Shown: positions 1 through 64,000 of the stretch, in pieces
Position numbering within the stretch: the first letter of the stretch is position 1
Layout: each line of letters starts with the position of its first letter
Notes under the pieces: generated by a model
The model's database searches: none
The model's input: only the letters and a program-made list of their open reading frames with translations
What the model was told of the DNA's origin: nothing
Assembly (NCBI RefSeq): GCF_000382205.1
Contig: NZ_KB907789.1
Coordinates: forward strand, 310,001 to 374,000
Length of the DNA: 64,000 nt
From: Dyadobacter beijingensis DSM 21582
GTDB lineage: Bacteria; Bacteroidota; Bacteroidia; Cytophagales; Spirosomataceae
Direction of reading: 5' to 3'
Position numbers and translations under genes: made by a program

Positions 1-1460
1 GCGTGTTCCTGATCAACAAGTACCAGGCGGAGCTCGTATCGCATAGCAACAAGGACGAGGCATTGCGCGAAATGATCCGGCAAATCGGCCTTTCGACATT
101 CCTCGCGAATATGACCACGGCCATCGGTTTCGGGGTGTTTTATTTTACAAACAGTATTTTGCTCGTCGAATTCGGCGTCGTGGCGGCCATCAGCGTAATG
201 GTTACGTATGTTCTGTGCCTCGTGCTGCTGCCCATTACCCTGCATTATATGAGCACGCCGAAGCCCCGCCATTTGAAGCACCTCGACGGCAAATGGGCGT
301 CCGGCTTCCTGCGTATGGTCGACGGCCTCGTCCACAATCACCGCAAGGCCATTTACATGGTGATGGTCGTGATGATCATCGTTTCCGCCTACGGTATGAC
401 GAAAATCAAAACGATCGGCTACGTGGTGGACGACCTGCCGAAGAAGGATGTCGTTTACACGGACCTGCGCTTTTTCGAGAAGAATTTCAATGGGGTATTG
501 CCTTTCGAGGTGATGATCAATACCAAACAGCCGAACGGGGTATTTGCCGATCAGGCGAAGACGCTCTATAAAATCAAGGCTTTCCAGAACGAAATGGCTA
601 AGTTTCCCGAGTTCTCGAAGCCGGTTTCGATCGTGGAAGCGTCCAAGTTCCTCTACCAGGGTTACCGGGGCGGCGACGGCAAGTATTACGCATTGCCCGG
701 CGTGTTGGAACTGAACAAAATGGCGCCCTACCTGCAAAACCAGCAGGGCGCGGCCAAGCAACTGACCAATTTCCTGAACGAGGACAAAAGCATTACCCGC
801 GTGAGCTTTCAAATGGCCGACGTCGGCTCGGAGCGTATTAAGGAGCTCATGAACCGCATTCGCCCGAAAGTAGATTCGATTTTCAATGCTGACCAATACA
901 AGGTAAGCCTCACGGGGCACAGCCTGGTGTTCCTCAAAAGCAACGATTACCTGCTGAGCAACCTTTACGAAAGCTTGTTGATAGCCATCGTCCTGATCGC
1001 CATTGTAGGTATGGTGCTTTTCCGCTCCATTCCCATTATCCTGCTTTCCAAGCTTCCCTGCCTCATCCCGCTCGCATTGACGGCCGGTATCATGGGGTAT
1101 TTCGATATTTATTTCAAGCCGACGACCATCCTCATTTTCAGCATTACGTTCGGGATTGCCTCGGATGGGACGGTATACTTCCTGACACGCTATCGCGAGG
1201 AATTGTACAAAAACGGCCTCACGCCTTCCAAAGCCGTGACAGCCTCGATTTTCGGGACCGGTTTGAGTATGATCTACACGGCCGTCATCCTTTTCTGCGG
1301 CTTCTCTATTTTCTCGGCATCGAGCTTCGGCGGAACGGCGGCGATGGGCGTGATGGTGTCCATTACATTGCTCGTGGCGATGTGTACCAACCTCATCCTG
1401 CTACCGGCATTATTGCTCTCTATTGCGAAGCGGCAGGGAAAAAATGTAAAACCGACCTAA
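1..1460 (+). CDS. RND/MMPL-family transporter, C-terminal part
   Basis: The reading frame is open from the first base, so the gene starts upstream and only the last ~486 residues are visible; the GTG at base 3 is just an internal codon. The visible part has a hydrophobic block at residues ~30-80, a ~190-residue soluble domain, and a second membrane bundle from ~325 to the end, containing the segment with FGIASDGTVYFLTRYREE. This matches the second half of RND-superfamily exporters of the MMPL/HAE3 type, inner-membrane proton-driven pumps for lipids or hydrophobic compounds. Family assignment is firm; the substrate cannot be told. The next gene lies 108 bases downstream behind a repeat-rich leader. 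Confidence 0.85.
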   Translation, partial: VFLINKYQAELVSHSNKDEALREMIRQIGLSTFLANMTTAIGFGVFYFTNSILLVEFGVVAAISVMVTYVLCLVLLPITLHYMSTPKPRHLKHLDGKWASGFLRMVDGLVHNHRKAIYMVMVVMIIVSAYGMTKIKTIGYVVDDLPKKDVVYTDLRFFEKNFNGVLPFEVMINTKQPNGVFADQAKTLYKIKAFQNEMAKFPEFSKPVSIVEASKFLYQGYRGGDGKYYALPGVLELNKMAPYLQNQQGAAKQLTNFLNEDKSITRVSFQMADVGSERIKELMNRIRPKVDSIFNADQYKVSLTGHSLVFLKSNDYLLSNLYESLLIAIVLIAIVGMVLFRSIPIILLSKLPCLIPLALTAGIMGYFDIYFKPTTILIFSITFGIASDGTVYFLTRYREELYKNGLTPSKAVTASIFGTGLSMIYTAVILFCGFSIFSASSFGGTAAMGVMVSITLLVAMCTNLILLPALLLSIAKRQGKNVKPT

Positions 1461-1470
1461 ATGGCGGTAG

Positions 1471-1559
1471 GAGTTCAAAGTTTAATGGTCTATGAGTCCA
1501 AAGTTTATTTATGTTTACTTTAAACTCACGAACTCTGAATTTGCAACTCCAAAACTCCC
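1471..1559. repeat. degenerate direct/inverted repeat in front of the M28 gene
   Basis: GAGTTCAAAGTTTA (1471-1484) recurs with one change at 1494-1507, is followed by the inverse form ACTTTAAACTC (1517-1527), and then AACTCTGAA and AACTCCAAAACTCC units run to 1559. The block ends 10 bases before the ATG at 1569. It is the first of several such start-proximal blocks in this window. Confidence 0.6.
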
Positions 1560-1568
1560 GTTACTTCA

Positions 1569-2951
1569 ATGAAAAAATTCTATGCAGCGCTATCCCTCTC
1601 CATGTTAGGGATAGCGCTTCCTGTTTCGGCCCAAACGGATTTCCAGGCGGACTCTGTTTTTATCCGAAAAATTTACAACACCGCCCTATCGGAAGGTAAA
1701 TCCTACGAATGGCTACGCCACCTCACCCAGCAGATCGGGCCGAGGCTGAGCGGTTCGGAAGGTGCCGCTAAGGCCGTGGTGTATACCAAATCGGTCATGG
1801 AGGGCGAGCATTTCGACCAGGTTTTCCTGCAAAATGTGATGGTACCGCATTGGGTGCGCGGCGCGAAGGAAAAAGCGCAGATCGTCAGCGGCAAGCAGAA
1901 AACGGAAGTGCCCATTGCCGCACTGGGCGGCTCCATTGCCACACCGAAAGGCGGCATTAAGGCCAAAGTCATCGAGGTGAAAACCTTCCAGCAACTCCGC
2001 GAACTGGGCACCGAGAAGGTCAAAGGCAAGATCGTATTCTTTAACCGGCCGATGGACCCGACCAAAATCAATACCTTCGAAGCCTATGCTGGCGCGGTGG
2101 AGCAGCGCGGCGCAGGTGCGAGCGAGGCCGCCAAACTCGGCGCCATCGGCTCCATTACCCGCTCCATGACCACCCGCCTCGACGATTTCCCGCATACAGG
2201 CAGCATGCGCTACGCAGCCGGCGCGCACATGATCCCCGCCGCCGCCATCAGTACCAATGGCGCCGAGTTGCTCAGCAAGGCATTGAAAGACAATCCCGAC
2301 ACCGAATTGTATTTCGAACAAAACTGCGAAACCTTGCCCGATGCACCTTCACACAACGTCGTGGGGGAGCTGAAAGGCAAAACCAATCCCGCACAGTACA
2401 TCGCCGTCGGCGGCCACCTCGACTCCTGGGATTTCGCACAGGGCGCGCATGACGACGGTTCCGGCTGCGTGCAGTCCATTGAGGCCGTCCGCATTCTGAA
2501 AGCAATGGGTTACCAGCCGAACAACACGCTGCGGGCCGTCATGTTTATGAATGAGGAAAACGGCATGCGGGGCGGCATTACCTATGCGGATTCGGCCAAA
2601 TCTAAAAAGGAGACGCATATCGCGGCCATCGAATCGGATCATGGCGGGTTTTCGCCGCGCGGGTTTGGTATCGTAGGTACGGCCGCACAGAAGGCCAAAA
2701 TACAGCAATGGACGAAGTTATTTGCCGCCTATGGCATTCATGAGCTGGGACCGGGCGGCGGCGGGGCGGACATCGGGCCACTGGCGCAGCAAGGGACTGT
2801 GCTGCTGGGCCTGATGCCCGATACGCAGCGGTATTTCGATTACCACCATGCGGCCAGTGACAGGTTTGAGGCCGTTAGCAGGCGCGAGCTGGAACTGGGC
2901 GCCGCTGCCATGGCTTCGATGCTGTATCTGATTGACAAATATGGCTTCTGA
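1569..2951 (+). CDS. secreted M28-family zinc peptidase (carboxypeptidase Q-like)
   Basis: A 460-residue protein with a Sec signal peptide ending in VSAQ at ~21. A PA-type insert (~125-250) precedes the M28 catalytic domain. Metal ligands fit the family pattern: H283 (GGHLDSWD), D295 in AHDDGSG, the Glu pair at 329-330 (MNEENG), D357 in ESDHGG and H426 in YHHAASD. M28 enzymes are di-zinc aminopeptidases or dipeptidases; this layout resembles plasma carboxypeptidase Q. It probably acts in the periplasm. The ATG at 1569 is chosen because it gives the signal peptide. A strong hairpin follows the stop. Specific peptide substrate unknown. Confidence 0.9.
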   Translation: MKKFYAALSLSMLGIALPVSAQTDFQADSVFIRKIYNTALSEGKSYEWLRHLTQQIGPRLSGSEGAAKAVVYTKSVMEGEHFDQVFLQNVMVPHWVRGAKEKAQIVSGKQKTEVPIAALGGSIATPKGGIKAKVIEVKTFQQLRELGTEKVKGKIVFFNRPMDPTKINTFEAYAGAVEQRGAGASEAAKLGAIGSITRSMTTRLDDFPHTGSMRYAAGAHMIPAAAISTNGAELLSKALKDNPDTELYFEQNCETLPDAPSHNVVGELKGKTNPAQYIAVGGHLDSWDFAQGAHDDGSGCVQSIEAVRILKAMGYQPNNTLRAVMFMNEENGMRGGITYADSAKSKKETHIAAIESDHGGFSPRGFGIVGTAAQKAKIQQWTKLFAAYGIHELGPGGGGADIGPLAQQGTVLLGLMPDTQRYFDYHHAASDRFEAVSRRELELGAAAMASMLYLIDKYGF

Positions 2952-3016
2952 CGCTGCCCTTGTTCGCTGGCATTGAAATCCTTGGCCAAATATGGGCGGG
3001 CCGCTGGCCCTTCAAT

Positions 3017-3045
3017 AATGGGGGAGACAAAAAGTCTCCCCCATT
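3017..3045. terminator. bidirectional hairpin between convergent genes
   Basis: A perfect 12-bp stem, AATGGGGGAGAC / GTCTCCCCCATT, with an A5 loop lies between the converging M28 and Anbu genes. T-rich tracts are only moderate on either side, so it is called from stem strength and position. Its last base overlaps the Anbu stop codon. Confidence 0.7.
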
Positions 3046-3767
3046 CAATTGATTTTATCGAACGTTTTATCCATCCATTCTTCGGGGATGTCGTCCAGGG
3101 CTTCTTTGAGCTTGTCGGCCCAGATACGCGAGATTTCTTCCATATCCCGTTGCTCGTAGCGGTGCTCTACGATGGAGAAACTGTCTTTTTTATACAAAAT
3201 CACATCTATTGGGAAATCGACGTCGTTGTTGCTCACCCTTGTGGAATCGAACGAGAGGAAACCGGCCTTTAATGCCTGCTTCATCGTCGACTCTTCGTTG
3301 AGCACGCGGTTCAGGATCGCTTTGCCCTGGCCCGAGTTACCGATAATCACGTACGGCGAACCTTCGTCGAGCTCCACCCAGTTGCCTTCCGAATACAGCA
3401 GGAACAGCTTGTGGCCTTCGTCGTCCTTCATTTGCCCACCTACAATGGAGTTCAGGTTAAATTTGAAGCCCGACCGTTCCAGCGTCGCTTTATCCTCTTC
3501 CGCCACCCGCTTGATCTGCTCGCCGAATGCATTCACGGCCTTGTACATTTTGTTGTAAGTAACCCCCTCGTTGATGAGTTCTTCAAAATAATGCACGGCC
3601 TTGTCACGCACAGAACGCAGCCCGCTCGTCATGATGAACATCGAATAATTGTCCCGCTGCGTGATGTAAACCTTCTTTTTGGTGGTGGTATTGGTACCTG
3701 CGGTAATCCGCGTGTCGGCGAGCGCAACCAGCCCTTCCTTTACTTTAATTCCTAAGCAATAAGTCAT
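3045..3767 (-). CDS. Anbu-type proteasome-like peptidase
   Basis: A 240-residue Ntn-hydrolase starting MTYCLGIKVKEGLVALADTR. After loss of Met, the Thr nucleophile would be residue 1, with Asp at 17 and lysines at 29-31, the arrangement of proteasome beta subunits and of Anbu (ancestral beta subunit). A longer reading frame exists upstream, but starting at 3767 gives exactly the exposed Thr and the usual Anbu length (~240). In many bacteria Anbu travels with an ATP-grasp, an alpha-E and a transglutaminase-like gene; none of these is adjacent here. Its substrates remain poorly known. The stop lies against a shared terminator hairpin, and a candidate promoter lies 23-30 bases upstream of the ATG. 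Confidence 0.88.
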   Translation of the reverse strand: MTYCLGIKVKEGLVALADTRITAGTNTTTKKKVYITQRDNYSMFIMTSGLRSVRDKAVHYFEELINEGVTYNKMYKAVNAFGEQIKRVAEEDKATLERSGFKFNLNSIVGGQMKDDEGHKLFLLYSEGNWVELDEGSPYVIIGNSGQGKAILNRVLNEESTMKQALKAGFLSFDSTRVSNNDVDFPIDVILYKKDSFSIVEHRYEQRDMEEISRIWADKLKEALDDIPEEWMDKTFDKIN

Positions 3768-3789
3768 TGTACTACACTTTAAATCAGCC

Positions 3790-3797
3790 CAAAAATA
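3790..3797 (-). promoter_or_regulatory. candidate -7 promoter element for anbu
   Basis: On the minus strand this reads TATTTTTG, a match to the Bacteroidota -7 consensus TAnnTTTG, 23 bases before the Anbu ATG. A TTG at 3820-3822 (minus strand) is 22 bases further upstream and could be the -33 element. Pattern match only. Confidence 0.4.
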
Positions 3798-3874
3798 CCA
3801 AATCGCATCCTGAACTTCACAACAAATCCCTTTTTCCTCGATATTTAAGGGCAAACAACCACCACACCACGGCC

Positions 3875-4696
3875 ATGATCCACACCGTTCACCTGTTCGC
3901 CGAGCTCGACGAGCTGCTCATCGACCTCCTGAAATCGCTCACGCCCGAAGAATGGGAAAAACCGACCGTAGCGAGGCTCTGGAAGGTACGCGACGTAGCT
4001 GCGCACTTGCTCGACGGCAATATCCGCGTCATTTCCATGTACCGCGACGGCCACATGCCCCCGCCCGACCGCGCCATGAACAGCTACGATGATCTCGTCG
4101 CATTCCTGAACCAGCTGAATGCCGATTTCGTGAAAGCGTCTCAAAGAATGAGCCCCGCATTGCTTACCGACCTGCTGGAAAGCACTGGAAAGCAATACAC
4201 GGACATCATGCAGGGGCAGGACCCCGATGCCGACGCCGTTTTCGCGGTATCCTGGGCCGGGGAGACGGTTTCCAAGAACTGGTTTCACATTGCCCGAGAA
4301 TACACGGAAAAATGGCACCACCAGCAGCAGATCCGCGACGCAGTGGGTAAAACTGGTATCATGACGCCCCGGCTGTTCCGCCCGCTCATCGAAACCTTCC
4401 TGCGCGGGCTCCCGCATACGTACCGGCACACGCAGGCGCCCGAGGGCACGGCTGTGCGCATAGGCATCGCGTCGGACGAGGTGTTTGAATGGTTTTTAAT
4501 TAAAACAGCAGACGGCTGGGTCCTCAGCGAAACATCCGCAAATGCCCCGGAAGCCTCGGTACAGCTCGACGCCGACACCGCCTGGAAACTTTTCACCAAG
4601 GCCATTAAACCGGACGAAGCGCTGACACGATCGCAATTAACCGGGAATAAGGAACTTGCGGGTGTCACGTTAAACCTGATTGCGGTGATGGCCTAG
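3875..4696 (+). CDS. maleylpyruvate isomerase/DinB-like metal-dependent protein
   Basis: 273 residues. The N-terminal four-helix region (VRDVAAHLLDGN; later NWFHIAREYTEKWHHQQQIR) carries the spaced histidines of the DinB/mycothiol-maleylpyruvate isomerase fold, which bind a divalent metal and in related enzymes support thiol-dependent isomerase or transferase chemistry. A C-terminal SCP2-like region (~190-270) follows, as is common in the family. The ATG at 3875 is preferred because upstream sequence in frame is non-conserved and overlaps the divergent anbu start. Bacteroidota do not make mycothiol, so the thiol cofactor and reaction are unknown. Confidence 0.75.
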   Translation: MIHTVHLFAELDELLIDLLKSLTPEEWEKPTVARLWKVRDVAAHLLDGNIRVISMYRDGHMPPPDRAMNSYDDLVAFLNQLNADFVKASQRMSPALLTDLLESTGKQYTDIMQGQDPDADAVFAVSWAGETVSKNWFHIAREYTEKWHHQQQIRDAVGKTGIMTPRLFRPLIETFLRGLPHTYRHTQAPEGTAVRIGIASDEVFEWFLIKTADGWVLSETSANAPEASVQLDADTAWKLFTKAIKPDEALTRSQLTGNKELAGVTLNLIAVMA

Positions 4697-4749
4697 GTCA
4701 ATTTTGGCCCGGTTCAATCCAAAATGCCGAAATAAACGGTATATCCGAT

Positions 4750-5442
4750 ATGAGACTATACCAAATGGCCATATTGCTCTGCATGCTGTCGTGCGGCGGC
4801 ATGCAGGGGCCCGCACCTTCCGTTCCCATTAAGCCGGACGAAAGCGGCAAGTTGCAATATCTCGCCCTGGGCGACTCCTATACCATCGGACAAAGCGTGC
4901 CGGCGGACGATCGCTGGCCGGTGATATTGGCCGGGGAACTAGGTAAGGCAGGAAAAGCGACCGCCACGCCGCAGATCGTTGCCCGGACGGGCTGGACCAC
5001 CCGCAACCTCCTGGATGCGCTCGAACAAAACCCGCCCACGGGCACGTTCGACGCCGTATCGCTCCTGATCGGCGTGAACAATCAGTATCAGGGACGAAAT
5101 ATGGAGGAATACCGGGTAGAATTCAGCCAGCTGCTCTCGAAAGCGATGGGTTATGCCGGCGGCGAGGCTGGGAATGTGTTCGTGCTCTCGATCCCGGATT
5201 GGGGCGTCACCCCGGCGGGCGAAGGCAACCGCGACCACATTGCCGGCGAAATCGACCGCTTCAATGCCATCGCGCAGGAGGAGTGTGTGAAGAAAAAGGT
5301 GCTTTTTATCGACATCACCGGCATTTCCAGAAAGGCACTCGGCGACCCTTCGCTCATTGCCAGCGACCGTTTGCATTTTTCAGGCAAGATGTACCGGTTA
5401 TGGGTGGATGAAGTGTTTCCCAAAGTGAAACCGCTCTTTTGA
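4750..5442 (+). CDS. SGNH/GDSL hydrolase lipoprotein
   Basis: 230 residues with a lipoprotein signal, lipobox LSC with Cys15. Block I is ALGDSYTIG with the nucleophile Ser43, block III is LIGVNNQYQG, and block V (SDRLHFSG) supplies Asp and His. These are the catalytic elements of SGNH hydrolases, which deacylate lipids or deacetylate sugars. A lipid-anchored periplasmic or outer-membrane location is inferred. It resembles YrhL/TesA-type single-domain esterases; the substrate is unknown. A hairpin follows the stop, separating it from the converging ferredoxin gene. Confidence 0.82.
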   Translation: MRLYQMAILLCMLSCGGMQGPAPSVPIKPDESGKLQYLALGDSYTIGQSVPADDRWPVILAGELGKAGKATATPQIVARTGWTTRNLLDALEQNPPTGTFDAVSLLIGVNNQYQGRNMEEYRVEFSQLLSKAMGYAGGEAGNVFVLSIPDWGVTPAGEGNRDHIAGEIDRFNAIAQEECVKKKVLFIDITGISRKALGDPSLIASDRLHFSGKMYRLWVDEVFPKVKPLF

Positions 5443-5449
5443 AAACTAA

Positions 5450-5479
5450 AAACCTCCACTGGCCATTCAGCGGAGGTTT
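5450..5479. terminator. bidirectional hairpin between SGNH and ferredoxin genes
   Basis: AAACCTCC (5450-5457) pairs with GGAGGTTT (5472-5479), with an additional inner CTG/CAG pairing. Its place between two converging stop codons suggests use in both directions. Confidence 0.65.
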
Positions 5480-5513
5480 ATGTACTATTATTCCAAAATT
5501 CTAATAACCTTAA

Positions 5514-5837
5514 CTAAGCTTCCTGTAATGCTTTCAGGCGGAACACGAGGCCGTCCATCTCGTCGGAAGGTCGTAACTGGCACGAGAGGCGGCTGTTAGC
5601 GTCTGCATTGGGTAATGTGTCGAGCGTGTCCAGTTCCTGGTCGTTGGATGCCGGAAGCCTGTCCTTTCCTTCCAGCACTTCAATATGGCAGGTCGCACAA
5701 AGCGCCATTCCGCCGCAGGTGGCCTGGATGTCGTATTCGTATGCTCTGAGGATTTCCATCAGGTTGAAGCCCATATCTGTGGGCACTTCCAGCGCCTGGC
5801 GCTCTCCCAAGTCGTTCTCTATGAATATATTGATCAT
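5514..5837 (-). CDS. 2Fe-2S ferredoxin (adrenodoxin type)
   Basis: 107 residues. CGGMALCATC, with a fourth cysteine in LSCQL ~38 residues on, gives the C-x5-C-x2-C...C pattern of adrenodoxin/ISC-type [2Fe-2S] ferredoxins. Starting at 5837 (MINIFIEND) puts the fold's first strand at the N-terminus; the longer frame upstream overlaps the reductase gene. Only two bases separate it from the stop of the ferredoxin reductase gene, so the two are almost certainly co-transcribed and form an NADPH to ferredoxin electron-transfer pair. The receiving enzyme is not in the window. Confidence 0.92.
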   Translation of the reverse strand: MINIFIENDLGERQALEVPTDMGFNLMEILRAYEYDIQATCGGMALCATCHIEVLEGKDRLPASNDQELDTLDTLPNADANSRLSCQLRPSDEMDGLVFRLKALQEA

Positions 5838-5839
5838 GG

Positions 5840-6844
5840 CTAAAATGGATTCACACCATTTACCGTGGTGTATTTGAAACTTAATTTCTGATCGGGGTAA
5901 ACATATTTGAATGCGCTCTGCATCATGATAGCCGCCTCGTGGAAGCCGCACAAAATGAGTTTCAGCTTGCCCGGATACGTATTGATATCGCCGATGGCGT
6001 AAATGCGTTCGACGTTCGTCGCGTAATCGAAAGTGTCGACGATCACGGCCGATTTTTCCACGCCCAGGTTCCAGTCTGCAATAGGGCCGAGCTTCGGGCT
6101 GAGGCCGAAAAGCGGGATGAAATCATCGGTAGGAATGCTGGTAACAGATTTGTCGTTCCCGAGCACGGATACTTCCTTCAACACCCCATTACCGCCCAGC
6201 TTGTTCACCTGCGCCTGTAAAATGAGATCTATTTTGCCCTTACCGGCCAGGTCGTAAACTTTCTCGGCGGAATCGGGCGCGCCGCGGAACGTGTCGCCCC
6301 GGTGCACGAGCGTCACGCGCTCAGCCACGTCGGCGAGGAAAATGGTCCAGTCCAGTGCCGAATCGCCGCCGCCGGCCAGTACCACCCGCCGGCCCCTGAA
6401 CTGCTCGGGCTTTTTGACCATATAATGCACGCCCTTACCTTCGAAATATTCCAGCTGCTCCACCGCCGGCTTACGCGGTTCGAAGCTGCCCAGCCCGGCG
6501 GCGATCACCACCACCTGGCAATGCACTTCGGTGCCTTCGTTGGTACGAACGATGTAGCTGCCGTCGTCCTGCTTGTCGAGCGCATCCACGCGCTCACCCA
6601 ATGTGAAGCCGGGCTTGAACTCCCCGATCTGCGTCATGAGGTTCTTCACCAGGTCTTCGGCGATGATGGCCGGAGCTCCGGGAATGTCGTAAATAGGTTT
6701 CTGAGGATATATTTCGGCGAGCTGGCCGCCTACCACCGGCAGGGCGTCGATGAGGTGGCAACGCATTTTCAATAGCCCGGCTTCGAAAACCGCGAACAGG
6801 CCGACAGGCCCCGCGCCGATAATGCAAATGTCTGTGTGAATCAT
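5840..6844 (-). CDS. ferredoxin--NADP+ reductase (thioredoxin-reductase-like)
   Basis: 334 residues. FAD site IIGAGPVGL at the N-terminus, NADPH site LAGGGDSALD at ~165, and no CxxC between them, which separates it from thioredoxin reductase and places it with YumC-type FNRs. Typical features GGQLAEIYP and the C-terminal AIGDINTYPGKLKLI are present. It passes electrons between NADPH and the ferredoxin encoded immediately downstream. The start at 6844 (MIHTDICIIG) fits the family; 19 upstream codons are rejected. A candidate -7 element lies ~42 bases upstream. Confidence 0.9.
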   Translation of the reverse strand: MIHTDICIIGAGPVGLFAVFEAGLLKMRCHLIDALPVVGGQLAEIYPQKPIYDIPGAPAIIAEDLVKNLMTQIGEFKPGFTLGERVDALDKQDDGSYIVRTNEGTEVHCQVVVIAAGLGSFEPRKPAVEQLEYFEGKGVHYMVKKPEQFRGRRVVLAGGGDSALDWTIFLADVAERVTLVHRGDTFRGAPDSAEKVYDLAGKGKIDLILQAQVNKLGGNGVLKEVSVLGNDKSVTSIPTDDFIPLFGLSPKLGPIADWNLGVEKSAVIVDTFDYATNVERIYAIGDINTYPGKLKLILCGFHEAAIMMQSAFKYVYPDQKLSFKYTTVNGVNPF

Positions 6845-6885
6845 AATCCGATGTGAATGAGAATTTTGGAAAACTTTTAATGTTC

Positions 6886-6893
6886 CAAAAGTA
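6886..6893 (-). promoter_or_regulatory. candidate promoter of the fnr-ferredoxin operon
   Basis: The minus strand reads TACTTTTG, matching TAnnTTTG, with a TTG at 6915-6917 twenty-one bases further upstream as a possible -33 element. The spacing is plausible for Bacteroidota sigma factors. Confidence 0.45.
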
Positions 6894-6955
6894 GCGCTCA
6901 TTCACACCGGAAGCCAATCACAATAGGTTATGCACTATAACCAAAAGTTATGGGA

Positions 6956-7858
6956 TCAATTTCGGCTGATCATAAATTGCAGCATATCGGGCAACACTTC
7001 GATCTCCACATCCACGGGTTTTTCCAGTTTCAGCCGCTCGTCGTCGGCATGGACATCCTTACCATCCCAGGAAATCTTCACTTTCTTTGCCCGGATCGTC
7101 GAAAAGCTGAACTCCTTCTCTTCGTCATTGATGCGGCTCAGGAGGAACGACTCGAATTTGCCCCGGCTCGCCTCCGACACCATCACGACATCCAGGTAAC
7201 CGTCGCCGGGATCTGCTTCGCCGGCCAGCACCAGGTTCGGGCCGATGGAGCGGATATTCATGATTTCTACCATAATGTAGTTGCCAGCATGTTCCACGCC
7301 GTCGGCCACGATCGTGCAGGGCCGCGCTTCGTAGCTCTGGACGATTTCCAGCAGCACGGCCCGGGCCGCTTTCAGCTTTTCTTCGGCCGTGTCGCCGATA
7401 TCCCCCTCGATTTTGTCCATGTCCTTCATTAACCGGGGGAAAATGCCGTAGCCGAATGCTTCGAGGAAAAACAGGTCGTCGCCCAGCCCGTGCACGCGGC
7501 CGATATCGAATGGCTGCAACTGGGCGTGGTGCCATTGCGGGCTAATGTCTTTCGGGTGGCCGTCGATTTTCAAGGCGGTGGCGATGTTGTTGGCCGTGCC
7601 ATGGGGCAGCAGCGCGAGGGGAAATTGCTTGTCGAGACGCTTGCGTTTCATGAGCGCTTTCGCGGCGCGCCGCACGGTGCCGTCCCCGCCTGCGATGATC
7701 AGGAAGTCGGTTTCCTCGTCGAATTCGTCCCAGCCCTCCTCCTTCACAGAAGCGTACTGGCATTCAAAACCTTCTTTTTTGATCAGTTTGACCAGCTCTT
7801 TCCTGGAAAACTCGTTATCCCCGGCTTTGGGGTTGTGCAAAAGGATTGTTTTTTTCAT
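6956..7858 (-). CDS. diacylglycerol kinase family lipid kinase
   Basis: 300 residues. HNPKAGD at the N-terminus, the nucleotide-binding GGDGTVRRA (57-65) and LPHGTANNIA are the signature elements of the DAGK catalytic domain family (DgkB/YegS type), which phosphorylate membrane lipids using ATP. The start at 7858 (MKKTILLHNPKAGD) fits family length. It is divergent from surE with an 84-base spacer. The lipid substrate cannot be told from the sequence; sphingolipid- or DAG-directed homologues both occur. Confidence 0.85.
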   Translation of the reverse strand: MKKTILLHNPKAGDNEFSRKELVKLIKKEGFECQYASVKEEGWDEFDEETDFLIIAGGDGTVRRAAKALMKRKRLDKQFPLALLPHGTANNIATALKIDGHPKDISPQWHHAQLQPFDIGRVHGLGDDLFFLEAFGYGIFPRLMKDMDKIEGDIGDTAEEKLKAARAVLLEIVQSYEARPCTIVADGVEHAGNYIMVEIMNIRSIGPNLVLAGEADPGDGYLDVVMVSEASRGKFESFLLSRINDEEKEFSFSTIRAKKVKISWDGKDVHADDERLKLEKPVDVEIEVLPDMLQFMISRN

Positions 7859-7942
7859 ATCCGGATGTATAGCATACCCCTTTTTCATCAAAACCATACC
7901 AGGCATAATTTTATTAATACCCACCTGAAAACGCTATACGTT

Positions 7943-8677
7943 ATGAAAATCCTGGTAACGAACGACGACGGAATATACAGCCCGGGCATTGCGGCACTTG
8001 CCAAAATCGCCTCGCGCTTCGGAGAGGTCAAAATCGTGGCCCCCGATGTGGAACAATCATCTATGGGTCACGCCATTACGGCATCGCGCCCCCTTTCCTA
8101 TAAAAAATCACCCATTGAATTCGATGGCATCGACGCCTATCGTGTGAACGGTACGCCGGCCGACTGCGTGGCGCTGGGCCAGCACCTGTGGGACAAACCC
8201 GACGTGGTGCTTTCGGGTATCAATATGGGGCCGAACCTGGGGAATGCCATGTGGCATTCGGGCACACTCGCCGCTGCCAAACAAGCCGTCCTGTTCGGCA
8301 TCAAAGGCATTGCATTGAGCACGCCCACCGATGTGGAACCGGACTTCGAGAAGCTCGATCCGTTTGTCGAAAAGGCGCTGCAACTGCTCTTCGAAAACCC
8401 GCACCTGAACCTGGTGAATGTGAATTTCCCCCACGACCCGAAAGGCGTGCGCTGGACGCGGCAATCGGTGCGGCTGTACGACAATAATATCGTCCCCGGC
8501 CTCGACCCGATGGGTCGGAAGCACTACTGGTTTACCGTGGTGCCCCTCGAACCCGCCGAAGAAGGCACCGACCGTTGGGCGATCGAAAACGGGTTCGTAT
8601 CCGTCACCCCGCTACGGCTGGACCTCACCAACGAAGCCGAACTCGTGAAAGCGCAGCTGGCCTATCCCATTACCTGA
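7943..8677 (+). CDS. surE: 5'/3'-nucleotidase SurE
   Basis: 244 residues starting MKILVTNDDG, the classic SurE opening with the metal-binding Asp8-Asp9, followed by APDVEQSSMGHAIT, NGTPADCV and SGINMGPNLG. SurE is a divalent-metal nucleotidase and exopolyphosphatase acting on nucleoside monophosphates in the cytoplasm, linked to stationary-phase survival. A longer in-frame extension upstream is non-conserved and overlaps the divergent kinase gene. A terminator follows ~80 bases after the stop. Confidence 0.95.
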   Translation: MKILVTNDDGIYSPGIAALAKIASRFGEVKIVAPDVEQSSMGHAITASRPLSYKKSPIEFDGIDAYRVNGTPADCVALGQHLWDKPDVVLSGINMGPNLGNAMWHSGTLAAAKQAVLFGIKGIALSTPTDVEPDFEKLDPFVEKALQLLFENPHLNLVNVNFPHDPKGVRWTRQSVRLYDNNIVPGLDPMGRKHYWFTVVPLEPAEEGTDRWAIENGFVSVTPLRLDLTNEAELVKAQLAYPIT

Positions 8678-8758
8678 GTAGATGCGTAAGCCCCTTGGCT
8701 TATATGGGTGTCATAGTTGTGTTAAGTGTATACGAAACGTTCCCTATTATACCTCCGA

Positions 8759-8791
8759 TCCCGCACCTTCACCGGCTGCGGGATTTTTTTT
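8759..8791 (+). terminator. rho-independent terminator after surE
   Basis: Stem TCCCGCA / TGCGGGA with an 11-base loop, followed by eight T residues. A weaker hairpin without a T-run lies at 8687-8702. The rest of the 227-base gap to the MFS gene shows nothing recognisable. Confidence 0.85.
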
Positions 8792-8904
8792 GTTAAAGTC
8801 TTTTGAAAAAGCATTAAGGGGTAGAATGGGCAAAATGCAGTCTTATCACGAAACAGACGTATTTTTATTCATTCCTGAATCCAAGAAATCAGTTATTCCC
8901 CACC

Positions 8905-10203
8905 ATGAAACAAACCAATACTGGTAACTATCGCTGGGTTATTTGCGCGTTACTCTTCTTTGCAACTACCATCAACTACATCGACAGACAGATTCTTGGA
9001 TTACTGAAACCCACCCTTGAAACAGAGTTCAACTGGACCGAAAGCGACTATGCCAACATTGTGATGGTGTTCGCGGGATGTTACGCCGCAGGTTATATCG
9101 TCTTCGGGAATATCATCGACAAGATCGGTTCGAAACTCGGCTATGCCGTTTCGATCATTATATGGAGTGTCGCGGCAGTGGCGCATGCATTTGTCAAAAG
9201 CACCTTCGGGTTTGGTGCCGTAAGGGCGGTGCTGGGGCTGGGCGAGGCAGGTAACTTCCCGGCGGCGGTAAAAGCCACGGCCGAGTGGTTCCCCAAGCGC
9301 GAACGCGCGCTGGCGACGGGTATTTTCAACTCCGGCACGAGTATCGGTGCCGTGGCCGCCCCTATCCTCGTACCGTGGCTGCTGAGCACTTACGGCTGGC
9401 AGGGCGCGTTCCTCATTACCGGGGCATTGGGTTTCATGTGGCTGATATTCTGGTGGCTGATGTACGAAATACCGTCGCGGCACAAGAAGCTGGGCGCCGA
9501 AGAATATGCATTCATCCACAGCGACAACGAGGCCGGAGACGGTGAAAATCAGCAGCCTATCCACTGGACCAAGCTGGTTACCCTTCCGCAGACCTGGGTT
9601 TTTATCGTTGGTAAATTCCTGACAGACCCTGTGTGGTGGTTCTTCCTTTTCTGGCTGCCTTCCTACTTTGCTACCACCTTCGCGCTCGACCTGAAAAAGC
9701 CGAGCCTGCATCTGGCCATCGTTTACACGGCTACCACGTTCGGCAGCATTGGCGGCGGGTATTTGTCGTCCTACCTGATCAAAAAAGGATGGGCGCCGCT
9801 CAAAGCGCGTAAAACGACCTTGCTCGTCGTGGCATTCGCCGTGATGCCGATCATCCTCGCGCAATTCGCGACCGACATCTGGACCGTCGTGGCGATCATC
9901 GCCATCGCCACAGCCGCACACCAGGCATGGAGCGCCAATATTTTCACCATCGTCTCCGACATTTTTCCAAAACGGGCCGTGAGCTCCGTGGTAGGGATCG
10001 GCGGGATGGCCGGCTCGCTGGGCTCGACGTTTTTCCCGCTGCTCGTGGGCGCATTGCTGGATTATTACAAAGCAGCAGGCAGCATCGGCGCGGGCTATAA
10101 TATCCTGTTCATTATCTGCGGATTGGCCTACATTATTGCCTGGCTGATCATCCATTTCCTGACCAAAAACATGAAACCGGTCGAAGAATCGTTAAAGAAC
10201 TGA
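8905..10203 (+). CDS. MFS transporter, hexuronate/anion-cation symporter type
   Basis: 432 residues with twelve predicted membrane segments. The first helix carries ATTINYIDRQILG, typical of the anion:cation symporter family that includes the glucuronate/galacturonate carrier ExuT. Segment GLGEAGNFPAAVKATAEWF is another hallmark of that family. The likely role is proton-driven uptake of a hexuronate or related sugar acid across the inner membrane. The next gene, a heme-containing dehydrogenase-like lipoprotein, begins 49 bases downstream on the same strand, which suggests a joint sugar-acid pathway, but this is inference. Confidence 0.85.
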   Translation: MKQTNTGNYRWVICALLFFATTINYIDRQILGLLKPTLETEFNWTESDYANIVMVFAGCYAAGYIVFGNIIDKIGSKLGYAVSIIIWSVAAVAHAFVKSTFGFGAVRAVLGLGEAGNFPAAVKATAEWFPKRERALATGIFNSGTSIGAVAAPILVPWLLSTYGWQGAFLITGALGFMWLIFWWLMYEIPSRHKKLGAEEYAFIHSDNEAGDGENQQPIHWTKLVTLPQTWVFIVGKFLTDPVWWFFLFWLPSYFATTFALDLKKPSLHLAIVYTATTFGSIGGGYLSSYLIKKGWAPLKARKTTLLVVAFAVMPIILAQFATDIWTVVAIIAIATAAHQAWSANIFTIVSDIFPKRAVSSVVGIGGMAGSLGSTFFPLLVGALLDYYKAAGSIGAGYNILFIICGLAYIIAWLIIHFLTKNMKPVEESLKN

Positions 10204-10234
10204 TCCGGGCTTCCCGAAAACTAACCCAAGCTAC

Positions 10235-10242
10235 TAATTTTG
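10235..10242 (+). promoter_or_regulatory. possible -7 element ahead of the heme lipoprotein gene
   Basis: TAATTTTG matches TAnnTTTG but lies only 11 bases before the ATG and lacks a clear -33 element. If used, the mRNA would have almost no leader. Weak call. Confidence 0.25.
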
Positions 10243-10252
10243 CGAGCAAAGC

Positions 10253-12580
10253 ATGCCGATGAAGAAGTATCAATATCCCCTCTTGTGCCTGGCGATTTCA
10301 TCACTATTGGTATATTGTAAATCCAATAAACAAACCAGCCAGCAAAGCACGGCCACCACGGCGACGACCGTCGCAAAAGAAGAAAAGCCGGCCGAAACGC
10401 GCGGAAAATCGCCATTTATCCCCGCCGGCGAAACCATCGCCAAAATGGTGATCGAAGACGGTTTCGAAGTAAAACTGGTTGCCTCCGAGCCGCTGGTGAG
10501 CGCCCCCGTGGCCATGCAGTTCGACGACAATGCCCGCCTGTGGGTGGTAGAAATGGTGGGCTACATGCCCGACACCGTCGGAACCGGCGAGGATATCCCG
10601 AACGGCAACATCGTGATCCTCGCTGACAAGAACAAGGACGGCGTGTACGACGACCGCAAGGTGGTGATCGACTCGCTCGTGCTCCCGCGCGCGATCTGCC
10701 TCATCGAAAACGGCATTCTCGTCGCTGAACCGACCAACCTCTGGTTTTACGAATTAAAAAACGACCAGGTGGTGAAAAAGACGCTTGTCGATCCGAAATA
10801 TACCGAAGGCGGAAACGTGGAGCACCAGCCCAACGGCCTGCTGCGCGCAATGGATAACTGGATTTACAATGCCAAATCCGACAAACGTTACCGGCACATC
10901 GGCGGCAAATGGGTGATCGAACATACCCATTTCCGGGGCCAGTGGGGCATTTGCCAGGACAATTATGGCCGGCTTTATTACAACAACAATTCCCAAAACC
11001 TGCTTGGCGACTACTTCCCGGCCGGCTTCGGCGCCTGGAACAAAAACCAGAAAGGCGTAGCCGGCTATAACGAGAAATCGGTGGCGAACAACAAAGTGTA
11101 CCCGCTTCACCCAACCCCTGGCGTGAACCGCGGCTACATGAAAAACGTCCTCGACGACAGCCTGCGCCTGAACGACTTTACAGCCGCAGCCGGTCCGGTA
11201 ATCTACCGCGGCGATTTGTTCGGAAAAGCTTTCGATTTCAATGCATTCGTGCCCGAACCCTCGGCGAACCTCATCAAACGCGACTTTCTGAACGAGAATG
11301 GTTATATCGTAAAAGGCGATATCGCTTACAAAGGCAAAGAATTCCTCGCCAGCACTGACGAGCGCTTCCGCCCCGTGAGCCTCTACAATGCGCCCGACGG
11401 CAGCATGTTCGTGCTCGATATGTACCGCGGCATTATCCAGCACAAAACCTACCTGACGCCCTACCTGAAAGACCAGATCGGCAAGCGCGACCTCACGCAG
11501 CCCCTTTCGGCCGGGCGCATTTACAAGATTGTTCCAAAAGGTGCAAAACCAAAACCCGTCATCATACCGGACGGCGCCGCGGAACTAGTGCAGCTGCTCG
11601 GCCACGCCAACGGCTGGGTACGCGACCGCGCCCAGCAGAAACTCGTCGATGGCAAATACAACCAGACCGTACCTGCATTGCGCGAGGCGATCAGGCAAAC
11701 GGCCAACCCGCTGCTCGCGATCCACGCATTGTGGACTTTGGAAGGCCTCAATTCCCTGAAACCGGAAGAAGCATTGAGCTGGACACGCCAGCCTTCGTGG
11801 ACATTCCGCGCCCAGGGCCTGTACGCATCCGCGGCGGTGATCACGCCGACCTCCTACCCGCAATTTGTCACGGCCTTCAACACGATTGTCGATTCGGGCG
11901 ACTCGCTGGCGGCACCTTATGTGGCGTTTTTGTCCAAAAGCATCGAAAAATTCGACCAGAATGCGGCCCGCGGCCTGGTGAACAAGCTCGCGATCAAATA
12001 TCCGAACAGCCGCTACGTGTCCGACGCGGTGATCAGTACCTTGCAGGATCAGGAGGAAGTTTTCCAAACGGCCATTTCCGCTTCCATCAGCGATCAGAAT
12101 GCAACGATTAACAAGCAGCTCACCCGCGTGGTGACGGGCGTCCGCAATGCGATGGGCAACCGCAATCCCGAAATGCTGAAAAAGGAATTCCCGAAAGGCG
12201 AAGCATTATTTACCTCGGTATGCCAAACCTGCCACGGTGCCGACGGCGGCGGCGTCAAATCGCTCGCACCGCCATTGAACCAGTCGGAATGGGTGACGGG
12301 GAATAAAGATAAATTGATTTCCATCGTCCTGTTCGGCCTCACGGGTCCCGTAAAAGTGAACGGTCACGTGTACCAGACGCCCGAAGTGAGCGGCGACATG
12401 CCCGGCATCGGCTACGACAAGGATATGCCCAACGAAGATATTGCACAGCTCCTGAGCTTCATCCGCCGCTCGTGGCGCAACAATGCCGACAAGGTCAGCA
12501 CCGATGAGGTAACCAAAGTCCGCACGAAACTCACCGGCCGCGAAAAAGCGTTCACCGAGGCCGAGCTAAACGGCATTTGA
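10253..12580 (+). CDS. PVC-type heme-binding propeller/HEAT/cytochrome c lipoprotein
   Basis: 775 residues. A lipoprotein signal (LLVYC, Cys ~23) is followed by a Ser/Thr/Ala/Lys-rich linker, a six- or seven-bladed propeller domain (~60-430) related to sorbosone/glucose dehydrogenases, a HEAT-like helical region (~440-590), and a C-terminal cytochrome c domain with C657-x-x-C660-H661. This matches the family often annotated as putative membrane-bound dehydrogenase or PVC-type heme-binding protein, thought to oxidise sugars in the periplasm and pass electrons to heme; none of this is proven for this member. An alternative ATG lies two codons in. A strong terminator follows. It may share a transcript with the upstream MFS carrier. 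Confidence 0.85.
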   Translation: MPMKKYQYPLLCLAISSLLVYCKSNKQTSQQSTATTATTVAKEEKPAETRGKSPFIPAGETIAKMVIEDGFEVKLVASEPLVSAPVAMQFDDNARLWVVEMVGYMPDTVGTGEDIPNGNIVILADKNKDGVYDDRKVVIDSLVLPRAICLIENGILVAEPTNLWFYELKNDQVVKKTLVDPKYTEGGNVEHQPNGLLRAMDNWIYNAKSDKRYRHIGGKWVIEHTHFRGQWGICQDNYGRLYYNNNSQNLLGDYFPAGFGAWNKNQKGVAGYNEKSVANNKVYPLHPTPGVNRGYMKNVLDDSLRLNDFTAAAGPVIYRGDLFGKAFDFNAFVPEPSANLIKRDFLNENGYIVKGDIAYKGKEFLASTDERFRPVSLYNAPDGSMFVLDMYRGIIQHKTYLTPYLKDQIGKRDLTQPLSAGRIYKIVPKGAKPKPVIIPDGAAELVQLLGHANGWVRDRAQQKLVDGKYNQTVPALREAIRQTANPLLAIHALWTLEGLNSLKPEEALSWTRQPSWTFRAQGLYASAAVITPTSYPQFVTAFNTIVDSGDSLAAPYVAFLSKSIEKFDQNAARGLVNKLAIKYPNSRYVSDAVISTLQDQEEVFQTAISASISDQNATINKQLTRVVTGVRNAMGNRNPEMLKKEFPKGEALFTSVCQTCHGADGGGVKSLAPPLNQSEWVTGNKDKLISIVLFGLTGPVKVNGHVYQTPEVSGDMPGIGYDKDMPNEDIAQLLSFIRRSWRNNADKVSTDEVTKVRTKLTGREKAFTEAELNGI

Positions 12581-12608
12581 TGGTATGTTGTTGATTCTAA
12601 ATGTGTAG

Positions 12609-12636
12609 GACGCCTCGAAAGGGGCGTCTTTTTTTT
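12609..12636 (+). terminator. rho-independent terminator
   Basis: GACGCCTC pairs with GGGGCGTC (one G-U pair) around a GAAA tetraloop and is followed by eight T residues, 28 bases after the stop of the heme lipoprotein gene. Confidence 0.9.
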
Positions 12637-12698
12637 GCTTAAAAACAAAAATGCCGCAGCGGTGAAAAAATATCGGGCTTTCTTGAAACATGTATTAA

Positions 12699-12713
12699 TG
12701 CAACAATGTTGCA
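12699..12713. promoter_or_regulatory. palindromic candidate operator before the flavoprotein gene
   Basis: Perfect inverted repeat TGCAAC-AAT-GTTGCA centred ~35 bases upstream of the ATG at 12741. Size and placement suit a dimeric repressor, but no adjacent regulator is encoded. Confidence 0.4.
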
Positions 12714-12740
12714 CATAAACCAACCAACCCGTTTCACCAA

Positions 12741-13649
12741 ATGCAAAACCCATACAAATACGACGTTGCCATCATCGGCGGCAGCTATGCCGGGCTCTCG
12801 GCAGCGATGACACTGGGCCGGGCCCGCCGTAAAGTTGTGATCATCGACAACGGGAAACCCTGTAACCGCCAGACGCCGCATTCGCATAACCTGATCACCC
12901 ACGACGGGAAAACGCCCGCCGAAATTTCCGCCCTCGCACGCGGGCAGGTACTCGCCTACCCGACCGTGAGCCTGCACGCGGGAATCGTCACCAGCGCGTC
13001 CGGCAGCGACGGCGCATTCATGATCGGTACCGGCGACGGGCAGGAATTTGAGGCCAAAAAACTCATTTTCGCGACGGGTATCCGCGACCTGCTGCCCGAA
13101 ATCCCGGGTTTTGCCGAAAGCTGGGGCATCAGCGCGATCCATTGCCCCTATTGCCACGGCTACGAATACAGCGACGCCACGACCGGCGTGCTCTTCAACG
13201 GCGACATGGCGTTCGAATACCTCCGCATGATCCGCAACTGGACCGCCGACCTGACGCTTTATACCAACGGCCCGGCGACTTTCGACGACGCTACCCGCGA
13301 GCGAATGCGGGCATTCGGCGCGGAAATCATCGAGACGCCCGTTACGTCGCTGGACCATGAAAACGGTTATCTCAAAACCCTTCACCTCGCCGACGGATCG
13401 GCCCGTGCCATTGCGGCATTGTACCACCGGCCGGCATTCGTGCAGCATTCACTATTGCCCGAAGCATTGGGCTGCGCGCTGAATGCGCAAGGCTTTATCC
13501 AGGTCGACGAGGCGCAGAAAACCACCGTCGCGGGCATCTATGCGGCCGGCGATAATAGCGGTGCATTCAGGGGATTAACGGGCGCAATGGCTTCCGGCAC
13601 GACGGCCGGGGCAAGGCTTAATCACGAATTAATCGGCGAAGAGTACTGA
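12741..13649 (+). CDS. thioredoxin-reductase-like NAD(P)/FAD oxidoreductase
   Basis: 302 residues. FAD site VAIIGGSYAGLSAA (glycine pattern GGSYAG), redox motif C135-P-Y-C138 in HCPYCHGYE, and the C-terminal AAGD FAD-ribityl motif. The middle nucleotide-binding region reads VLFNGDMAFEYL instead of the usual GGGDSA, so NADPH use is uncertain. Such proteins form a common group in Bacteroidota beside true TrxB; substrates are mostly unknown, possibly small thiols. A palindromic site lies just upstream. The gene stands alone between a terminator and the downstream methyltransferase gene, which has its own candidate promoter. Confidence 0.82.
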   Translation: MQNPYKYDVAIIGGSYAGLSAAMTLGRARRKVVIIDNGKPCNRQTPHSHNLITHDGKTPAEISALARGQVLAYPTVSLHAGIVTSASGSDGAFMIGTGDGQEFEAKKLIFATGIRDLLPEIPGFAESWGISAIHCPYCHGYEYSDATTGVLFNGDMAFEYLRMIRNWTADLTLYTNGPATFDDATRERMRAFGAEIIETPVTSLDHENGYLKTLHLADGSARAIAALYHRPAFVQHSLLPEALGCALNAQGFIQVDEAQKTTVAGIYAAGDNSGAFRGLTGAMASGTTAGARLNHELIGEEY

Positions 13650-13668
13650 TTGGCGTGTTGCAATATGG

Positions 13669-13676
13669 TAGTTTTG
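13669..13676 (+). promoter_or_regulatory. candidate promoter of the RlmL-like gene
   Basis: TAGTTTTG fits TAnnTTTG; TTG at 13650-13652 lies 16 bases upstream. A start site near 13682 would place the whole degenerate repeat at 13683-13742 in the 5' leader. Confidence 0.45.
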
Positions 13677-13682
13677 CGTACC

Positions 13683-13742
13683 GCTATAAGCCGTAAGCCA
13701 CAGGCTTTAAGCTTATGGCCTATCGCTTACAGCTTACAGCCT
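13683..13742. repeat. degenerate repeat in the leader of the RlmL-like gene
   Basis: Units of the TAAGCC / GGCTTA type repeat in both orientations: GCTATAAGCCGTAAGCC, then AGGCTTTAAGCTTATGGCC, then GCTTACAGCTTACAGCC. Direct and inverted pairings overlap, so several alternative hairpins are possible. The block ends 7 bases before the ATG. Confidence 0.6.
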
Positions 13743-13749
13743 AAAAACA

Positions 13750-14913
13750 ATGTCCTTATTCAACACCACCGCCCCCATTACCATTACCTGTTACAAACGC
13801 CTCGCCCCTTTTCTGGAAAAGGAAGTGACGGAAATGGGTTACCGGGTGGAAGAAAGTTTCGCGTCGGGCGTACGCCTGCGGGGAACGATGAACGATTGTA
13901 TTCGACTCAATCTCAATCTGTACTGCGCCAGCCAGGTACTTTACAGCCTCGGCACGTTCACTGCGCGGCACCCCGACGATGTGTACCGTTTTCTTTCCAC
14001 AATGCAATGGGAGAATATCCTGGCCGAGGATGCCTATTTCTCGGTCACCAGCAATGTCATGACCGATACGGTGAATAACTCGATGTTCGCCAACCTGCGT
14101 GTAAAAGATGCGATTGTGGACCGGCTGCGGGATAAAAAGGGCATCCGGCCCTCGACCGGCTCGGAACTGAAAGGCGCCGTCGTGCATTTGTTCTGGAAGG
14201 ACGACCGGGCGGAGATCTTCATCGACACCTCCGGCGAAACGGTGGCCCGGCATGGTTACCGCAAAATTCCCGGGGCGGCGCCCATGCTCGAAGCACTGGC
14301 ATCCGCCACGGTCCTTGCCAGCCGCTGGGACTGGAACTCCGCATTCATCAACCCGATGTGCGGCTCCGGCACGCTCGCCATCGAGGCCGCGCTGATCGCC
14401 ACCAACAGCCGTCCGGGGCTTTTCAGGGACAATTATTCCTTTATGCATTTGCTCGGATATGATCAGGAAGTGTATTATGCTGAACAGGATAAACTGGAAG
14501 CGCAGATCATCGAAGCACCCAAACTACGCATTATCGCGACCGATCATGATTTGAATGCGATCGCCAATGCGAGAAAGAATGCGATAGCCGCCGGCGTAGC
14601 GAACATGATCGAATTTGACGTTTGCGATTTTGCCGATACCGAAGTACCGCAGGAAGATAAGGGTGTGTTTTTCGTAAACCCCGAGTATGGCGAGCGCCTG
14701 GGCGAGATCGGCGAACTTGAAGAAACTTATGGACGGATTGGTGATTTTATGAAACAGAAGTGTGGAGGATATTACGGATATGTTTTCACCGGAAACCTCG
14801 ATCTGGCCAAACGTATCGGACTCAAAGCCAAGCGGAGAGTTGAGTTTTATTCAGGTAAAATCGATTGCAGACTGCTGGAATACGAACTTTACGAGGGTTC
14901 GAGGAGAGTTTAA
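13750..14913 (+). CDS. RlmL/RlmKL-like THUMP-domain RNA methyltransferase
   Basis: 387 residues. An N-terminal ferredoxin-like/THUMP region (~1-160) is followed by a class I methyltransferase domain with the SAM-binding MCGSGTLAIEA at ~200. This is the layout of the RlmL N-terminal enzyme, which makes m2G in 23S rRNA (position 2445 in E. coli) using SAM. The catalytic motif IV reads NPEYGER (310-316) rather than the textbook NPPYGER, so Glu312 replaces the second proline. I believe related Bacteroidota proteins may share this, but could not check. A 60-base repeat-rich leader precedes the ATG. Confidence 0.82.
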   Translation: MSLFNTTAPITITCYKRLAPFLEKEVTEMGYRVEESFASGVRLRGTMNDCIRLNLNLYCASQVLYSLGTFTARHPDDVYRFLSTMQWENILAEDAYFSVTSNVMTDTVNNSMFANLRVKDAIVDRLRDKKGIRPSTGSELKGAVVHLFWKDDRAEIFIDTSGETVARHGYRKIPGAAPMLEALASATVLASRWDWNSAFINPMCGSGTLAIEAALIATNSRPGLFRDNYSFMHLLGYDQEVYYAEQDKLEAQIIEAPKLRIIATDHDLNAIANARKNAIAAGVANMIEFDVCDFADTEVPQEDKGVFFVNPEYGERLGEIGELEETYGRIGDFMKQKCGGYYGYVFTGNLDLAKRIGLKAKRRVEFYSGKIDCRLLEYELYEGSRRV

Positions 14914-15016
14914 TGCCGGACGATGCGGGTGTTTAAGTGAAATTTTTCTGGCATGGCGCACCCGCTTTGGCACAATATTTAGATAATATTAGACATAACC
15001 ATTTAGAAAAATTGTC

Positions 15017-15184
15017 ATGAAACAAGCACAAAGTTCAGGAACCATACCGAAAGGTCAGGTCCAGAACCGGCCTGAAAACAAGGACAATCTGGACAGCAGA
15101 CGTCGTGAAGAAGAAATGGTGAAAGGTAATCATATTACCAGCAACCAGAAAGAACATCACAGTCTGGGAAAACAGAAAAGGTAG
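15017..15184 (+). CDS. 55-residue hydrophilic hypothetical protein
   Basis: ATG at 15017 to TAG at 15182-15184. The product is very hydrophilic (rich in Lys, Gln, Asn, Glu, Arg), contains the run RRREEEM in the middle, ends GKQKR and has no hydrophobic core, so it is probably disordered. It is followed by one of the strongest terminators in the window, 40 bases after the stop, which supports a real short transcript. I do not recognise a family; small charged proteins of this sort in other bacteria are often stress-induced. The 103-base upstream gap is AT-rich. Confidence 0.65.
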   Translation: MKQAQSSGTIPKGQVQNRPENKDNLDSRRREEEMVKGNHITSNQKEHHSLGKQKR

Positions 15185-15223
15185 CATCAATATAGCACCT
15201 TATTAGATGGTTCCTAAGTTGAG

Positions 15224-15265
15224 AACGAAGTCCGCATGAAACGATCATCCGGACTTCGTTTTTTT
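15224..15265 (+). terminator. strong rho-independent terminator
   Basis: Perfect 11-bp stem AACGAAGTCCG / CGGACTTCGTT with a 15-base loop, followed by a seven-base T run (counting the stem's last two). It ends the 55-residue gene. Confidence 0.9.
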
Positions 15266-15311
15266 ATGCCTAAATCTATACAATTCACTCATAAAGAGAC
15301 AGTTATCCGGA

Positions 15312-16751
15312 TCAGCAAACGACAATCGTCCCGATCCCGAGCAATTTCCCCAGCTTCCCGATCTTCGAAGCAATGTGTCCCACGCCTACGGCACAATGGT
15401 GCGCCGGGCCGTGGCTGTTCCATTCTTCCGCAAACCTTTTCGCACCGATAGCAAACCGGTAGCGGCTGTTGGTATTCCCGATTTCGAGGATCGGTCCCGG
15501 CACGGATTCCCCCTCGGCTACGAGCAGGATCACCTTCCCCTCCACCGTCTCCACCACGGACAGCAGCGTCACCGGCCCATGCGCCACGCTCATTTCCACC
15601 GACAGGCCGTTGCCTACCTTGCCGTGGTATACGTAGAGCGGTTTCACCTTGGTTTTACCCTCCGCAATGGCAATGTGCCCGGGGCCATCGTGCCCCATCA
15701 GCACGACATCATCTCTGAAGTCCATCGCGTAATATTCTGTAAATGACCCACCGGCACCGAAACTGTCCATGATTTTCATCGCCTGCGCATTCTTCACCTC
15801 GTATTCGCCCGCCACCGGTATGCCCCGGGCCGTAAGCAGCGAATTTCCGAGGATCACCGAGCTCATCGTATCTCCATTTTGCAGGTTACCGGTCCCTTTG
15901 TGGTAATAGGCCATCGAACCGAGCTGGTGTATTTCCACGAGCTTTTCCAAGGCGGCGGCCGTCCGTGCCGCGCGCCGGAGCTCATGTTCGGAGCAATCCG
16001 ATTGAATATCGAATGTATCTGCGAAGGTTTGTAACATCGCTTCCGTCTCCGATTCCGTCACCGTTTCGCGCAGGGCCGAAAGTTCATCCACCTCGATGAT
16101 CTCGATGTGCCCTCCGAATGTGGCGCATTGCAAGGTAAGGTCGGAGTAAATGTCAAGCATCCCGCCGTAGTAGCTACCCATTACGCCCAGGCGGTTGTGA
16201 TATAACGTATGGGCTACGCTGGCTGCTTCGATCCATTCTCGCACTTCCTGCCAGGCTTCGGGGTCATCGTGCAGCGTGCCGGTAACCTGGTAAAACGGAA
16301 TGCGCGACCGGCGGAACACATTGGCGATTTCGGGTACGGGGCAGGCCGAGCAAAAGGCCAGCCATTCGCCCGTCATGCGCGTGCGGTCGCCCAATGCATT
16401 GAACGTACCGTAATCGATCGCGGCTTCCGGCGAGAGGTTCAGCACGATCACCGGCACCTTGGCACGGGCCACGACGGGCAGCACCGTCGACGACAATGCG
16501 TAGGTGGTTACGTACAGAAAAATCAGGTCCACATCCTCCTGCCGGAAGCGGTGCCCCGCTTCCAATGCCTTTTCGGGGGTGTCGATCAAGCCGAGATTCA
16601 CGATATCGGCGCCATATTCGCCCAGCCTTCCGGCTACCACATCGACATATCCTTTCAACCTTTCCTCCAACCCTTCGAATTGCGCCCAGTAAGCTTCCAG
16701 CCCAATGCCGAACAATCCGACGCGGAGGTGGTATTCACGCTGTTTTTTCAT
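15312..16751 (-). CDS. L-arabinose/L-fucose isomerase family protein
   Basis: 479 residues. The N-terminal fucose-isomerase-like Rossmann domain (VGLFGIGLEAYW; DLIFLYVTTYALSSTVLPV) and the length fit the L-fucose/L-arabinose isomerase superfamily, metal-dependent ketol isomerases of the cytoplasm. It is not close enough to AraA for me to give that symbol. No kinase or epimerase gene for arabinose or fucose lies next to it, so the sugar is unknown. It converges with the 55-residue gene's terminator and is divergent from the lipoprotein gene at 16971. Confidence 0.8.
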   Translation of the reverse strand: MKKQREYHLRVGLFGIGLEAYWAQFEGLEERLKGYVDVVAGRLGEYGADIVNLGLIDTPEKALEAGHRFRQEDVDLIFLYVTTYALSSTVLPVVARAKVPVIVLNLSPEAAIDYGTFNALGDRTRMTGEWLAFCSACPVPEIANVFRRSRIPFYQVTGTLHDDPEAWQEVREWIEAASVAHTLYHNRLGVMGSYYGGMLDIYSDLTLQCATFGGHIEIIEVDELSALRETVTESETEAMLQTFADTFDIQSDCSEHELRRAARTAAALEKLVEIHQLGSMAYYHKGTGNLQNGDTMSSVILGNSLLTARGIPVAGEYEVKNAQAMKIMDSFGAGGSFTEYYAMDFRDDVVLMGHDGPGHIAIAEGKTKVKPLYVYHGKVGNGLSVEMSVAHGPVTLLSVVETVEGKVILLVAEGESVPGPILEIGNTNSRYRFAIGAKRFAEEWNSHGPAHHCAVGVGHIASKIGKLGKLLGIGTIVVC

Positions 16752-16910
16752 ATCACATTCAAATAGTTATATGCTAAAAAGCGCTGATCCGGTAGTCTTA
16801 CTCATGGAATGTGTAAACCTGACACCATCTGTTTAACCCAACAAACATCCGCACGCACGATCCAATTTTCAGCCAGATTTAGCGTTCCTATGCTGAATTT
16901 CTGCCAGTCC

Positions 16911-16945
16911 TCGGTCGGCCGCCGGCGGTCAGCGATCGGCGATCG
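16911..16945. repeat. degenerate GC-rich repeat before a lipoprotein gene
   Basis: Short-period units of the CGGTC / CGATCGGC type: TCGGTCGGCCGCCGG, CGGTCAGCGATCGGCGATCG. The block ends 26 bases before the ATG at 16971 and resembles, in style rather than sequence, the start-proximal blocks at 1471, 13683 and 52471. Confidence 0.5.
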
Positions 16946-16970
16946 ACATTTAAACCAAAAACCAGAACCA

Positions 16971-17543
16971 ATGAAACGATACCTGATGGCGCTACTGTTG
17001 CTGGCGAGCGCCATATCCTGCGAGTGGATCGGCAATGCGCCGAGTTTTGGGGATGATTTTATCACTTATACCATCCGGGCCGGTAACCACGAGGTGGACC
17101 GTAACCTGAATACCCCGTTCACCGCGTCGTCGATGCGGTTCCAGGCCATTTTCGACAGCAGCTGCGTCTACAAAAACGCGGTGCCGGAAAACCAGAACGA
17201 TATCAACAAACTTTACGGCTTCTCGGATTGCAGCTCGCAGCACCAGAACAATAGCGCCCGTTTCGGCTGGAACTGGCGCGAGGGCGCGCTGCGCATTTAC
17301 GCATACATATATGTGAATGGCGTGCGCCAGGAGCGCGAACTCGGTACCGCCGAGCTCAACGAGCTCACCAGCTTCCGCATCGACATTCGCGAAAACACCT
17401 ACGTATTTACCTACCGCGGCATCGAAACCGTGATGCCGCGGCATTGCTCCGGCGGTGTGGGCATTGCGTACAAGCTCCTGCCCTACTTCGGCGGCGACGA
17501 AGCCGCACCGCAGGATATCCGTATCAAAATCAGGAACTTATAG
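16971..17543 (+). CDS. hypothetical lipoprotein
   Basis: 190 residues with a lipoprotein signal (ASAISC, Cys17). The mature part is predicted beta-rich, with cysteines in SSCVYK, FSDCSS and RHCSGG and the segment FGWNWREGALRIYAYIYVNG. No family recognised; the aromatic beta pattern would suit a small carbohydrate- or ligand-binding sandwich, but that is speculation. The ATG at 16971 is chosen for the signal peptide; an upstream in-frame extension covers the GC-rich repeat and is rejected. Its last 14 bases overlap the 3' end of the converging treZ. Confidence 0.75.
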   Translation: MKRYLMALLLLASAISCEWIGNAPSFGDDFITYTIRAGNHEVDRNLNTPFTASSMRFQAIFDSSCVYKNAVPENQNDINKLYGFSDCSSQHQNNSARFGWNWREGALRIYAYIYVNGVRQERELGTAELNELTSFRIDIRENTYVFTYRGIETVMPRHCSGGVGIAYKLLPYFGGDEAAPQDIRIKIRNL

Positions 17544-19377
17544 CATTCACATAAACCGTTATGGACTCTGCTGGAACGGTCAACGTACCTGCATCGGCCT
17601 GCTCAGGCATATCCTGGGGTCCATTCCAGGCCACGTCCGAGGAGGCAATCAGCTTCCGCCAGGTAAGATGCCCGAAGGGTAGCGCGGCATCCTGCACGGT
17701 TTTGGAAAAATTTAGAAAAGCAACCAAATGCTGCCCGCCCCAAACCCGCTGGATGACGATCATTTCTTTCTCTTCGAAGGCCTCTGCCGACAGCCCATTC
17801 CGGTCGCATTCGTGCAGCACCTGCTGACTTTTCCGCAACGCGATCCATTTTCGGTAATAGCTGAGCATGGTCCGGTGCGGCTCTTGGGTAACCAGGTGCC
17901 ATTGCGGTTTGGAGTTTTCAAATGTGTCGACAGCTACGGGGTCTGGCGCTTCGCCGTCGAGGTGGAATGCGGCAAATTCCCTTTTCCGGCCTTTCCGCAC
18001 GGCTTCGGCCAGTTCGGCGTCGGTGTGGCTTACGAAATATTGAAACGGATTGGGCTCGGCCCATTCCTCGCCCATGAATAGCAGTGGTACAAAAGGACTG
18101 ACGAAAACCACGCCCGCGAGCAGTTTTTGCATTTCAAAACTGACCAACCGGCTCGTCCGTTCGCCGAGCATGCGGTTGCCGATGTGGTCGTGGTTTTGGG
18201 AAAAAACAATGAACTGGTGGCCGGGAATGCCGTCTGCCTTCATTCCGAATGTCCTTTTCCGATGCTCCGAGTAAAGGCCGTCGAATACATAGGCATCCCG
18301 GAACGACTTCGCCAGCGATGCAACACCGTCAAAATCCGAATAATACCCGCTCCGCTCCTGCCCCGAGCTCACGCGCAATGCGTGGTGGAACTCGTCGATC
18401 CACTGCGCGTCCATGCCATAGCCGCCCGCGTCGGCAGGCTTCACGTACCGCGTGTCGTTCAGGTCCATTTCTACGATCAGGTAATGCGCTCGCCCGGTTT
18501 CGCGGGATAGCGCATCCACTTCCTGCCTGATTTCCTGCAAGATATGCCTCGGACTGAGGTCTTTGATCGCGTGCACGGCATCCAGCCGGAGCCCATCAAT
18601 ATGGAAGTCGCGGAACCACATCAACGCATTTTGTACAAAATAATGCCGCACGGCATCCGACCACGCATCGTCGAAATTGATTGCGTCGCCCCAGGGCGTG
18701 TTGTATTTATCGGTAAAATAATGTCCGAACGCGCCGAGAATGTTACCCTCCGGGCCTAGGTGGTTGTACACCAGGTCCAGCACCACAGCAATGCCTTTTT
18801 CGTGACAGGCATTCACGAGCCGCTGCAATGCGCCGGGACCGCCGTACGAATGCTGCACGCTGTACGGAAACACGCCGTCATAACCCCAGTTGCGATCGCC
18901 GGCAAACTGCGATAAAGGCATGATTTCGATCGCATTCACGCCCAGCTGCAAGAGGTAATCGAGCTTCGTTTCGATCGCAGCGAATGAACCCTCGGACGTA
19001 AACGTTCCCGCATGGAGTTCGTATATGATGTAATCTTTCAAATGCGGGTTCTGCCACGCCTTATCCGTCCACGTAAATCTCTGTAAATCAAAAGCCTCGG
19101 ATAGCCCGTGAACACCGTCCGGCTGGTGCAAGGTCGCCGGATCGGCGTAAGGGCCTTCGCCGTCGAGCAGGAAGCCGTAACGGTCGCCGGGCCATAAGGC
19201 GCGGGTATGCAGCACCCAAAAACCATACGGATGCTTTTCCAGGGCCAGCGGCTGCTGCGATTTACCAAATACCAATTGTACCGTTTCGGCCTTCGGCGCC
19301 CACACGAGCACCTGTGCCTCGCCCTCGGCATTGAACGTAACGCCCGGGCGAAGCTTCAACAAATCTGCGTAACTCAT
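17530..19377 (-). CDS. treZ: malto-oligosyltrehalose trehalohydrolase (TreZ)
   Basis: 615 residues. An N-terminal E-set/CBM48 domain (VWAPKAETVQLVFG) precedes a GH13 barrel with the nucleophile Asp in DGLRLDAVHAI, the acid/base Glu in LIVEMDLND and the third carboxylate in FSQNHDHIGNR. These and DYIIYELHAGTFT mark TreZ, which hydrolyses the alpha-1,4 bond next to the trehalose end of maltooligosyltrehalose. It overlaps the upstream glgX by four bases (ATGA), implying translational coupling. The partner TreY, which makes its substrate, is not in the window. Cytoplasmic. Confidence 0.93.
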   Translation of the reverse strand: MSYADLLKLRPGVTFNAEGEAQVLVWAPKAETVQLVFGKSQQPLALEKHPYGFWVLHTRALWPGDRYGFLLDGEGPYADPATLHQPDGVHGLSEAFDLQRFTWTDKAWQNPHLKDYIIYELHAGTFTSEGSFAAIETKLDYLLQLGVNAIEIMPLSQFAGDRNWGYDGVFPYSVQHSYGGPGALQRLVNACHEKGIAVVLDLVYNHLGPEGNILGAFGHYFTDKYNTPWGDAINFDDAWSDAVRHYFVQNALMWFRDFHIDGLRLDAVHAIKDLSPRHILQEIRQEVDALSRETGRAHYLIVEMDLNDTRYVKPADAGGYGMDAQWIDEFHHALRVSSGQERSGYYSDFDGVASLAKSFRDAYVFDGLYSEHRKRTFGMKADGIPGHQFIVFSQNHDHIGNRMLGERTSRLVSFEMQKLLAGVVFVSPFVPLLFMGEEWAEPNPFQYFVSHTDAELAEAVRKGRKREFAAFHLDGEAPDPVAVDTFENSKPQWHLVTQEPHRTMLSYYRKWIALRKSQQVLHECDRNGLSAEAFEEKEMIVIQRVWGGQHLVAFLNFSKTVQDAALPFGHLTWRKLIASSDVAWNGPQDMPEQADAGTLTVPAESITVYVNAISS

Positions 19378-21554
19378 ATTTTTTGTTCTTCCAATGCATG
19401 CCTGAATACCACTATCGAACGGCTCTCCACCGCAAAACTTTCACCCGGAGGTATCACCTGGCCGTCGTCGCTCACGCAGGCGGCGGCCGTGTCAATCACC
19501 TTTCGCCATTCGCTGCCGTACTTTTCAGGCGGCAATGTATATTGCACGGGTTCGTAATGCGCATTGAAGATCATGTAAAAGCTGTCGTCGTAGATAGGAT
19601 TACCTTTCGGGTCCATGTGCCGGATACCCTTTCCGTTCAGGAATATGCCGAGCGATTTAGCATAGTCGTGGTTCCAGTTTTCCTCCGGCATTTCCTGGCC
19701 GTTCGGCAAAAACCAGGCGATATCCTCCAACCCGATGCCTTTGATAGGCATGCCGCGAAACCAGTGCTTGCGCCGGAATGACGGGTGCGCCTTACAAAAC
19801 GCGATCAGCTTTTGAGTGAATGCAAGTAAGCCATTGTCCATCTGGTCCCAGTTCAGCCACGAAATCTCGTTATCCTGGCAATAGGCATTGTTGTTACCAT
19901 GCTGCGAACGGCCCCATTCGTCGCCGGCCACGAGCATGGGTACGCCTTGCGAAAGGAAGAGCGTCGTCAGGAAATTGCGTTTCTGCTTGTTGCGGAGCTC
20001 AATCACTTCTTCACTGGTCGTAGGACCTTCCTCGCCGCAGTTCCAGGAGCGGTTATGGCTCTCGCCGTCGCGGTTTTCCTCCCCGTTTTCGTCATTACGC
20101 TTATCATTATACGACACCAGATCGTTCAGCGTGAACCCGTCGTGCGCCGTGATGAAGTTAATGCTTGCGGTAGGCCGCCTGTCCTCGCCTTTGTACAAAT
20201 CGGAACTGCCCGTAAATCGCTCGGCGAATTCGGCCAGCATACTGTCCGCGCCGCGCCAGTAATCGCGCATACAATCGCGGTAGCGGCCATTCCATTCCGC
20301 CCAGCCGATCGGGAATTTCCCTACCTGGTAGCCATCGAACCCGATGTCCCACGGCTCGGCGATGAGCTTGACCTGCGAAATCACGGGGTCCTGATGGATA
20401 ATATCGAAAAATGCGCTCAGTCGATCGACCTCGTGCAGCTCACGGGCGAGTGTAGACGCGAGGTCGAAACGGAAGCCATCTACATGCATTTCGGTGATCC
20501 AGTAGCGCAGACTGTCCATGATCAGCCGGAGCACACTGGGTAGTCTGGCGTTCAACGTATTGCCTGTACCGGTATAGTCCATATAATAGCGGCCGTCCAT
20601 CAGGCGGTAGTAGGCCATATTGTCGATTCCGCGGAATGAGAGCGTCGGTCCGAGGTGGTTCCCCTCCCCGGTATGGTTGTACACCACATCGAGGATCACC
20701 TCGATACCGGCCTTGTGCAGCTCTTTCACCATACACTTGAATTCCTTCACCTGTTCGCCATGCGTACCGCCGCTGCTGTAACGGACATCGGGTGCGAAAA
20801 ACCCGATGGAATTGTAGCCCCAGTAGTTGGAAAGCCCTTTTTCCTGCAAATGCCGGTCCGAAATGAAGTGGTGCACGGGCATCAGTTCCACGGCATTGAT
20901 ACCCAGCTTTTTGAGGTAGGCAATGCTGCTGGGATGCGCCAGGCCCGCATAAGTACCGCGGATTTCTTCGGGAATGTCGGGGTGGAGATGGGTAAATCCC
21001 TTCACATGCAGTTCATAAATGATGGTGTCGTGGTAGGGAATTTCCGGGGCTGCTACGCCCTCCCAGTCGAACATATGGTCGGCCACGACGGATTTGGGAA
21101 TGTACGGCGCACTGTCGGCTTCGCTGAAACTGAGGTCTTCCTCCGGGTCGCCGATATTGTATCCGAACAGCGCATCGTGCCAGCGGACGGTGCCTGAAAT
21201 CGCTTTGGCGTAAGGGTCTATCAGCAGCTTGTTGGCATTAAAGCGCAGCCCGACCGTAGGTTCGTAGGGCCCGTGAACCCGGTATCCGTACAGCTGGCCC
21301 GGTTTCAGGCCAGGCACATACGCGTGCCACACATGGTGCGAAACTTCCCTGATCTGTATCTTGACATGCTCCGATTGGGCATCCGGACTATCGAACAGGC
21401 ACAGTTCCACACCTGTGGCATTCTCGGAATACAGCGCAAAATTCACCCCTTTTCCGTCCCAGGTAGCACCCAGCGGGTATGGTTCTCCCGGGTACACCTT
21501 CACATTGCTTTCATGGGATTGATCTACTACTTTTTTATTGGCAATCTTCTTCAT
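19374..21554 (-). CDS. glgX: glycogen debranching enzyme GlgX
   Basis: 726 residues. CBM48 at the N-terminus (PLGATWDGKGVNFALYSENA), GH13 barrel with DGFRFDLAS (nucleophile), AEPWDIG (acid/base) and FITAHDGFTLNDLV, all typical of GlgX/TreX isoamylase-type debranching enzymes. It cleaves alpha-1,6 branches of glycogen. As first gene of the operon it would supply linear maltodextrins for the TreY/TreZ route. Length fits the family. The 196-base gap upstream is shared with the divergent small gene at 21751; a TAATTTTG on the minus strand at 21670-21677 is a distant -7 candidate. Confidence 0.94.
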   Translation of the reverse strand: MKKIANKKVVDQSHESNVKVYPGEPYPLGATWDGKGVNFALYSENATGVELCLFDSPDAQSEHVKIQIREVSHHVWHAYVPGLKPGQLYGYRVHGPYEPTVGLRFNANKLLIDPYAKAISGTVRWHDALFGYNIGDPEEDLSFSEADSAPYIPKSVVADHMFDWEGVAAPEIPYHDTIIYELHVKGFTHLHPDIPEEIRGTYAGLAHPSSIAYLKKLGINAVELMPVHHFISDRHLQEKGLSNYWGYNSIGFFAPDVRYSSGGTHGEQVKEFKCMVKELHKAGIEVILDVVYNHTGEGNHLGPTLSFRGIDNMAYYRLMDGRYYMDYTGTGNTLNARLPSVLRLIMDSLRYWITEMHVDGFRFDLASTLARELHEVDRLSAFFDIIHQDPVISQVKLIAEPWDIGFDGYQVGKFPIGWAEWNGRYRDCMRDYWRGADSMLAEFAERFTGSSDLYKGEDRRPTASINFITAHDGFTLNDLVSYNDKRNDENGEENRDGESHNRSWNCGEEGPTTSEEVIELRNKQKRNFLTTLFLSQGVPMLVAGDEWGRSQHGNNNAYCQDNEISWLNWDQMDNGLLAFTQKLIAFCKAHPSFRRKHWFRGMPIKGIGLEDIAWFLPNGQEMPEENWNHDYAKSLGIFLNGKGIRHMDPKGNPIYDDSFYMIFNAHYEPVQYTLPPEKYGSEWRKVIDTAAACVSDDGQVIPPGESFAVESRSIVVFRHALEEQKI

Positions 21555-21750
21555 ATACAGTCTGTTTAAGTCTTGACACGCCGTTTACGACCTCCTTCCG
21601 CAGAACGCGGATTGCAGTTTCGGTGGTGGCAGCCGGGTAACAGGAATGACGTTAGTACGGCTTTTGATACAAAATTATGCCAATGCGGCCCCGCCAGGGC
21701 CGGGAAGAATTTCCCCACCGGCCGCACGGATACACTGATTTTACGATCTT

Positions 21751-22011
21751 ATGGACACCATCCAGCTGCTTGACACATTCCGCTTTCTCGAAAAGGTCTC
21801 GGACTTTAACGAAGACACCGAATACGATCCGGCCGACCAGCCGCATATCGACCGGCTGATAACCCTTTCGAAAGAAAAGGACCAAAAAGCTATCGTCGAG
21901 GACTTTAACAAGCCATTCCTGCACTCGATGGTGACCATTCAGCAGCACGTGGAGGAACTGAAAGAACTCGTCGCGCGGGAGCTTGCCGCGAGGCAACCCG
22001 AAATCGAATAA
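21751..22011 (+). CDS. 86-residue hypothetical protein
   Basis: A small acidic, fully soluble protein, predicted alpha-helical, with KEKDQKAIVEDF in the centre and a charged C-terminal helix. No cysteines, no signal peptide, no family that I recognise. Codon use resembles its neighbours, and the 196- and 198-base flanks leave room for its own control, so it is likely real. It is divergent from glgX and precedes the signalling operon on the same strand. Confidence 0.6.
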   Translation: MDTIQLLDTFRFLEKVSDFNEDTEYDPADQPHIDRLITLSKEKDQKAIVEDFNKPFLHSMVTIQQHVEELKELVARELAARQPEIE

Positions 22012-22071
22012 TTTTTTCGGCAAAAGCGGCTTTCTTCTCACCTTTTGGTACAATTTTTTACAGCGCATGTC

Positions 22072-22164
22072 TGTATACACACACGGCTACACTGGTACAC
22101 ACACTTATCTTTTTTTGTGCGAGAATGAGGTATCCGTATATACACCCCGTTGTACCGACACCCC
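22072..22164. repeat. ACAC-rich imperfect repeat in the leader of the signalling operon
   Basis: Two ~30-base imperfect copies (22072-22104 and 22135-22164) share the order GTATA(TA)CAC ... GTAC(C/A) ... ACACCC/ACACAC. They lie 46-138 bases upstream of the start of the first kinase gene. Could be regulatory or another of the degenerate leader repeats. Confidence 0.4.
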
Positions 22165-22209
22165 AAGCTGCGATGCTTACCCGATGAGTGCCCAATTTTA
22201 CCCGAAACC

Positions 22210-23805
22210 ATGATCCTTATTGTCGACGACAGGCCGGAAAACATTTTACCGCTCAAAAAAATCCTTGAACTTCACAACTTCAAGACCGATACAGCGGAAT
22301 CCGGTGAAGAGGCGTTGAAAAAAGTGCTGAACACGACGTACTCCGTGATCATTCTGGATGTCCAGATGCCGGGTATGGACGGTTTCGAAGTGGCGGAAGC
22401 CATTGCAGGCTTCGGCAAGGCGCGCGACACCCCGATTATCTTCCTTTCGGCGGTGAATACCGAAAAAAAATTCATCACAAAAGGCTACACGTCAGGCGGT
22501 ATCGACTACCTGACCAAACCCGTCGATCCCGACATTCTGTTGCTGAAAGTAAAGACGTTCTACCGCCTTTTCGAACAGCAACAGGAACTGAAAGCGATAC
22601 AGGAATCGCTGCGACAGGAAATCGATACGCGCAAGCATGCGCAGGAGGAACTGGCCATGCGCATGGACGAACTGCGGTTTATCCTCGAATCGCTGCCGCA
22701 GATCGCGTTTACCATCCGCACCGACGGCCGGATCGAATATGTGAACGAGCATTGGTTCCAGTATTCGGCAGACGCCCACGTATTCCCCGACATTCACCCT
22801 GACGACCAGGTTTTCGACCAATGGCAGGAGCATTTTGAAAATGGTCTTGAATTCTCGGGTGAAATACGTTTGAAACACCTCGAAACGGGCGATTATAAAT
22901 ATTTTCTGCTCAAAATCATCCCTGTGCTGCAAGGCGGCGCCATTGTGCGCTGGGTAGGCACTTTCACGGACATTCACCAGCAGAAAATGGCCAACGAGGT
23001 ACTGGAACACAAGGTAGAGTTGCGCACGAAGGAGCTGACGGACAAAAACCAGGAGCTGGAAACGACCAACCACGAGTTGCAGCAGTTTGCCTGGGTAGTA
23101 TCGCACGATTTGAAGGAACCGCTACGCAAAATACAGACATTCAGCCATTTGATTAAAGACAAATACCTCACCGGCAACGATGAGGCGATTTCCTATCTCA
23201 ACCGGTCGATCAGTTCTTCGGCGAGGATGTCGAGGCTGATCAGCGACCTGCTCGACTACTCGCGGCTCTCGGTAACAGCCTATTTTCAGCCAACCGACCT
23301 GGATGCGTTGGTGGAGGAGCTGCTGGCCGATTTCGACGAGACGATTCGTGAAAAGAAGGCCACCATCCGCAAAGATCGCCTTCCGATCGTGGAGACGATT
23401 CCCAGCCAGATCCGTCAGGTATTCCAGAACCTGATCAGCAATGCGCTGAAATTCTCTCGACCGGAAGTACCGCCGGCGATCGATATCCGCTACGAAATCA
23501 CCGATCGGAAGGACTTTGAAGGCCAGGCATCGCCCAATGGCCAGTTTTGCCGGATTACCATCGCCGACAACGGCATCGGATTCGACGAGAAGTTCCTCGA
23601 CCGGATTTTCGTCATTTTTCAACGGCTCAACAACCTGAACGCCTATGAGGGAACCGGCATCGGGTTGGCCATTGCCAAGAAGATCATGGATAAGCACAAC
23701 GGCCTGATATCCGCCCGCAGCACCGAAAACGCGGGCTCGGAGTTTATTCTCGTCCTGCCGCTTGTGCAGGAACACTTCCTGGCGCCCATTAAAACAGACC
23801 ATTAG
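22210..23805 (+). CDS. response regulator-PAS-histidine kinase
   Basis: 531 residues. An N-terminal receiver (acidic D6-D7, phospho-acceptor D50, K103 in TKPVD), then a coiled coil (~118-155), a PAS domain (~155-260), a second coiled coil, HisKA with H299 in VVSHDLKEPLRK and a HATPase with NLISNALKF and GTGIGLAI. No membrane segment: a cytoplasmic kinase controlled by its own receiver. The start at 22210 (MILIVDD) is taken because receivers begin there; 20 upstream codons cover the repeat-rich leader. Twelve bases separate it from the next, larger kinase, so both belong to one operon running through to cheB. Confidence 0.9.
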   Translation: MILIVDDRPENILPLKKILELHNFKTDTAESGEEALKKVLNTTYSVIILDVQMPGMDGFEVAEAIAGFGKARDTPIIFLSAVNTEKKFITKGYTSGGIDYLTKPVDPDILLLKVKTFYRLFEQQQELKAIQESLRQEIDTRKHAQEELAMRMDELRFILESLPQIAFTIRTDGRIEYVNEHWFQYSADAHVFPDIHPDDQVFDQWQEHFENGLEFSGEIRLKHLETGDYKYFLLKIIPVLQGGAIVRWVGTFTDIHQQKMANEVLEHKVELRTKELTDKNQELETTNHELQQFAWVVSHDLKEPLRKIQTFSHLIKDKYLTGNDEAISYLNRSISSSARMSRLISDLLDYSRLSVTAYFQPTDLDALVEELLADFDETIREKKATIRKDRLPIVETIPSQIRQVFQNLISNALKFSRPEVPPAIDIRYEITDRKDFEGQASPNGQFCRITIADNGIGFDEKFLDRIFVIFQRLNNLNAYEGTGIGLAIAKKIMDKHNGLISARSTENAGSEFILVLPLVQEHFLAPIKTDH

Positions 23806-23817
23806 TAGCCCTTACCT

Positions 23818-26800
23818 ATGAAGAAAGTTTCCAATTCCATTATCCAGCAGTTACAGATCGTTTTTTCGTTTTCCATCCTGCTCCTGTTTTTCAGTCTTCT
23901 GGCGTCGTATTACAGCACGCAAAAGCTGATCAACAATTCGGAGCTCGTCAACCACACCAATGAGGTGCTGATAGAGGCGGAAGCGATCATTTCCCACATG
24001 AAAGACGCCGAAACAGGGCAGCGCGGCTTTCTGATCACGGCCGAATCGCAGTTTCTGGAACCTTACGAGGGCGCTTACGAAAAAACGACCGATAGCTACA
24101 ACAACCTGCTGGAACTGACAGCCGACAACCCGATCCAGCAGAAAAACCTGCGGGAAGTAAAAGCTTTGTACGAGGCGAAATTCGGGCAAATGCAGAATAT
24201 CATCGATATGGCGAAGAAGAATGCCAACTTCGTGAGCGATACCGAGAGCCGGCTGCGCGAAATGGTCCGCGGTAAGAAGATCATGGACGATCTGCGCATG
24301 GCGACCGAGCGCATTAAGCAAGAGGAAACCAAGATGCTGAACGATCGGCTGGAACAACAGCAGATCTACATTAAATACACGCCTATCCTGCTCGTAGCAG
24401 CAGCGCTGATTTCGATCCTGATCACCATTTCATCCTATCTGCGCATTCGCGCAGACATGAGCAAGCGCATAGCGCAGCAGCTCCTCGATGAAGAGAAATA
24501 TGCCGATACCAACCGCCGCATCGGCCACATCGAGCAGGTGACCCAGCGGGTGTCCGCCGGCGATTACACGGCCCGCAGCGGGGACAATACCGACGACGAA
24601 CTGGGCCGCATTTCCACGGCATTGAACTCCATGGCGGGCTCGCTCGAACAGACATTCAGCGACCTGAGCATTCAGAACTGGCTGCAAGCCGGCGAAGTAC
24701 AGATCAACGACGCCATCCGGGGAGAGCGTGTGCTGAAAAAGCTCGCTTCGAACCTGATCAATACGCTTACCGCCTATTCCGGCGCGCACCTGGGCACCAT
24801 TTACATCCTCGATACCGACTGGAATTTCACATTAACAGGCAGCTTTGCCGCGGAAGGGGCACCTTCCGAGATTACCGCCGGGCAAGGGCTTTCAGGCCAG
24901 GTGATCGATACGAAAAAGCCATTGCTCGTGCGCGATGTGCCCCAGAATTATCTCAAAGTAAAATCCAGCCTGGGCGAGGCAAGCCCGGCGGCGCTGGCGA
25001 TCCTGCCGCTGGTATATTCCTACGAATGCATTGGCGTGATCGAGCTGGGCTTCCTGAAAACGCCGGAGGAACTGACCATGCGCTTCCTGGAAGACAACCT
25101 GGAAACCATGGCGAGTGGCGTCAACTCGGCATTGGATTATGTGAAACTGCAGAACTTCCTGGAAGAAACGCAGGCCCAGGCCGAGGAACTCCAGACCCAG
25201 CATAACGAACTGGAAAACCTGAATGCCGAACTCGAAGCGCAGTCGCAGAAATTGCAGGCGTCGGAGGAAGAGTTGCGGGTGCAGCAGGAAGAATTGCAGC
25301 AGACCAATGAGGAATTAGAGGAAAGAAGCGGCCTGCTGGAAGAAAAGAACATTGAAATACAAAAGAAAGCCGAAGAACTGGAACTGACCACGCGGTACAA
25401 ATCCGAGTTCCTCGCCAATATGTCGCACGAGCTGCGGACGCCGCTGAACTCGATCCTCCTCCTGAGCCGACTATTGTCCGAAAACGACGATGATAACCTG
25501 ACCTCCGAGCAAATCGAATACGCTACGGTGATCCAATCGTCGGGGAACGGGCTGCTGGGGCTGATCGACGAAATCCTCGATCTTTCGAAAATCGAAGCGG
25601 GGAAAATGGAGCTCGACTACGTGACGGTTTCCGTGAAGGAGATTTGCGACGACCTGAAAGGCCTCTTCGCGCCCATTGCCCGCGAAAAGGGCTTGGATTT
25701 CTCGGTGACGATCGCCGACGGTACACCGCCGATCCTCGAAACCGACAAAATGCGGATGGAGCAGATTTTGAAAAACCTCGTTTCCAATGCATTGAAATTC
25801 ACCTCGCACGGCTCAGTGGACATTGCCGTAAAAGTGCACGAGGGCAATGAGAAAATGTTGTGTTTTTCCGTCCGCGACACGGGCATTGGCGTAGCGCCTG
25901 AAAAACAGCAGCACATTTTCGAGGCATTCCAGCAGGCCGATGGTTCAACCAAGCGCAAGTACGGTGGTACCGGGCTCGGGCTGTCCATCAGCCGCGAACT
26001 GGCGAAGCTGCTGGGGGGAGAAATATCACTGACAAGCATTGTGAACCAAGGGAGCGAGTTTACCCTTTTTGTGCCGATCAGGCCGCTATATGGCATTACC
26101 GACACCGAAACGACCAGTATTTTCGGCAACCACCAGGAGGAATCACTCCCGAAAACGGCAGCCAAGCCGGAAAGCCGGTTTATCAGCACCATAATCCCGG
26201 AAGCCATCCCGGACGACCGGCTGACGGTCAGCGCGAACGACAAGTCGATCCTGATCGTCGAGGATGATACGTTTTTTGCCAAATCACTATTGGATTATAC
26301 CCGCAAACAGGGTTACAAAGGCATCGTGGCCGTCCGTGGCGACGAGGGCCTCGAACTGGCGCGGACGTTCAGGCCGATGGGTATCCTGCTAGACATCCAG
26401 CTGCCGATCGTAAGCGGCTGGGAGGTGATGGACCAGCTGAAAAACGATCCCGAAACACGGCATATCCCGGTGCATATCATGTCGTCGCACCGGATGAAAA
26501 CCGAGAGCCTGCAAAAAGGCGCGATCGATTTCATCGACAAACCGGTGGCGGTAGAAAAGATGGACGAAATTTTCAGGAAGATCGAATATGTGATCAGTAA
26601 AAAGTCTAAAAAGGTACTGATCGTCGAGGATAATTCGATGCATGCCAAGGCATTGGCCTACTTCCTGGGCACATTTGAAATCCATTCGGAGCTGAAAAGC
26701 GATATCAACGAAGGCATCAGCGCGTTGTCGAACAACGAGGTCGACTGTGTGATCCTCGACATGGGCATTCCCGACAAGAAGGCCTATGATATGCTGGAAG

Positions 26801-27420
26801 AAGCGAAGAAAAACCCTGGTTTCGAGCACATTCCGATCATTATTTTCACAGGAAAAAGCCTTTCGATGACCGAAGAATTGCGCATCAAACAGTATGCGGA
26901 TTCGATCATCGTGAAAACCGCGCATTCTTACCAGCGCATGCTCGACGAGGTATCCCTGTTCCTGCACGTGGTGGAAGAGAACAAGAAAAATGCCCGCCAA
27001 ACCTCCGATGCGCGCAAGCTGGGCGGCCTGGGCGAGATCCTGAATAACAAAACAGTACTCATTGCCGACGACGACGTCCGGAATATTTTCTCACTTTCCA
27101 AATCATTGGAAAACTATAAAATGAACGTCATTACGGCGCTGGACGGCAAGGAGGCGCTACAAAAATTACAGGAAAACCCCGGCGTGGATGTGGTGCTGCT
27201 GGACATGATGATGCCGCAAATGGATGGGTACGAAACCGCCAAGCGCATCCGCGAAAACCCGCAATGGCGCAACCTGCCGGTAATCGCCGTGACCGCCAAG
27301 GCCATGACCGGCGACCGCGAGAAATGCATCAATGCGGGCGCATCCGACTACATTACCAAACCGGTTGATATTGATCAGCTGATGTCGCTCCTGCGCGTCT
27401 GGCTTTACGAAAAATCCTGA
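23818..27420 (+). CDS. CHASE3-HAMP-GAF hybrid histidine kinase with three receivers
   Basis: 1200 residues. Two membrane helices (~13-33 and ~188-206) flank a CHASE3 sensor region (KDAETGQRGFLIT is typical), then HAMP (~208-275), GAF (~290-440), a long Glu/Gln-rich coiled coil (~440-520), HisKA with H537, HATPase (~640-755) and three receivers with phospho-acceptors D859, D981 and D1129. REC2 (LDMGIPDKKAYDML) is the most divergent. The kinase senses something at the membrane and passes phosphate within itself and probably to the single receiver that follows. Family architecture is known from Bacteroidota and proteobacteria; the stimulus is not. Confidence 0.93.
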   Translation: MKKVSNSIIQQLQIVFSFSILLLFFSLLASYYSTQKLINNSELVNHTNEVLIEAEAIISHMKDAETGQRGFLITAESQFLEPYEGAYEKTTDSYNNLLELTADNPIQQKNLREVKALYEAKFGQMQNIIDMAKKNANFVSDTESRLREMVRGKKIMDDLRMATERIKQEETKMLNDRLEQQQIYIKYTPILLVAAALISILITISSYLRIRADMSKRIAQQLLDEEKYADTNRRIGHIEQVTQRVSAGDYTARSGDNTDDELGRISTALNSMAGSLEQTFSDLSIQNWLQAGEVQINDAIRGERVLKKLASNLINTLTAYSGAHLGTIYILDTDWNFTLTGSFAAEGAPSEITAGQGLSGQVIDTKKPLLVRDVPQNYLKVKSSLGEASPAALAILPLVYSYECIGVIELGFLKTPEELTMRFLEDNLETMASGVNSALDYVKLQNFLEETQAQAEELQTQHNELENLNAELEAQSQKLQASEEELRVQQEELQQTNEELEERSGLLEEKNIEIQKKAEELELTTRYKSEFLANMSHELRTPLNSILLLSRLLSENDDDNLTSEQIEYATVIQSSGNGLLGLIDEILDLSKIEAGKMELDYVTVSVKEICDDLKGLFAPIAREKGLDFSVTIADGTPPILETDKMRMEQILKNLVSNALKFTSHGSVDIAVKVHEGNEKMLCFSVRDTGIGVAPEKQQHIFEAFQQADGSTKRKYGGTGLGLSISRELAKLLGGEISLTSIVNQGSEFTLFVPIRPLYGITDTETTSIFGNHQEESLPKTAAKPESRFISTIIPEAIPDDRLTVSANDKSILIVEDDTFFAKSLLDYTRKQGYKGIVAVRGDEGLELARTFRPMGILLDIQLPIVSGWEVMDQLKNDPETRHIPVHIMSSHRMKTESLQKGAIDFIDKPVAVEKMDEIFRKIEYVISKKSKKVLIVEDNSMHAKALAYFLGTFEIHSELKSDINEGISALSNNEVDCVILDMGIPDKKAYDMLEEAKKNPGFEHIPIIIFTGKSLSMTEELRIKQYADSIIVKTAHSYQRMLDEVSLFLHVVEENKKNARQTSDARKLGGLGEILNNKTVLIADDDVRNIFSLSKSLENYKMNVITALDGKEALQKLQENPGVDVVLLDMMMPQMDGYETAKRIRENPQWRNLPVIAVTAKAMTGDREKCINAGASDYITKPVDIDQLMSLLRVWLYEKS

Positions 27421-27429
27421 CCCTTCACG

Positions 27430-27795
27430 ATGGAAAAGAAAAAGATCATGATCGTCGACGACGATGCCCGCAACATCTTCGCGCTCAAAGCGACCCTGAA
27501 ATCCAAGGGTTTCGACTGCATTTCCTGCGGCGGCGCTGCCGAAGCGCTGGAAATTCTGTCTACACCTCAGGCGGTGGACGCCGTGCTGATTGATATGATG
27601 ATGCCGGAAATGGATGGTTACGAGGCCATTCCCCGCATTAAAATTCTCGAAAACCGCCAATCGGTGCCCGTCATCGCGGTGACGGCGCAGGCGATGGTGG
27701 GCGACCGGGAAAAATGTTTCGAGGCCGGGGCCGACGATTACATTTCCAAACCGATCGATGTCGACAAGCTATTGAGAATACTTAGCGCTATCTGA
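27430..27795 (+). CDS. single-domain response regulator
   Basis: 121 residues: a bare CheY-like receiver with D10-D12, phospho-acceptor D55 in VLIDMMMPEMDGYE, T in VTAQAM and K in SKPIDVDKL. It resembles the third receiver of the preceding hybrid kinase (VRNIFSLSKSL / ARNIFALKATL), which suggests origin by duplication. It lies 9 bases after that kinase and 4 bases before cheR. No output domain, so it must act by protein contact or as a phosphate sink. Confidence 0.93.
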   Translation: MEKKKIMIVDDDARNIFALKATLKSKGFDCISCGGAAEALEILSTPQAVDAVLIDMMMPEMDGYEAIPRIKILENRQSVPVIAVTAQAMVGDREKCFEAGADDYISKPIDVDKLLRILSAI

Positions 27796-27799
27796 ATCC

Positions 27800-28609
27800 A
27801 TGATAGAAGAGGATGACATCGATCTTTTGCTGAACGACCTGTTCGATCTTTATGGATACGATTTTACGCGGTATTCAAGGGCTTCCCTGAAACGCCGCGT
27901 GGTGCGGCTGTGCTCGCTCGACAAATTCCCGAGCTTCGCCGAGCTCCGGTACCGCGTCCGCAACGATCCCGCCTACCTCAAAAGGTTCGTCGAGGAAATC
28001 ACGGTGAATGTGACGGAAATGTTCCGCGATCCGGCATTTTACAAGTCATTGCGCGAAGATGTGCTGCCCGTACTGGGCACCAAACCCTTCATACGCGTAT
28101 GGCACGCGGGCTGCTCCACGGGCGAGGAGGTGTATTCGATGGCGATCCTGCTCAAAGAAGCGAACCTGCTGCGGCGGTCGCTCCTGTACGCTACCGACCT
28201 CAACCCCAGCGTATTGGAAAAGGTCAGAAAAGGCATATTCCCGCTTAATTCGATGAAGCAGTACTCCGAAAGCTACATTGCTTCGGGCGGTACCCATGAT
28301 TTTTCGGGTTATTACACGGCGCAATATGGCCAGGCGAAGTTTGATACCGAGCTTTCCGAGAAGATCATCATTTCGACGCATAACCTCGTGTCCGACAGTT
28401 CGTTCAACGAATTTGACCTGATCCTGTGCCGAAATGTGCTTATTTACTTTGATAAAGATTTGCAGGACAGGGTTTTGCAGCTTTTTGACGCAAGCCTGGG
28501 AACATTGGGATATCTGGCGCTGGGTACGAAGGAAACGTTGAAATTTTCGGTTGTACAAAACAAGTACAAGCAACTGAACAGGGAAAAAATATGGAAGAAA
28601 ATCTCCTGA
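27800..28609 (+). CDS. cheR: CheR-type protein-glutamate methyltransferase
   Basis: 269 residues. An N-terminal helical CheR domain (~1-75, with NVTEMFRDPAFY) and a SAM-binding domain with VWHAGCSTGEEVYSMA, CRNVLIYF and LGTKETL. CheR methylates glutamates on chemoreceptors. No receptor, CheA or CheW is encoded nearby, and cheB overlaps its last 19 bases. This composition suggests a non-flagellar signalling role in which CheR/CheB modify something other than a classical receptor, perhaps a kinase in the operon; that is inference. Confidence 0.92.
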   Translation: MIEEDDIDLLLNDLFDLYGYDFTRYSRASLKRRVVRLCSLDKFPSFAELRYRVRNDPAYLKRFVEEITVNVTEMFRDPAFYKSLREDVLPVLGTKPFIRVWHAGCSTGEEVYSMAILLKEANLLRRSLLYATDLNPSVLEKVRKGIFPLNSMKQYSESYIASGGTHDFSGYYTAQYGQAKFDTELSEKIIISTHNLVSDSSFNEFDLILCRNVLIYFDKDLQDRVLQLFDASLGTLGYLALGTKETLKFSVVQNKYKQLNREKIWKKIS

Positions 28610-29172
28610 CCGCTACCTGTGAACTCATGCTGATCGGCGGCTCGGCCGGCAGTCTGGAAGTACTTTTCAAACTGCTTCCGCTTCTGCGCACCGACCTGCC
28701 TTTCCCACTGGCATTGATCCTGCACCGCCGCAGTTCGGGCGATTCGTCGCTTTCCGACCTGCTGGGTTCCAAGACGCTGAACCCTACGCACGAGGTCGAG
28801 GACAAGGAGCCCATTGTGCCGGGCACCATTTACCTTGCCCCTGCCGATTACCATCTGCTCATTGAACACGACCGCACGTTCTCGCTCGACTATTCGGAAA
28901 AAGTACATTTCAGCAGGCCAAGCATCGACGTTACCTTCGAGTCGGCGGCGGAGGTGTATGGCCGCGGGTTGGTCGGTATCCTGCTTTCCGGCGCCAACGA
29001 GGACGGTACCGAGGGTTTGGCCGCCATTAAAAATGCCGGTGGCACGGCTGTTGTGCAGGATCCCGACACGGCGCAGATGCCTTTCATGCCACACTATGCC
29101 ATGACGCATTTGCGGACAGACCACGTGCTGAACACCATCCAAATGGCCGCATTCATCAATAGTCTGGGCTAG
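28591..29172 (+). CDS. CheB-type methylesterase domain protein without receiver
   Basis: 193 residues, the catalytic half of CheB alone. The catalytic triad is visible: S18 in IGGSAGS, H45 in LHRRSSG and D138 in GANEDGTEG. Full-length chemotaxis CheB carries an N-terminal receiver; its absence means activity must be controlled otherwise, possibly by the separate receiver two genes upstream. It overlaps cheR by 19 bases. The pair would set reversible methylation of an unknown target. It ends the operon; no clear terminator follows. Confidence 0.92.
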   Translation: MEENLLTATCELMLIGGSAGSLEVLFKLLPLLRTDLPFPLALILHRRSSGDSSLSDLLGSKTLNPTHEVEDKEPIVPGTIYLAPADYHLLIEHDRTFSLDYSEKVHFSRPSIDVTFESAAEVYGRGLVGILLSGANEDGTEGLAAIKNAGGTAVVQDPDTAQMPFMPHYAMTHLRTDHVLNTIQMAAFINSLG

Positions 29173-29275
29173 GTTTCGGAAGCAATCGTTGATTTATACC
29201 ATAAAAGCAGGATTCAGTCTTTCTTTTTAAACTGGTTTGTGAGGAAATTTGTAGTGCGTTTAAAACAGTAAGATC

Positions 29276-29659
29276 ATGGCAAAGCCCAACAAAATATACA
29301 GCGTTTTATTCAACAAATGCCCCCGATGCGGCCAGGGTGATTTTTTCATCACCAAAAGCGCCTATAACCTCCGGAATTTCGACAAAATGAACCGCTACTG
29401 CTCGCACTGCGGTGCCGATTTCGTGCCGGAGCCGGGTTTCTATCAGGGAGCATTGTACATCAGCTACGCATTTTACGTGGCGTTTATGGTGATCTTCTTC
29501 CTGATTTTTGTTAACCTTTTCCGAGAATATCTCGACTATTTCCTCGTAAGCATCATCCCGATCCTCGTCATCCTGACCCCGCTTTTCTACCGCATGGCGC
29601 GCAGAACGTGGCTCGCATTGTTTATCAAGCCGATCCCGTCGGAGGAACAATCGTCCTAG
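29276..29659 (+). CDS. DUF983 membrane protein with zinc ribbon
   Basis: 127 residues. Two CxxC pairs (C15-x2-C18 and C42-x2-C45) make a rubredoxin-like zinc ribbon, followed by two membrane helices (~62-82 and ~88-108). This is DUF983; function unknown, though in some proteobacteria members lie near cytochrome oxidase genes. The stop is only 7 bases from the stop of the converging AraC gene, with no clear terminator between them. Confidence 0.85.
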   Translation: MAKPNKIYSVLFNKCPRCGQGDFFITKSAYNLRNFDKMNRYCSHCGADFVPEPGFYQGALYISYAFYVAFMVIFFLIFVNLFREYLDYFLVSIIPILVILTPLFYRMARRTWLALFIKPIPSEEQSS

Positions 29660-29666
29660 GGAGCGG

Positions 29667-30539
29667 TCATATAGCCGGGCTCTTCCGGAAATCTTCCGGC
29701 GTCATGCCGGTCTCTTTCCGGAAGAACTTGGTGAAATAAGAATTGTCATTGAAATTCAGCCTATAAGCGATTTCCGAAACGGTCAGATCCAGATTGATCA
29801 GTAACCGTTTCGCTTCCAGCACGATCCGGTTGCGGATCAGTTCGCCGGCCTGCATCCCCATGTGTTCCTTGCACAATGCATTGAGGTGGTTGGGCGTCAC
29901 GTTGAGCATGTCGGCATACTGGCCGGGCAGCCGCACCTTATCGTAATGCTTGTCGATGAGGCGGATGAAATTCCTAACCGTCGCATTCTTCCCTTTCGCC
30001 GCGCTTTTCCTGCGATCTACCGCATCGCTTTGTTCGATAATCAGAAAAATTTGCAGGAGCAGAACCCGCACCATATCATCCCGCCAATGGGTAGCACGCG
30101 CATTCTGCGCGAGCAGTTCTTCAAAAAGCTGCCCAATACGCTCCCTTACATTCTCACTGATTTTGAGCACATTATTACTGCTATCCTGGTCGAAAAACGA
30201 GAAGGTATCGAGGTATTCGGGTTGTAGCAGGAACGATGTAAAGAACGAATCCGAAAAATTGACGACATAACCTTCCATACCCGCTTCAAAATCCCAGGTA
30301 TGTACCTGACCGGGGATCATAAAGTAAATCTGATCGGGCTCGGCTTGAAAATGGTGAAAATCAATGGTATGCCTCCCGCTGCCTTCGGTGAAAAGTACCA
30401 GGTGGTAGAAGCTGTGGCGGTGCGGAAAAACCAGGCTCTGGTGTTCGTGAACATAGTCCGAAAAACGCGCGATCATAAAATGGTCTTCGCGGTATTCGGA
30501 AAGCGGGCCAATGTCGAGCCGGGGAAATGAACCGTGCAT
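29667..30539 (-). CDS. AraC-family transcriptional regulator
   Basis: 290 residues. An N-terminal cupin sensor (HRHSFYHLVLFTEGSGRHTIDF is typical) and a C-terminal double HTH (~190-288, with LDLTVSEIAYRLNFNDNSYF and TGMTPEDFR). Such regulators usually bind a small ligand and activate neighbouring genes. It is divergent from the cytochrome c peroxidase-like gene at 30654, the most likely target by position. Start at 30539 gives the usual length. Confidence 0.88.
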   Translation of the reverse strand: MHGSFPRLDIGPLSEYREDHFMIARFSDYVHEHQSLVFPHRHSFYHLVLFTEGSGRHTIDFHHFQAEPDQIYFMIPGQVHTWDFEAGMEGYVVNFSDSFFTSFLLQPEYLDTFSFFDQDSSNNVLKISENVRERIGQLFEELLAQNARATHWRDDMVRVLLLQIFLIIEQSDAVDRRKSAAKGKNATVRNFIRLIDKHYDKVRLPGQYADMLNVTPNHLNALCKEHMGMQAGELIRNRIVLEAKRLLINLDLTVSEIAYRLNFNDNSYFTKFFRKETGMTPEDFRKSPAI

Positions 30540-30653
30540 GCGTAATCCGGGAATGGGTCAGAGGCGGCAATTTAAGTTTTATTCGCGACAGTTGCCCGTA
30601 CCGGTTTCAAAGCCGTTTCGTATCTTGCGTCGTTTCCCAAACCCTTTTCCCCG

Positions 30654-32438
30654 ATGCGGAAAGTCCTTGCATTGTGTATGGCGCTGCTACTGCTTGCCGC
30701 CGCATCGGAAGAGCGGTCGATCGGCGTGGACAATTGCACCGAACTTTTCCGCACAGACGCCCGGGCGTTCGCCGCGCGCACGAAGGAAATGCGCATGGCT
30801 GTGGAGCTAATCGATTCTACCGATGCCCGTAGCATTGAAAACGCGAAGGAAAAGCTGAAAGATGCACGTGTGGCCTACAAGCGCATTGCCTTCTTTTTGG
30901 AATACTTCTTTTTTACCTCTTCCCGCATTTACAACCGCCCGCCGAAGAACGAAATCGAGGAACCACACCTCGAATATGCCGCACCGACCGGCCTGCAATA
31001 CATCGAAGCGCTGCTGTTCGACGACCCCGCCACGCATCAGGCGGAGCTCCTGCAACAATGCCGCTTCCTGGAAACATCGGCGGAGGATTTGCCCGCATTG
31101 CTCTACCATTTCAAAGCCACCGACGCGCAGGTGCTGGAAAGCGTGCGCCTGGAACTGATCAGGGTTATAACGCTCAGTATTACCGGTTTCGACGCGCCGC
31201 TGCTGAAAAGCGGGCTGGAAGAAGGGCGAGAGTCGCTGATGGTGATCGACGCCGTGCTGAAACCTTACATGGCGCATGCCAAGGATGACATCGTATGGAA
31301 GTTTCTGGCAAGCTGCCAGGTTTTGTTAGCCAAAAACAACAATTTCGACACATTCGACCGGTTGTACTTTCTGACCCGATATGCATTGCCCTTGCAGGAA
31401 CACCTCGGCCGGATGATCAGCCGAATGGGTCTGGAAATCAATGAAAAAGGTGTTTTGAATTATCGGGCCAAAAACATTTTCAGTCCCGATGCATTCACGC
31501 CGGCCGCTTTTGCCCAACATAAAACCGGGGATTCTGCATGGGCGAAACTGGGAGAAATGCTGTTTTTTGAAACGCGCCTATCCGCCAACGGCACCCGCAG
31601 CTGCGCCTCCTGCCATAACCCGGCCCTGCATTTTACCGACGGCCTGCCCAAAAGCATCGGCATTCACCCCGGCCAGGCGGTACGCCGTAATGCGCCTTCC
31701 CTGTTGTATAGTGCATTCCAGCACGCGCAGTTCTGGGACGGGCGCTCCAAAAGCCTGGAAGACCAGGTCCGTACCGTGATCCACGACAGCCTTGAAATGA
31801 ACGGCCGACCCGCCGAGTTGATCCGGAAAATGGCCAGAAAACAGCCCTATCGCCGTCTGATCCGCGAGGTGGCGCCACATCGCAGGACCTTGAACGATAC
31901 CGTGATCTACAAAGCCATTGCCGCCTACGTGCGCACGTTGCACCCCTTCCGCTCCGATTTCGACCGCTACCTGGCAGGGGATAAAAACGCGCTGAACGGC
32001 CGGCAGGTGAATGGTTTCAACCTGTTTATGGGCAAGGCGCAATGCGGTACGTGCCATTTCGCGCCGCTTTTCAATGGCCTCATTCCGCCCACGTACACGC
32101 TCACGGAGTTTGAGATCCTGGGTACCACCCTAACGGAAGATCTGGTGAACCCCAAACCAGACACCGATCAGGGGCGCTTCGAAACCCGGCCTACCCCCTA
32201 CTACCGCGGCGCATTCAAAACACCCACCGTCCGGAATGCCGCCGTAACCGCTCCCTATATGCATAACGGTTCGTTTGGAAGTCTGGAAAAGGTGATGGAG
32301 TTTTACGACAAAGGCGGCGGCGCGGGCCTCGGCCTCGATATTCCCGACCAGACATTGCCCGCTGCACCGTTGAATCTTTCGGACGAGGAAAAATCCGACA
32401 TCATTGCCTTTTTACATTCGCTCACCGACCGTCTATGA
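30654..32438 (+). CDS. diheme cytochrome c peroxidase-like protein with N-terminal helical domain
   Basis: 594 residues with a short signal sequence (~1-18). Residues ~25-265 form a helical domain resembling imelysin-type domains; residues ~290-594 are a CcpA/MauG-type peroxidase with two heme sites, C317-x2-C320-H321 and C464-x2-C467-H468. CcpA enzymes reduce hydrogen peroxide with electrons from cytochromes; MauG-like ones oxidise proteins. About twice the size of a plain CcpA. The stop overlaps the ATG of the next gene (ATGA), so the two products are made together. Periplasmic. The N-terminal domain is assigned from pattern only. Confidence 0.82.
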   Translation: MRKVLALCMALLLLAAASEERSIGVDNCTELFRTDARAFAARTKEMRMAVELIDSTDARSIENAKEKLKDARVAYKRIAFFLEYFFFTSSRIYNRPPKNEIEEPHLEYAAPTGLQYIEALLFDDPATHQAELLQQCRFLETSAEDLPALLYHFKATDAQVLESVRLELIRVITLSITGFDAPLLKSGLEEGRESLMVIDAVLKPYMAHAKDDIVWKFLASCQVLLAKNNNFDTFDRLYFLTRYALPLQEHLGRMISRMGLEINEKGVLNYRAKNIFSPDAFTPAAFAQHKTGDSAWAKLGEMLFFETRLSANGTRSCASCHNPALHFTDGLPKSIGIHPGQAVRRNAPSLLYSAFQHAQFWDGRSKSLEDQVRTVIHDSLEMNGRPAELIRKMARKQPYRRLIREVAPHRRTLNDTVIYKAIAAYVRTLHPFRSDFDRYLAGDKNALNGRQVNGFNLFMGKAQCGTCHFAPLFNGLIPPTYTLTEFEILGTTLTEDLVNPKPDTDQGRFETRPTPYYRGAFKTPTVRNAAVTAPYMHNGSFGSLEKVMEFYDKGGGAGLGLDIPDQTLPAAPLNLSDEEKSDIIAFLHSLTDRL

Positions 32439-34540
32439 AAACATATTTACTCGCCTTCCTCCTTTTCCTGACATCGATCGCCGCCCACGGCCAGGGCACC
32501 CTCCTGCGCGGCCCGTACCTGCAAGTGGCCACGCCCACGAGCATCGTCATCCGCTGGCGTACCGATAAGCCGTCGGACTCCGTCGTCAAAATCGGGAGCA
32601 ATTCACAGTCGCTCGGGCAGACATTTACCGACAATACCCCGAAGACCGAGCACGAGGTGAAAATCACGGGTCTGCAAGCCGAGACGCGCTATTACTATTC
32701 CATTGGTTCGCAAAGCGGAACATTGCAGTCCGGCGACGACAACTATTTCCAAACCGCCGCCGTGGCGGGCAAGCCCGGCAAATACCGCTTCGGCCTGTTG
32801 GGCGACTGCGGCACCAATTCCGTGATCCAGGACGAGGTGAGGGCGAGAATGATGGGCTATCTCGGCTCCAATTACATGAATGCGTGGCTGTTGCTGGGCG
32901 ATAACGCCTATTCCTTCGGCCGTGATGCCGAGTACCAGTCCAATTTTTTTAACCGCTACAAGGATAACCTGCTCAAACATTACCCGCTCTTCCCCTCTCC
33001 CGGCAACCACGATTACGACAACGACAATCCCGCACGCCAGGACGACCACCAGGTACCGTATTATGACGTTTTCACCATGCCGACCAAAGGCGAAGCAGGC
33101 GGCGAGCCTTCGGGCACGGAATCGTTCTATTCGTTCGATTATGGAAATGTGCATTTTCTTTCCCTCGATTCGTACGGCCGGGAGGATAATTCGACGCGGC
33201 TTTACGATACGCTCGGCCGGCAGGTGCAATGGATCAAAAAGGATCTCGCGGCCAATAAAAACAAGGATTGGGTAGTCGCGTACTGGCACCATCCGCCCTA
33301 TTCGAAAGGCTCGCGCGAATCGGACGGCGACCCGGAAATGACGGCCATCCGCCAGAACTTCATCCGCATTCTCGAACGCCTGGGCGTAGACCTGATCATC
33401 TGCGGGCACAGCCACGTGTACGAGCGCTCGCGCCTGATGGGCGGGCATTACGGGTACAGCAGCACATTCGACGCCTCCAAACACGTCATCGATGCCTCTT
33501 CCGCCCGGTATGATGGTTCCGACAAATCGTGCCCTTACATTAAAAACAGCCCGCAAAGCCCCGGGACGGTATATGTGGTGGCCGGTTCGGGCGGGCAGCT
33601 GGGCAATCCCAAGCCCGACTTCCCGCACAAGGCTATGTACCATTCCGACGCCGAGCACGGCGGGGCGCTGATGCTCGAAGTAGAAGCCAACCGGCTGGAT
33701 TTGAAGTGGATTGCCGCCGACGGTATCATCCGCGACCAGTTTACAATGGAAAAGGGCGTGAACAGGGAAACTACACACGAGCTCGTCCGGGACCAGTCCA
33801 TCGAGCTGAAAGCTTCATTTATAGGGGATTATGTCTGGAATAATGGTTCTAAAACGCGCTCTATTACCGTAACGCCGGCCAAATCAGCGGACTATATCGT
33901 GAAGGATGCGAAGAATTGCATTCAGGATGTATTCCATGTCAAAGTGCCCCTGGCCGATCCTGCGAAATTAGTCAGCCTCACGGCGGAGGTGGGTGCACAA
34001 AATGTAGTTACCGTGAAATGGTCCTCGGAGACCGAAACGGATCTGGCGCATTATGCCGTCCAGCGCTCCAATGACGGGCAAAACTTCACCGAAATAGGCA
34101 AAGTCACCGGCCTTACCAACTCGCAGGTCCTGCGGAATTACGCATTTTCCGACGACCAGGCGCAAACACTTCCGGCCGGCCCGACATACTACTACCGGCT
34201 CGCGCTCGTGGCACTGGATGGCCGCGCGATTTACTCACGGATAGTTTCGGTAAGGCTGAACGACCCGATCCTCGCCGCCGAGCCGGACATTTCGCTGCAA
34301 ATCGAAATCATTCCCAATCCGTCGTCGGCCGGACAGATGCAGATCCGCACGACCGGGCAGACGATGCAGACAGCCGAACTGACGCTCACCGACGTGTCGG
34401 GCAGGACGCTGGATACGCGGAAAATGACGATCAGCCAGACGCCCGCCACATTCCTGCCCAGCCAGCTCGGAGCGGGCATTTATTTGTTAAAAGTGAACGT
34501 AAACGGCCGGAACGCGGTGAAAAAGCTGGCGATCCATTAA
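32435..34540 (+). CDS. purple acid phosphatase-like metallophosphoesterase, T9SS cargo
   Basis: 701 residues. Signal peptide to ~20, an FN3-like N-terminal domain of purple acid phosphatases (~25-105), and a metallophosphoesterase with the ligand motifs GDCG, GDNAYS, GNHDYD, HHPPY and GHSHVYERS. A further FN3-like part (~515-600) and a C-terminal ~80-residue type A sorting domain (IEIIPNPSSAG ... LGAGIYLLKV) mark it for T9SS export to the cell surface or medium. Probable role: release of phosphate from organic phosphoesters. Translationally coupled to the upstream diheme protein. Confidence 0.88.
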   Translation: MKTYLLAFLLFLTSIAAHGQGTLLRGPYLQVATPTSIVIRWRTDKPSDSVVKIGSNSQSLGQTFTDNTPKTEHEVKITGLQAETRYYYSIGSQSGTLQSGDDNYFQTAAVAGKPGKYRFGLLGDCGTNSVIQDEVRARMMGYLGSNYMNAWLLLGDNAYSFGRDAEYQSNFFNRYKDNLLKHYPLFPSPGNHDYDNDNPARQDDHQVPYYDVFTMPTKGEAGGEPSGTESFYSFDYGNVHFLSLDSYGREDNSTRLYDTLGRQVQWIKKDLAANKNKDWVVAYWHHPPYSKGSRESDGDPEMTAIRQNFIRILERLGVDLIICGHSHVYERSRLMGGHYGYSSTFDASKHVIDASSARYDGSDKSCPYIKNSPQSPGTVYVVAGSGGQLGNPKPDFPHKAMYHSDAEHGGALMLEVEANRLDLKWIAADGIIRDQFTMEKGVNRETTHELVRDQSIELKASFIGDYVWNNGSKTRSITVTPAKSADYIVKDAKNCIQDVFHVKVPLADPAKLVSLTAEVGAQNVVTVKWSSETETDLAHYAVQRSNDGQNFTEIGKVTGLTNSQVLRNYAFSDDQAQTLPAGPTYYYRLALVALDGRAIYSRIVSVRLNDPILAAEPDISLQIEIIPNPSSAGQMQIRTTGQTMQTAELTLTDVSGRTLDTRKMTISQTPATFLPSQLGAGIYLLKVNVNGRNAVKKLAIH

Positions 34541-34545
34541 CCTGC

Positions 34546-36909
34546 TTACTTCTTGACAAACCTGCCCGTATGCACGGCCCCGTCCGCGTACGCGACTTTG
34601 GCCACATATAGCCCGCCCGGCAAATGGCTCGTATCGATCGTTGCAGGTTGCCGTGACGACACCGTATTCAGCGATCGCACGACCACGCATTTGCCGGCCG
34701 CATTGTACAATGCAACTTCCCGGATGATGCCGTTCACAGGCCGGACGATCAGGCTGGCGGCTACCGGATTGGGGTATATTTCCAAAACCGGAATCTCATC
34801 GAAACGTACCGATTGAATACTGCTCAATGCGAATGCACCCGCATTGCCGCCTGATGCCTGGTCCACCATTTTAAGCCGGTACAGGTTAATGCCGTTCAGT
34901 GGATTTGAATGGATAAAAGAGTAGGCTTTTACGACGGCACTTTCTCCGGCAGCTGCCGTTTTACCTACTGCCACCCACGACTTGCCGCTGTTATTGCTTC
35001 GTTGAATTTCAAAGTAATCGCTATTGGTTTCCTCGCTCGTGGACCATTCCAGTCTCGCCGTTCGTCCTTCCTTTTTTACCGAGAAAGAAATCAATGTGAC
35101 CGGTAGCTGGATACAAGCGAGGTCTACCATTTCTCGCGTCCCGCAGTTGCCCAGGTTGTTTTCGATCAGGACATCTTCGAATGCTTTTGTTTTCAGGATG
35201 TAGCAAAACTTCGTCGTCGCGCAGGTTTCCAATACCGCATTGTCCACGATCGTGATCGTCCCGCCGATCGAGTTCAGGCTGCTCAGGCCGGCAAGCGATG
35301 TCAGCAGCGAATCCTCGGTCATCAGCAACCCGCCGCCAATGCTTTGCAATGCAGCCAGGCCATCCAGGTTGGCGAGGCTGTCGTTATAAGAAATCGACAA
35401 AGAATCGGTGATCGAAATGAGGTTATCCAGGCCCGACAGGGATTTTAGGCTGGGATTCATTTCCACGAAAAGCTGGTACACGGTCGTGAGGCCGGCTAGC
35501 CCCTGAAGATCGGGCAGGGAGTCGTTTGCTACGACGACCAGCGCGCCCCCGGTCCCCAGCGATTGGAGATTACCCAGCCCGGAAATGCTCGACAGCGCAA
35601 AGTTGTACAATATCATCAAATCGCCGTCGATCGCATTCAGAGAGGACAATCCGTCCAGGTTTTTTAATGAAAAATTGAAAACGATCTGCGCACCGAGATC
35701 GCCGATGGAAGTCAAGCCGTCCAATCCATCCAGGCTTTCTAGCGAAGGGTTGAATGTGATCACCATTTCATTGCCGAACGACGGCACATTCTGCATCCCG
35801 TCCAGCGACTTAAGCACCAGGTTACCAAACAAATAAAATCCGCCTCCGACCGACGACAGGTTAGCAAGCGCCGAAAGGTCCGTCAGTGAATCGGTATCGG
35901 CAATGGTGAGATGGCTGCCGATCGAAGCCAGCTGTTCCAGACCGCTCAGGCTTTCCAGCATCAGGTCATATTCCAGGAAAAGCTCCCCGCCAATGGACGT
36001 CAGCTGATTGAGGCCTTGCAGGTTCACGAGGCTGTCGTTGAAATCGACGTAAGCATTCCCCTCGACGGAAACCAGCCCCTCCAACCCAGTTAAGCTTTTG
36101 ATAACAAGGTTATTGGTAATTTCCAGGTCCCCATTGATCTGTGTGATATTTTCCAGCCCGGCCAGCGAAGCAAGCTGATTATTATACCCGATGCGCAAGG
36201 CATTTCCCACCGTCACGATACCAAGATCGGTCATGGACCTCAGCGAATCGGTGGTGCCGATGATCAGCGAGCCGCCGACGGAGCTGATATTCGCGATGCC
36301 GGCCAGGTCTTGCAGGATGAGATTGCCGTCAACGATGAGGTCGCCGGGCACCGCGGTAAGGCTTTCGAGCCCCGCCAGACTTTCCAATGCCGGGTTATTA
36401 TAAATCTCAACGACCGAGCCCACCGAAGCGATTGTGAGGTCGCCGATCGATTTCAGCGAATCGCTCATGGCAATCACAAGCGAATCGGCCACGGAAACGA
36501 CATTCCTGATTCCCGCCACGTTTTTCAGCACGGCATTCGTATCGATCACGAGACTGCCCGTCACTGCCGTGAGGCTTTGCAGCCCGTCGAGGTTTTCGAG
36601 TAACGGATTACTATATATTTTCACCGAAGAACCAGCCGAAACGATATTCCCAAGGCCGGTAAGCGTAGTAAGCAGCGCATTGTTGCGGACGGTGATACTC
36701 CCGCCGACGCTCGTGAGCGTGCTTAGGGCACCAATATCCACAATATCAGCCCCTTCAATAACCAGATTACCCGGCAAATTGACGCAGCCGGGATTGTTCG
36801 TGACGAAATTGTCGAGCGTAGCCTGATCGTTGATGACGAGATCGGTGGGGCATTGCGCCCAGCTGGCAAGCGGCAGCAATGCTACTAGCAGGAGGTAGAT
36901 TTTTTTCAC
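34546..36909 (-). CDS. leucine-rich-repeat surface protein, T9SS cargo
   Basis: 787 residues. Signal peptide (ending SWAQ), then ~570 residues of ~23-24-residue repeats with the pattern L..L.GL..L.S(I/V)GG.L.I..N..L..L, like the receptor-L/LRR repeats of Bacteroidota surface proteins. An FN3-like segment (~600-690) and a C-terminal T9SS type A signal (LEIYPNPVAAS ... LPGGLYVAKV) follow. No catalytic motif; probably an adhesin or binding scaffold. It converges with the metallophosphoesterase gene with a 5-base gap. Near-identical repeats make the DNA itself repetitive from ~35.2 to 36.7 kb. Confidence 0.85.
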   Translation of the reverse strand: MKKIYLLLVALLPLASWAQCPTDLVINDQATLDNFVTNNPGCVNLPGNLVIEGADIVDIGALSTLTSVGGSITVRNNALLTTLTGLGNIVSAGSSVKIYSNPLLENLDGLQSLTAVTGSLVIDTNAVLKNVAGIRNVVSVADSLVIAMSDSLKSIGDLTIASVGSVVEIYNNPALESLAGLESLTAVPGDLIVDGNLILQDLAGIANISSVGGSLIIGTTDSLRSMTDLGIVTVGNALRIGYNNQLASLAGLENITQINGDLEITNNLVIKSLTGLEGLVSVEGNAYVDFNDSLVNLQGLNQLTSIGGELFLEYDLMLESLSGLEQLASIGSHLTIADTDSLTDLSALANLSSVGGGFYLFGNLVLKSLDGMQNVPSFGNEMVITFNPSLESLDGLDGLTSIGDLGAQIVFNFSLKNLDGLSSLNAIDGDLMILYNFALSSISGLGNLQSLGTGGALVVVANDSLPDLQGLAGLTTVYQLFVEMNPSLKSLSGLDNLISITDSLSISYNDSLANLDGLAALQSIGGGLLMTEDSLLTSLAGLSSLNSIGGTITIVDNAVLETCATTKFCYILKTKAFEDVLIENNLGNCGTREMVDLACIQLPVTLISFSVKKEGRTARLEWSTSEETNSDYFEIQRSNNSGKSWVAVGKTAAAGESAVVKAYSFIHSNPLNGINLYRLKMVDQASGGNAGAFALSSIQSVRFDEIPVLEIYPNPVAASLIVRPVNGIIREVALYNAAGKCVVVRSLNTVSSRQPATIDTSHLPGGLYVAKVAYADGAVHTGRFVKK

Positions 36910-37017
36910 AAAGTGGAAGGGTTTGTGTTACTTAAAGATTTTCAGGCGATTATAGCTAAAAACCTTCGAAACACAAACCCTTTTTCGTAGTATTAGTTTT
37001 AAACTGATCAATCTCCG

Positions 37018-37551
37018 CTAAGCCGGCCGCGCGTCTGCCCCTGGCTTTTTAAGGATCAATGCGGAAATGAGCGTGACCACCAGCCCTACCGGCAGGATTT
37101 CGGCGTACGTCCAGAGGATCACCATCACCGGGCTTTGGTACATTTCCTTATACCCGGCCAGCTCGGTCACCTTGGCATCGAGCTCGGCAGCCGTCGGGCC
37201 CTTGGCCTGGAACTCTTTCAGCAAATGCGCCGTGTATTTGTCCATAAAGTCGGGGATGAAAAAGTAGTAGTCGATCAGCCAGACGATCACATACACCGTC
37301 GAGGCAACCAATGTAATGTACAGCCCGATCTTAAATGCCTTTCCGAAAGACACCGAGCCGCCGCTGTACTTGTCGCGGTAGTTTTTGATCCCCACAAAAA
37401 CCAGGGAAAACGACAGCAGCATGGCGGCGTAGCCCAGCAGCATATTGCCTTCGAAACTCTCCTTCTGGTAGCAAACCGCCATGGACGCGACCATGAAAGT
37501 CGATACCACCACACCCGAAATCAATCCGCAGATAACGATAATCCTGTTCAT
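37018..37551 (-). CDS. DUF4199 membrane protein
   Basis: 177 residues with four membrane helices (~3-25, ~35-55, ~70-92, ~145-168) and a ~45-residue soluble loop (FMDKYTAHLLKEFQAKGPTA) before the last. This is the DUF4199 pattern, a family nearly confined to Bacteroidota with no known function. Stands alone; 108 bases to the leucine-rich gene and 196 to the next, with nothing recognisable in the latter gap. Confidence 0.82.
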   Translation of the reverse strand: MNRIIVICGLISGVVVSTFMVASMAVCYQKESFEGNMLLGYAAMLLSFSLVFVGIKNYRDKYSGGSVSFGKAFKIGLYITLVASTVYVIVWLIDYYFFIPDFMDKYTAHLLKEFQAKGPTAAELDAKVTELAGYKEMYQSPVMVILWTYAEILPVGLVVTLISALILKKPGADARPA

Positions 37552-37747
37552 ATCAATTTGATTAGTTGTCCGATAATACTGCGAAATTGAAGTGCGATGG
37601 CCGTTTTCGCGTCATACTTTCGGGTGATTTAGCGTTTTGGGGTCTTGAAGATATCTACCTTTTATCTCCGGAGTAGTCATTAAGTCAAGTGGTGTCATAC
37701 AGCAATTCCTACCAACACCCGACAATACCTGACATCTTCCCCTGCTT

Positions 37748-38233
37748 TCAGGCGATGAGCCGCAGCCGCCTTGCACGTTCCACGGCCTGGGTACGGCTGC
37801 GTACTTCCAGCTTTTCGAATATCCGTGACGAATGCGTTTTCACAGTATTCAGCGACACAAACAGCCGCTCGGCCACTTCCTGGTTGCTCAGGCCCTGGGC
37901 CACAAGCTGCAATACTTCGAGCTCGCGCTGGCTGATTCCGAGCCGCATCCGCTCCCCTTCGTTGACGGTAAACTCCCCTCCCGCCGTCACAAAAACCTCG
38001 CGCTCCACGATCCGCGTTTCGACTTTGGGCGTAGTGAGCTTGTGCGCCAGCCAGATGCCCAGCCCGGTAAAGAGCAGGGCAATGGCGCCGACGTAGATTT
38101 CGATGATATGGTCGAGGATCAGGAACCGCAATTCCAGCCATCTGAGCAGGAACAACAACAAAGCAAGCGATACCCCGTAGAGGATCTCCTGCCTGTGTTT
38201 GTGGTAAAAACCGCTGAATGCGTTCGAAGTCAT
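37748..38233 (-). CDS. membrane-anchored LuxR-type transcriptional regulator
   Basis: 161 residues. Two membrane helices (~16-35 and ~40-62) at the N-terminus and a LuxR/FixJ-type HTH (~98-155: ISQRELEVLQLVAQGLSNQE, then LFVSLNTVKTHSSRIFEKL). No receiver or sensor domain, so DNA binding must be governed through the membrane part. Starting at 38233 (MTSNAFSGFY) is preferred over the longer frame. Similar small proteins are common in Cytophagales. Target genes unknown. Confidence 0.82.
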   Translation of the reverse strand: MTSNAFSGFYHKHRQEILYGVSLALLLFLLRWLELRFLILDHIIEIYVGAIALLFTGLGIWLAHKLTTPKVETRIVEREVFVTAGGEFTVNEGERMRLGISQRELEVLQLVAQGLSNQEVAERLFVSLNTVKTHSSRIFEKLEVRSRTQAVERARRLRLIA

Positions 38234-38257
38234 TTGTAACCAGTCCGATGGATAAGC

Positions 38258-38265
38258 CAAAAATA
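38258..38265 (-). promoter_or_regulatory. candidate -7 element of the LuxR-type gene
   Basis: Minus strand reads TATTTTTG, a TAnnTTTG match 25 bases upstream of the ATG at 38233. No clear -33. Confidence 0.35.
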
Positions 38266-38312
38266 GAAATTTTTGGACATAGGTCCTCGGTCGCCCGATG
38301 GCATTCTTGCGG

Positions 38313-38678
38313 CTATTTTCCCCCGATAATCTCCTTGATCCCCTCACACATATTCTTCACCCGGTGGTAGGAGGCGGGCCCGTTCTCGTCCTTTTTGAGA
38401 AAAACCATCACTTCCCCCGGCGACGTCTCCACGGTGAGCTTCGTCTGATCGCTGAGTACCGTGATGACTTTGGAATCAATTTCCGGGTTGATATGAATCG
38501 GCGACACCTCCTCGCTGATGAACTTCCCGATCCGCGGCGACAAATCCTCATTGAAGGCGGCCGAAAAACGGTAATAATCGTCCGTGTCCTTCACTTTAAT
38601 GTAAGTTTCGCCTGAATGGCGGCAGGATGTGAGCAATGCGGCAATGGCCAATGCGCTTAAAAGGTACTTCATTTTCAT
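38313..38678 (-). CDS. hypothetical lipoprotein
   Basis: 121 residues with a lipobox (LLTSC, Cys19); a second ATG two codons in is equally possible as start. The mature ~100 residues are charged, with an alpha/beta pattern and no family that I recognise. Divergent from the CocE/NonD-type hydrolase gene, whose leader begins next to it. Probably attached to the outer membrane's periplasmic face. Confidence 0.65.
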   Translation of the reverse strand: MKMKYLLSALAIAALLTSCRHSGETYIKVKDTDDYYRFSAAFNEDLSPRIGKFISEEVSPIHINPEIDSKVITVLSDQTKLTVETSPGEVMVFLKKDENGPASYHRVKNMCEGIKEIIGGK

Positions 38679-38842
38679 GGCTAAAAATTGTTTTACAAGG
38701 TACTATGCAATATACAGTACTGGTTTGCAAAATGCAACGATCTTGTGATGAATGGCTATGCCAATTGCCATTAATACGCGTCCGAAGGCCATATTTGAAG
38801 GTTTTTATATTAAATTGGCTAAAAACTAATCCTGCAACCGTC

Positions 38843-40774
38843 TTGAAAAACACATTACTTCACTCCTTGAAAGAGGCATCGGGCTGGCTGGCGGCCGTCC
38901 TGCTGCTGGTCCTAATCTGCGGAAACGCCTCCGCGCAAACCGCTCCGAAAGAAGATTCCCTCTACATCCGCACGCATTACACGAAGATGGAACGGCAGGT
39001 GCCGATGCGCGACGGCGTCAAGCTGTTTACCTCCATTTATGTCCCCAAAGACATTTCCGCCGGTAAAACCTACCCGATCCTGCTCAACCGTACGCCGTAT
39101 AGTGTTGTGCCCTATGGAGAGGATTTGTATAAAACACAGCTCGGGCCAAGCATGCTCTTCGCGCGTGACGGCTACATTATCGTGTACCAGGATGTGCGCG
39201 GGAAATATATGTCCGAAGGCGATTTCGAGGCCTACCGCCCATTCATCCCATCAAAAAAGAGTAAATCCGACATCGACGAGAGCTCGGACACGTACGATAC
39301 CATTGAGTGGCTCATCAAAAACATCAAAGGAAATAATGGCAAAGTAGGCACCTGGGGCATTTCGGCACCGGGCTACTACGCAACGATGACGGCCGTGGAA
39401 GCGCACCCCGCTTTGAAAATCGCCTCGCCGCAAGCGCCTGTGACCGATTGGTTTATGGGCGACGACCGCCACCATAACGGCGCGTTTTTCCTGATGGGCA
39501 CATTTGCATTCCTGTCGTCGTATGGTGCGCCGCGGCCAGCGCCTACGCCGAAGGGTACGCCGCAGTATTCCGCTTACGGCACGCCGGATTCGTATGAGTT
39601 TTACAAGAAAATGGGGCCGTTGAAGAATTTCGACGCGCAGATTTTCAAAGGCCAGAACCGCATCTGGAATCAGATGATGGAAAATGAAACCTACAACGAT
39701 TTCTGGAAAGCGCGTACCCCGGTGCCGCATTTGAAGAACGTGAAACCGGCGGTGATGGTCGTGGGAGGCTGGTTCGACCAGGAAGATCTATACGGACCGC
39801 TCAAAACCTACCAGGCCGTTTCCACGCAAAATACGCAAACGCCCAACTGGCTCATTATGGGCCCTTGGATTCACGGGGGCTGGGCGCGCGGTACGGGCGA
39901 GTCTCTCGGAAATATCCGTTTCGGGGCCAAAACGAGTAATTTTTACCAACAAGAGATCGAGTTGCCTGTGTTTAACCATTACCTGAAAGACCAGCCCGAT
40001 CCGAAACTGCCCAAAGCATACATTTTCGAAACCGGCGCGAACGAGTGGCGCAAATACGACCAATGGCCGCCCAAAAACACGGTAGAAAAGAAGCTGTACC
40101 TGCACCCTGACGGCACATTGTCGTTCTCGCCGACGATGACGACCATGCAAATGGGCGGCAAACCGGCATTCCACGAATACCTCAGCGATCCCGACAAACC
40201 GGTGCCGTACACCTCCGAGATCCGCATTATCCGCGGCAGCGATTTTATGTATGAAGACCAGCGCTTCACCGCCTCACGCCCGGATGTACTCGTGTACGAG
40301 TCGGAGGTTCTGAAAGAAGATGTGACGATTTCCGGCAACGTGTTCGCAGACCTGTTCGTATCGACTACCGGCACCGACGCCGACTTTGTCGTAAAACTGA
40401 TCGACGTGTACCCCGGCGACGCACCGAACGATAGCCCCATTAACCCAAACATGAAAATGGGTGGCTTCCAGCTCCTGGTACGGGGCGAAGTGATGCGTTC
40501 TAAGTTCCGCAAAAGCTTCTCCAAACCTGAGCCGATGGCGCCGGGTAAGGTCGAAAACGTGAAATTCGATATGCAGGACGCCGCGCACCGCTTCAAGAAA
40601 GGGCACAAGATCATGGTACAGGTGCAAAGCTCGTGGTTTCCGCTCGTCGACCGCAGCCCCCAGAAATTTGTCAACATTTACAAAGCAACGGAAGCGGATT
40701 TCCAAAAGGCGACGCACCGGGTTTACCTCTCGGGCGACGCGTCCTCATACGTAGGCGTGCGGGTGATCGAGTAA
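38843..40774 (+). CDS. CocE/NonD family X-Pro dipeptidyl-peptidase-like hydrolase
   Basis: 643 residues from a TTG start. The open frame runs back to 38636, but only the TTG at 38843 puts a normal signal peptide (ending NASAQ) at the N-terminus; the earlier part overlaps the divergent lipoprotein. The alpha/beta-hydrolase nucleophile is S174 in WGISAPGY, the acid Asp lies in VGGWFDQEDLYG and the His in PWIHGGWA. A C-terminal jelly-roll domain (~400-640) completes the X-Pro dipeptidyl-peptidase/CocE/cephalosporin-acylase fold. Probably a periplasmic peptidase or acylase; substrate unknown. Confidence 0.85.
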   Translation: MKNTLLHSLKEASGWLAAVLLLVLICGNASAQTAPKEDSLYIRTHYTKMERQVPMRDGVKLFTSIYVPKDISAGKTYPILLNRTPYSVVPYGEDLYKTQLGPSMLFARDGYIIVYQDVRGKYMSEGDFEAYRPFIPSKKSKSDIDESSDTYDTIEWLIKNIKGNNGKVGTWGISAPGYYATMTAVEAHPALKIASPQAPVTDWFMGDDRHHNGAFFLMGTFAFLSSYGAPRPAPTPKGTPQYSAYGTPDSYEFYKKMGPLKNFDAQIFKGQNRIWNQMMENETYNDFWKARTPVPHLKNVKPAVMVVGGWFDQEDLYGPLKTYQAVSTQNTQTPNWLIMGPWIHGGWARGTGESLGNIRFGAKTSNFYQQEIELPVFNHYLKDQPDPKLPKAYIFETGANEWRKYDQWPPKNTVEKKLYLHPDGTLSFSPTMTTMQMGGKPAFHEYLSDPDKPVPYTSEIRIIRGSDFMYEDQRFTASRPDVLVYESEVLKEDVTISGNVFADLFVSTTGTDADFVVKLIDVYPGDAPNDSPINPNMKMGGFQLLVRGEVMRSKFRKSFSKPEPMAPGKVENVKFDMQDAAHRFKKGHKIMVQVQSSWFPLVDRSPQKFVNIYKATEADFQKATHRVYLSGDASSYVGVRVIE

Positions 40775-40777
40775 CGC

Positions 40778-42511
40778 CTACACGGCCTTTTTAAGCCCGA
40801 TCGTAAACGTACTCCCCGCCCCCAACTCGCTTTCCACCGTAAGCGTACCGTCCTGGGCCTCCATAAATTCCCGGCTGATCGCCAGGCCCAGGCCGGTACC
40901 TTCCCGCGACGATCCGGGAACACGGAAATACCGGTCGAAAATCTTCTCTTTATATTCCTGCGAAATACCCTGGCCGCTGTCCGTCACAGCAATGCGCACT
41001 CCCTGTTCATGCTCTTCGAGCGAAATGCGGATAATGGAATGGTCGTAGGAGTAGCGTATCGCATTGGAAATGAGATTTGTAAGCACCCATGCCGTCTTTT
41101 CCGAATCGGCGAGCACGGGGGTATGGATCTCGTTTTCCTCCACCTGCAAGCGGATATCGCGGCTTTCGGCCTGCATTTCGTTGGCGGCGATGGCATACTG
41201 CACGATTTCGCGCGGCGAGGTGCCGGCGATATTGAGCTGTATTTTTCCGCTTTCTACCTGGGTGATATTCAGCAGTTCGCCGGTAATTTTCAGCAGGCGG
41301 TCGGCGTCCTCGCGAATGCTGTCGAGCAGGCCGCGTTGTTCCTCGTTCGTATCGCCGACGCGCTCGTTGCGCAGGAGGTCCAATGTAATCTTAATGGAAG
41401 AAATAGGCGTTTTCAGCTCGTGCGAAACATTGGCGATGAAATTGGTTTTGGCGAAATCCAGCTCTTTGTAGGGCGTCACATTCCGCAGAATGATCACGTG
41501 ACCGATCGAGCTTGGCTGCATTTCTCCCGTGGGCACGATCGCAATGTCCACATATTCCTGCTCGAAATAGCTTTCCTTACCGTCGGCATAGATCTTCACC
41601 GGTGCCGTTGGTACATTGCTTTTGGCCCTTGGATCAAAAATATCCTTCACTAAGGAACGTACGAGGTCGTTGTGCAAAGCCACGTCGGTCGCATTCCTTC
41701 CAACCAGCTCGGCGGCTGACAGGCCGGTCACTTTCCGTGCTTCTTCGTTGGCGAAGATCACTTTCCGGTTCTCGTCCAGCCCGATGACGGGATCATGCAT
41801 ATTGTCGATCAGCGTTTCCACGCGCTTTTTCTCCATCATCAGCTTCGCGAGGTTGCTGCTGTTGTACTCTTCCAGCTTCTCGGCCATGGTATTGAAGCTC
41901 TGCGCCAGCTGCCCGTACTCGTCGCGCGAGCCGAAATGCACGCGCTCGTTGTAGTTCTCATTGGCTATCTGCCGGATACTTTCAGTGAGCTCGCGGATGG
42001 GGTTGGCAATGTTGCCCGGCAGGTTTACAAACAGCGTGAACGCCACGATAAAGCACAATGTGCCCGTAATACCGATCCACACCATCGAACTTTTCGCAGT
42101 TTGGTCCGCGACCTGGCTTTTGCGCTGGATGGCGTCGAGGTTGACGCTCATAATTTCGAGGACATCGTTACGGATTTGTGCGATCGTTTCTTTGTCGCGC
42201 ACATTCGTGCGGAGCCTTTCGAAATGGCTCGTCAGCTGGGCCGTCAGTTCCTTTTCACCGATCTCCGTGACGTTCTTTTGCTGTGCTTCCAGATTTTTTT
42301 TGAACACATCGAGCGCACCGGCGTGCACTTCCAGCTCGTCGAGCGCGTGGAGCATTTTGCGGCTGTAATCCAGCGAGTTATGGTTTGCAACGACGATATT
42401 GCGGGAATCGGCCGACAGCAGGCTTACCTGCCTGATGCCCACCGCGGCAAGCACGGTGATCATCGCGAAAAGCAGGCCGATGCTTAGCCTCAGTTTGGTT
42501 TTGATCTTCAT
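40778..42511 (-). CDS. sensor histidine kinase (KinB-like)
   Basis: 577 residues. Membrane helices at ~9-28 and ~145-168 bracket a helical periplasmic sensor; HAMP (~165-220), PAS (~230-350), HisKA with H364 in NVSHELKTP and a HATPase with NLISNAIRY and GTGLGLAIS follow. The layout is that of KinB/NtrB-type kinases that feed sigma-54 activators. Such an activator is encoded upstream on the same strand (43159-44502), with a small gene between. The pairing is inferred from position. The stop faces the CocE/NonD gene's stop with a 3-base gap. Confidence 0.88.
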   Translation of the reverse strand: MKIKTKLRLSIGLLFAMITVLAAVGIRQVSLLSADSRNIVVANHNSLDYSRKMLHALDELEVHAGALDVFKKNLEAQQKNVTEIGEKELTAQLTSHFERLRTNVRDKETIAQIRNDVLEIMSVNLDAIQRKSQVADQTAKSSMVWIGITGTLCFIVAFTLFVNLPGNIANPIRELTESIRQIANENYNERVHFGSRDEYGQLAQSFNTMAEKLEEYNSSNLAKLMMEKKRVETLIDNMHDPVIGLDENRKVIFANEEARKVTGLSAAELVGRNATDVALHNDLVRSLVKDIFDPRAKSNVPTAPVKIYADGKESYFEQEYVDIAIVPTGEMQPSSIGHVIILRNVTPYKELDFAKTNFIANVSHELKTPISSIKITLDLLRNERVGDTNEEQRGLLDSIREDADRLLKITGELLNITQVESGKIQLNIAGTSPREIVQYAIAANEMQAESRDIRLQVEENEIHTPVLADSEKTAWVLTNLISNAIRYSYDHSIIRISLEEHEQGVRIAVTDSGQGISQEYKEKIFDRYFRVPGSSREGTGLGLAISREFMEAQDGTLTVESELGAGSTFTIGLKKAV

Positions 42512-42613
42512 TTCAGGAAAGAATTACGGGGTCAATGTCGGAAGAAGGCCCGTCATTTAAAAGCCGCTGCGCGGCCGTCGGCGCAGATTTCGGCGTTGCA
42601 GCACACATCGGGT

Positions 42614-42979
42614 TCAGCAGCCGCTGTCGTTGAGTTGTTTCATATGAATTTTGTACAGAACATCGGGCACTATATCGGCCGGCATCGGTGATACGGCATT
42701 GCGGGCGCGCGTCCACACATTGGCATATACGAACACATTTTCGATGAGCAACTTCACCATGGCGTCCCCTTCCCGGTACACTTTTTCGGCGAGGGCGAAG
42801 CATTTTCTTGCCGCCGGGAAGTGCCGGTGTTCCACGGTGTTCTTTGTGCAAGCCGACAGGTAATGGATTGATGAATGGATAGAATTGAAAGTATGCGATG
42901 ATACTGCCGCGCAATCCGCACCGGCCAGGACAGGAAGCTCATTTTTAAGCAGGTTAATGATTTGTAGTTGGGTAAACAT
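42614..42979 (-). CDS. DUF7674-like hypothetical protein
   Basis: 121 residues from the ATG at 42979 (MFTQLQIINLL); other in-frame ATGs at 43015 and 43033 would add 12 or 18 residues. All-helical, soluble, with C, H and W residues scattered (AGADCAAVSSHTFNSIHSSI; VFVYANVWTRARN). It resembles DUF7674-type proteins of ~115 residues found in Bacteroidota; function unknown. Its place between the KinB-like kinase and the sigma-54 activator suggests it could belong to that circuit, but a terminator separates it from the activator. Confidence 0.55.
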   Translation of the reverse strand: MFTQLQIINLLKNELPVLAGADCAAVSSHTFNSIHSSIHYLSACTKNTVEHRHFPAARKCFALAEKVYREGDAMVKLLIENVFVYANVWTRARNAVSPMPADIVPDVLYKIHMKQLNDSGC

Positions 42980-43103
42980 GGCTGAAATAGCTTGATCTGT
43001 TTCTAAAATATGCATAGCCATTACCACCTTCATACCTGTATGTCTCGGAGCTCTTAATTGACTACTTTTCAACGCCTTATAAACTCCAAACGGAAGTACC
43101 CAC

Positions 43104-43130
43104 AAAAAAAGCCTATCAAAACGATAAGCT
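43104..43130 (-). terminator. rho-independent terminator after the sigma-54 activator
   Basis: On the minus strand AGCTTATC pairs with GATAGGCT (one G-U) around GTTTT and is followed by seven T residues, ~30 bases after the activator's stop. Confidence 0.75.
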
Positions 43131-43158
43131 GCTTTCTCAAAATGAAATGCCGGACTTG

Positions 43159-44502
43159 TCAGAGCTTGTACTCGTCGATCTTCCGGTACAACGTAGCAAT
43201 CCCGATTTCCAGCAGGCGCGCGGCTTCGGCTTTGTTGCCATTGGTGTAGTTGAGCACTTTTTGTAAATGCAGCTTTTCGGCGCTGGCCAGGGAGAATGCC
43301 GACATATTTTTGCCGCTGCCGCTTTCCTGGCGCGGGTTCTGCATTTCAAACGGAAGACTTTCGATGCCGAGTACCGGGCCGTCGGTGAGGATGACGCTCC
43401 GTTCGATCACATTTTTGAGCTCGCGGATGTTCCCGTTCCAGGGGCTTTTTTCCAACGCATTGATGAAATCGGGTGAAAGCGTCGTGATTTTTTTATTGGT
43501 TTTCAGTGCAAACCGCGCCGCGAAGCTGCTTGCAAGCGCGCCGATGTCCGACGCCCGCTCCCGCAATGCGGGAAGTGTGATCTGGAACACCGAAAGCCGG
43601 TAATAGAGGTCACTGCGAAATTCTCCGGCTTCAATTTGCTTAGGCAGGTCGCGGTGGGTGGCGGCGATCACGCGGACGTTCACCTTCGTCGGATGCGTCT
43701 CGCCGATTTTGATAAATTCGCCCGATTCCAGCACGCGCAGCAGCTTCGCCTGCAACTCCGGCGCCAGCTCCCCGATTTCGTCCAGGAATATCGTACCGTT
43801 GCTGGCTTCTTCAAAAAGGCCTTTTTTATCCCGTGTAGCACCCGTAAATGCACCCGCCTTGTGCCCGAACATCTCGCTTTCGAGCAAATCTTTGCCGAAT
43901 GCCGAGCAGTTAATGGCCACAAACGATTTTTTGGCCCGGCTGCTCGCCTGGTGTATCGACTGGGCGAAAACTTCCTTGCCGGTGCCTGTCTCGCCGAGGA
44001 GCAGCACGGTCGTGTCCGTGGGCGCCACGCGGCGTGCGAGGTCGATGCAGGCCTGCAATTTTTTGGATTTACCGATAATGGCGTCAAATGAAAGCTTCTC
44101 GCCGAGCTGCTTTTCCAGGTTTACCACCCGGCGGTTCAGCTCCGTTTTTTCCACTGCCTTGTAGAGAAGCGGAATAATCTTGCTGTTATCGTCGCCCTTG
44201 GTAATGTAGTCGAACGCGCCGTTTTTGATCGCCTGCACACCGTCGGGGATGTTGCCGTAGGCCGTCAGCAGGATCACTTCGATGGTCGGGTATTTCTCTT
44301 TCAAAGCCCCCGAAAACTCGACCCCATTGCCATCCGGAAGCTTCACATCGCAAAGTACGACGTCTATGTCCGATTGATCCAGCTTTTTCCAGGCAGTTTT
44401 CACATCGCCCGCTTCGATCACCTCAAAGCCTTCCAGCTTGATCACGCGGCTCATGAGGCCTCTCAGTTTTTCCTCGTCGTCGATTATCAGTATTCGTTTC
44501 AT
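43159..44502 (-). CDS. sigma-54-dependent response regulator (NtrC family)
   Basis: 447 residues. Receiver with D8-D9 and phospho-acceptor D52, an AAA+ domain with Walker A GETGTGKE (170-177), the sigma-54 contact loop GAFTGA (217-222) and Walker B GTIFLDE (236-242), and a Fis-type HTH at the C-terminus (GNKAEAARLLEIGIATLYRK). All elements needed to open sigma-54 promoters by ATP hydrolysis are intact. The likely kinase partner is the KinB-like gene at 40778-42511. I found no convincing -24/-12 promoter in the window, so its targets probably lie elsewhere. Confidence 0.94.
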   Translation of the reverse strand: MKRILIIDDEEKLRGLMSRVIKLEGFEVIEAGDVKTAWKKLDQSDIDVVLCDVKLPDGNGVEFSGALKEKYPTIEVILLTAYGNIPDGVQAIKNGAFDYITKGDDNSKIIPLLYKAVEKTELNRRVVNLEKQLGEKLSFDAIIGKSKKLQACIDLARRVAPTDTTVLLLGETGTGKEVFAQSIHQASSRAKKSFVAINCSAFGKDLLESEMFGHKAGAFTGATRDKKGLFEEASNGTIFLDEIGELAPELQAKLLRVLESGEFIKIGETHPTKVNVRVIAATHRDLPKQIEAGEFRSDLYYRLSVFQITLPALRERASDIGALASSFAARFALKTNKKITTLSPDFINALEKSPWNGNIRELKNVIERSVILTDGPVLGIESLPFEMQNPRQESGSGKNMSAFSLASAEKLHLQKVLNYTNGNKAEAARLLEIGIATLYRKIDEYKL

Positions 44503-44510
44503 GGCATCGC

Positions 44511-44614
44511 CCGCGGGTTGAAACCCGCGGTTAAAGTAATGGTTAGCCTCCGGCTTAACCGGAGATCAAAAAATATCATCCAGCAAATCCCTGGCCCCGG
44601 GTTTTAACCCGGGG
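44511..44614. repeat. cluster of three palindromes (REP-like)
   Basis: Palindrome 1: CCGCGGGTT-GA-AACCCGCGG (44511-44530). Palindrome 2: CTCCGG/CCGGAG (44548-44564), nested with GGTTA/TAACC (44541-44560). Palindrome 3: CCCCGGGTT-TT-AACCCGGGG (44595-44614). Units 1 and 3 share the core GGGTTnnAACCC. They fill the 113 bases between two same-strand regulator genes; unit 3 begins one base after a stop codon and could act as terminator. Confidence 0.75.
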
Positions 44615-44615
44615 A

Positions 44616-45041
44616 TCAATGATATTGGTTTGGATGCAGGCAATAGAACCAGTAGTCATATATCACCCTGATCCTGCTTTTGAGATCTTCGAAGCTATTT
44701 TCTTTCTTGAAAAAGCCCTGAATGGTGGAATCATAGGCGGTTTCGATCACATGCGGATTGTCGGCTGTGCTGAGAAATACGAACGGGATCGACTTTTTCC
44801 GAAGGTACTCGTTCCGATCGATGCGTTCGCGCAGTTCCAGGCCGTTCATCACCGGCATGTTAATGTCGCAAATGATCAGGAACGGCTGCTCGCGCGTCGT
44901 CTCGAGGTAAAGCAGCGCATCCACGCCATTGCTGAAAAACAACAGGTCATTCGGTATGTCGAGCTCCTCTACCACGCTCTTGATCAGGAATTGATCGTCG
45001 ACGTCGTCCTCTATTGAAATAATCGGTCCTCTCATTGACAT
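44616..45041 (-). CDS. single-domain response regulator
   Basis: 141 residues from the ATG at 45041 (a second ATG is two codons in). Receiver with E11-D13, phospho-acceptor D59 in LIICDINMP and Lys-Lys in FFKKENSF. This is the Rcp1-like subgroup common in Bacteroidota, with a slightly long C-terminus ending LHPNQYH. No output domain. Same strand as the sigma-54 activator downstream, but three palindromes lie between them. Confidence 0.88.
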   Translation of the reverse strand: MSMRGPIISIEDDVDDQFLIKSVVEELDIPNDLLFFSNGVDALLYLETTREQPFLIICDINMPVMNGLELRERIDRNEYLRKKSIPFVFLSTADNPHVIETAYDSTIQGFFKKENSFEDLKSRIRVIYDYWFYCLHPNQYH

Positions 45042-45204
45042 TGCCCAGGCGGAATTAGTGGCTGAAATCAGGTTGCAAATAAACAGAATTATTGATCCTA
45101 TATCAATCCCGCTGTAATGCCGCATCGTCGTGTACCCGTTGTGAAAATCCGTTCCGCGTAGGTTTTCATCCGGATCGCGTAGGCACCACCAGGCCAGCGA
45201 CGGC

Positions 45205-45212
45205 TAGTTTTG
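45205..45212 (+). promoter_or_regulatory. candidate -7 element of the YceI gene
   Basis: TAGTTTTG, an exact TAnnTTTG match, 39 bases before the ATG at 45251. No convincing -33. Confidence 0.4.
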
Positions 45213-45250
45213 CATCGAAAACATTATTAGCCATGCAAAAACATCCGACC

Positions 45251-45871
45251 ATGAAAAAGCAATTTCTATCACTGTTAACACTTGCCACACTATTTACCGC
45301 CTGCACCGACCACGACGTCCCTTCCAGCCAGAACTACCACCTCGACGAAACTTCGGTGGCGGAATGGAAAGGTTATCTCAAAACCGGCTATTTCAATGAG
45401 GGTTCGCTGGAAGTGGAAAGCAACAGCCTGGTGATCGAAGGCGGAAAAGTAAAAAGCGGCTCCTTCACCCTGCCGCTTGCCTCAATCGTGAATTTCAACC
45501 TGCCGACAGATGAATTGAAGCACCAGCTCGTGCACCATTTGCAAAGCGGTGATTTCTTCAACATGGCGCTCCACCCGAACGTTACCTTCGAAATCATGAG
45601 CGTTTCGCCCTATTCGGGCAGCGAGCCCGGGGTGATTTCAGGGGCAAATTACCAGGTGACAGGCCATTTAACACTGTTAGGCAAGAGTAATCCCGTCACT
45701 TTCCCGGCCCGGATCGAGGTGACCGGCGATTCGTTCAAATTGGAGGCATTGACCCAGTTCGACCGCACATTATGGGGTATGAACTATGCCACGGAACCCG
45801 GCCTGCCGGACGAAGCGTCCATCAAACCGGGTATCGATGTGCATTTGAAATTATCAGGGAAGAAAATATAA
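45251..45871 (+). CDS. YceI-family lipoprotein
   Basis: 206 residues with lipobox LFTAC (Cys18). The mature protein has the YceI lipocalin-like barrel pattern: GSFTLPLASIVNFNL, HLQSGDFFNMALHPNVTFEI and a C-terminal GIDVHLKLSG. YceI proteins bind long isoprenoid or fatty acyl chains in the periplasm. A lipid-anchored form is common in Bacteroidota. An in-frame ATG six codons upstream (45233) is possible but gives a poorer signal. Followed by a strong terminator. Confidence 0.88.
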   Translation: MKKQFLSLLTLATLFTACTDHDVPSSQNYHLDETSVAEWKGYLKTGYFNEGSLEVESNSLVIEGGKVKSGSFTLPLASIVNFNLPTDELKHQLVHHLQSGDFFNMALHPNVTFEIMSVSPYSGSEPGVISGANYQVTGHLTLLGKSNPVTFPARIEVTGDSFKLEALTQFDRTLWGMNYATEPGLPDEASIKPGIDVHLKLSGKKI

Positions 45872-45894
45872 TCCCTGCGTGATCAGGCGGTACG

Positions 45895-45929
45895 AATCCG
45901 CTGTCGGTAGCCGGCAGCGGATTTTTTTT
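45895..45929 (+). terminator. rho-independent terminator after the YceI gene
   Basis: 13-bp stem AATCCGCTGTCGG / CCGGCAGCGGATT (one G-U pair) with loop TAG and a run of eight T. It overlaps the stop codon of the converging SDR gene. Confidence 0.9.
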
Positions 45930-46686
45930 ACAGGAACATGCCGCCTGAAACTTCGATCCGTTGCGCGGTAATCCAGCGCGCATCGGCCGAGCAGAGAAAT
46001 GCCACCACCCCTCCGATGTCCTCCGGCTCGCCCACGCGGCCAAGCGCCGTGACACCCGCAAGAAAGTCGGCCACGCCCGGGTGGTTATCGAACGACGTGA
46101 AATCGGTATTGATCGCGCCGGGGGCCACCGAGTTGACGGTGATGCCGCGGCTACCAAGTTCCTTAGCCATGTAGCGCGTCAGCGTTTCGACCGCGCCTTT
46201 CATGGACGCGTACGCGGCATAACCAGGCGTGCTGAAACGCGCCAGGCCTGTCGACAGGTTGACAATGCGGCCACCGTTCGCAATTAGTGGCAAAGCGGCT
46301 TGTGAAAGGAAATACACGCCTTTGAAATGTACGTTCATCAGCTCGTCGAAATCCTGCTCGCTGGTCTGACCGAATGCCGAAGGCCGGTTGATCCCCGCGT
46401 TATTGATCAGGAAATCGAAAGAAGAGCGGTTCCATTTGTCCTGCAAAATACCCCTTAGCTGCTCGAAAAACGCGTCGAATGTGCCTACGTGCGCCGTATC
46501 CAGCTGAACAGCGACCGCCTGCTGCCCCAGTGCTTCGATGGCCGAAACGACCTCGTTCGCTTCCTGCACCTGGCTGCGGTACACGACGATCACGTCGTTC
46601 CCCTTTTCGGCCAGACGCAAGGCCATATTTTTTCCTAAACCACGGCTAGCGCCGGTAACCAATGCTATTTTACTTACGGATTCCAT
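45928..46686 (-). CDS. short-chain dehydrogenase/reductase (SDR)
   Basis: 252 residues. NAD(P) site TGASRGLGKN (11-20), NNAG motif and catalytic YASMK, with a Ser in LSTGLAR; the classical FabG-like SDR fold. The Arg in the NAD(P)-site neighbourhood (VVYRSQ) favours NADPH. Substrate unknown. The start at 46686 (MESVSKIALVTG) is set by the fold. The AraC-type regulator encoded 93 bases upstream on the same strand is a possible controller, and a candidate -7 element lies between them. Confidence 0.88.
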   Translation of the reverse strand: MESVSKIALVTGASRGLGKNMALRLAEKGNDVIVVYRSQVQEANEVVSAIEALGQQAVAVQLDTAHVGTFDAFFEQLRGILQDKWNRSSFDFLINNAGINRPSAFGQTSEQDFDELMNVHFKGVYFLSQAALPLIANGGRIVNLSTGLARFSTPGYAAYASMKGAVETLTRYMAKELGSRGITVNSVAPGAINTDFTSFDNHPGVADFLAGVTALGRVGEPEDIGGVVAFLCSADARWITAQRIEVSGGMFL

Positions 46687-46714
46687 CTCTTTCTGTTGTT
46701 TAAAATTGATGGAA

Positions 46715-46722
46715 CAAAGGTA
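46715..46722 (-). promoter_or_regulatory. candidate -7 element of the SDR gene
   Basis: Minus strand TACCTTTG, the same eight bases as the susC -7 element, 29 bases upstream of the SDR ATG. No clear -33. Confidence 0.4.
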
Positions 46723-46779
46723 CCGTACGCAATGCCGCCGCATTTGCACGTATCAAACCGAAACTTACGAAATTCAAAT

Positions 46780-47688
46780 CTAGGTCCGGAATGCACGCGG
46801 GCTGAGCGTCGTATGCTTTTTGAAAAGGTTATTGAAATGCGAAGCTTCTTCGAAACCGAGGCTGTAAGCGATCTCGGACACATTCCAGTCGGTATGCTTC
46901 AAAAGGATTTTGGATTCCTTGATAATGCGCTCGGTAATGAGCTCGGTGGTGGTCTTGCCGGTGATTTCCTTTAAAACCTTATTGAGGTAATTGACGTGGA
47001 TCGAAAGCTGGTCGGCATAGTCTTTGGCGGAGCGCAGGGAGAGCTTCTGATGCGGCGGCTCCACCGGGAACTGCCTTTCCAGCAGTTCGATAAAGAGCGA
47101 GGAAACGCGTTTGTAGGCATTGGGCTCCGTAAATAGCGACGTCGCGGGCTGCAACTTCTGCCCGAAATGGATGAGCTCGATCACATAGTTGCGCAGTAAA
47201 TCGTATTTATAAGCGTAATCCGACTCTATTTCCCGGAACATCTTCCTGAAAATATATTGAATATCCTCGATCTGCCCGTCGGTCAGGAAAAAAATAGGAT
47301 TACCGCCCGGCCTGAACACCGGCAGCTCGCGCAGGCGAACGCCGCTGTTGTCCTGCGTGAGGAAATCCTCGGAGAAGATACAGAAGAAGCCCGACTGGTT
47401 ATCGTCCTGCGGCACATAGTTGTAAGGAATGAGCGGCGTCGCGAAAAGCAATGCATTATGCGCTATATCAATGACTTTATCCGCATATTCTGCCCGGTTC
47501 CGCCCGATAATGAGGCTGATCTTATAGTAAGCCCGCCGGTTGTAGGGCATGGCCCGGCTTTTCGCCGCCGACCGGTACAATTCATCCGTTTTGAAAATAT
47601 TAAAGTGCCCTACCTCCTTCTGAACCGGCTCCGGGATCAGCTGGGCGGTATCCTTGTAGAATTGTTCGATGCTGTCGGATTTCATCAT
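46780..47688 (-). CDS. AraC-family transcriptional regulator
   Basis: 302 residues. An N-terminal cupin-like sensor region (~30-170) and a C-terminal AraC HTH pair (~205-300: SAKDYADQLSIHVNYLNKVL; WNVSEIAYSLGFEEASHFNNLF). The second helix-turn-helix is the stronger match. Located upstream of the SDR gene on the same strand, it may control that gene. Ligand unknown. The gene begins 22 bases beyond the stop of the UBP zinc finger gene. Confidence 0.88.
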   Translation of the reverse strand: MMKSDSIEQFYKDTAQLIPEPVQKEVGHFNIFKTDELYRSAAKSRAMPYNRRAYYKISLIIGRNRAEYADKVIDIAHNALLFATPLIPYNYVPQDDNQSGFFCIFSEDFLTQDNSGVRLRELPVFRPGGNPIFFLTDGQIEDIQYIFRKMFREIESDYAYKYDLLRNYVIELIHFGQKLQPATSLFTEPNAYKRVSSLFIELLERQFPVEPPHQKLSLRSAKDYADQLSIHVNYLNKVLKEITGKTTTELITERIIKESKILLKHTDWNVSEIAYSLGFEEASHFNNLFKKHTTLSPRAFRT

Positions 47689-47710
47689 GCGGTAAAGTTA
47701 CGAAATTCAA

Positions 47711-47980
47711 CTATTCATACTCTACAAACGATTCATCCGCATAGCACCAAAGCCACTTCTCACCCGGCTCGGCGGAGGACGCTACGGGATGGCCCGTATG
47801 GTGGTAATGCTTCGTCATGTGTTTGGCGGGGGAGCTGTCGCAGCATAAGGTGGCGCCGCAGGTCTGGCAGGTACGCAAATGCACCCACCAGCCGTCGACC
47901 TTCTTGCATTCCTCGCATACGAGCTCGTCCGCGACTTTGATTTCCGCAATATCGGCAATGTGCTTACAAACCTGGTCCAT
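47711..47980 (-). CDS. UBP-type zinc finger protein
   Basis: 89 residues, a complete zf-UBP domain: C5-x-H7, C22-x2-C25, C38-x2-C41, C46/C47, H54, H58 and H60/H61/H64, with the Trp-rich tail WLWCY. In eukaryotes this fold binds the free C-terminus of ubiquitin; in bacteria, which lack ubiquitin, its role is unknown. The ATG overlaps the stop of the REC-flavoprotein gene by one base (TAATG), so it is translated with it. It may bind a peptide tail or a glycine-ending protein, but this is inference. Confidence 0.88.
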   Translation of the reverse strand: MDQVCKHIADIAEIKVADELVCEECKKVDGWWVHLRTCQTCGATLCCDSSPAKHMTKHYHHTGHPVASSAEPGEKWLWCYADESFVEYE

Positions 47981-49641
47981 TATACCTCGCTTAAATATTG
48001 GTGAACAAAACTGATGGACATCGATCCCTCGCCCACCGCCGACGTCACGCGGTTCATTGCGCCCGCACGCACGTCACCCGCGGCGAAGATGCCCGGCGAG
48101 CTCGTTTCGAGTAGGTAAGGGTCGCGATTGACCTTCCATATTTCTTTGAAATTGTCGTAATTCTTCATTTCACGGCCCGTTTCGATGAAGCCCTTCTTAT
48201 TTTTGATGATTTCCAGGCCCACCCACTCCGTGAACGGCTTCGCACCGATGAAGATGAACAATGCATCCGCCGGCACCGTGCGTTCCTCGCTGGTGTTCAG
48301 GTCCACCAGTTTCAGGTGTTCGAGATGATCTCCGCCCTGCGCTTCCAGGATCTCCGTGCAGCCCATTACCGCAATGTTCTCGGTACCGGCGATCTGGTCG
48401 ATCAGGTAGGACGACATCGATGACGTCAGGTCGTTCCGGCGGATCAAAATGTACACATTCCGCGCGAATTTGGACAAATACATGGCCGCCTGCCCCGCTG
48501 AATTGCCTCCGCCCAGCACATACACATCCTTATTACCGCACGAGCTCGCTTCGGTACTAGCCGCGCCGTAGTAGATGCCTTTTCCGGCAAACTCCTCAAT
48601 ACCAGCAGTTTCCAGCTTCCGGTAATCCACGCCGGTCGTGATCACCACGGCCTTCGCATTCACTTCGCTGCCGTCCCCGAGCACGACGGTCTTATATTTG
48701 TCCTTCAATTTAATCTCCTTCACAAACTGCGGCGAAAGGAATTCCGTACCGAACCGCGTGGCCTGCGTGATGGCCCGGCGCGTGAGTTCCGAGCCGCTGA
48801 GGCCTGTCGGGAAGCCGAGGTAGTTCTCAATGCGCGAGCTCGTACCCGCCTGACCACCAGGCGCTTTGCGCTCGATCAATAAAGTACTTAAACCTTCCGA
48901 CGCACCATATACCGATGCCGCAAGCCCCGCGGGGCCCGCACCGATGATCACGACGTCGTAAATCTGCTGCTTCGTCTTGGGGTTCAGCCCGATACGCTCC
49001 GCGATGTCGATCAGTGACGGTGTTTTCAGCAACGAGCCGTCTTCGAATATCACCACCGGAAAGTCCACCGGGCAGAGGTTGTTGTTCTCCGAAATCTGCC
49101 TTCCGGTTTCGTTCGACTCCGCATCGAACCACAGGTAAGGCACCAGATTCCCCGCCAGGAAGTCCTTGATTTCGTGCGCCTTGGGCGAGAATTGATAACC
49201 TATTACTTTAATGCCTTTGAACTCCGGACGGTAGTTGCCCTGCCAGTCGCGGAGCAGCTCGTCGATCGGGGGATACAATTTTTCCTCCGGCGGGTCCCAG
49301 GGTTTCATTAAGTAGTAGTCCAGCTGCACATCGTTGATCGCCTTGATGGCCGCCTCGGTATCCGAATAAGCCGTCAGCAGCACCCGTTTTGCGAACGGGA
49401 ACATTTTCATCGCTTTTTGCAAAAAATCGACGCCCTGCATTTCGGGCATGCGCTGGTCGGAAATAAAAATAGCCACCTCTTCGCCGCGGTTCTGCAATTC
49501 GAGAAGGCTTTCCATGGCTTCGGCCACGGAAGTAGTGCTTAGTATCCGGTATTTGTCACGGTAATGGGATTTCAGGTCGCGACTGATCGCCCGAAGTACC
49601 TGCGGATCGTCGTCAATCGAAAAGATTATGGGCAAAGCCAT
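47980..49641 (-). CDS. receiver fused to thioredoxin-reductase-like flavoprotein
   Basis: 553 residues. Receiver (~1-130: D10-D12, phospho-acceptor D62 in FISDQRMP, T90, K113); then a glutaredoxin-like domain (~143-220: YQFSPKAHEIKDF ... VDFPVVIFEDGSLLKTP) in which the redox cysteines are absent; then a TrxR-like module with FAD site IIGAGPAGL (232-240), NADPH site GGGNSAG (377-383) and AAGDVR near the end. Where TrxR has CxxC this protein has GAASTEASSC, so only C368 remains. It may thus be an NADPH-using flavin switch rather than a disulfide reductase. Kinase gene upstream is 30 bases away; the UBP gene overlaps downstream. Confidence 0.9.
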   Translation of the reverse strand: MALPIIFSIDDDPQVLRAISRDLKSHYRDKYRILSTTSVAEAMESLLELQNRGEEVAIFISDQRMPEMQGVDFLQKAMKMFPFAKRVLLTAYSDTEAAIKAINDVQLDYYLMKPWDPPEEKLYPPIDELLRDWQGNYRPEFKGIKVIGYQFSPKAHEIKDFLAGNLVPYLWFDAESNETGRQISENNNLCPVDFPVVIFEDGSLLKTPSLIDIAERIGLNPKTKQQIYDVVIIGAGPAGLAASVYGASEGLSTLLIERKAPGGQAGTSSRIENYLGFPTGLSGSELTRRAITQATRFGTEFLSPQFVKEIKLKDKYKTVVLGDGSEVNAKAVVITTGVDYRKLETAGIEEFAGKGIYYGAASTEASSCGNKDVYVLGGGNSAGQAAMYLSKFARNVYILIRRNDLTSSMSSYLIDQIAGTENIAVMGCTEILEAQGGDHLEHLKLVDLNTSEERTVPADALFIFIGAKPFTEWVGLEIIKNKKGFIETGREMKNYDNFKEIWKVNRDPYLLETSSPGIFAAGDVRAGAMNRVTSAVGEGSMSISFVHQYLSEV

Positions 49642-49671
49642 AGCAGCTTTTTGTTAAGTGTTGAATTAAAA

Positions 49672-51072
49672 TTATCCATTAAACGGGAAACATACCACAA
49701 ATTCCGTCCGGCCGGGGCTGGAATGCAGCGTTACGGTACCATGGTGCTGCCGCACGATCCGGCTTACTACGTCCAGTCCGAGGCCCGTCCCTTTCCCGAC
49801 CGATTTCGTCGTAAAAAACGGGTCGAAAATTTTCGAACGGATGTCCGCCGGAATGCCGGGGCCATTGTCGCAGATCGTCACTTTCACAAACTCCTTGTCC
49901 CGGCGCGTGATGATGGTGATCTCAGGGTCTGGCTGGTTTTCGAGCGCGTCCACGGCATTGTCGATCAGGTTCGTCCACACCTGGTTAAGCTCCCCTACCA
50001 TCGCTTTCACGGCCGGCAATGTGAGGTCGAAATCTTCGGTAACCTTGATATTCCCCTTTTTCAGCTTGTAATTGAGGATAATGAGCGTGTTGCGGATGCC
50101 GATATGAATATCCACCAGCTCGCGCTCGCCCCCGCGGTCCATATGCGTGAACGACTTCACCGAACCCACCAGCTGCGCAATGCGCTTGGATGCTTCCCCG
50201 ATGTCGGCCACCATGCGCTCGGTCGTAAGGCTGTTATTGATCCACGTCAGCACGGGCGACAGGTCTTTGTGGTTGATCCTGCTTTTCAGCTCGTCGAGGT
50301 CGCTCTCGCCAACCCCGAATTCCACGAGGTTATCGGCAATATCCTCACAGCCAATGATATTGTTCATATCCAGCCAGTCGAGAATTGCGTCCTCCTTTTC
50401 CGACCGTTTCATCATCGACAGTACAGGCCGTTCCGCTTTGGCGAGCAAACTCACCATTTTGTCGTTGATCAGGTCGATCTCCTCGTGCGACAAATGGATC
50501 GACAGCAGCGATTTGAATGCGTCCGGCTGCATGAGCAAATGCTCTTTCAGCGAAGCCGAACTGCGGACAATGGCCGCCGCCGGGTTGTTGAGCTCATGCG
50601 CGAGCCCGGCCGACAGCTTGCCGAGCGCCATCATCTTCTCATTCTGCTGTTCGAGCTCTGTAAACTCCCGCACCCGCGACGTCATCACGATCACGAGCGC
50701 CTGCGTCAGCTCATAATGCAAAGTGACAAGCTCCCGCAACAGTTCTTTTGGGAACGTCATCAGCTGCGCCGTTTCGAGGCATACCCCGTACGCAATGGCA
50801 ATTTTCCCCCGCGAAAACGGCAGGATACCCGTCACCGTACCCGGCGGCAGATCTGCGATGATCTGCTTCGTATTGTTCTGGACCCGGTACAATTCAATGC
50901 GCCCCGAGAAGATCACGTGCGTGCCCACGAGCGGTTCGCCCGGCCGGATCATCATGTCGCCCTCCTGCAATTCATAATGCGAACTGCGGTCGATCATCCA
51001 TTGCAGCTGGTTTTCAGGGACATCCTTAAAAACCTCAACAGCCAGCAGATCTTTGACGGTGATATCCTTCAT
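49672..51072 (-). CDS. histidine kinase with cyclic-nucleotide-binding-like sensor
   Basis: 466 residues, soluble. N-terminal cNMP-binding fold (~5-125: [34 protein letters not shown]), helical linker, DHp with H159 in [14 protein letters not shown], and a HATPase with DNAVDAL, DNGPGIP and GKGTGLGLD. The canonical phosphate-binding cassette (FGE...RxA) is not evident; the region reads [14 protein letters not shown], so cyclic nucleotide binding is doubtful. The receiver that it would phosphorylate is on the flavoprotein encoded 30 bases downstream. The start at 51072 ([10 protein letters not shown]) fits the domain. Confidence 0.9.
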
Positions 51073-51183
51073 GGGGGCAAATGGGAATGGTGTGAGTCGA
51101 AACGCCCAATTTCGAAATAAATCGGCATTTGCGCGGGCTTTTTTTGCGGCAAGCTTCCGAAAGAACAACAAGTTCCCTGCTTT

Positions 51184-51558
51184 TTACACAATACCGCCCG
51201 TCACCACGCGGCTGTAAATCCGGTACTCCGGCAGCCCGCTGATGCTTTCGGCAATGCTCACCTCTACCCAATCACGGTTGGCGGGGTGCACAAATGCCCC
51301 GTTACAGGCCGGAAAGAGCTGTTTCAGCCTCTCGAACGAGGCCGTTTCGAGGTTGATTTCCTCATGACCGAGCTCCGTAGACAAGTAGTGCCCGGTACAT
51401 AGCCCAAGCGAAGTTTCGAACTCGATTTTCACCATGCTGCCCACAATTTCCTGCTGCATAATGTCGAGCACGACCTCTTCCCGCAGGTCGTCGGCAGTGC
51501 CCAAAGTTTCCTCCTGGTCGCCCAGGGTGTCGACCCCGGGAATATCGATAATTGCCAT
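51184..51558 (-). CDS. 124-residue hypothetical protein
   Basis: An acidic, soluble protein with no signal peptide and no recognised domain. The N-terminus (MAIIDIPGVDTLGDQEETLG) is unusually acidic and low in complexity; the remainder has an alternating beta pattern (MVKIEFETSLGLCTGHYLST; WVEVSIAESISG). It lies 111 bases upstream of the kinase gene on the same strand and could be the first member of that operon. It is divergent from the DUF72 gene. Confidence 0.55.
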   Translation of the reverse strand: MAIIDIPGVDTLGDQEETLGTADDLREEVVLDIMQQEIVGSMVKIEFETSLGLCTGHYLSTELGHEEINLETASFERLKQLFPACNGAFVHPANRDWVEVSIAESISGLPEYRIYSRVVTGGIV

Positions 51559-51674
51559 CAGTTTCCGTTTTGTTTCGGATCAAAAAATCAAAAATCGTTC
51601 CCATTACCACCCGGGCGCCACTGATTATCCTTCGGTATGATTATTGCTTCTTTTCAGTCCGCAACGAACTGAAA

Positions 51675-52436
51675 ATGAAAGTGGAGCAAAACATACACAT
51701 CGGCACCTCTGGGTGGAGCTACAAACATTGGAAAGGGATTTTTTACCCGGCCGACGTGAAACCTGCGGAATACCTGACATTTTATGCCCGACATTTCCCC
51801 GTTTCGGAGATCAACAATAGCTTTTACAAACTCCCTACGAGCGAAACCGTTGCCAAGTGGGTAGGGTCGGTACCGGACGGCTTTTTGTTTTGTCCCAAAA
51901 TGAGCCGCTACCTGAGCCATTTGAAAAAACTCCATGACCCACAGGAGCCGTTGGAGCGGTTTTTCGGTGTTTTCGGGGAATTCAAAAAGCATCTCGGCCC
52001 CGTTCTCGTACAATTGCCTGCCACTTCGCGTTTCAATGCAGATGTGGCTGTGCCGTTCTATGAAGAGGCCAACCTGTACCGCGGCGTCCGGTTTGCGCTT
52101 GAAGTCCGGCACCCTTCCTGGTTCTCCGAAGAAAGCGTCGGGCTGATGAGAAAGCATGGTTTTACGCTGGTATTTACCCACGCCGAAAACTTTCCTTACC
52201 ACGAGGAAGTCACCACCCAAGACATTTACCTGCGCTTTCACGGGCCCACGTCATTGTACAGTTCGCCCTATCCCGACGACATACTCGACGATTACGCAGA
52301 AAAGTTCACCGCCTGGGCCGATGCCGGGCACCATATCTGGGCTTTTTTCAATAACGACGCGGGAGGCCACGCACTAGCCAATGCCAGGAGATTGCAGGAA
52401 CTCGTCGATATGAAAATCCAGGAAGCCGTTAGCTGA
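51675..52436 (+). CDS. DUF72 domain protein
   Basis: 253 residues. IHIGTSGWSYKHWKGIFYP at the N-terminus, FPVSEINNSFYKLP, VLVQLPATSRFN and the C-terminal HIWAFFNNDAGGHALANA are the hallmark blocks of DUF72 (YecE-like), a TIM-barrel family of unknown function widespread in bacteria and archaea. The start at 51675 fits the usual length; the longer frame is spurious. ligD starts 74 bases further on the same strand, with its own candidate promoter. Confidence 0.9.
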   Translation: MKVEQNIHIGTSGWSYKHWKGIFYPADVKPAEYLTFYARHFPVSEINNSFYKLPTSETVAKWVGSVPDGFLFCPKMSRYLSHLKKLHDPQEPLERFFGVFGEFKKHLGPVLVQLPATSRFNADVAVPFYEEANLYRGVRFALEVRHPSWFSEESVGLMRKHGFTLVFTHAENFPYHEEVTTQDIYLRFHGPTSLYSSPYPDDILDDYAEKFTAWADAGHHIWAFFNNDAGGHALANARRLQELVDMKIQEAVS

Positions 52437-52438
52437 AA

Positions 52439-52446
52439 TAATTTTG
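52439..52446 (+). promoter_or_regulatory. candidate -7 element of ligD
   Basis: TAATTTTG, an exact TAnnTTTG match right after the DUF72 stop. A start site near 52452 would place the CATTCAATC repeat in the 5' leader of ligD. Confidence 0.4.
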
Positions 52447-52470
52447 AATAAGTGATTATTTCTCAGCCCC

Positions 52471-52510
52471 ATTCAACCATTCGATCATCCAGACATTCAA
52501 TCATTCAATC
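52471..52510. repeat. short tandem degenerate repeat directly before ligD
   Basis: ATTCAACCATTCGATCATCC then CATTCAATCATTCAATC, immediately followed by the ATG at 52511. Period ~8-9 bases with the unit CATTCAATC. Confidence 0.65.
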
Positions 52511-55252
52511 ATGAGCCTTAGCAAATACAACGAAAAACGGAAGTTTGATAAAACACCGGAACCTAAGGGCGGCAAAGCCGCGAAAGATCAGCTCATTTTT
52601 GTGATCCAGAAGCACGACGCAAGCCGCCTGCATTACGATTTCAGGCTGGAAGTGGATGGCGTGCTTAAAAGCTGGGCCGTCCCCAAAGGCCCGTCTACGG
52701 ACCCATCGGTAAAGCGGCTGGCGATGATGGTCGAGGACCACCCGTACGATTACAAGGATTTCGAAGGCACTATTCCCGAAGGAAACTACGGGGCCGGGAC
52801 GGTAATGGTATGGGATTTCGGCACGTACGAGCCGCTGGAAGAGGTGGATGGAAAATTAAAGGAGGTTAAGGGTAAAAAAGCGCAGGAGAAACTGCTGCAA
52901 AAGGAGCTGCGTGCAGGATCGGTTAAAGTGCGGCTCAACGGTAAAAAAGTAAAGGGCGAATATGCGTTGGTCAAAACCAGCGGCATGGCAGAAAATGCCT
53001 GGCTGCTCATCAAGCACCGCGACAAATTCGCGTCGGAGGACGACATTACGGAAAAAGACCGGTCGGCAGTCTCGCGCCGGACGCTGGCAGGTATCGAAAA
53101 GGACGGTGATGCGGTCTGGGAAAGCAATCACGAAGAAAAGAAACCTTCGAAAAGCAGCGGTACCAAAGCTGCCGCTAAACCGAAAGCATCCGAAACCGAA
53201 GCCAAAGATCCGGCGGAGGACGCAGCGGCTGAAAAAAAAAGCCCGGACGTAAACGTACCGGCAATTCTGAAAAAAGCGAAAAAGCAAAAGTTCCCCGATG
53301 ACCTTCAACCCATGCTCGCCACGCTCGTAGACGGCCCTTTCGACGATCCGGGGTGGGAATACGAGGTTAAATGGGACGGTTACAGGGCATTGGCTTACCT
53401 GAACAAGGGCGAAGTGAGCCTGCAATCGCGGAACCGGAAGTCGTTCAACGACAAATTTTACCCCATTTACCAGCAACTGACCGACTGGAAAATCAACGCG
53501 GTGATCGATGGAGAGATCGTCGTGATCAACGACAAGGGTCTTTCGGATTTCAATGCGTTGCAGAACTGGCGCAGCGAGGCCGATGGCGAGCTGGTATACT
53601 ATGCATTCGACATACTATGGTTCGAAGGCAAAAGCCTCATCCACTTACCATTAACCGAGCGAAAAGCCATTCTGCAAAGCATTGTCGACGAAAAAAGTCC
53701 CGTACAGCTGGGTTACAGCGTCGAGGCGGACGGCCATGCATTCTTTGAAGCAGCCCAGAAAATGGGGCTCGAAGGCATTATCGCCAAAAAGTCCGACAGC
53801 GAATACTATCCCGGCCTGCGCACGCGCGATTGGCTGAAAGTCAAGATCAACAAACGGCAGGAAGTCATTATTGCTGGTTATACCTTGAACGAGGGCTCTT
53901 CCAAGCTGTTCAGTGCATTGCTATTGGCGGCTTACGAAAACGGCGAACTTCGTTACGCAGGCAAGGTTGGGACCGGTTTTAAAGAAAAGCAGCAAAAGGA
54001 AATGCTCGCGCTCTTCAAGCCCCTGATTACGAAAAACAGCCCGTTCAAAGAGACGCCTGATTACAACAAACCCTCGCGCTTCCGCCCGAACCCGCCCCAC
54101 GCGAATGCAACCTGGCTGAAACCGAAGCTGGTATGCGAGATCAGTTTTACCGAAATCACGGCCGATGGCGTGTTCAGGCACCCGTCGTTCGAAGGAATGC
54201 GGGAGGACAAATCGGCGAAAGACGTGGTACGAGAACTGGAAAAGCCGGCGGAAGAGGTCGTCGATGAAGCGAACGACGATTCACAGACAATCATTAAAAA
54301 ACCCGGCAAGGCCAAACGAAAAACGCTACTGAACCCGAAAGAAGAGACGCAGGTGCGGAAAATCAACGGGCACGAGGTCAAGTTTTCGAACCTGGGCAAG
54401 CTCTACTGGCCCGACGACAAGATTCAGAAACGCGAGCTGATCAACTACTATTACCAGGTAGCCCCATTCATTTTACCTTACCTCGAAAACCGGCCGCTGT
54501 CGCTCAACCGCTTCCCCAACGGCATTAAAGGCAAGAGCTTTTACCAGAAAGACGTCACCGGCAAAGTCCCCGGCTGGATCGAAACGACGCCCTACACCTC
54601 CGAAGGCGAACTTAAAAACTTCATGCTGTGCAACGACGAGGCCGCATTGCTTTACATGGCCAACCTCGGCGCCATCGATGTGAACCCCTGGAACAGCCGC
54701 ATCGAAACACCCGACAATCCGGACTGGTGCCTGCTGGACCTCGACCCCGACACGACCAACACTTTCGAACAAGTGATCGAAACCGCCCGGGCCATTAAAA
54801 GCCTGCTCGATTCGCTGGCCGTACCCGCCTATTGCAAAACTTCCGGCTCCACCGGCCTGCACATTTACATTCCGCTCGGCGCGAAATACAGCTACGACCA
54901 ATGCCAGCTCTTTGCCGAATGGGTGGCCGGGCAGGTACAACACCAGCTCCCCGATTTCACCAGCGTGGAGCGTATGACTAAAAACCGTAAGGGCAAGCTC
55001 TACATCGATTACCTGCAAAACCGCCCGAAAGCCACCCTGGCCGCGCCTTACTCCGTTCGCCCGAAGCCCGGCGCGACGGTATCGATGCCCCTGCACTGGG
55101 ACGAGGTCAGGAAGGGACTTCAGCTGAAAGATTTCACGATTTACAATGCGATCGAGCGGATACAACGCGAGGGCGACCTCTTCAAACCCGTTTTGGGCAA
55201 AGGTATCGACCTCGAAGAAGTAATTGCCAAAATGGAAATTCCAGCAGGATAA
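52511..55252 (+). CDS. ligD: DNA ligase D (phosphoesterase-ligase-polymerase)
   Basis: 913 residues with domain order phosphoesterase (~1-165: [33 protein letters not shown]), a Lys/Ala/Glu-rich linker (~200-250), ATP-dependent ligase (~265-580, adenylated K287 in VKWDG) and primase-polymerase (~620-905, with LLDLDPD and KTSGSTGLH). All catalytic signatures look intact. LigD repairs double-strand breaks by end joining with Ku, which is not encoded in this window. Preceded by a tandem repeat that touches its ATG. Confidence 0.95.
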
Positions 55253-55308
55253 AAAGTCAAAATCCTCCTACTTTTTGTCAATAAACAACCACCTACCCCT
55301 GCATTGTA

Positions 55309-55320
55309 GTAGTAATGTAG
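55309..55320 (+). promoter_or_regulatory. GTAGTAATGTAG box, distal copy upstream of susC
   Basis: Exact 12-base match to the boxes at 55363-55374 and 63221-63232; separated from the proximal copy by 54 bases (start to start). Likely a second binding site of the locus regulator. Confidence 0.5.
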
Positions 55321-55359
55321 GGGTGATTTTTCCGTGAAAACATTTCACTTGTGCAATAT

Positions 55360-55391
55360 GAGGTAGTAATGTAGTAATGCATTGCTACCTC
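55360..55391. promoter_or_regulatory. GTAGTAATGTAGTA box within an inverted repeat, proximal to susC
   Basis: The 14-base box at 55363-55376 is identical to 63221-63234. It lies within an inverted repeat GAGGTAGTAATG (55360-55371) / CATTGCTACCTC (55380-55391), with one G-T mismatch. The block ends 18 bases before the -7 element, covering the -33 region, where an activator would be expected to bind. Confidence 0.6.
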
Positions 55392-55409
55392 CCGGCCCTA
55401 TTGTGCCCA

Positions 55410-55417
55410 TACCTTTG
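55410..55417 (+). promoter_or_regulatory. -7 element of the susCD operon
   Basis: TACCTTTG fits TAnnTTTG, 87 bases before the susC ATG; no -33 TTG at the right distance, which suits an activator-dependent promoter. The box starts 47 bases upstream of this element. Confidence 0.55.
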
Positions 55418-55503
55418 TCGGCAGTACACAAGTATTACTTTTTCAATAATTAATTGGGCAAAGGTCATTTGCCGGATCTACTAATTTTTAATACCAAACC
55501 TAT

Positions 55504-58500
55504 ATGAGCAAAAAACTTGTACTATTATGTAGTGTGCTAATGCTATGTGGCCTCGTACAGACCGCCCTCGCCCAAAGCCGTGTCGTGAAAGGCAGGGTGA
55601 CGGTCAAAACGAGGGGCGAAGAGCTGGTGGGCGCTACCGTGGTAGTCGAAGGCACCAATTTTGCGACCATTACCGATGCCAGCGGTAACTACTCGATTGA
55701 GGTGCAGCCCAACTCCGTCCTCGTAGCGAGTTTCATCGGGATGATCACCCAGAAATTCCCCGTCGGTAACCAGTCCGAAATCAATTTTGAATTAGAGGAA
55801 TCGACCGACAACCTGAACGAGGTGGTCGTGGTAGGTTACGGCGCGCAGAAAAAAAGCGTCGTGACGGGCGCCATTTCGAGCGTGAAGGCCTCCGACCTGC
55901 AATCGATGCCTATCAACCGCCTGGAAGAAGCATTGCAGGGCCGCACCTCCGGTCTGACGATCGCGGCCAACTCCGGCCAGCCAGGTTCCGCCGCTACCGT
56001 GCGGGTGCGCGGGGTCACTACCCTCAACAACAACGACCCTTTGTATGTAGTTGACGGCGTGGTAGTTGACAACGGAGGCATCGGTTACCTCAACCAGTCG
56101 GACATTGAATCCATTGAAGTACTGAAAGATGCCGCTTCCCAGGCGATTTACGGTGCGCGTGCCGCCGCGGGGGTTATTTTGGTTACCACAAAAAAAGGCA
56201 AAGCGGGCGGTATCCGTGTGAATTACAATGGCTACGTGGGCGTACAAGCGCCGGCACGCAAGCTCGACCTGCTCGACGCCACCCAGTATGCGACCATTCG
56301 TAATGAAGCGGCTGTAAATGCCGGACAAACAGCGCCTTACGCCAATCCGGCCGCATTCGGGAAAGGCACCGACTGGCAATCGCTGATTTTCAACAACAGT
56401 GCCAAACGCCAGAACCACGAGCTGAGCATCAGTGGTGGCTCGGAAAAGTCAACCTTCTATCTTTCATTTGGTTACCTCGACCAGGAAGGTATTGTGGCAA
56501 CCGACATTTCGAAATACAAAAGAACGAGCATCCGTCTGAACTCGGAACACAAACTGGCCAAATGGCTCACATTCGGCCAAAACCTGGGTTATGCGCACGA
56601 CAAGTCGGTAGGGCTCGGCAATACCAACAGCGAATTCGGCGGTCCGCTGAGTTCGGCGATCAACCTCGACCCTATTACCCCGGCGGTAATCACCGATCCC
56701 GCGGTGGCAAGCGCGGCGCCTTACACCAACAAAGGCATCCGCCGCGACGCGAACGGCAACCCTTACGGCATTTCGCAGGCGGTGGGCCAGGAAATGAGCA
56801 ACCCGCTGGCGTATATACAGAACCGTCTCGGCAATTACGGCTGGTCAGACAACATCGTGGGCAATGCCTACCTGATGGCGGAGCCGATCAAAGGCCTGCA
56901 ATTGAAATCGACCCTCGGCAGCAAGCTGGCATTCTGGGGCTCAGAGAGCTTCACCCCTATTTCCTGGCTGAACGCGGCTTCCGTGACTTCGCAAACGAGC
57001 TTCAACCGTACCAACAACCGCCGGCTGGACTACAATTTGGAAAACACCATTTCCTACACCCGCGGGTTCGGGCTGCATAATGTGAATGTGCTGCTCGGCC
57101 AGGGCGCTTACCTGGATAATAACACGAGAATGACGAGCGTGACGTTCTTCAACGTACCGGTCGACAACTTCGACGACGCTTCGCTGAACTTCAAAGTGCC
57201 GGCCGACCAGCGCAATTCCGATGGCTCCGAAGGCGCCAGACATACCGTGAGCTCGCTTTTCGCCCGTTTGAACTACGATTTCGACGAAAAATACCTGGTA
57301 CAGGCACTAGTCCGCCGCGACGGTTCTTCCCGCTTCGGCTCCAACCACAAGTACGGCATCTTCCCGTCGTTCTCGCTCGGCTGGGTACTCTCGCGCGAGG
57401 CATTTTTCCCGACCAGCAATGCGGTCAACTTCCTGAAATTCCGCGGCGGCTATGGCGTGGTGGGTAACGACGGTATCGGCGACTTTGCGTACCTGTCGAC
57501 GATCGGCAGCGGCCGTAACTACACCATCGGAACATCCGGCAGCTATATTATCGGGTACAGCCCCAATGCGCCAGCGAACCCGGATTTGAAATGGGAACAA
57601 ACCAGCCAGACGAACATCGGTTTCGACGCGACGATTTTCAACAATGTGAATGTGACATTCGAATGGTTTAAGAAAGCGACAAAGGACATTCTGCAAAACC
57701 CGCGCATCCCGGGTTATGTGGGGGCTATTTCAAACCCTGCGGCGAACATTGCCGACATGGAAAATACCGGTGTGGAACTCGAACTCGGCTTCCGCAAGCG
57801 CCTCGGCCAGGTTGACTTCTCCGTGAACGGAAACGTTTCCTACATTAAAAACGAAGTGACCAACCTCGGAAACGGCGTGCAATACCTTTCGGGCGGCGCG
57901 AGCTTCCAGGGCGCTCCACCGATCACGCGTACGCAGGTAGGCCAGCCGATCGGCTCGTTCTTCGGATATGTCAACGAAGGTATTTTCCAGACGCAGGAAG
58001 AAGTGGATTCGCATGTCTCATCCAGCGGTAAGAAAATCCAGCCGAATGCGAAGCCGGGCGATTTCAAATGGCAGGACCTGAATGGCGACGGTGTGATCAC
58101 TGAAACCGACCGCACGTTCATCGGCAACCCTACCCCGAAATGGAACTACGGCTTGACTTTGAATGCAGGCTACAAAGGATTCGACATCGTGGTATTCGGC
58201 CAGGGCGTGGCGGGTAACCAGATCTTCCAGGGCCTCCGCCGCCTCGATATCGCCAATGCAAACTGGCAAACCGACGCCCTCGACCACTGGACAGGCCCGG
58301 GCACTTCCACCACCTTCCCCCGCATCGTGAACGGCGACCCGAACAAAAACTTCCAGAACCCGTCGAGCTTCTACCTGGAAAAGGGCGACTTCTTCCGGTT
58401 GAAAACCCTTCAAATCGGTTACTCGCTTCCGAACTCGGTCATCAGCAAAGTGGCCATGAAGAAGGCGCGGGTGTATGTCATGAGCCAGAACCTGTTCACG

Positions 58501-58614
58501 ATCACCAAATACACGGGCTACGACCCGGAAATCGGCGGCAGCGTGCTGAGCATCGACAAGGGCATTTACCCGCAGGCGCGCAGCTTCATGGTAGGGTTGA
58601 ACATTGGTTTTTAA
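55504..58614 (+). CDS. SusC/RagA-family TonB-dependent outer-membrane transporter
   Basis: 1036 residues. Signal peptide ending ALAQ (~24), a carboxypeptidase-regulatory-like domain (~28-105), plug with NEVVVVGYGAQKKSVVTG (~118-135) and a beta-barrel to the C-terminal aromatic residue F1036 (MVGLNIGF). SusC proteins import oligosaccharides across the outer membrane with TonB energy, with SusD as lid. The susD gene starts 18 bases after its stop. Glycan specificity can only be guessed from the nearby GH30 gene. The 251-base gap upstream holds the regulator boxes and promoter described here. Confidence 0.96.
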   Translation: MSKKLVLLCSVLMLCGLVQTALAQSRVVKGRVTVKTRGEELVGATVVVEGTNFATITDASGNYSIEVQPNSVLVASFIGMITQKFPVGNQSEINFELEESTDNLNEVVVVGYGAQKKSVVTGAISSVKASDLQSMPINRLEEALQGRTSGLTIAANSGQPGSAATVRVRGVTTLNNNDPLYVVDGVVVDNGGIGYLNQSDIESIEVLKDAASQAIYGARAAAGVILVTTKKGKAGGIRVNYNGYVGVQAPARKLDLLDATQYATIRNEAAVNAGQTAPYANPAAFGKGTDWQSLIFNNSAKRQNHELSISGGSEKSTFYLSFGYLDQEGIVATDISKYKRTSIRLNSEHKLAKWLTFGQNLGYAHDKSVGLGNTNSEFGGPLSSAINLDPITPAVITDPAVASAAPYTNKGIRRDANGNPYGISQAVGQEMSNPLAYIQNRLGNYGWSDNIVGNAYLMAEPIKGLQLKSTLGSKLAFWGSESFTPISWLNAASVTSQTSFNRTNNRRLDYNLENTISYTRGFGLHNVNVLLGQGAYLDNNTRMTSVTFFNVPVDNFDDASLNFKVPADQRNSDGSEGARHTVSSLFARLNYDFDEKYLVQALVRRDGSSRFGSNHKYGIFPSFSLGWVLSREAFFPTSNAVNFLKFRGGYGVVGNDGIGDFAYLSTIGSGRNYTIGTSGSYIIGYSPNAPANPDLKWEQTSQTNIGFDATIFNNVNVTFEWFKKATKDILQNPRIPGYVGAISNPAANIADMENTGVELELGFRKRLGQVDFSVNGNVSYIKNEVTNLGNGVQYLSGGASFQGAPPITRTQVGQPIGSFFGYVNEGIFQTQEEVDSHVSSSGKKIQPNAKPGDFKWQDLNGDGVITETDRTFIGNPTPKWNYGLTLNAGYKGFDIVVFGQGVAGNQIFQGLRRLDIANANWQTDALDHWTGPGTSTTFPRIVNGDPNKNFQNPSSFYLEKGDFFRLKTLQIGYSLPNSVISKVAMKKARVYVMSQNLFTITKYTGYDPEIGGSVLSIDKGIYPQARSFMVGLNIGF

Positions 58615-58632
58615 TTGATTAATACGACTAAT

Positions 58633-60162
58633 ATGAAATTGAGATATAACAAAATCGTGACTGCGCTGGCCTTTACCGCCGGTTTGCAACTCATGTCCTG
58701 CTCCGACAGCTTCCTGGAAGTAAAACCCAGGGGGCTGAACCTCGAAGCGAACTATTACCGTAACCAGGAAGAGGCGTTCAACGGACTCGTGGCGGCCTAC
58801 GACGTGGTAGGCTGGCAGGGTAACGGATACGTTTCCACCATTGCCACCATGAACGCGGCTTCCGACGACCATTATGCGGGCGGCGGCGGTCCGAGCGACA
58901 TCATGGATTTTCAGGTCATTTCCAACTATACCCTAAACCCGACCACCGGACCACAGGGGGAATTATGGAGAAAGGGCTTCTCGGGCGTATTCCGCACGAA
59001 TGCCATTCTCGAAAAACTCCCTGCGGTGCCGATGGATGAAACCCTGAAAAAACGGTATACGGCGGAAGCGAAATTCCTCCGCGGCTACTTCTATTTCGAG
59101 CTCGTGCGGTTGTTCAAAAACGTGCCGCTTTTTACCCGCACCATTTCCACGCAGGAAATGTACGACGTGGTACAGGCTGCTCCGGCCGAGGTTTATGCGC
59201 AAATCGAGAAGGATCTATCGGAGTCGGTCGCTGATTTACCGGTTACTATCAATGTTGCAACGGAAGGCGGACGCGTAGGCCAGGGCGCGGCGCACGCGAT
59301 TTTGGGTAAGGTTTATTTATACCAGAACAAGTTCGCGCAGGCGGCGCAGGAGCTGGCAAAAGTGAATGGTACGCCGGGCGGCACCAACACTTACGGCTAC
59401 AAGCTGCTGGCTAATTTCGGCGACCTGTTCAAGACGAAGAACAAGTTCAACAGCGAGTCGATTTTCGAATTGTCGTATACCAATACTTCCGCCGGCGGAT
59501 GGAACTGCGTGTCGTGTACGGAAGGTAATGTGATGAACATCATTACCGGTCCGCGCGGCTACAACCGCAAGTCGGACGCGGCGCCGGACTACGTTTCGGG
59601 TTGGAGCTTCCTGCCGGTGACGCCATCGCTGTTCGAAGCGATCCACAACGACCCGCGCTACAAACCGACGATCGCGAACCTGGACAGCCTGGAAAAAGCG
59701 GGCGCGGCGAGCTACGAAAAAGGTTACATGAACACCGGCTATTTCCTCGAAAAATTCGCAGGCCGCCAATCCGACCGCTGGACGGGCGCCGGCGCCCCGG
59801 AGCTGAATTTCCCGCAAAATATGTATGATACCCGCCTGGCCGACACCTATTTGCTGGAAGCCGAAGCCCTCGTACGCGGCTCAGGCGACCTGACCCGTGC
59901 GGCCGCGCTCCTGAATGCCGTGCGCGCACGTGTGGGCCTGAAACCGGTAGCGGCCACATTCGAAAACATCAAAAAAGAACGTCGTCTCGAACTCGCGGGC
60001 GAAGGCCACCGATGGATGGACCTTGTACGCTGGGGCGATGCGCCGGCCGTGCTCGGACCGAAAGGGTTTGTAGCCGGTAAGCATGAAATTCTTCCGATCC
60101 CATTGCTGGAACTGGAAAACACGAAAATCGAGCAGAGTAAAGAATGGGGCGGGACCAGGTAG
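58633..60162 (+). CDS. SusD/RagB-family glycan-binding lipoprotein
   Basis: 509 residues with lipobox LMSC (Cys ~17) at the end of a signal sequence; the ATG at 58633 is preferred to one six codons upstream. SusD blocks visible: NPTTGPQGELWRKGFSGVFR, AEAKFLRGYFYFELVRLF and the C-terminal ERRLELAGEGHRWMDLVRW. SusD sits on the cell surface over SusC and captures oligosaccharides. Same transcript as susC. A strong hairpin follows the stop. Confidence 0.95.
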   Translation: MKLRYNKIVTALAFTAGLQLMSCSDSFLEVKPRGLNLEANYYRNQEEAFNGLVAAYDVVGWQGNGYVSTIATMNAASDDHYAGGGGPSDIMDFQVISNYTLNPTTGPQGELWRKGFSGVFRTNAILEKLPAVPMDETLKKRYTAEAKFLRGYFYFELVRLFKNVPLFTRTISTQEMYDVVQAAPAEVYAQIEKDLSESVADLPVTINVATEGGRVGQGAAHAILGKVYLYQNKFAQAAQELAKVNGTPGGTNTYGYKLLANFGDLFKTKNKFNSESIFELSYTNTSAGGWNCVSCTEGNVMNIITGPRGYNRKSDAAPDYVSGWSFLPVTPSLFEAIHNDPRYKPTIANLDSLEKAGAASYEKGYMNTGYFLEKFAGRQSDRWTGAGAPELNFPQNMYDTRLADTYLLEAEALVRGSGDLTRAAALLNAVRARVGLKPVAATFENIKKERRLELAGEGHRWMDLVRWGDAPAVLGPKGFVAGKHEILPIPLLELENTKIEQSKEWGGTR

Positions 60163-60183
60163 CGTGTTCCGTACCCAGATCAG

Positions 60184-60213
60184 AAAGGCTTGGAGCATTG
60201 CTCTAAGCCTTTT
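60184..60213 (+). terminator. terminator of susCD, shared with the converging regulator gene
   Basis: 13-bp stem AAAGGCTTGGAGC / GCTCTAAGCCTTT (one G-U) with loop ATT, followed by T-rich sequence. Its 3' arm includes the regulator's stop codon at 60203-60205. Confidence 0.8.
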
Positions 60214-63142
60214 CTTTTGACTCGTCGAAATGGAAGCCGAGGAAGAAATTGAACATATTCACCTCGGTAGGCAGCTGCAACTTCTTCCGCAGGCGGTACC
60301 GGCTCACCTCCACCCCTCTCAGCGAAATGTTCATAAGCTGGGCAATTTCCTTACTGGACAAATTCATCCGCAAATAAGCGCTCATTTTCAGCTCATTGGC
60401 CGTCAGGTTAGGGTATTTCTCCTTCAAGGCGATGAGGAAGTTGCTGTGCACGCTGTCGAAATGTCTGGAAAACTGCCCCCAATCCTTATCGACCTTGTTT
60501 TCGTCGGCCACGACCTTGATCATCTTTTTAAGGTCGTCGTTGATCTTGTCGTCCTCCGCGCTCCTGGTGATTTTCACAAGGTCGCTTTTGAGTTTCGAAA
60601 GGAGCTCCGCTTTTTGTACCAAATGCATGGCGGAGGTAGCCAGGTCGGTATTTTTGTGCAGGATTTCAGCTTCCAGCTTCTCGTTTTTCAACTTGATAAT
60701 CTCTTTTTCGCTCTTCTCCAATTCGAGCTGGTGGAGGTATTGCAGGCGTTTTTGTTCTTGCAAATGCTGCTCCTGCTGACGTAGGAAGCGTTTTTCCTGC
60801 CATTTATAAAACAACCAGGCCATCCCGAGCACCAGCACGCCATAGCCGAGGTAGGCCCAGATCGTCTGGTACCACGGCGGAAGGATCACAAACGAATACC
60901 CCGCTACCTCCGACTCGCTCCCGAAATTGTTCCGCGCCTTCACTTTGAAGGTATATTGCCCCGGTGGCAAGTGCGTGTATTCCTTCGAGCTCCGTGCCGA
61001 CCAGTTGGACCAGTTGTTATCAAACCCTTCCAGGAAATACGCATATTCGATGCTCGACTGTTGACTAAAAAGTGTCGACGAAAACTCGAAACTGACCGAA
61101 TTCAGGCGGTTGGCGACGTGCGGCACCTGCTCTTCGGATTGCTTCTTCACATCGTTTACCTCCCCGAAATAGCCGCCGAAAAGCAGCGTATCGGCTTTGC
61201 CGGTCGAGCGCATGGCACGTACCTGTACATCGATATGGCTCTTGTGCTGCTTGTATTTTTTGTAATTGATATGGTAAATGCCCTTTTCACCGCCTATGAG
61301 GATATTTTCTTCGTTCAAAGGGTGAATGTATTCGAAGCCTGAAACCATTTTGTGATTGATTTCGGGCAGGAAAATAATTTTCGGACTGCCGCTGGTCATA
61401 TCTACAACGCCCAGTTCTTTTCCACGCACAAACCACACATTACCCGTCTGGTCCTCTTTGAGGTAGCGCACTCCAAGGCCTTTGAAGATGCCATTGTAAT
61501 AAACAGAAGACTGAAAGCGGTCGGTGCCGGCATTGTATTCATAAATGCCCTTCTCCGTTGCGACGAGGATCTTGTTTTTGACCTTGTAAATGTAATTGTG
61601 GTTCAATGAAAGCGGCAGGCCGTCCTTATGCGTGTACAGGCGCGACTGCGATTGTCCGTTATCCGCCAGCGTGAGCTTGTAAACCCCGCGGTAGGGATGC
61701 GACGTCCAGATCACATTTTCCTCGCGCACATCGGTACACAGGAAGCGCGAGGCTACATCAAACCCCTGCACCGAACCTGTCGGCTTGAATGCCTGGCCAT
61801 CGTATTCGAGAAAATTCACGCCATTGTAATTGCCTACCGCCACTTTTCTGACCGGGTAAATGCGAGAAAGCGGCAAAAAGCCCCAGAAGCCGTTTCGCTT
61901 CACGACCTGCCTTGCCGCGTTACCTTCCACCTCGAAAATACCCTCGTGATGCGCCATCAGCAGCTTTCCGTTGATCTCCGCGAGGCCCCACACCTGCCCC
62001 CGCGAATGCGCCACGGCAGTGAACGTGCCTTTCACATAGCTGAGATCCCCGAATTGCCCCACCGGTACGGCATAGAGGCCATTGGAAGTACCAACGTACA
62101 ACCTGCCCTGATGGATCACCGATGCGTAGCCAGCCTCGTCCTTGGCCGCTGCGGGGTACATGGTTTTGATTGCATTGTCGTAGGCAATGAAGTCGATGCC
62201 GTTGTCGAGGCCGAGCCAGAGGTTTTTGTCACGATCTCGGAAGACGCTGAGCACGTTGTTGTTCTGCAAGCCGTCGGGACGGGCGAAACGGTGGACGAAT
62301 TTGCCTTCATTCGTCACAATATAGCAGCCGCCAAGGCTTGTAGCGAGGGCAATCAGCTCGTCGTTCACCCGCGTGGCAGCGTAAATACGCTCCGTTCTGA
62401 CCTGGTCGATGAATGCGGATTGCAGGCGCGTTGCCCGCTCGCCCGCGAGGCGGAAAATGCCGGCGTCCATTGTGACGAGCAGGGCCGCTTCCTTATCGAC
62501 AGGAAGTAATGCCGTGGTAAGATATTCGGCCGGCAGGTCGCCCCCGGTGATCCAGGGCATCCAGCGGCCATTGTCGTACCGGAGAAGGCCGCTTACGGCG
62601 TCCTGAGCCACTGCCATGCTATTTGCCACCCCGAGGAACCGCCAGTGCGAACCGCCGCTGAACACCGTGATGGCATTGTCTTCATACACGAAAATACGGT
62701 TGGATGCCCTGAAAAACACAGCGCCGTTCAGTACGGCCACGTTCCAGATGTCGGCGAAACCGCGGTCGCGCTCGTGCACGAGGCTGCGCAGTGAGACGTA
62801 ATGCAATGCGCCCCGCTCGTCGGGTGTGAAGTAGCCGAACTCGTTTTCACCGCCGATGTAGATGCGGTTATCCGGCCCTATTTCCAGCGAGCGCACTTTC
62901 GTTTTATTCGGCAGCGGATAGGTGCGCCAGTAGATACCGTCGAAGGTGAGGAGCCCTTCGTTATTGGCAAAATACATGACGCCGGTGCGCCCCTGGCGGA
63001 TGGCCCAGTTCTGCGTTCCGGCGTGGTAGAGCTGCTTGGAATAGTTGACGACTTCGGGCAAACCGATCGTATTCTGCGCGTGCAGGCAGGGAATAAATAG
63101 AGTCACGAGCAGCAGAAATGCCGCGCATGTCCTGTTACGCAT
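60203..63142 (-). CDS. membrane-spanning propeller/Y_Y_Y/LuxR-type regulator
   Basis: 979 residues from the ATG at 63142 (signal peptide ending LHAQ). Two-component-regulator-type beta-propeller repeats fill ~30-680, a Y_Y_Y domain ~690-750 (YAYFLEGFDNNWSNWS; LPPGQYTFKVKARNNFGSES), one membrane helix ~755-775, a coiled coil ~775-870 and a C-terminal LuxR-type HTH ~915-960 (MSAYLRMNLSSKEIAQLMN, LRGVEVSRYRLRKKL). There is no kinase or receiver domain: ligand in the periplasm would act directly on a tethered DNA-binding domain. Located between susCD and GH30, it presumably recognises the sugar and drives this locus. Confidence 0.92.
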   Translation of the reverse strand: MRNRTCAAFLLLVTLFIPCLHAQNTIGLPEVVNYSKQLYHAGTQNWAIRQGRTGVMYFANNEGLLTFDGIYWRTYPLPNKTKVRSLEIGPDNRIYIGGENEFGYFTPDERGALHYVSLRSLVHERDRGFADIWNVAVLNGAVFFRASNRIFVYEDNAITVFSGGSHWRFLGVANSMAVAQDAVSGLLRYDNGRWMPWITGGDLPAEYLTTALLPVDKEAALLVTMDAGIFRLAGERATRLQSAFIDQVRTERIYAATRVNDELIALATSLGGCYIVTNEGKFVHRFARPDGLQNNNVLSVFRDRDKNLWLGLDNGIDFIAYDNAIKTMYPAAAKDEAGYASVIHQGRLYVGTSNGLYAVPVGQFGDLSYVKGTFTAVAHSRGQVWGLAEINGKLLMAHHEGIFEVEGNAARQVVKRNGFWGFLPLSRIYPVRKVAVGNYNGVNFLEYDGQAFKPTGSVQGFDVASRFLCTDVREENVIWTSHPYRGVYKLTLADNGQSQSRLYTHKDGLPLSLNHNYIYKVKNKILVATEKGIYEYNAGTDRFQSSVYYNGIFKGLGVRYLKEDQTGNVWFVRGKELGVVDMTSGSPKIIFLPEINHKMVSGFEYIHPLNEENILIGGEKGIYHINYKKYKQHKSHIDVQVRAMRSTGKADTLLFGGYFGEVNDVKKQSEEQVPHVANRLNSVSFEFSSTLFSQQSSIEYAYFLEGFDNNWSNWSARSSKEYTHLPPGQYTFKVKARNNFGSESEVAGYSFVILPPWYQTIWAYLGYGVLVLGMAWLFYKWQEKRFLRQQEQHLQEQKRLQYLHQLELEKSEKEIIKLKNEKLEAEILHKNTDLATSAMHLVQKAELLSKLKSDLVKITRSAEDDKINDDLKKMIKVVADENKVDKDWGQFSRHFDSVHSNFLIALKEKYPNLTANELKMSAYLRMNLSSKEIAQLMNISLRGVEVSRYRLRKKLQLPTEVNMFNFFLGFHFDESKEKA

Positions 63143-63220
63143 ATGCAGTACACCGATGAGGGAATTGACGTAGTAAACAACCGCGTCAGGGCAATTATTT
63201 CGCAATTTTGTCAGGTTGTT

Positions 63221-63234
63221 GTAGTAATGTAGTA
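63221..63234 (+). promoter_or_regulatory. GTAGTAATGTAGTA box upstream of the GH30 gene
   Basis: Identical 14 bases to 55363-55376 before susC, and also 79 bases from the regulator's own start. Starts 46 bases upstream of the GH30 -7 element (47 for susC). Confidence 0.6.
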
Positions 63235-63242
63235 GCCCCTGA

Positions 63243-63258
63243 TGCACAAAGTTGTGCA
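63243..63258. promoter_or_regulatory. inverted repeat between the regulator and GH30 genes
   Basis: Perfect inverted repeat TGCACAA-AG-TTGTGCA, 9 bases before the GH30 -7 element. A half-site TTGTGCA also occurs at 55349-55355 upstream of susC. Confidence 0.5.
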
Positions 63259-63266
63259 GGTTGCCC

Positions 63267-63274
63267 TACATTTG
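63267..63274 (+). promoter_or_regulatory. -7 element of the GH30 gene
   Basis: TACATTTG fits TAnnTTTG, 87 bases before the GH30 ATG, the same leader length as for susC. Confidence 0.5.
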
Positions 63275-63360
63275 AACTCGCAATATATTACATTATTTTC
63301 AGTGTATTTCAACATTACAGGTTCATGAGCCGGCAGGTCGTGAACACTAACCATTACCGC

Positions 63361-64000
63361 ATGAAAATTTCAATTCCTAAATCCGCATTCCTACTGGTCA
63401 TCTGCCTGTTCGCTTCCCAGCTCGCAACGGCTCAAAAAGGGAAGGTCGCGTTCTGGCTCACGAATACGGACAAATCGGTGCTGTTCCGGCAACAGCCTGC
63501 CTTGACGCTGCAAAAAGCGACGGCTTCCGAAGCGACCGTGATCCATATCGATGCGAAAAAGAAGTTTCAGGAAATCGACGGATTCGGATTCACGCTAACG
63601 GGCGGCAGCGCCGGGCACTTGCTGGGCATGTCCAAAGCGGCCCGTACCGCATTGCTGAAAGAACTTTTCTCAACGGCAGGAAACGGTATCGGTATGGCCT
63701 ACCTGCGTGTGAGTATCGGCGCGTCCGATTTAAATGAAAAGGTCTTTTCCTACGATGACATCCCCCAGGGCCAGACCGACCCGGACTTGCAGCATTTCGA
63801 CCTCGGCCCCGACCGCAAGGATGTGATACCGGTGCTGAAAGAGATCCTCGCCATTAATCCTGAACTGAAAATCCTCGGCTCGCCCTGGTCGCCGCCGGTA
63901 TGGATGAAGGACAATGGCGACACCCGCGGCGGGAGCCTCAAACCGGAGTGGTACGATGCTTACGCCAAATACCTCGTGCGCTATGTGCAGGACATGAAGA
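63361..64000 (+). CDS. GH30 glycoside hydrolase, N-terminal part
   Basis: 213 residues visible, cut by the window end. Signal peptide (MKISIPKSAFLLVICLFASQ, cut after ATAQ), then a GH30 start: FQEIDGFGFTLTGGSAGHLL, YLRVSIGASDLN and GSPWSPPVWMKDNGDTRGG, the latter typical of GH30 (glucosylceramidase/beta-1,6-glucanase clan). The acid/base and nucleophile glutamates are expected beyond the window. In Bacteroidota such enzymes in utilisation loci often cut beta-1,6-glucan; that is the most likely substrate here but not shown. Control is probably shared with susC through the identical 14-base box. Confidence 0.9.
   Translation, partial: MKISIPKSAFLLVICLFASQLATAQKGKVAFWLTNTDKSVLFRQQPALTLQKATASEATVIHIDAKKKFQEIDGFGFTLTGGSAGHLLGMSKAARTALLKELFSTAGNGIGMAYLRVSIGASDLNEKVFSYDDIPQGQTDPDLQHFDLGPDRKDVIPVLKEILAINPELKILGSPWSPPVWMKDNGDTRGGSLKPEWYDAYAKYLVRYVQDMK

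Follow-up and report, generated by a model that had tools for sequence, protein, structure and literature searches.

A conserved bacterial operon joining a cNMP-fold histidine kinase, a receiver-fused flavoprotein without the thioredoxin reductase CxxC and a UBP zinc finger

The operon analysed here, which encodes a cNMP-fold histidine kinase (HK), a flavoprotein with an N-terminal receiver (FL) and a UBP zinc finger (ZF), is a real and widely conserved unit. It lies in a 64,000-nucleotide stretch of Dyadobacter beijingensis DSM 21582, hereafter the window (Table 1). In the reading that we favour, to which we would give even chances, the trio would respond to thiol and electrophile stress as a control module in which phosphorylation gates NAD(P)H/FAD chemistry, the flavoprotein acts in a KefF-like manner and the zinc finger serves as a docking adaptor.

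Table 1. Genes of the operon, flanking genes and flavoprotein domains (gene positions are those of the window; domain positions are residues of the flavoprotein)
Feature	Position	Strand	Remarks
AraC-family regulator gene	46780-47688	minus	PF12833/PF00165; genus-level member only
zf-UBP zinc finger gene	47711-47980	minus	stand-alone; 89 aa
Flavoprotein gene	47980-49641	minus	553 aa
Receiver domain	1-128
Glutaredoxin-like domain	144-217		without cysteines
TrxR-like FAD/NAD(P)H module	~225-553
Kinase gene	49672-51072	minus	ATG at 51072; 466 aa
124-aa ORF	51184-51558	minus	directly upstream of the kinase; genus-level cluster member only

The coordinates agree with the initial annotation on the spacing of the trio, with a gap of 30 bases between the kinase and flavoprotein genes and an overlap of one base, common to the flavoprotein stop codon and the ATG of the zinc finger. 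The mechanical ORF of the kinase extends as far as a TTG at 51171; for most relatives, the alignment with this longer ORF starts at about its residue 28-48. The region as originally delimited, ending at 51558, also took in the additional 124-aa ORF, for which no Pfam or NCBIfam match was found and which occupied this position in 14 loci (12 in genomes of the window's genus and two from Dyadobacter). The AraC-family regulator gene begins 22 bases past the zinc finger stop codon, was in place in 10 loci and may be on the same transcript as the zinc finger. Within the window, there were no matches to the Bacteroidetes-type promoter pattern, and sigma-70-like and terminator-like sites were no commoner than in shuffled sequences, so the ends of the operon are not fixed by these sites.

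The kinase and the receiver-type flavoprotein behave as an obligate pair. Among 150 genomes of the window's family, the Spirosomataceae, both were found in the same 59, at a distance of at most 500 bp in 57 of them. The zinc finger was detected in 53 of the 150 genomes, 51 of which also contained the flavoprotein, with the two genes no more than 500 bp apart in 41 of these 51. In a sample of 395 Bacteroidota genomes, flavoprotein and kinase were scored among the three best candidates from each genome, so that a negative counts for less than a positive. Here, the flavoprotein was found with 33 of 36 zinc fingers, and the kinase accompanied 48 of 48 receiver-type flavoproteins versus none of the five receiver-less ones. 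One of these 48 kinase matches (G235) spans the kinase core only, and three kinases were not adjacent to the flavoprotein, being located on another contig (G282), about 30 kb away (G422) or about 4 kb away (G379). Fisher tests, which ignore shared ancestry, placed the co-occurrence far above chance in both the family and phylum samples. The genes were arranged as HK-FL-ZF, ZF-HK-FL or FL-ZF-HK, and as FL-HK-ZF in Streptomyces and Tsukamurella; because gene order varies, the linkage of the trio looks selected. The linkage proposed from the window alone is thus confirmed in related genomes, in 59 of 59 for the pair in the family and at 33/36 and 48/48 in the phylum sample, and the co-occurrence tables support the trio as a conserved functional unit. 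In 36 of the 80 named loci, some of them contig ends, the zinc finger was encoded without the flavoprotein, and the 47 scanned loci lacking the flavoprotein had mixed neighbours (20 neighbour genes typed). No viral version of the module was matched in viral contigs, using patterns derived from one sequence.

The kinase is a soluble histidine kinase with an N-terminal cNMP-fold domain and the phospho-acceptor H159. It matched HATPase_c (PF02518) with 88.0 bits (cut-off 26.4) and scored 19.2 bits for HisKA, under the cut-off of 26.9. The cNMP domain was recognized by PF00027 with 35.2 bits, above the curated cut-off of 27.5. Cyclic nucleotide-binding domains carry a phosphate-cassette motif, and a cassette-like sequence is visible in an Acidimicrobiia relative (L144) in the alignment, in which the cassette of the window's kinase is degenerate; the initial description of a cNMP fold without the usual cassette was therefore accurate. 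The phospho-acceptor histidine and the N and G boxes are conserved (columns of at least 95% in 62 kinase sequences), as are the receiver phospho-acceptor D62, D10-D12, T90 and K113 (columns of at least 95% in 62 receiver sequences). Given that the kinase histidine and the receiver aspartate, threonine and lysine are all conserved, it is plausible that phosphorylation gates an FAD/NAD(P)H protein.

In the flavoprotein, Response_reg and Pyr_redox_2 were detected with 48.9 bits (cut-off 30.2) and 120.4 bits (cut-off 26.1), respectively, and both the alignments and the structural model show the FAD and NAD(P)H motifs and the fold of thioredoxin reductase. These motifs are the best conserved parts of the protein in the alignment, in which 70 columns are conserved at 97% or more, including the GxGPAG, GGQ, GGGNSAGQ and GD regions. 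The protein resembles low-molecular-weight thioredoxin reductase and AhpF in its fold and in its domains for FAD and NAD(P)H, and it has an N-terminal thioredoxin-fold domain in common with AhpF, but it differs from both in lacking the CxxC of the NAD(P)H domain and the cysteines of the glutaredoxin-like domain and in bearing a receiver in front. Its scores are under the cut-offs of both NCBIfam models, with 234.1 versus 343.45 for TRX_reduct (TIGR01292) and 153.8 versus 502.9 for AhpF (TIGR03140). No cysteine was present at either CxxC position in 88 of 88 flavoprotein cores, most of them from the window's own family. The initial annotation was right about the missing CxxC and mistaken in placing one cysteine at the site, which corresponds to G359 and S362; the lone C368 stands six residues further on. 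This cysteine seemed nearly invariant in a smaller alignment (n=29). As an essential redox residue, C368 was rejected, being replaced by Phe in 25 and by Tyr in one of the 88 sequences. The glutaredoxin-like domain had been correctly read as devoid of its cysteines, since the model shows the fold at residues 144-217 with no active-site cysteine, and only one of 85 sequences has a cysteine at that position.

Elsewhere, flavoprotein and cNMP-like domain form a single polypeptide, with no kinase; all 17 named loci of this CNMP type lacked the cNMP-kinase, and these proteins form a separate branch in a quick, midpoint-rooted tree that returned long-branch warnings. One cNMP-fused protein of this kind, ATII-TrxR, has been purified. 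It is reported to be 87% identical to a C. metallidurans protein, to bind FAD, to use NADPH and to reduce thioredoxin, with a kcat of 28.4 per s, as well as DTNB; cysteines 206, 223 and 376, with a fourth at 467, are claimed as its redox residues (PMC6544261). ATII-TrxR and the cNMP-fused proteins have the same glutaredoxin-like and TrxR-like core with no CxxC, and a cNMP domain in place of the receiver. The spacing of cysteines 206, 223 and 376 of ATII-TrxR recurs in L169, the family's homologue from C. metallidurans, at Cys 187, 204 and 357, whereas the claimed Cys 467 has no counterpart there at the corresponding spacing.

The zinc finger matched zf-UBP (PF02148) with 49.2 bits (curated cut-off 22.7), and its AlphaFold2 model (pLDDT 91.7) adopts the ZnF-UBP fold, with Z scores of 12.2 to the bacterial NMR structure 2ida (RPA1320), 10.3 to HDAC6 (3phd) and 8 to 10 to HDAC6 and USP ZnF-UBP domains. 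The fold and the zinc-ligand pattern are shared with 2ida and with eukaryotic domains such as those of HDAC6 and USP5. The fingers of this family are stand-alone or fused to antiporters, not to deubiquitinases or deacetylases, and they differ further in their CCD motif, in a bacterial W-x-HLR stretch inserted before the second cysteine pair and in the replacement of the tail-binding arginine. To our knowledge, no function has been assigned to bacterial zf-UBP proteins, which are common; the 2011 treatment of prokaryotic treble clefs by Burroughs et al. is the likeliest earlier mention of them. Among open-licence full texts, literature listings and the beginnings of abstracts, we found no paper joining the parts of this operon.

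In relatives, the zinc finger is linked to antiporters, being fused at the C-terminus of a KefC-like antiporter or encoded next to one. Fusions were found in four loci (L174, L177, L179 and L185) and in a fifth genome, Deinococcus ficus, in which an annotated cation:proton antiporter contains the finger match; the L177 antiporter aligned to E. coli KefC with an E value of 2e-64, and the antiporters score below the curated KefC cut-off of NCBIfam. Fourteen loci of one Bacteroidota family have the order antiporter-ZF-HK-FL, and the three phylum-sample zinc fingers without a flavoprotein (G191, G234 and G433) all have a fused or adjacent antiporter. Of the 177 loci scanned, 22 contained an antiporter-like gene, all of them from the phylum sample; the 52 family loci and the 80 named loci contained none. 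No KefC-like antiporter with a KTN domain lies beside the window's own operon, and the best Kef-like gene of this genome (C5) is on another contig. In PMC10224563, KefF is described as an ancillary subunit of KefC, a flavoprotein that acts as a quinone reductase, and zinc ions are reported at the KefC-KefF interface. That system and the operon's relatives alike bring together a link to electrophile stress, a flavoprotein and a CPA2-type antiporter bearing a KTN (TrkA_N) domain. In contrast to KefC or KefB with KefF or KefG, however, the window's own operon has no antiporter, and whereas KefF has another fold and works as a quinone oxidoreductase with FMN, the protein here is a TrxR-like flavoprotein with a receiver, a kinase partner and a zf-UBP protein.

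Other neighbours in relatives include genes for EgtB and EgtD (ergothioneine), glyoxalase/dioxygenase-like and carboxylesterase-like proteins, an aldo/keto reductase and an S-(hydroxymethyl)mycothiol dehydrogenase, some of which are possibly carbonyl or quinone detoxification genes. In two of the neighbours, which we take to be MhqO-like and MhqD-like, Glyoxalase and Abhydrolase_2 were the only domains recognised, and NCBIfam gave no match at 1e-10. In the family sample, EgtB was encoded in 56 of the 59 flavoprotein genomes versus 13 of the other 91, and in 14 genomes it was at most 500 bp from the zinc finger; in the window's genome it is on another contig (C3). A trxA gene adjoins the flavoprotein gene in Rhodococcus, and a DsbA-like thioredoxin is encoded in nine of the 14 antiporter operons. 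No ergothioneine, detoxification or antiporter gene adjoins the window's own operon. A single functional class was sought among the neighbours and not found, there being no dominant class among the 81 genes typed of 128 listed adjacent genes. The initial picture of the module, sound as regards the trio, had overlooked the Kef-like antiporters, the ergothioneine and detoxification genes and the cNMP-flavoprotein fusion.

These data bear on what the flavoprotein does. It might genuinely reduce disulfides, either in thioredoxin or in a low-molecular-weight thiol such as oxidised ergothioneine, working through non-classical cysteines and switched on by phosphorylation, with the zinc finger as subunit or substrate adaptor. 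The reported activity of ATII-TrxR on thioredoxin and DTNB, its cysteine spacing shared with L169 and the adjoining trxA, DsbA-like, EgtB and EgtD genes speak for such an enzyme. We nevertheless regard it as rather unlikely, given the absence of the CxxC from every core, the Phe or Tyr found in place of C368, the near absence of glutaredoxin-like cysteines and the sub-threshold TRX_reduct score; moreover, the fourth cysteine claimed for ATII-TrxR is without a counterpart in L169, and the accessible part of PMC6544261 contains no cysteine mutant. At the other extreme, the operon could encode an ordinary two-component stress regulator, with the flavoprotein as a catalytically dead scaffold devoid of redox chemistry and a zinc finger that merely stabilises it. 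The loss of both sets of cysteines would be in line with this, but the 70 highly conserved columns of the FAD and NAD(P)H motifs would be needless in a dead scaffold, and of the thioredoxin reductase forms it is the flavin-reducing (FR) one that the model fits best, which makes this explanation improbable. Several observations weigh against the KefF-like control module that we favour: the family and named loci contain no antiporter-like gene, the Kef-like and EgtB genes of the window's genome lie on other contigs, the neighbours show no dominant class, many named zinc finger loci have no flavoprotein, the antiporters score below the KefC cut-off, the report that ATII-TrxR, a cNMP-fused relative, reduces thioredoxin argues for an enzyme, and EgtB also occurs in 13 genomes that lack the module.

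For the zinc finger, the initial annotation had suggested that it may read a peptide C-terminus, and one could suppose that the flavoprotein presents or exposes such a free, ubiquitin-like tail. The finger does have the fold of the HDAC6 and USP domains and keeps the C-terminal W-x-W-C-Y part of the pocket. In eukaryotic domains, the arginine of the CGR segment, following the CG of the third cysteine, grips the tail carboxylate. At this place, all 169 unique bacterial sequences have Cys47 followed by Asp48 or Asn48, and an arginine at position 51 occurs in three. The 77 sequences obtained by a scan with the patterns WVHLR and CCD could not show an arginine there, but this bias does not touch the 85 found by Pfam searches, which agree on Cys47-Asp/Asn48. 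Because the tail-binding arginine is replaced throughout, C-terminus reading is disfavoured, and with the W-x-HLR insertion and no ubiquitin-like, E1 or E2 gene seen among the typed neighbours, we consider it very improbable.

According to the control module favoured here, the soluble cNMP-fold kinase would sense a cytoplasmic signal and phosphorylate the receiver fused to the flavoprotein. The latter, built on a thioredoxin reductase scaffold, would pass electrons from NAD(P)H to FAD but has no internal disulfide for their onward transfer. It would thus differ from an ordinary thioredoxin reductase and work as a redox switch or flavin oxidoreductase under the control of phosphorylation. The zf-UBP protein would be the adaptor that docks the flavoprotein to an effector, the most telling candidate in relatives being the KefC-like K+/H+ antiporter; given that the finger is fused to or encoded beside this antiporter, the flavoprotein would act for it as KefF does for KefC. 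In the window's organism, an effector is likewise predicted. The module's task would be thiol and electrophile stress, which fits the neighbouring EgtB/EgtD, detoxification and mycothiol genes.

More tentatively, and with a probability that we place well below even, these genes may represent a cross-phylum system for thiol and electrophile stress, in which a cNMP-fold sensor, either fused or acting through a kinase-receiver relay, commands a disulfide-less TrxR-like flavoprotein that acts as KefF does. The eukaryote-type UBP finger would dock it on Kef-like K+/H+ antiporters, perhaps also on enzymes of ergothioneine metabolism, and it is even conceivable that the flavoprotein is dedicated to reducing an oxidised low-molecular-weight thiol with NAD(P)H. 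If true, bacterial zf-UBP proteins would gain a place in a defined signalling unit, and a two-component relay would be tied to a flavin redox switch rather than to DNA binding. The UBP zinc finger would then have a job unrelated to ubiquitin, possibly with an ancestral role in docking to ion transporters and redox proteins, and the fused antiporter-zf-UBP proteins make this question directly testable in harmless, culturable soil bacteria.

The kinase, flavoprotein and zf-UBP genes lie on the minus strand with the layout described in the initial annotation: 30 bases separate the kinase and flavoprotein genes, and the flavoprotein and zf-UBP genes share one base. Its zf-UBP, receiver and cNMP plus HATPase domain calls also hold in Pfam. 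HisKA in the kinase scored below the Pfam cut-off, the H-box AHELNNP being nevertheless plain. The flanking 124-residue ORF and AraC-type gene are conserved in position only among genus-level relatives, and the zinc finger is 89–90% identical to those of Dyadobacter endophyticus and D. soli.

Table. Coordinates of the operon genes (in the window) and of genes at relatives' loci (L numbers)
Feature	Location	Strand or position	Remarks
cNMP-fold histidine kinase gene	49672-51072	-	Pfam cNMP_binding and HATPase_c, each above cut-off
Flavoprotein gene	47980-49641	-	Pfam receiver and Pyr_redox_2, each above cut-off
zf-UBP gene, 89 residues	47711-47980	-	Pfam zf-UBP above cut-off
124-residue ORF, family unassigned	51184-51558	upstream of kinase	kept in 14 loci of the genus
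AraC-type gene		starts 22 bases downstream of zf-UBP gene	in place in genus-level relatives
Antiporter-zf-UBP fusions	L174:6578-8662, L177:4249-6312, L179:4941-7097, L185:4587-6698		KefC-like, zf-UBP C-terminal
Annotated antiporter ending in zf-UBP, Deinococcus ficus	L208:4213-6249		KefC-like
KefC-like antiporter with TrkA_C	L188:5219-7774		C-terminal glutaredoxin domain with one Cys (WCPLT)
Closely spaced genes for a histidine kinase, a bacterial globin (PF01152) and zf-UBP, Mucilaginibacter	L106:5233-7261, L109:5233-7261		flavoprotein absent
Two different cNMP-kinases on either side of one receiver-flavoprotein, Caballeronia sp. NK8	L172:2460-7062

It is nearly certain that the three genes form a conserved module. 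A search of 150 family genomes, with E-value limits of 1e-60 for the flavoprotein and 1e-40 for the kinase, placed both in an identical set of 59, at most 500 bp apart in 57. The co-occurrence predicted for the trio is borne out: 51 of the 53 family genomes with the zinc finger also carry the flavoprotein, within 500 bp in 41, the exceptions being a zinc finger alone in 2 incomplete drafts and a flavoprotein alone in 8 genomes. Across 395 Bacteroidota genomes, with flavoprotein and kinase scored from the best three candidates per genome, 36 carried a zinc finger above its cut-off and 53 the flavoprotein, 33 having both. The kinase was present in all 48 genomes with a receiver-bearing flavoprotein vs none of the 5 with a receiver-less one, the split that a kinase-receiver partnership predicts; in 5 further genomes that lack the flavoprotein, the kinase search gave weak matches only (E 3.7e-45 to 1.5e-41), confined to the kinase core. 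At 80 named loci found via the zinc finger, the flavoprotein was present in 44 and no more than 3 kb away in 43, where chance, at one copy per several megabases, would give well under 1%. One genome of the window's genus (G051) holds three receiver-flavoproteins, two of them with a kinase.

Gene order varies and is not frozen. Kinase-flavoprotein-zinc finger is the order in 40 of 52 family loci and 17 of 80 named loci, zinc finger-kinase-flavoprotein in 15 of 34 phylum loci, flavoprotein-zinc finger-kinase in 3/34, and flavoprotein-kinase-zinc finger in Streptomyces fungicidicus and Tsukamurella tyrosinosolvens. Nostoc, Deinococcus aetherius and Caballeronia have the kinase-flavoprotein pair, with the zinc finger absent from the stretch examined. 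The cNMP domain is fused ahead of the glutaredoxin-like/TrxR-like core in 17 of the 80 named loci, also in Rhodococcus and Cupriavidus metallidurans, and no cNMP-kinase was found at these loci. In a tree of 85 cores (a quick, midpoint-rooted tree with long-branch warnings), cNMP-fused and receiver-fused proteins largely form two branches. One input domain thus reaches one core in two ways, by covalent fusion or by phosphorelay, and these two architectures are the strongest hint that the signal runs from the cNMP-like sensor to the flavoprotein. Where neither domain is fused, separate two-component genes adjoin the core (Agrobacterium, Pedobacter).

The AlphaFold2 model of the flavoprotein (pLDDT 85.3) comprises a receiver, a glutaredoxin-like domain (residues 144-217) and a TrxR fold; Foldseek matched it to thioredoxin reductases, and to AhpF across its whole length. 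It superposes far better on the flavin-reducing form of Lactococcus TrxR (5mh4, TMt 0.89) than on the flavin-oxidising form (5mjk, 0.60), as would be expected of a protein with no need to expose a dithiol. The lone Cys initially placed at the CxxC site does not lie there: none of 88 aligned cores has Cys at either position, and C368, the sole Cys nearby, falls in a column of 62 Cys, 25 Phe and 1 Tyr. The glutaredoxin-like domain does lack its cysteines, as proposed, the active-site position being Ser in 72 of 85 sequences and Cys in 1. The most conserved columns are the FAD and NAD(P)H motifs. Judged by its defining sequence features, the flavoprotein is not a thioredoxin reductase. Its chemistry may be related, since a purified cNMP-fused relative, ATII-TrxR, reportedly binds FAD and reduces thioredoxin with NADPH (PMC6544261). 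ATII-TrxR very likely belongs to the same family and likewise lacks a CxxC, because three of its four named cysteines match the spacing in the C. metallidurans homologue.

The zinc finger model adopts the ZnF-UBP fold (Z 12.2 against 2ida, a bacterial NMR structure, and 10.3 against HDAC6), and the zinc ligands are conserved. The eukaryotic CGR segment is CCD or CCN in all 169 bacterial zinc fingers, which also carry an extra W-x-HLR stretch; the known grip on a Gly-Gly carboxylate is therefore unlikely. With CGR lost throughout, the suggestion that the domain reads a peptide C-terminus now appears highly improbable.

Three independent neighbourhoods, of ergothioneine, antiporter and detoxification genes, point the same way, to a thiol/electrophile task. 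EgtB and EgtD (NCBIfam equivalogs above cut-off) directly follow the zinc finger in 14 loci of the family, precede the kinase in four others (L088, L092, L094, L096), and follow the zinc finger as ZF-EgtB-EgtD in a Gallionella MAG. EgtB occurs in 56 of the 59 flavoprotein genomes vs 13 of the remaining 91; in the window's genome it lies on a different contig from the operon. The detoxification neighbours, to be weighed as a selection from a mixed set, include an aldo/keto reductase gene that separates the kinase and flavoprotein genes of two Aquimarina, an S-(hydroxymethyl)mycothiol dehydrogenase gene in Tsukamurella, Abhydrolase_2 and glyoxalase-type genes in Verrucomicrobia, globin and kinase genes in Mucilaginibacter, and thioredoxin and chaperone genes in Rhodococcus; counting against such a task, no class dominated the 81 typed neighbour proteins. 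DUF5996 (PF19459) beside zf-UBP accounts for 4 of these 81.

An antiporter precedes zinc finger, kinase and flavoprotein in 14 loci of one Bacteroidota family, with a DsbA-like gene in between in 9 and Glyoxalase- and Abhydrolase_2-type genes upstream in 11. Four other genomes encode an antiporter (Na_H_Exchanger, TrkA_N) with a C-terminal zf-UBP, which together with the Deinococcus ficus protein apparently makes up a separate fusion class, and the L188 antiporter adjoins a receiver-flavoprotein, a separate zinc finger and a kinase. Among solved structures the antiporters' closest relative is E. coli KefC (E 2e-64), although all of them fall below the NCBIfam KefC cut-off. In the three phylum-sample genomes with a zinc finger and no flavoprotein, an antiporter is fused or adjacent in each. 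Against this reading, the 52 family loci and 80 named loci yielded no antiporter. Some relatives combine the flavoprotein with a KefC-like antiporter; in the window's genome a Kef-like gene lies away from the operon and lacks a zinc finger.

KefC is reported to be gated on its KTN domain and to need the quinone-reducing flavoprotein KefF for full activity, with zinc ions at their interface (PMC10224563). The module would work in an analogous manner: phosphorylation would gate the flavoprotein, the KefF-like partner, which would dock on the zf-UBP domain; that domain is covalently part of the antiporter in some genomes and a free protein in others. A thiol/electrophile role with such a KefF-like working has about an even chance of being correct.
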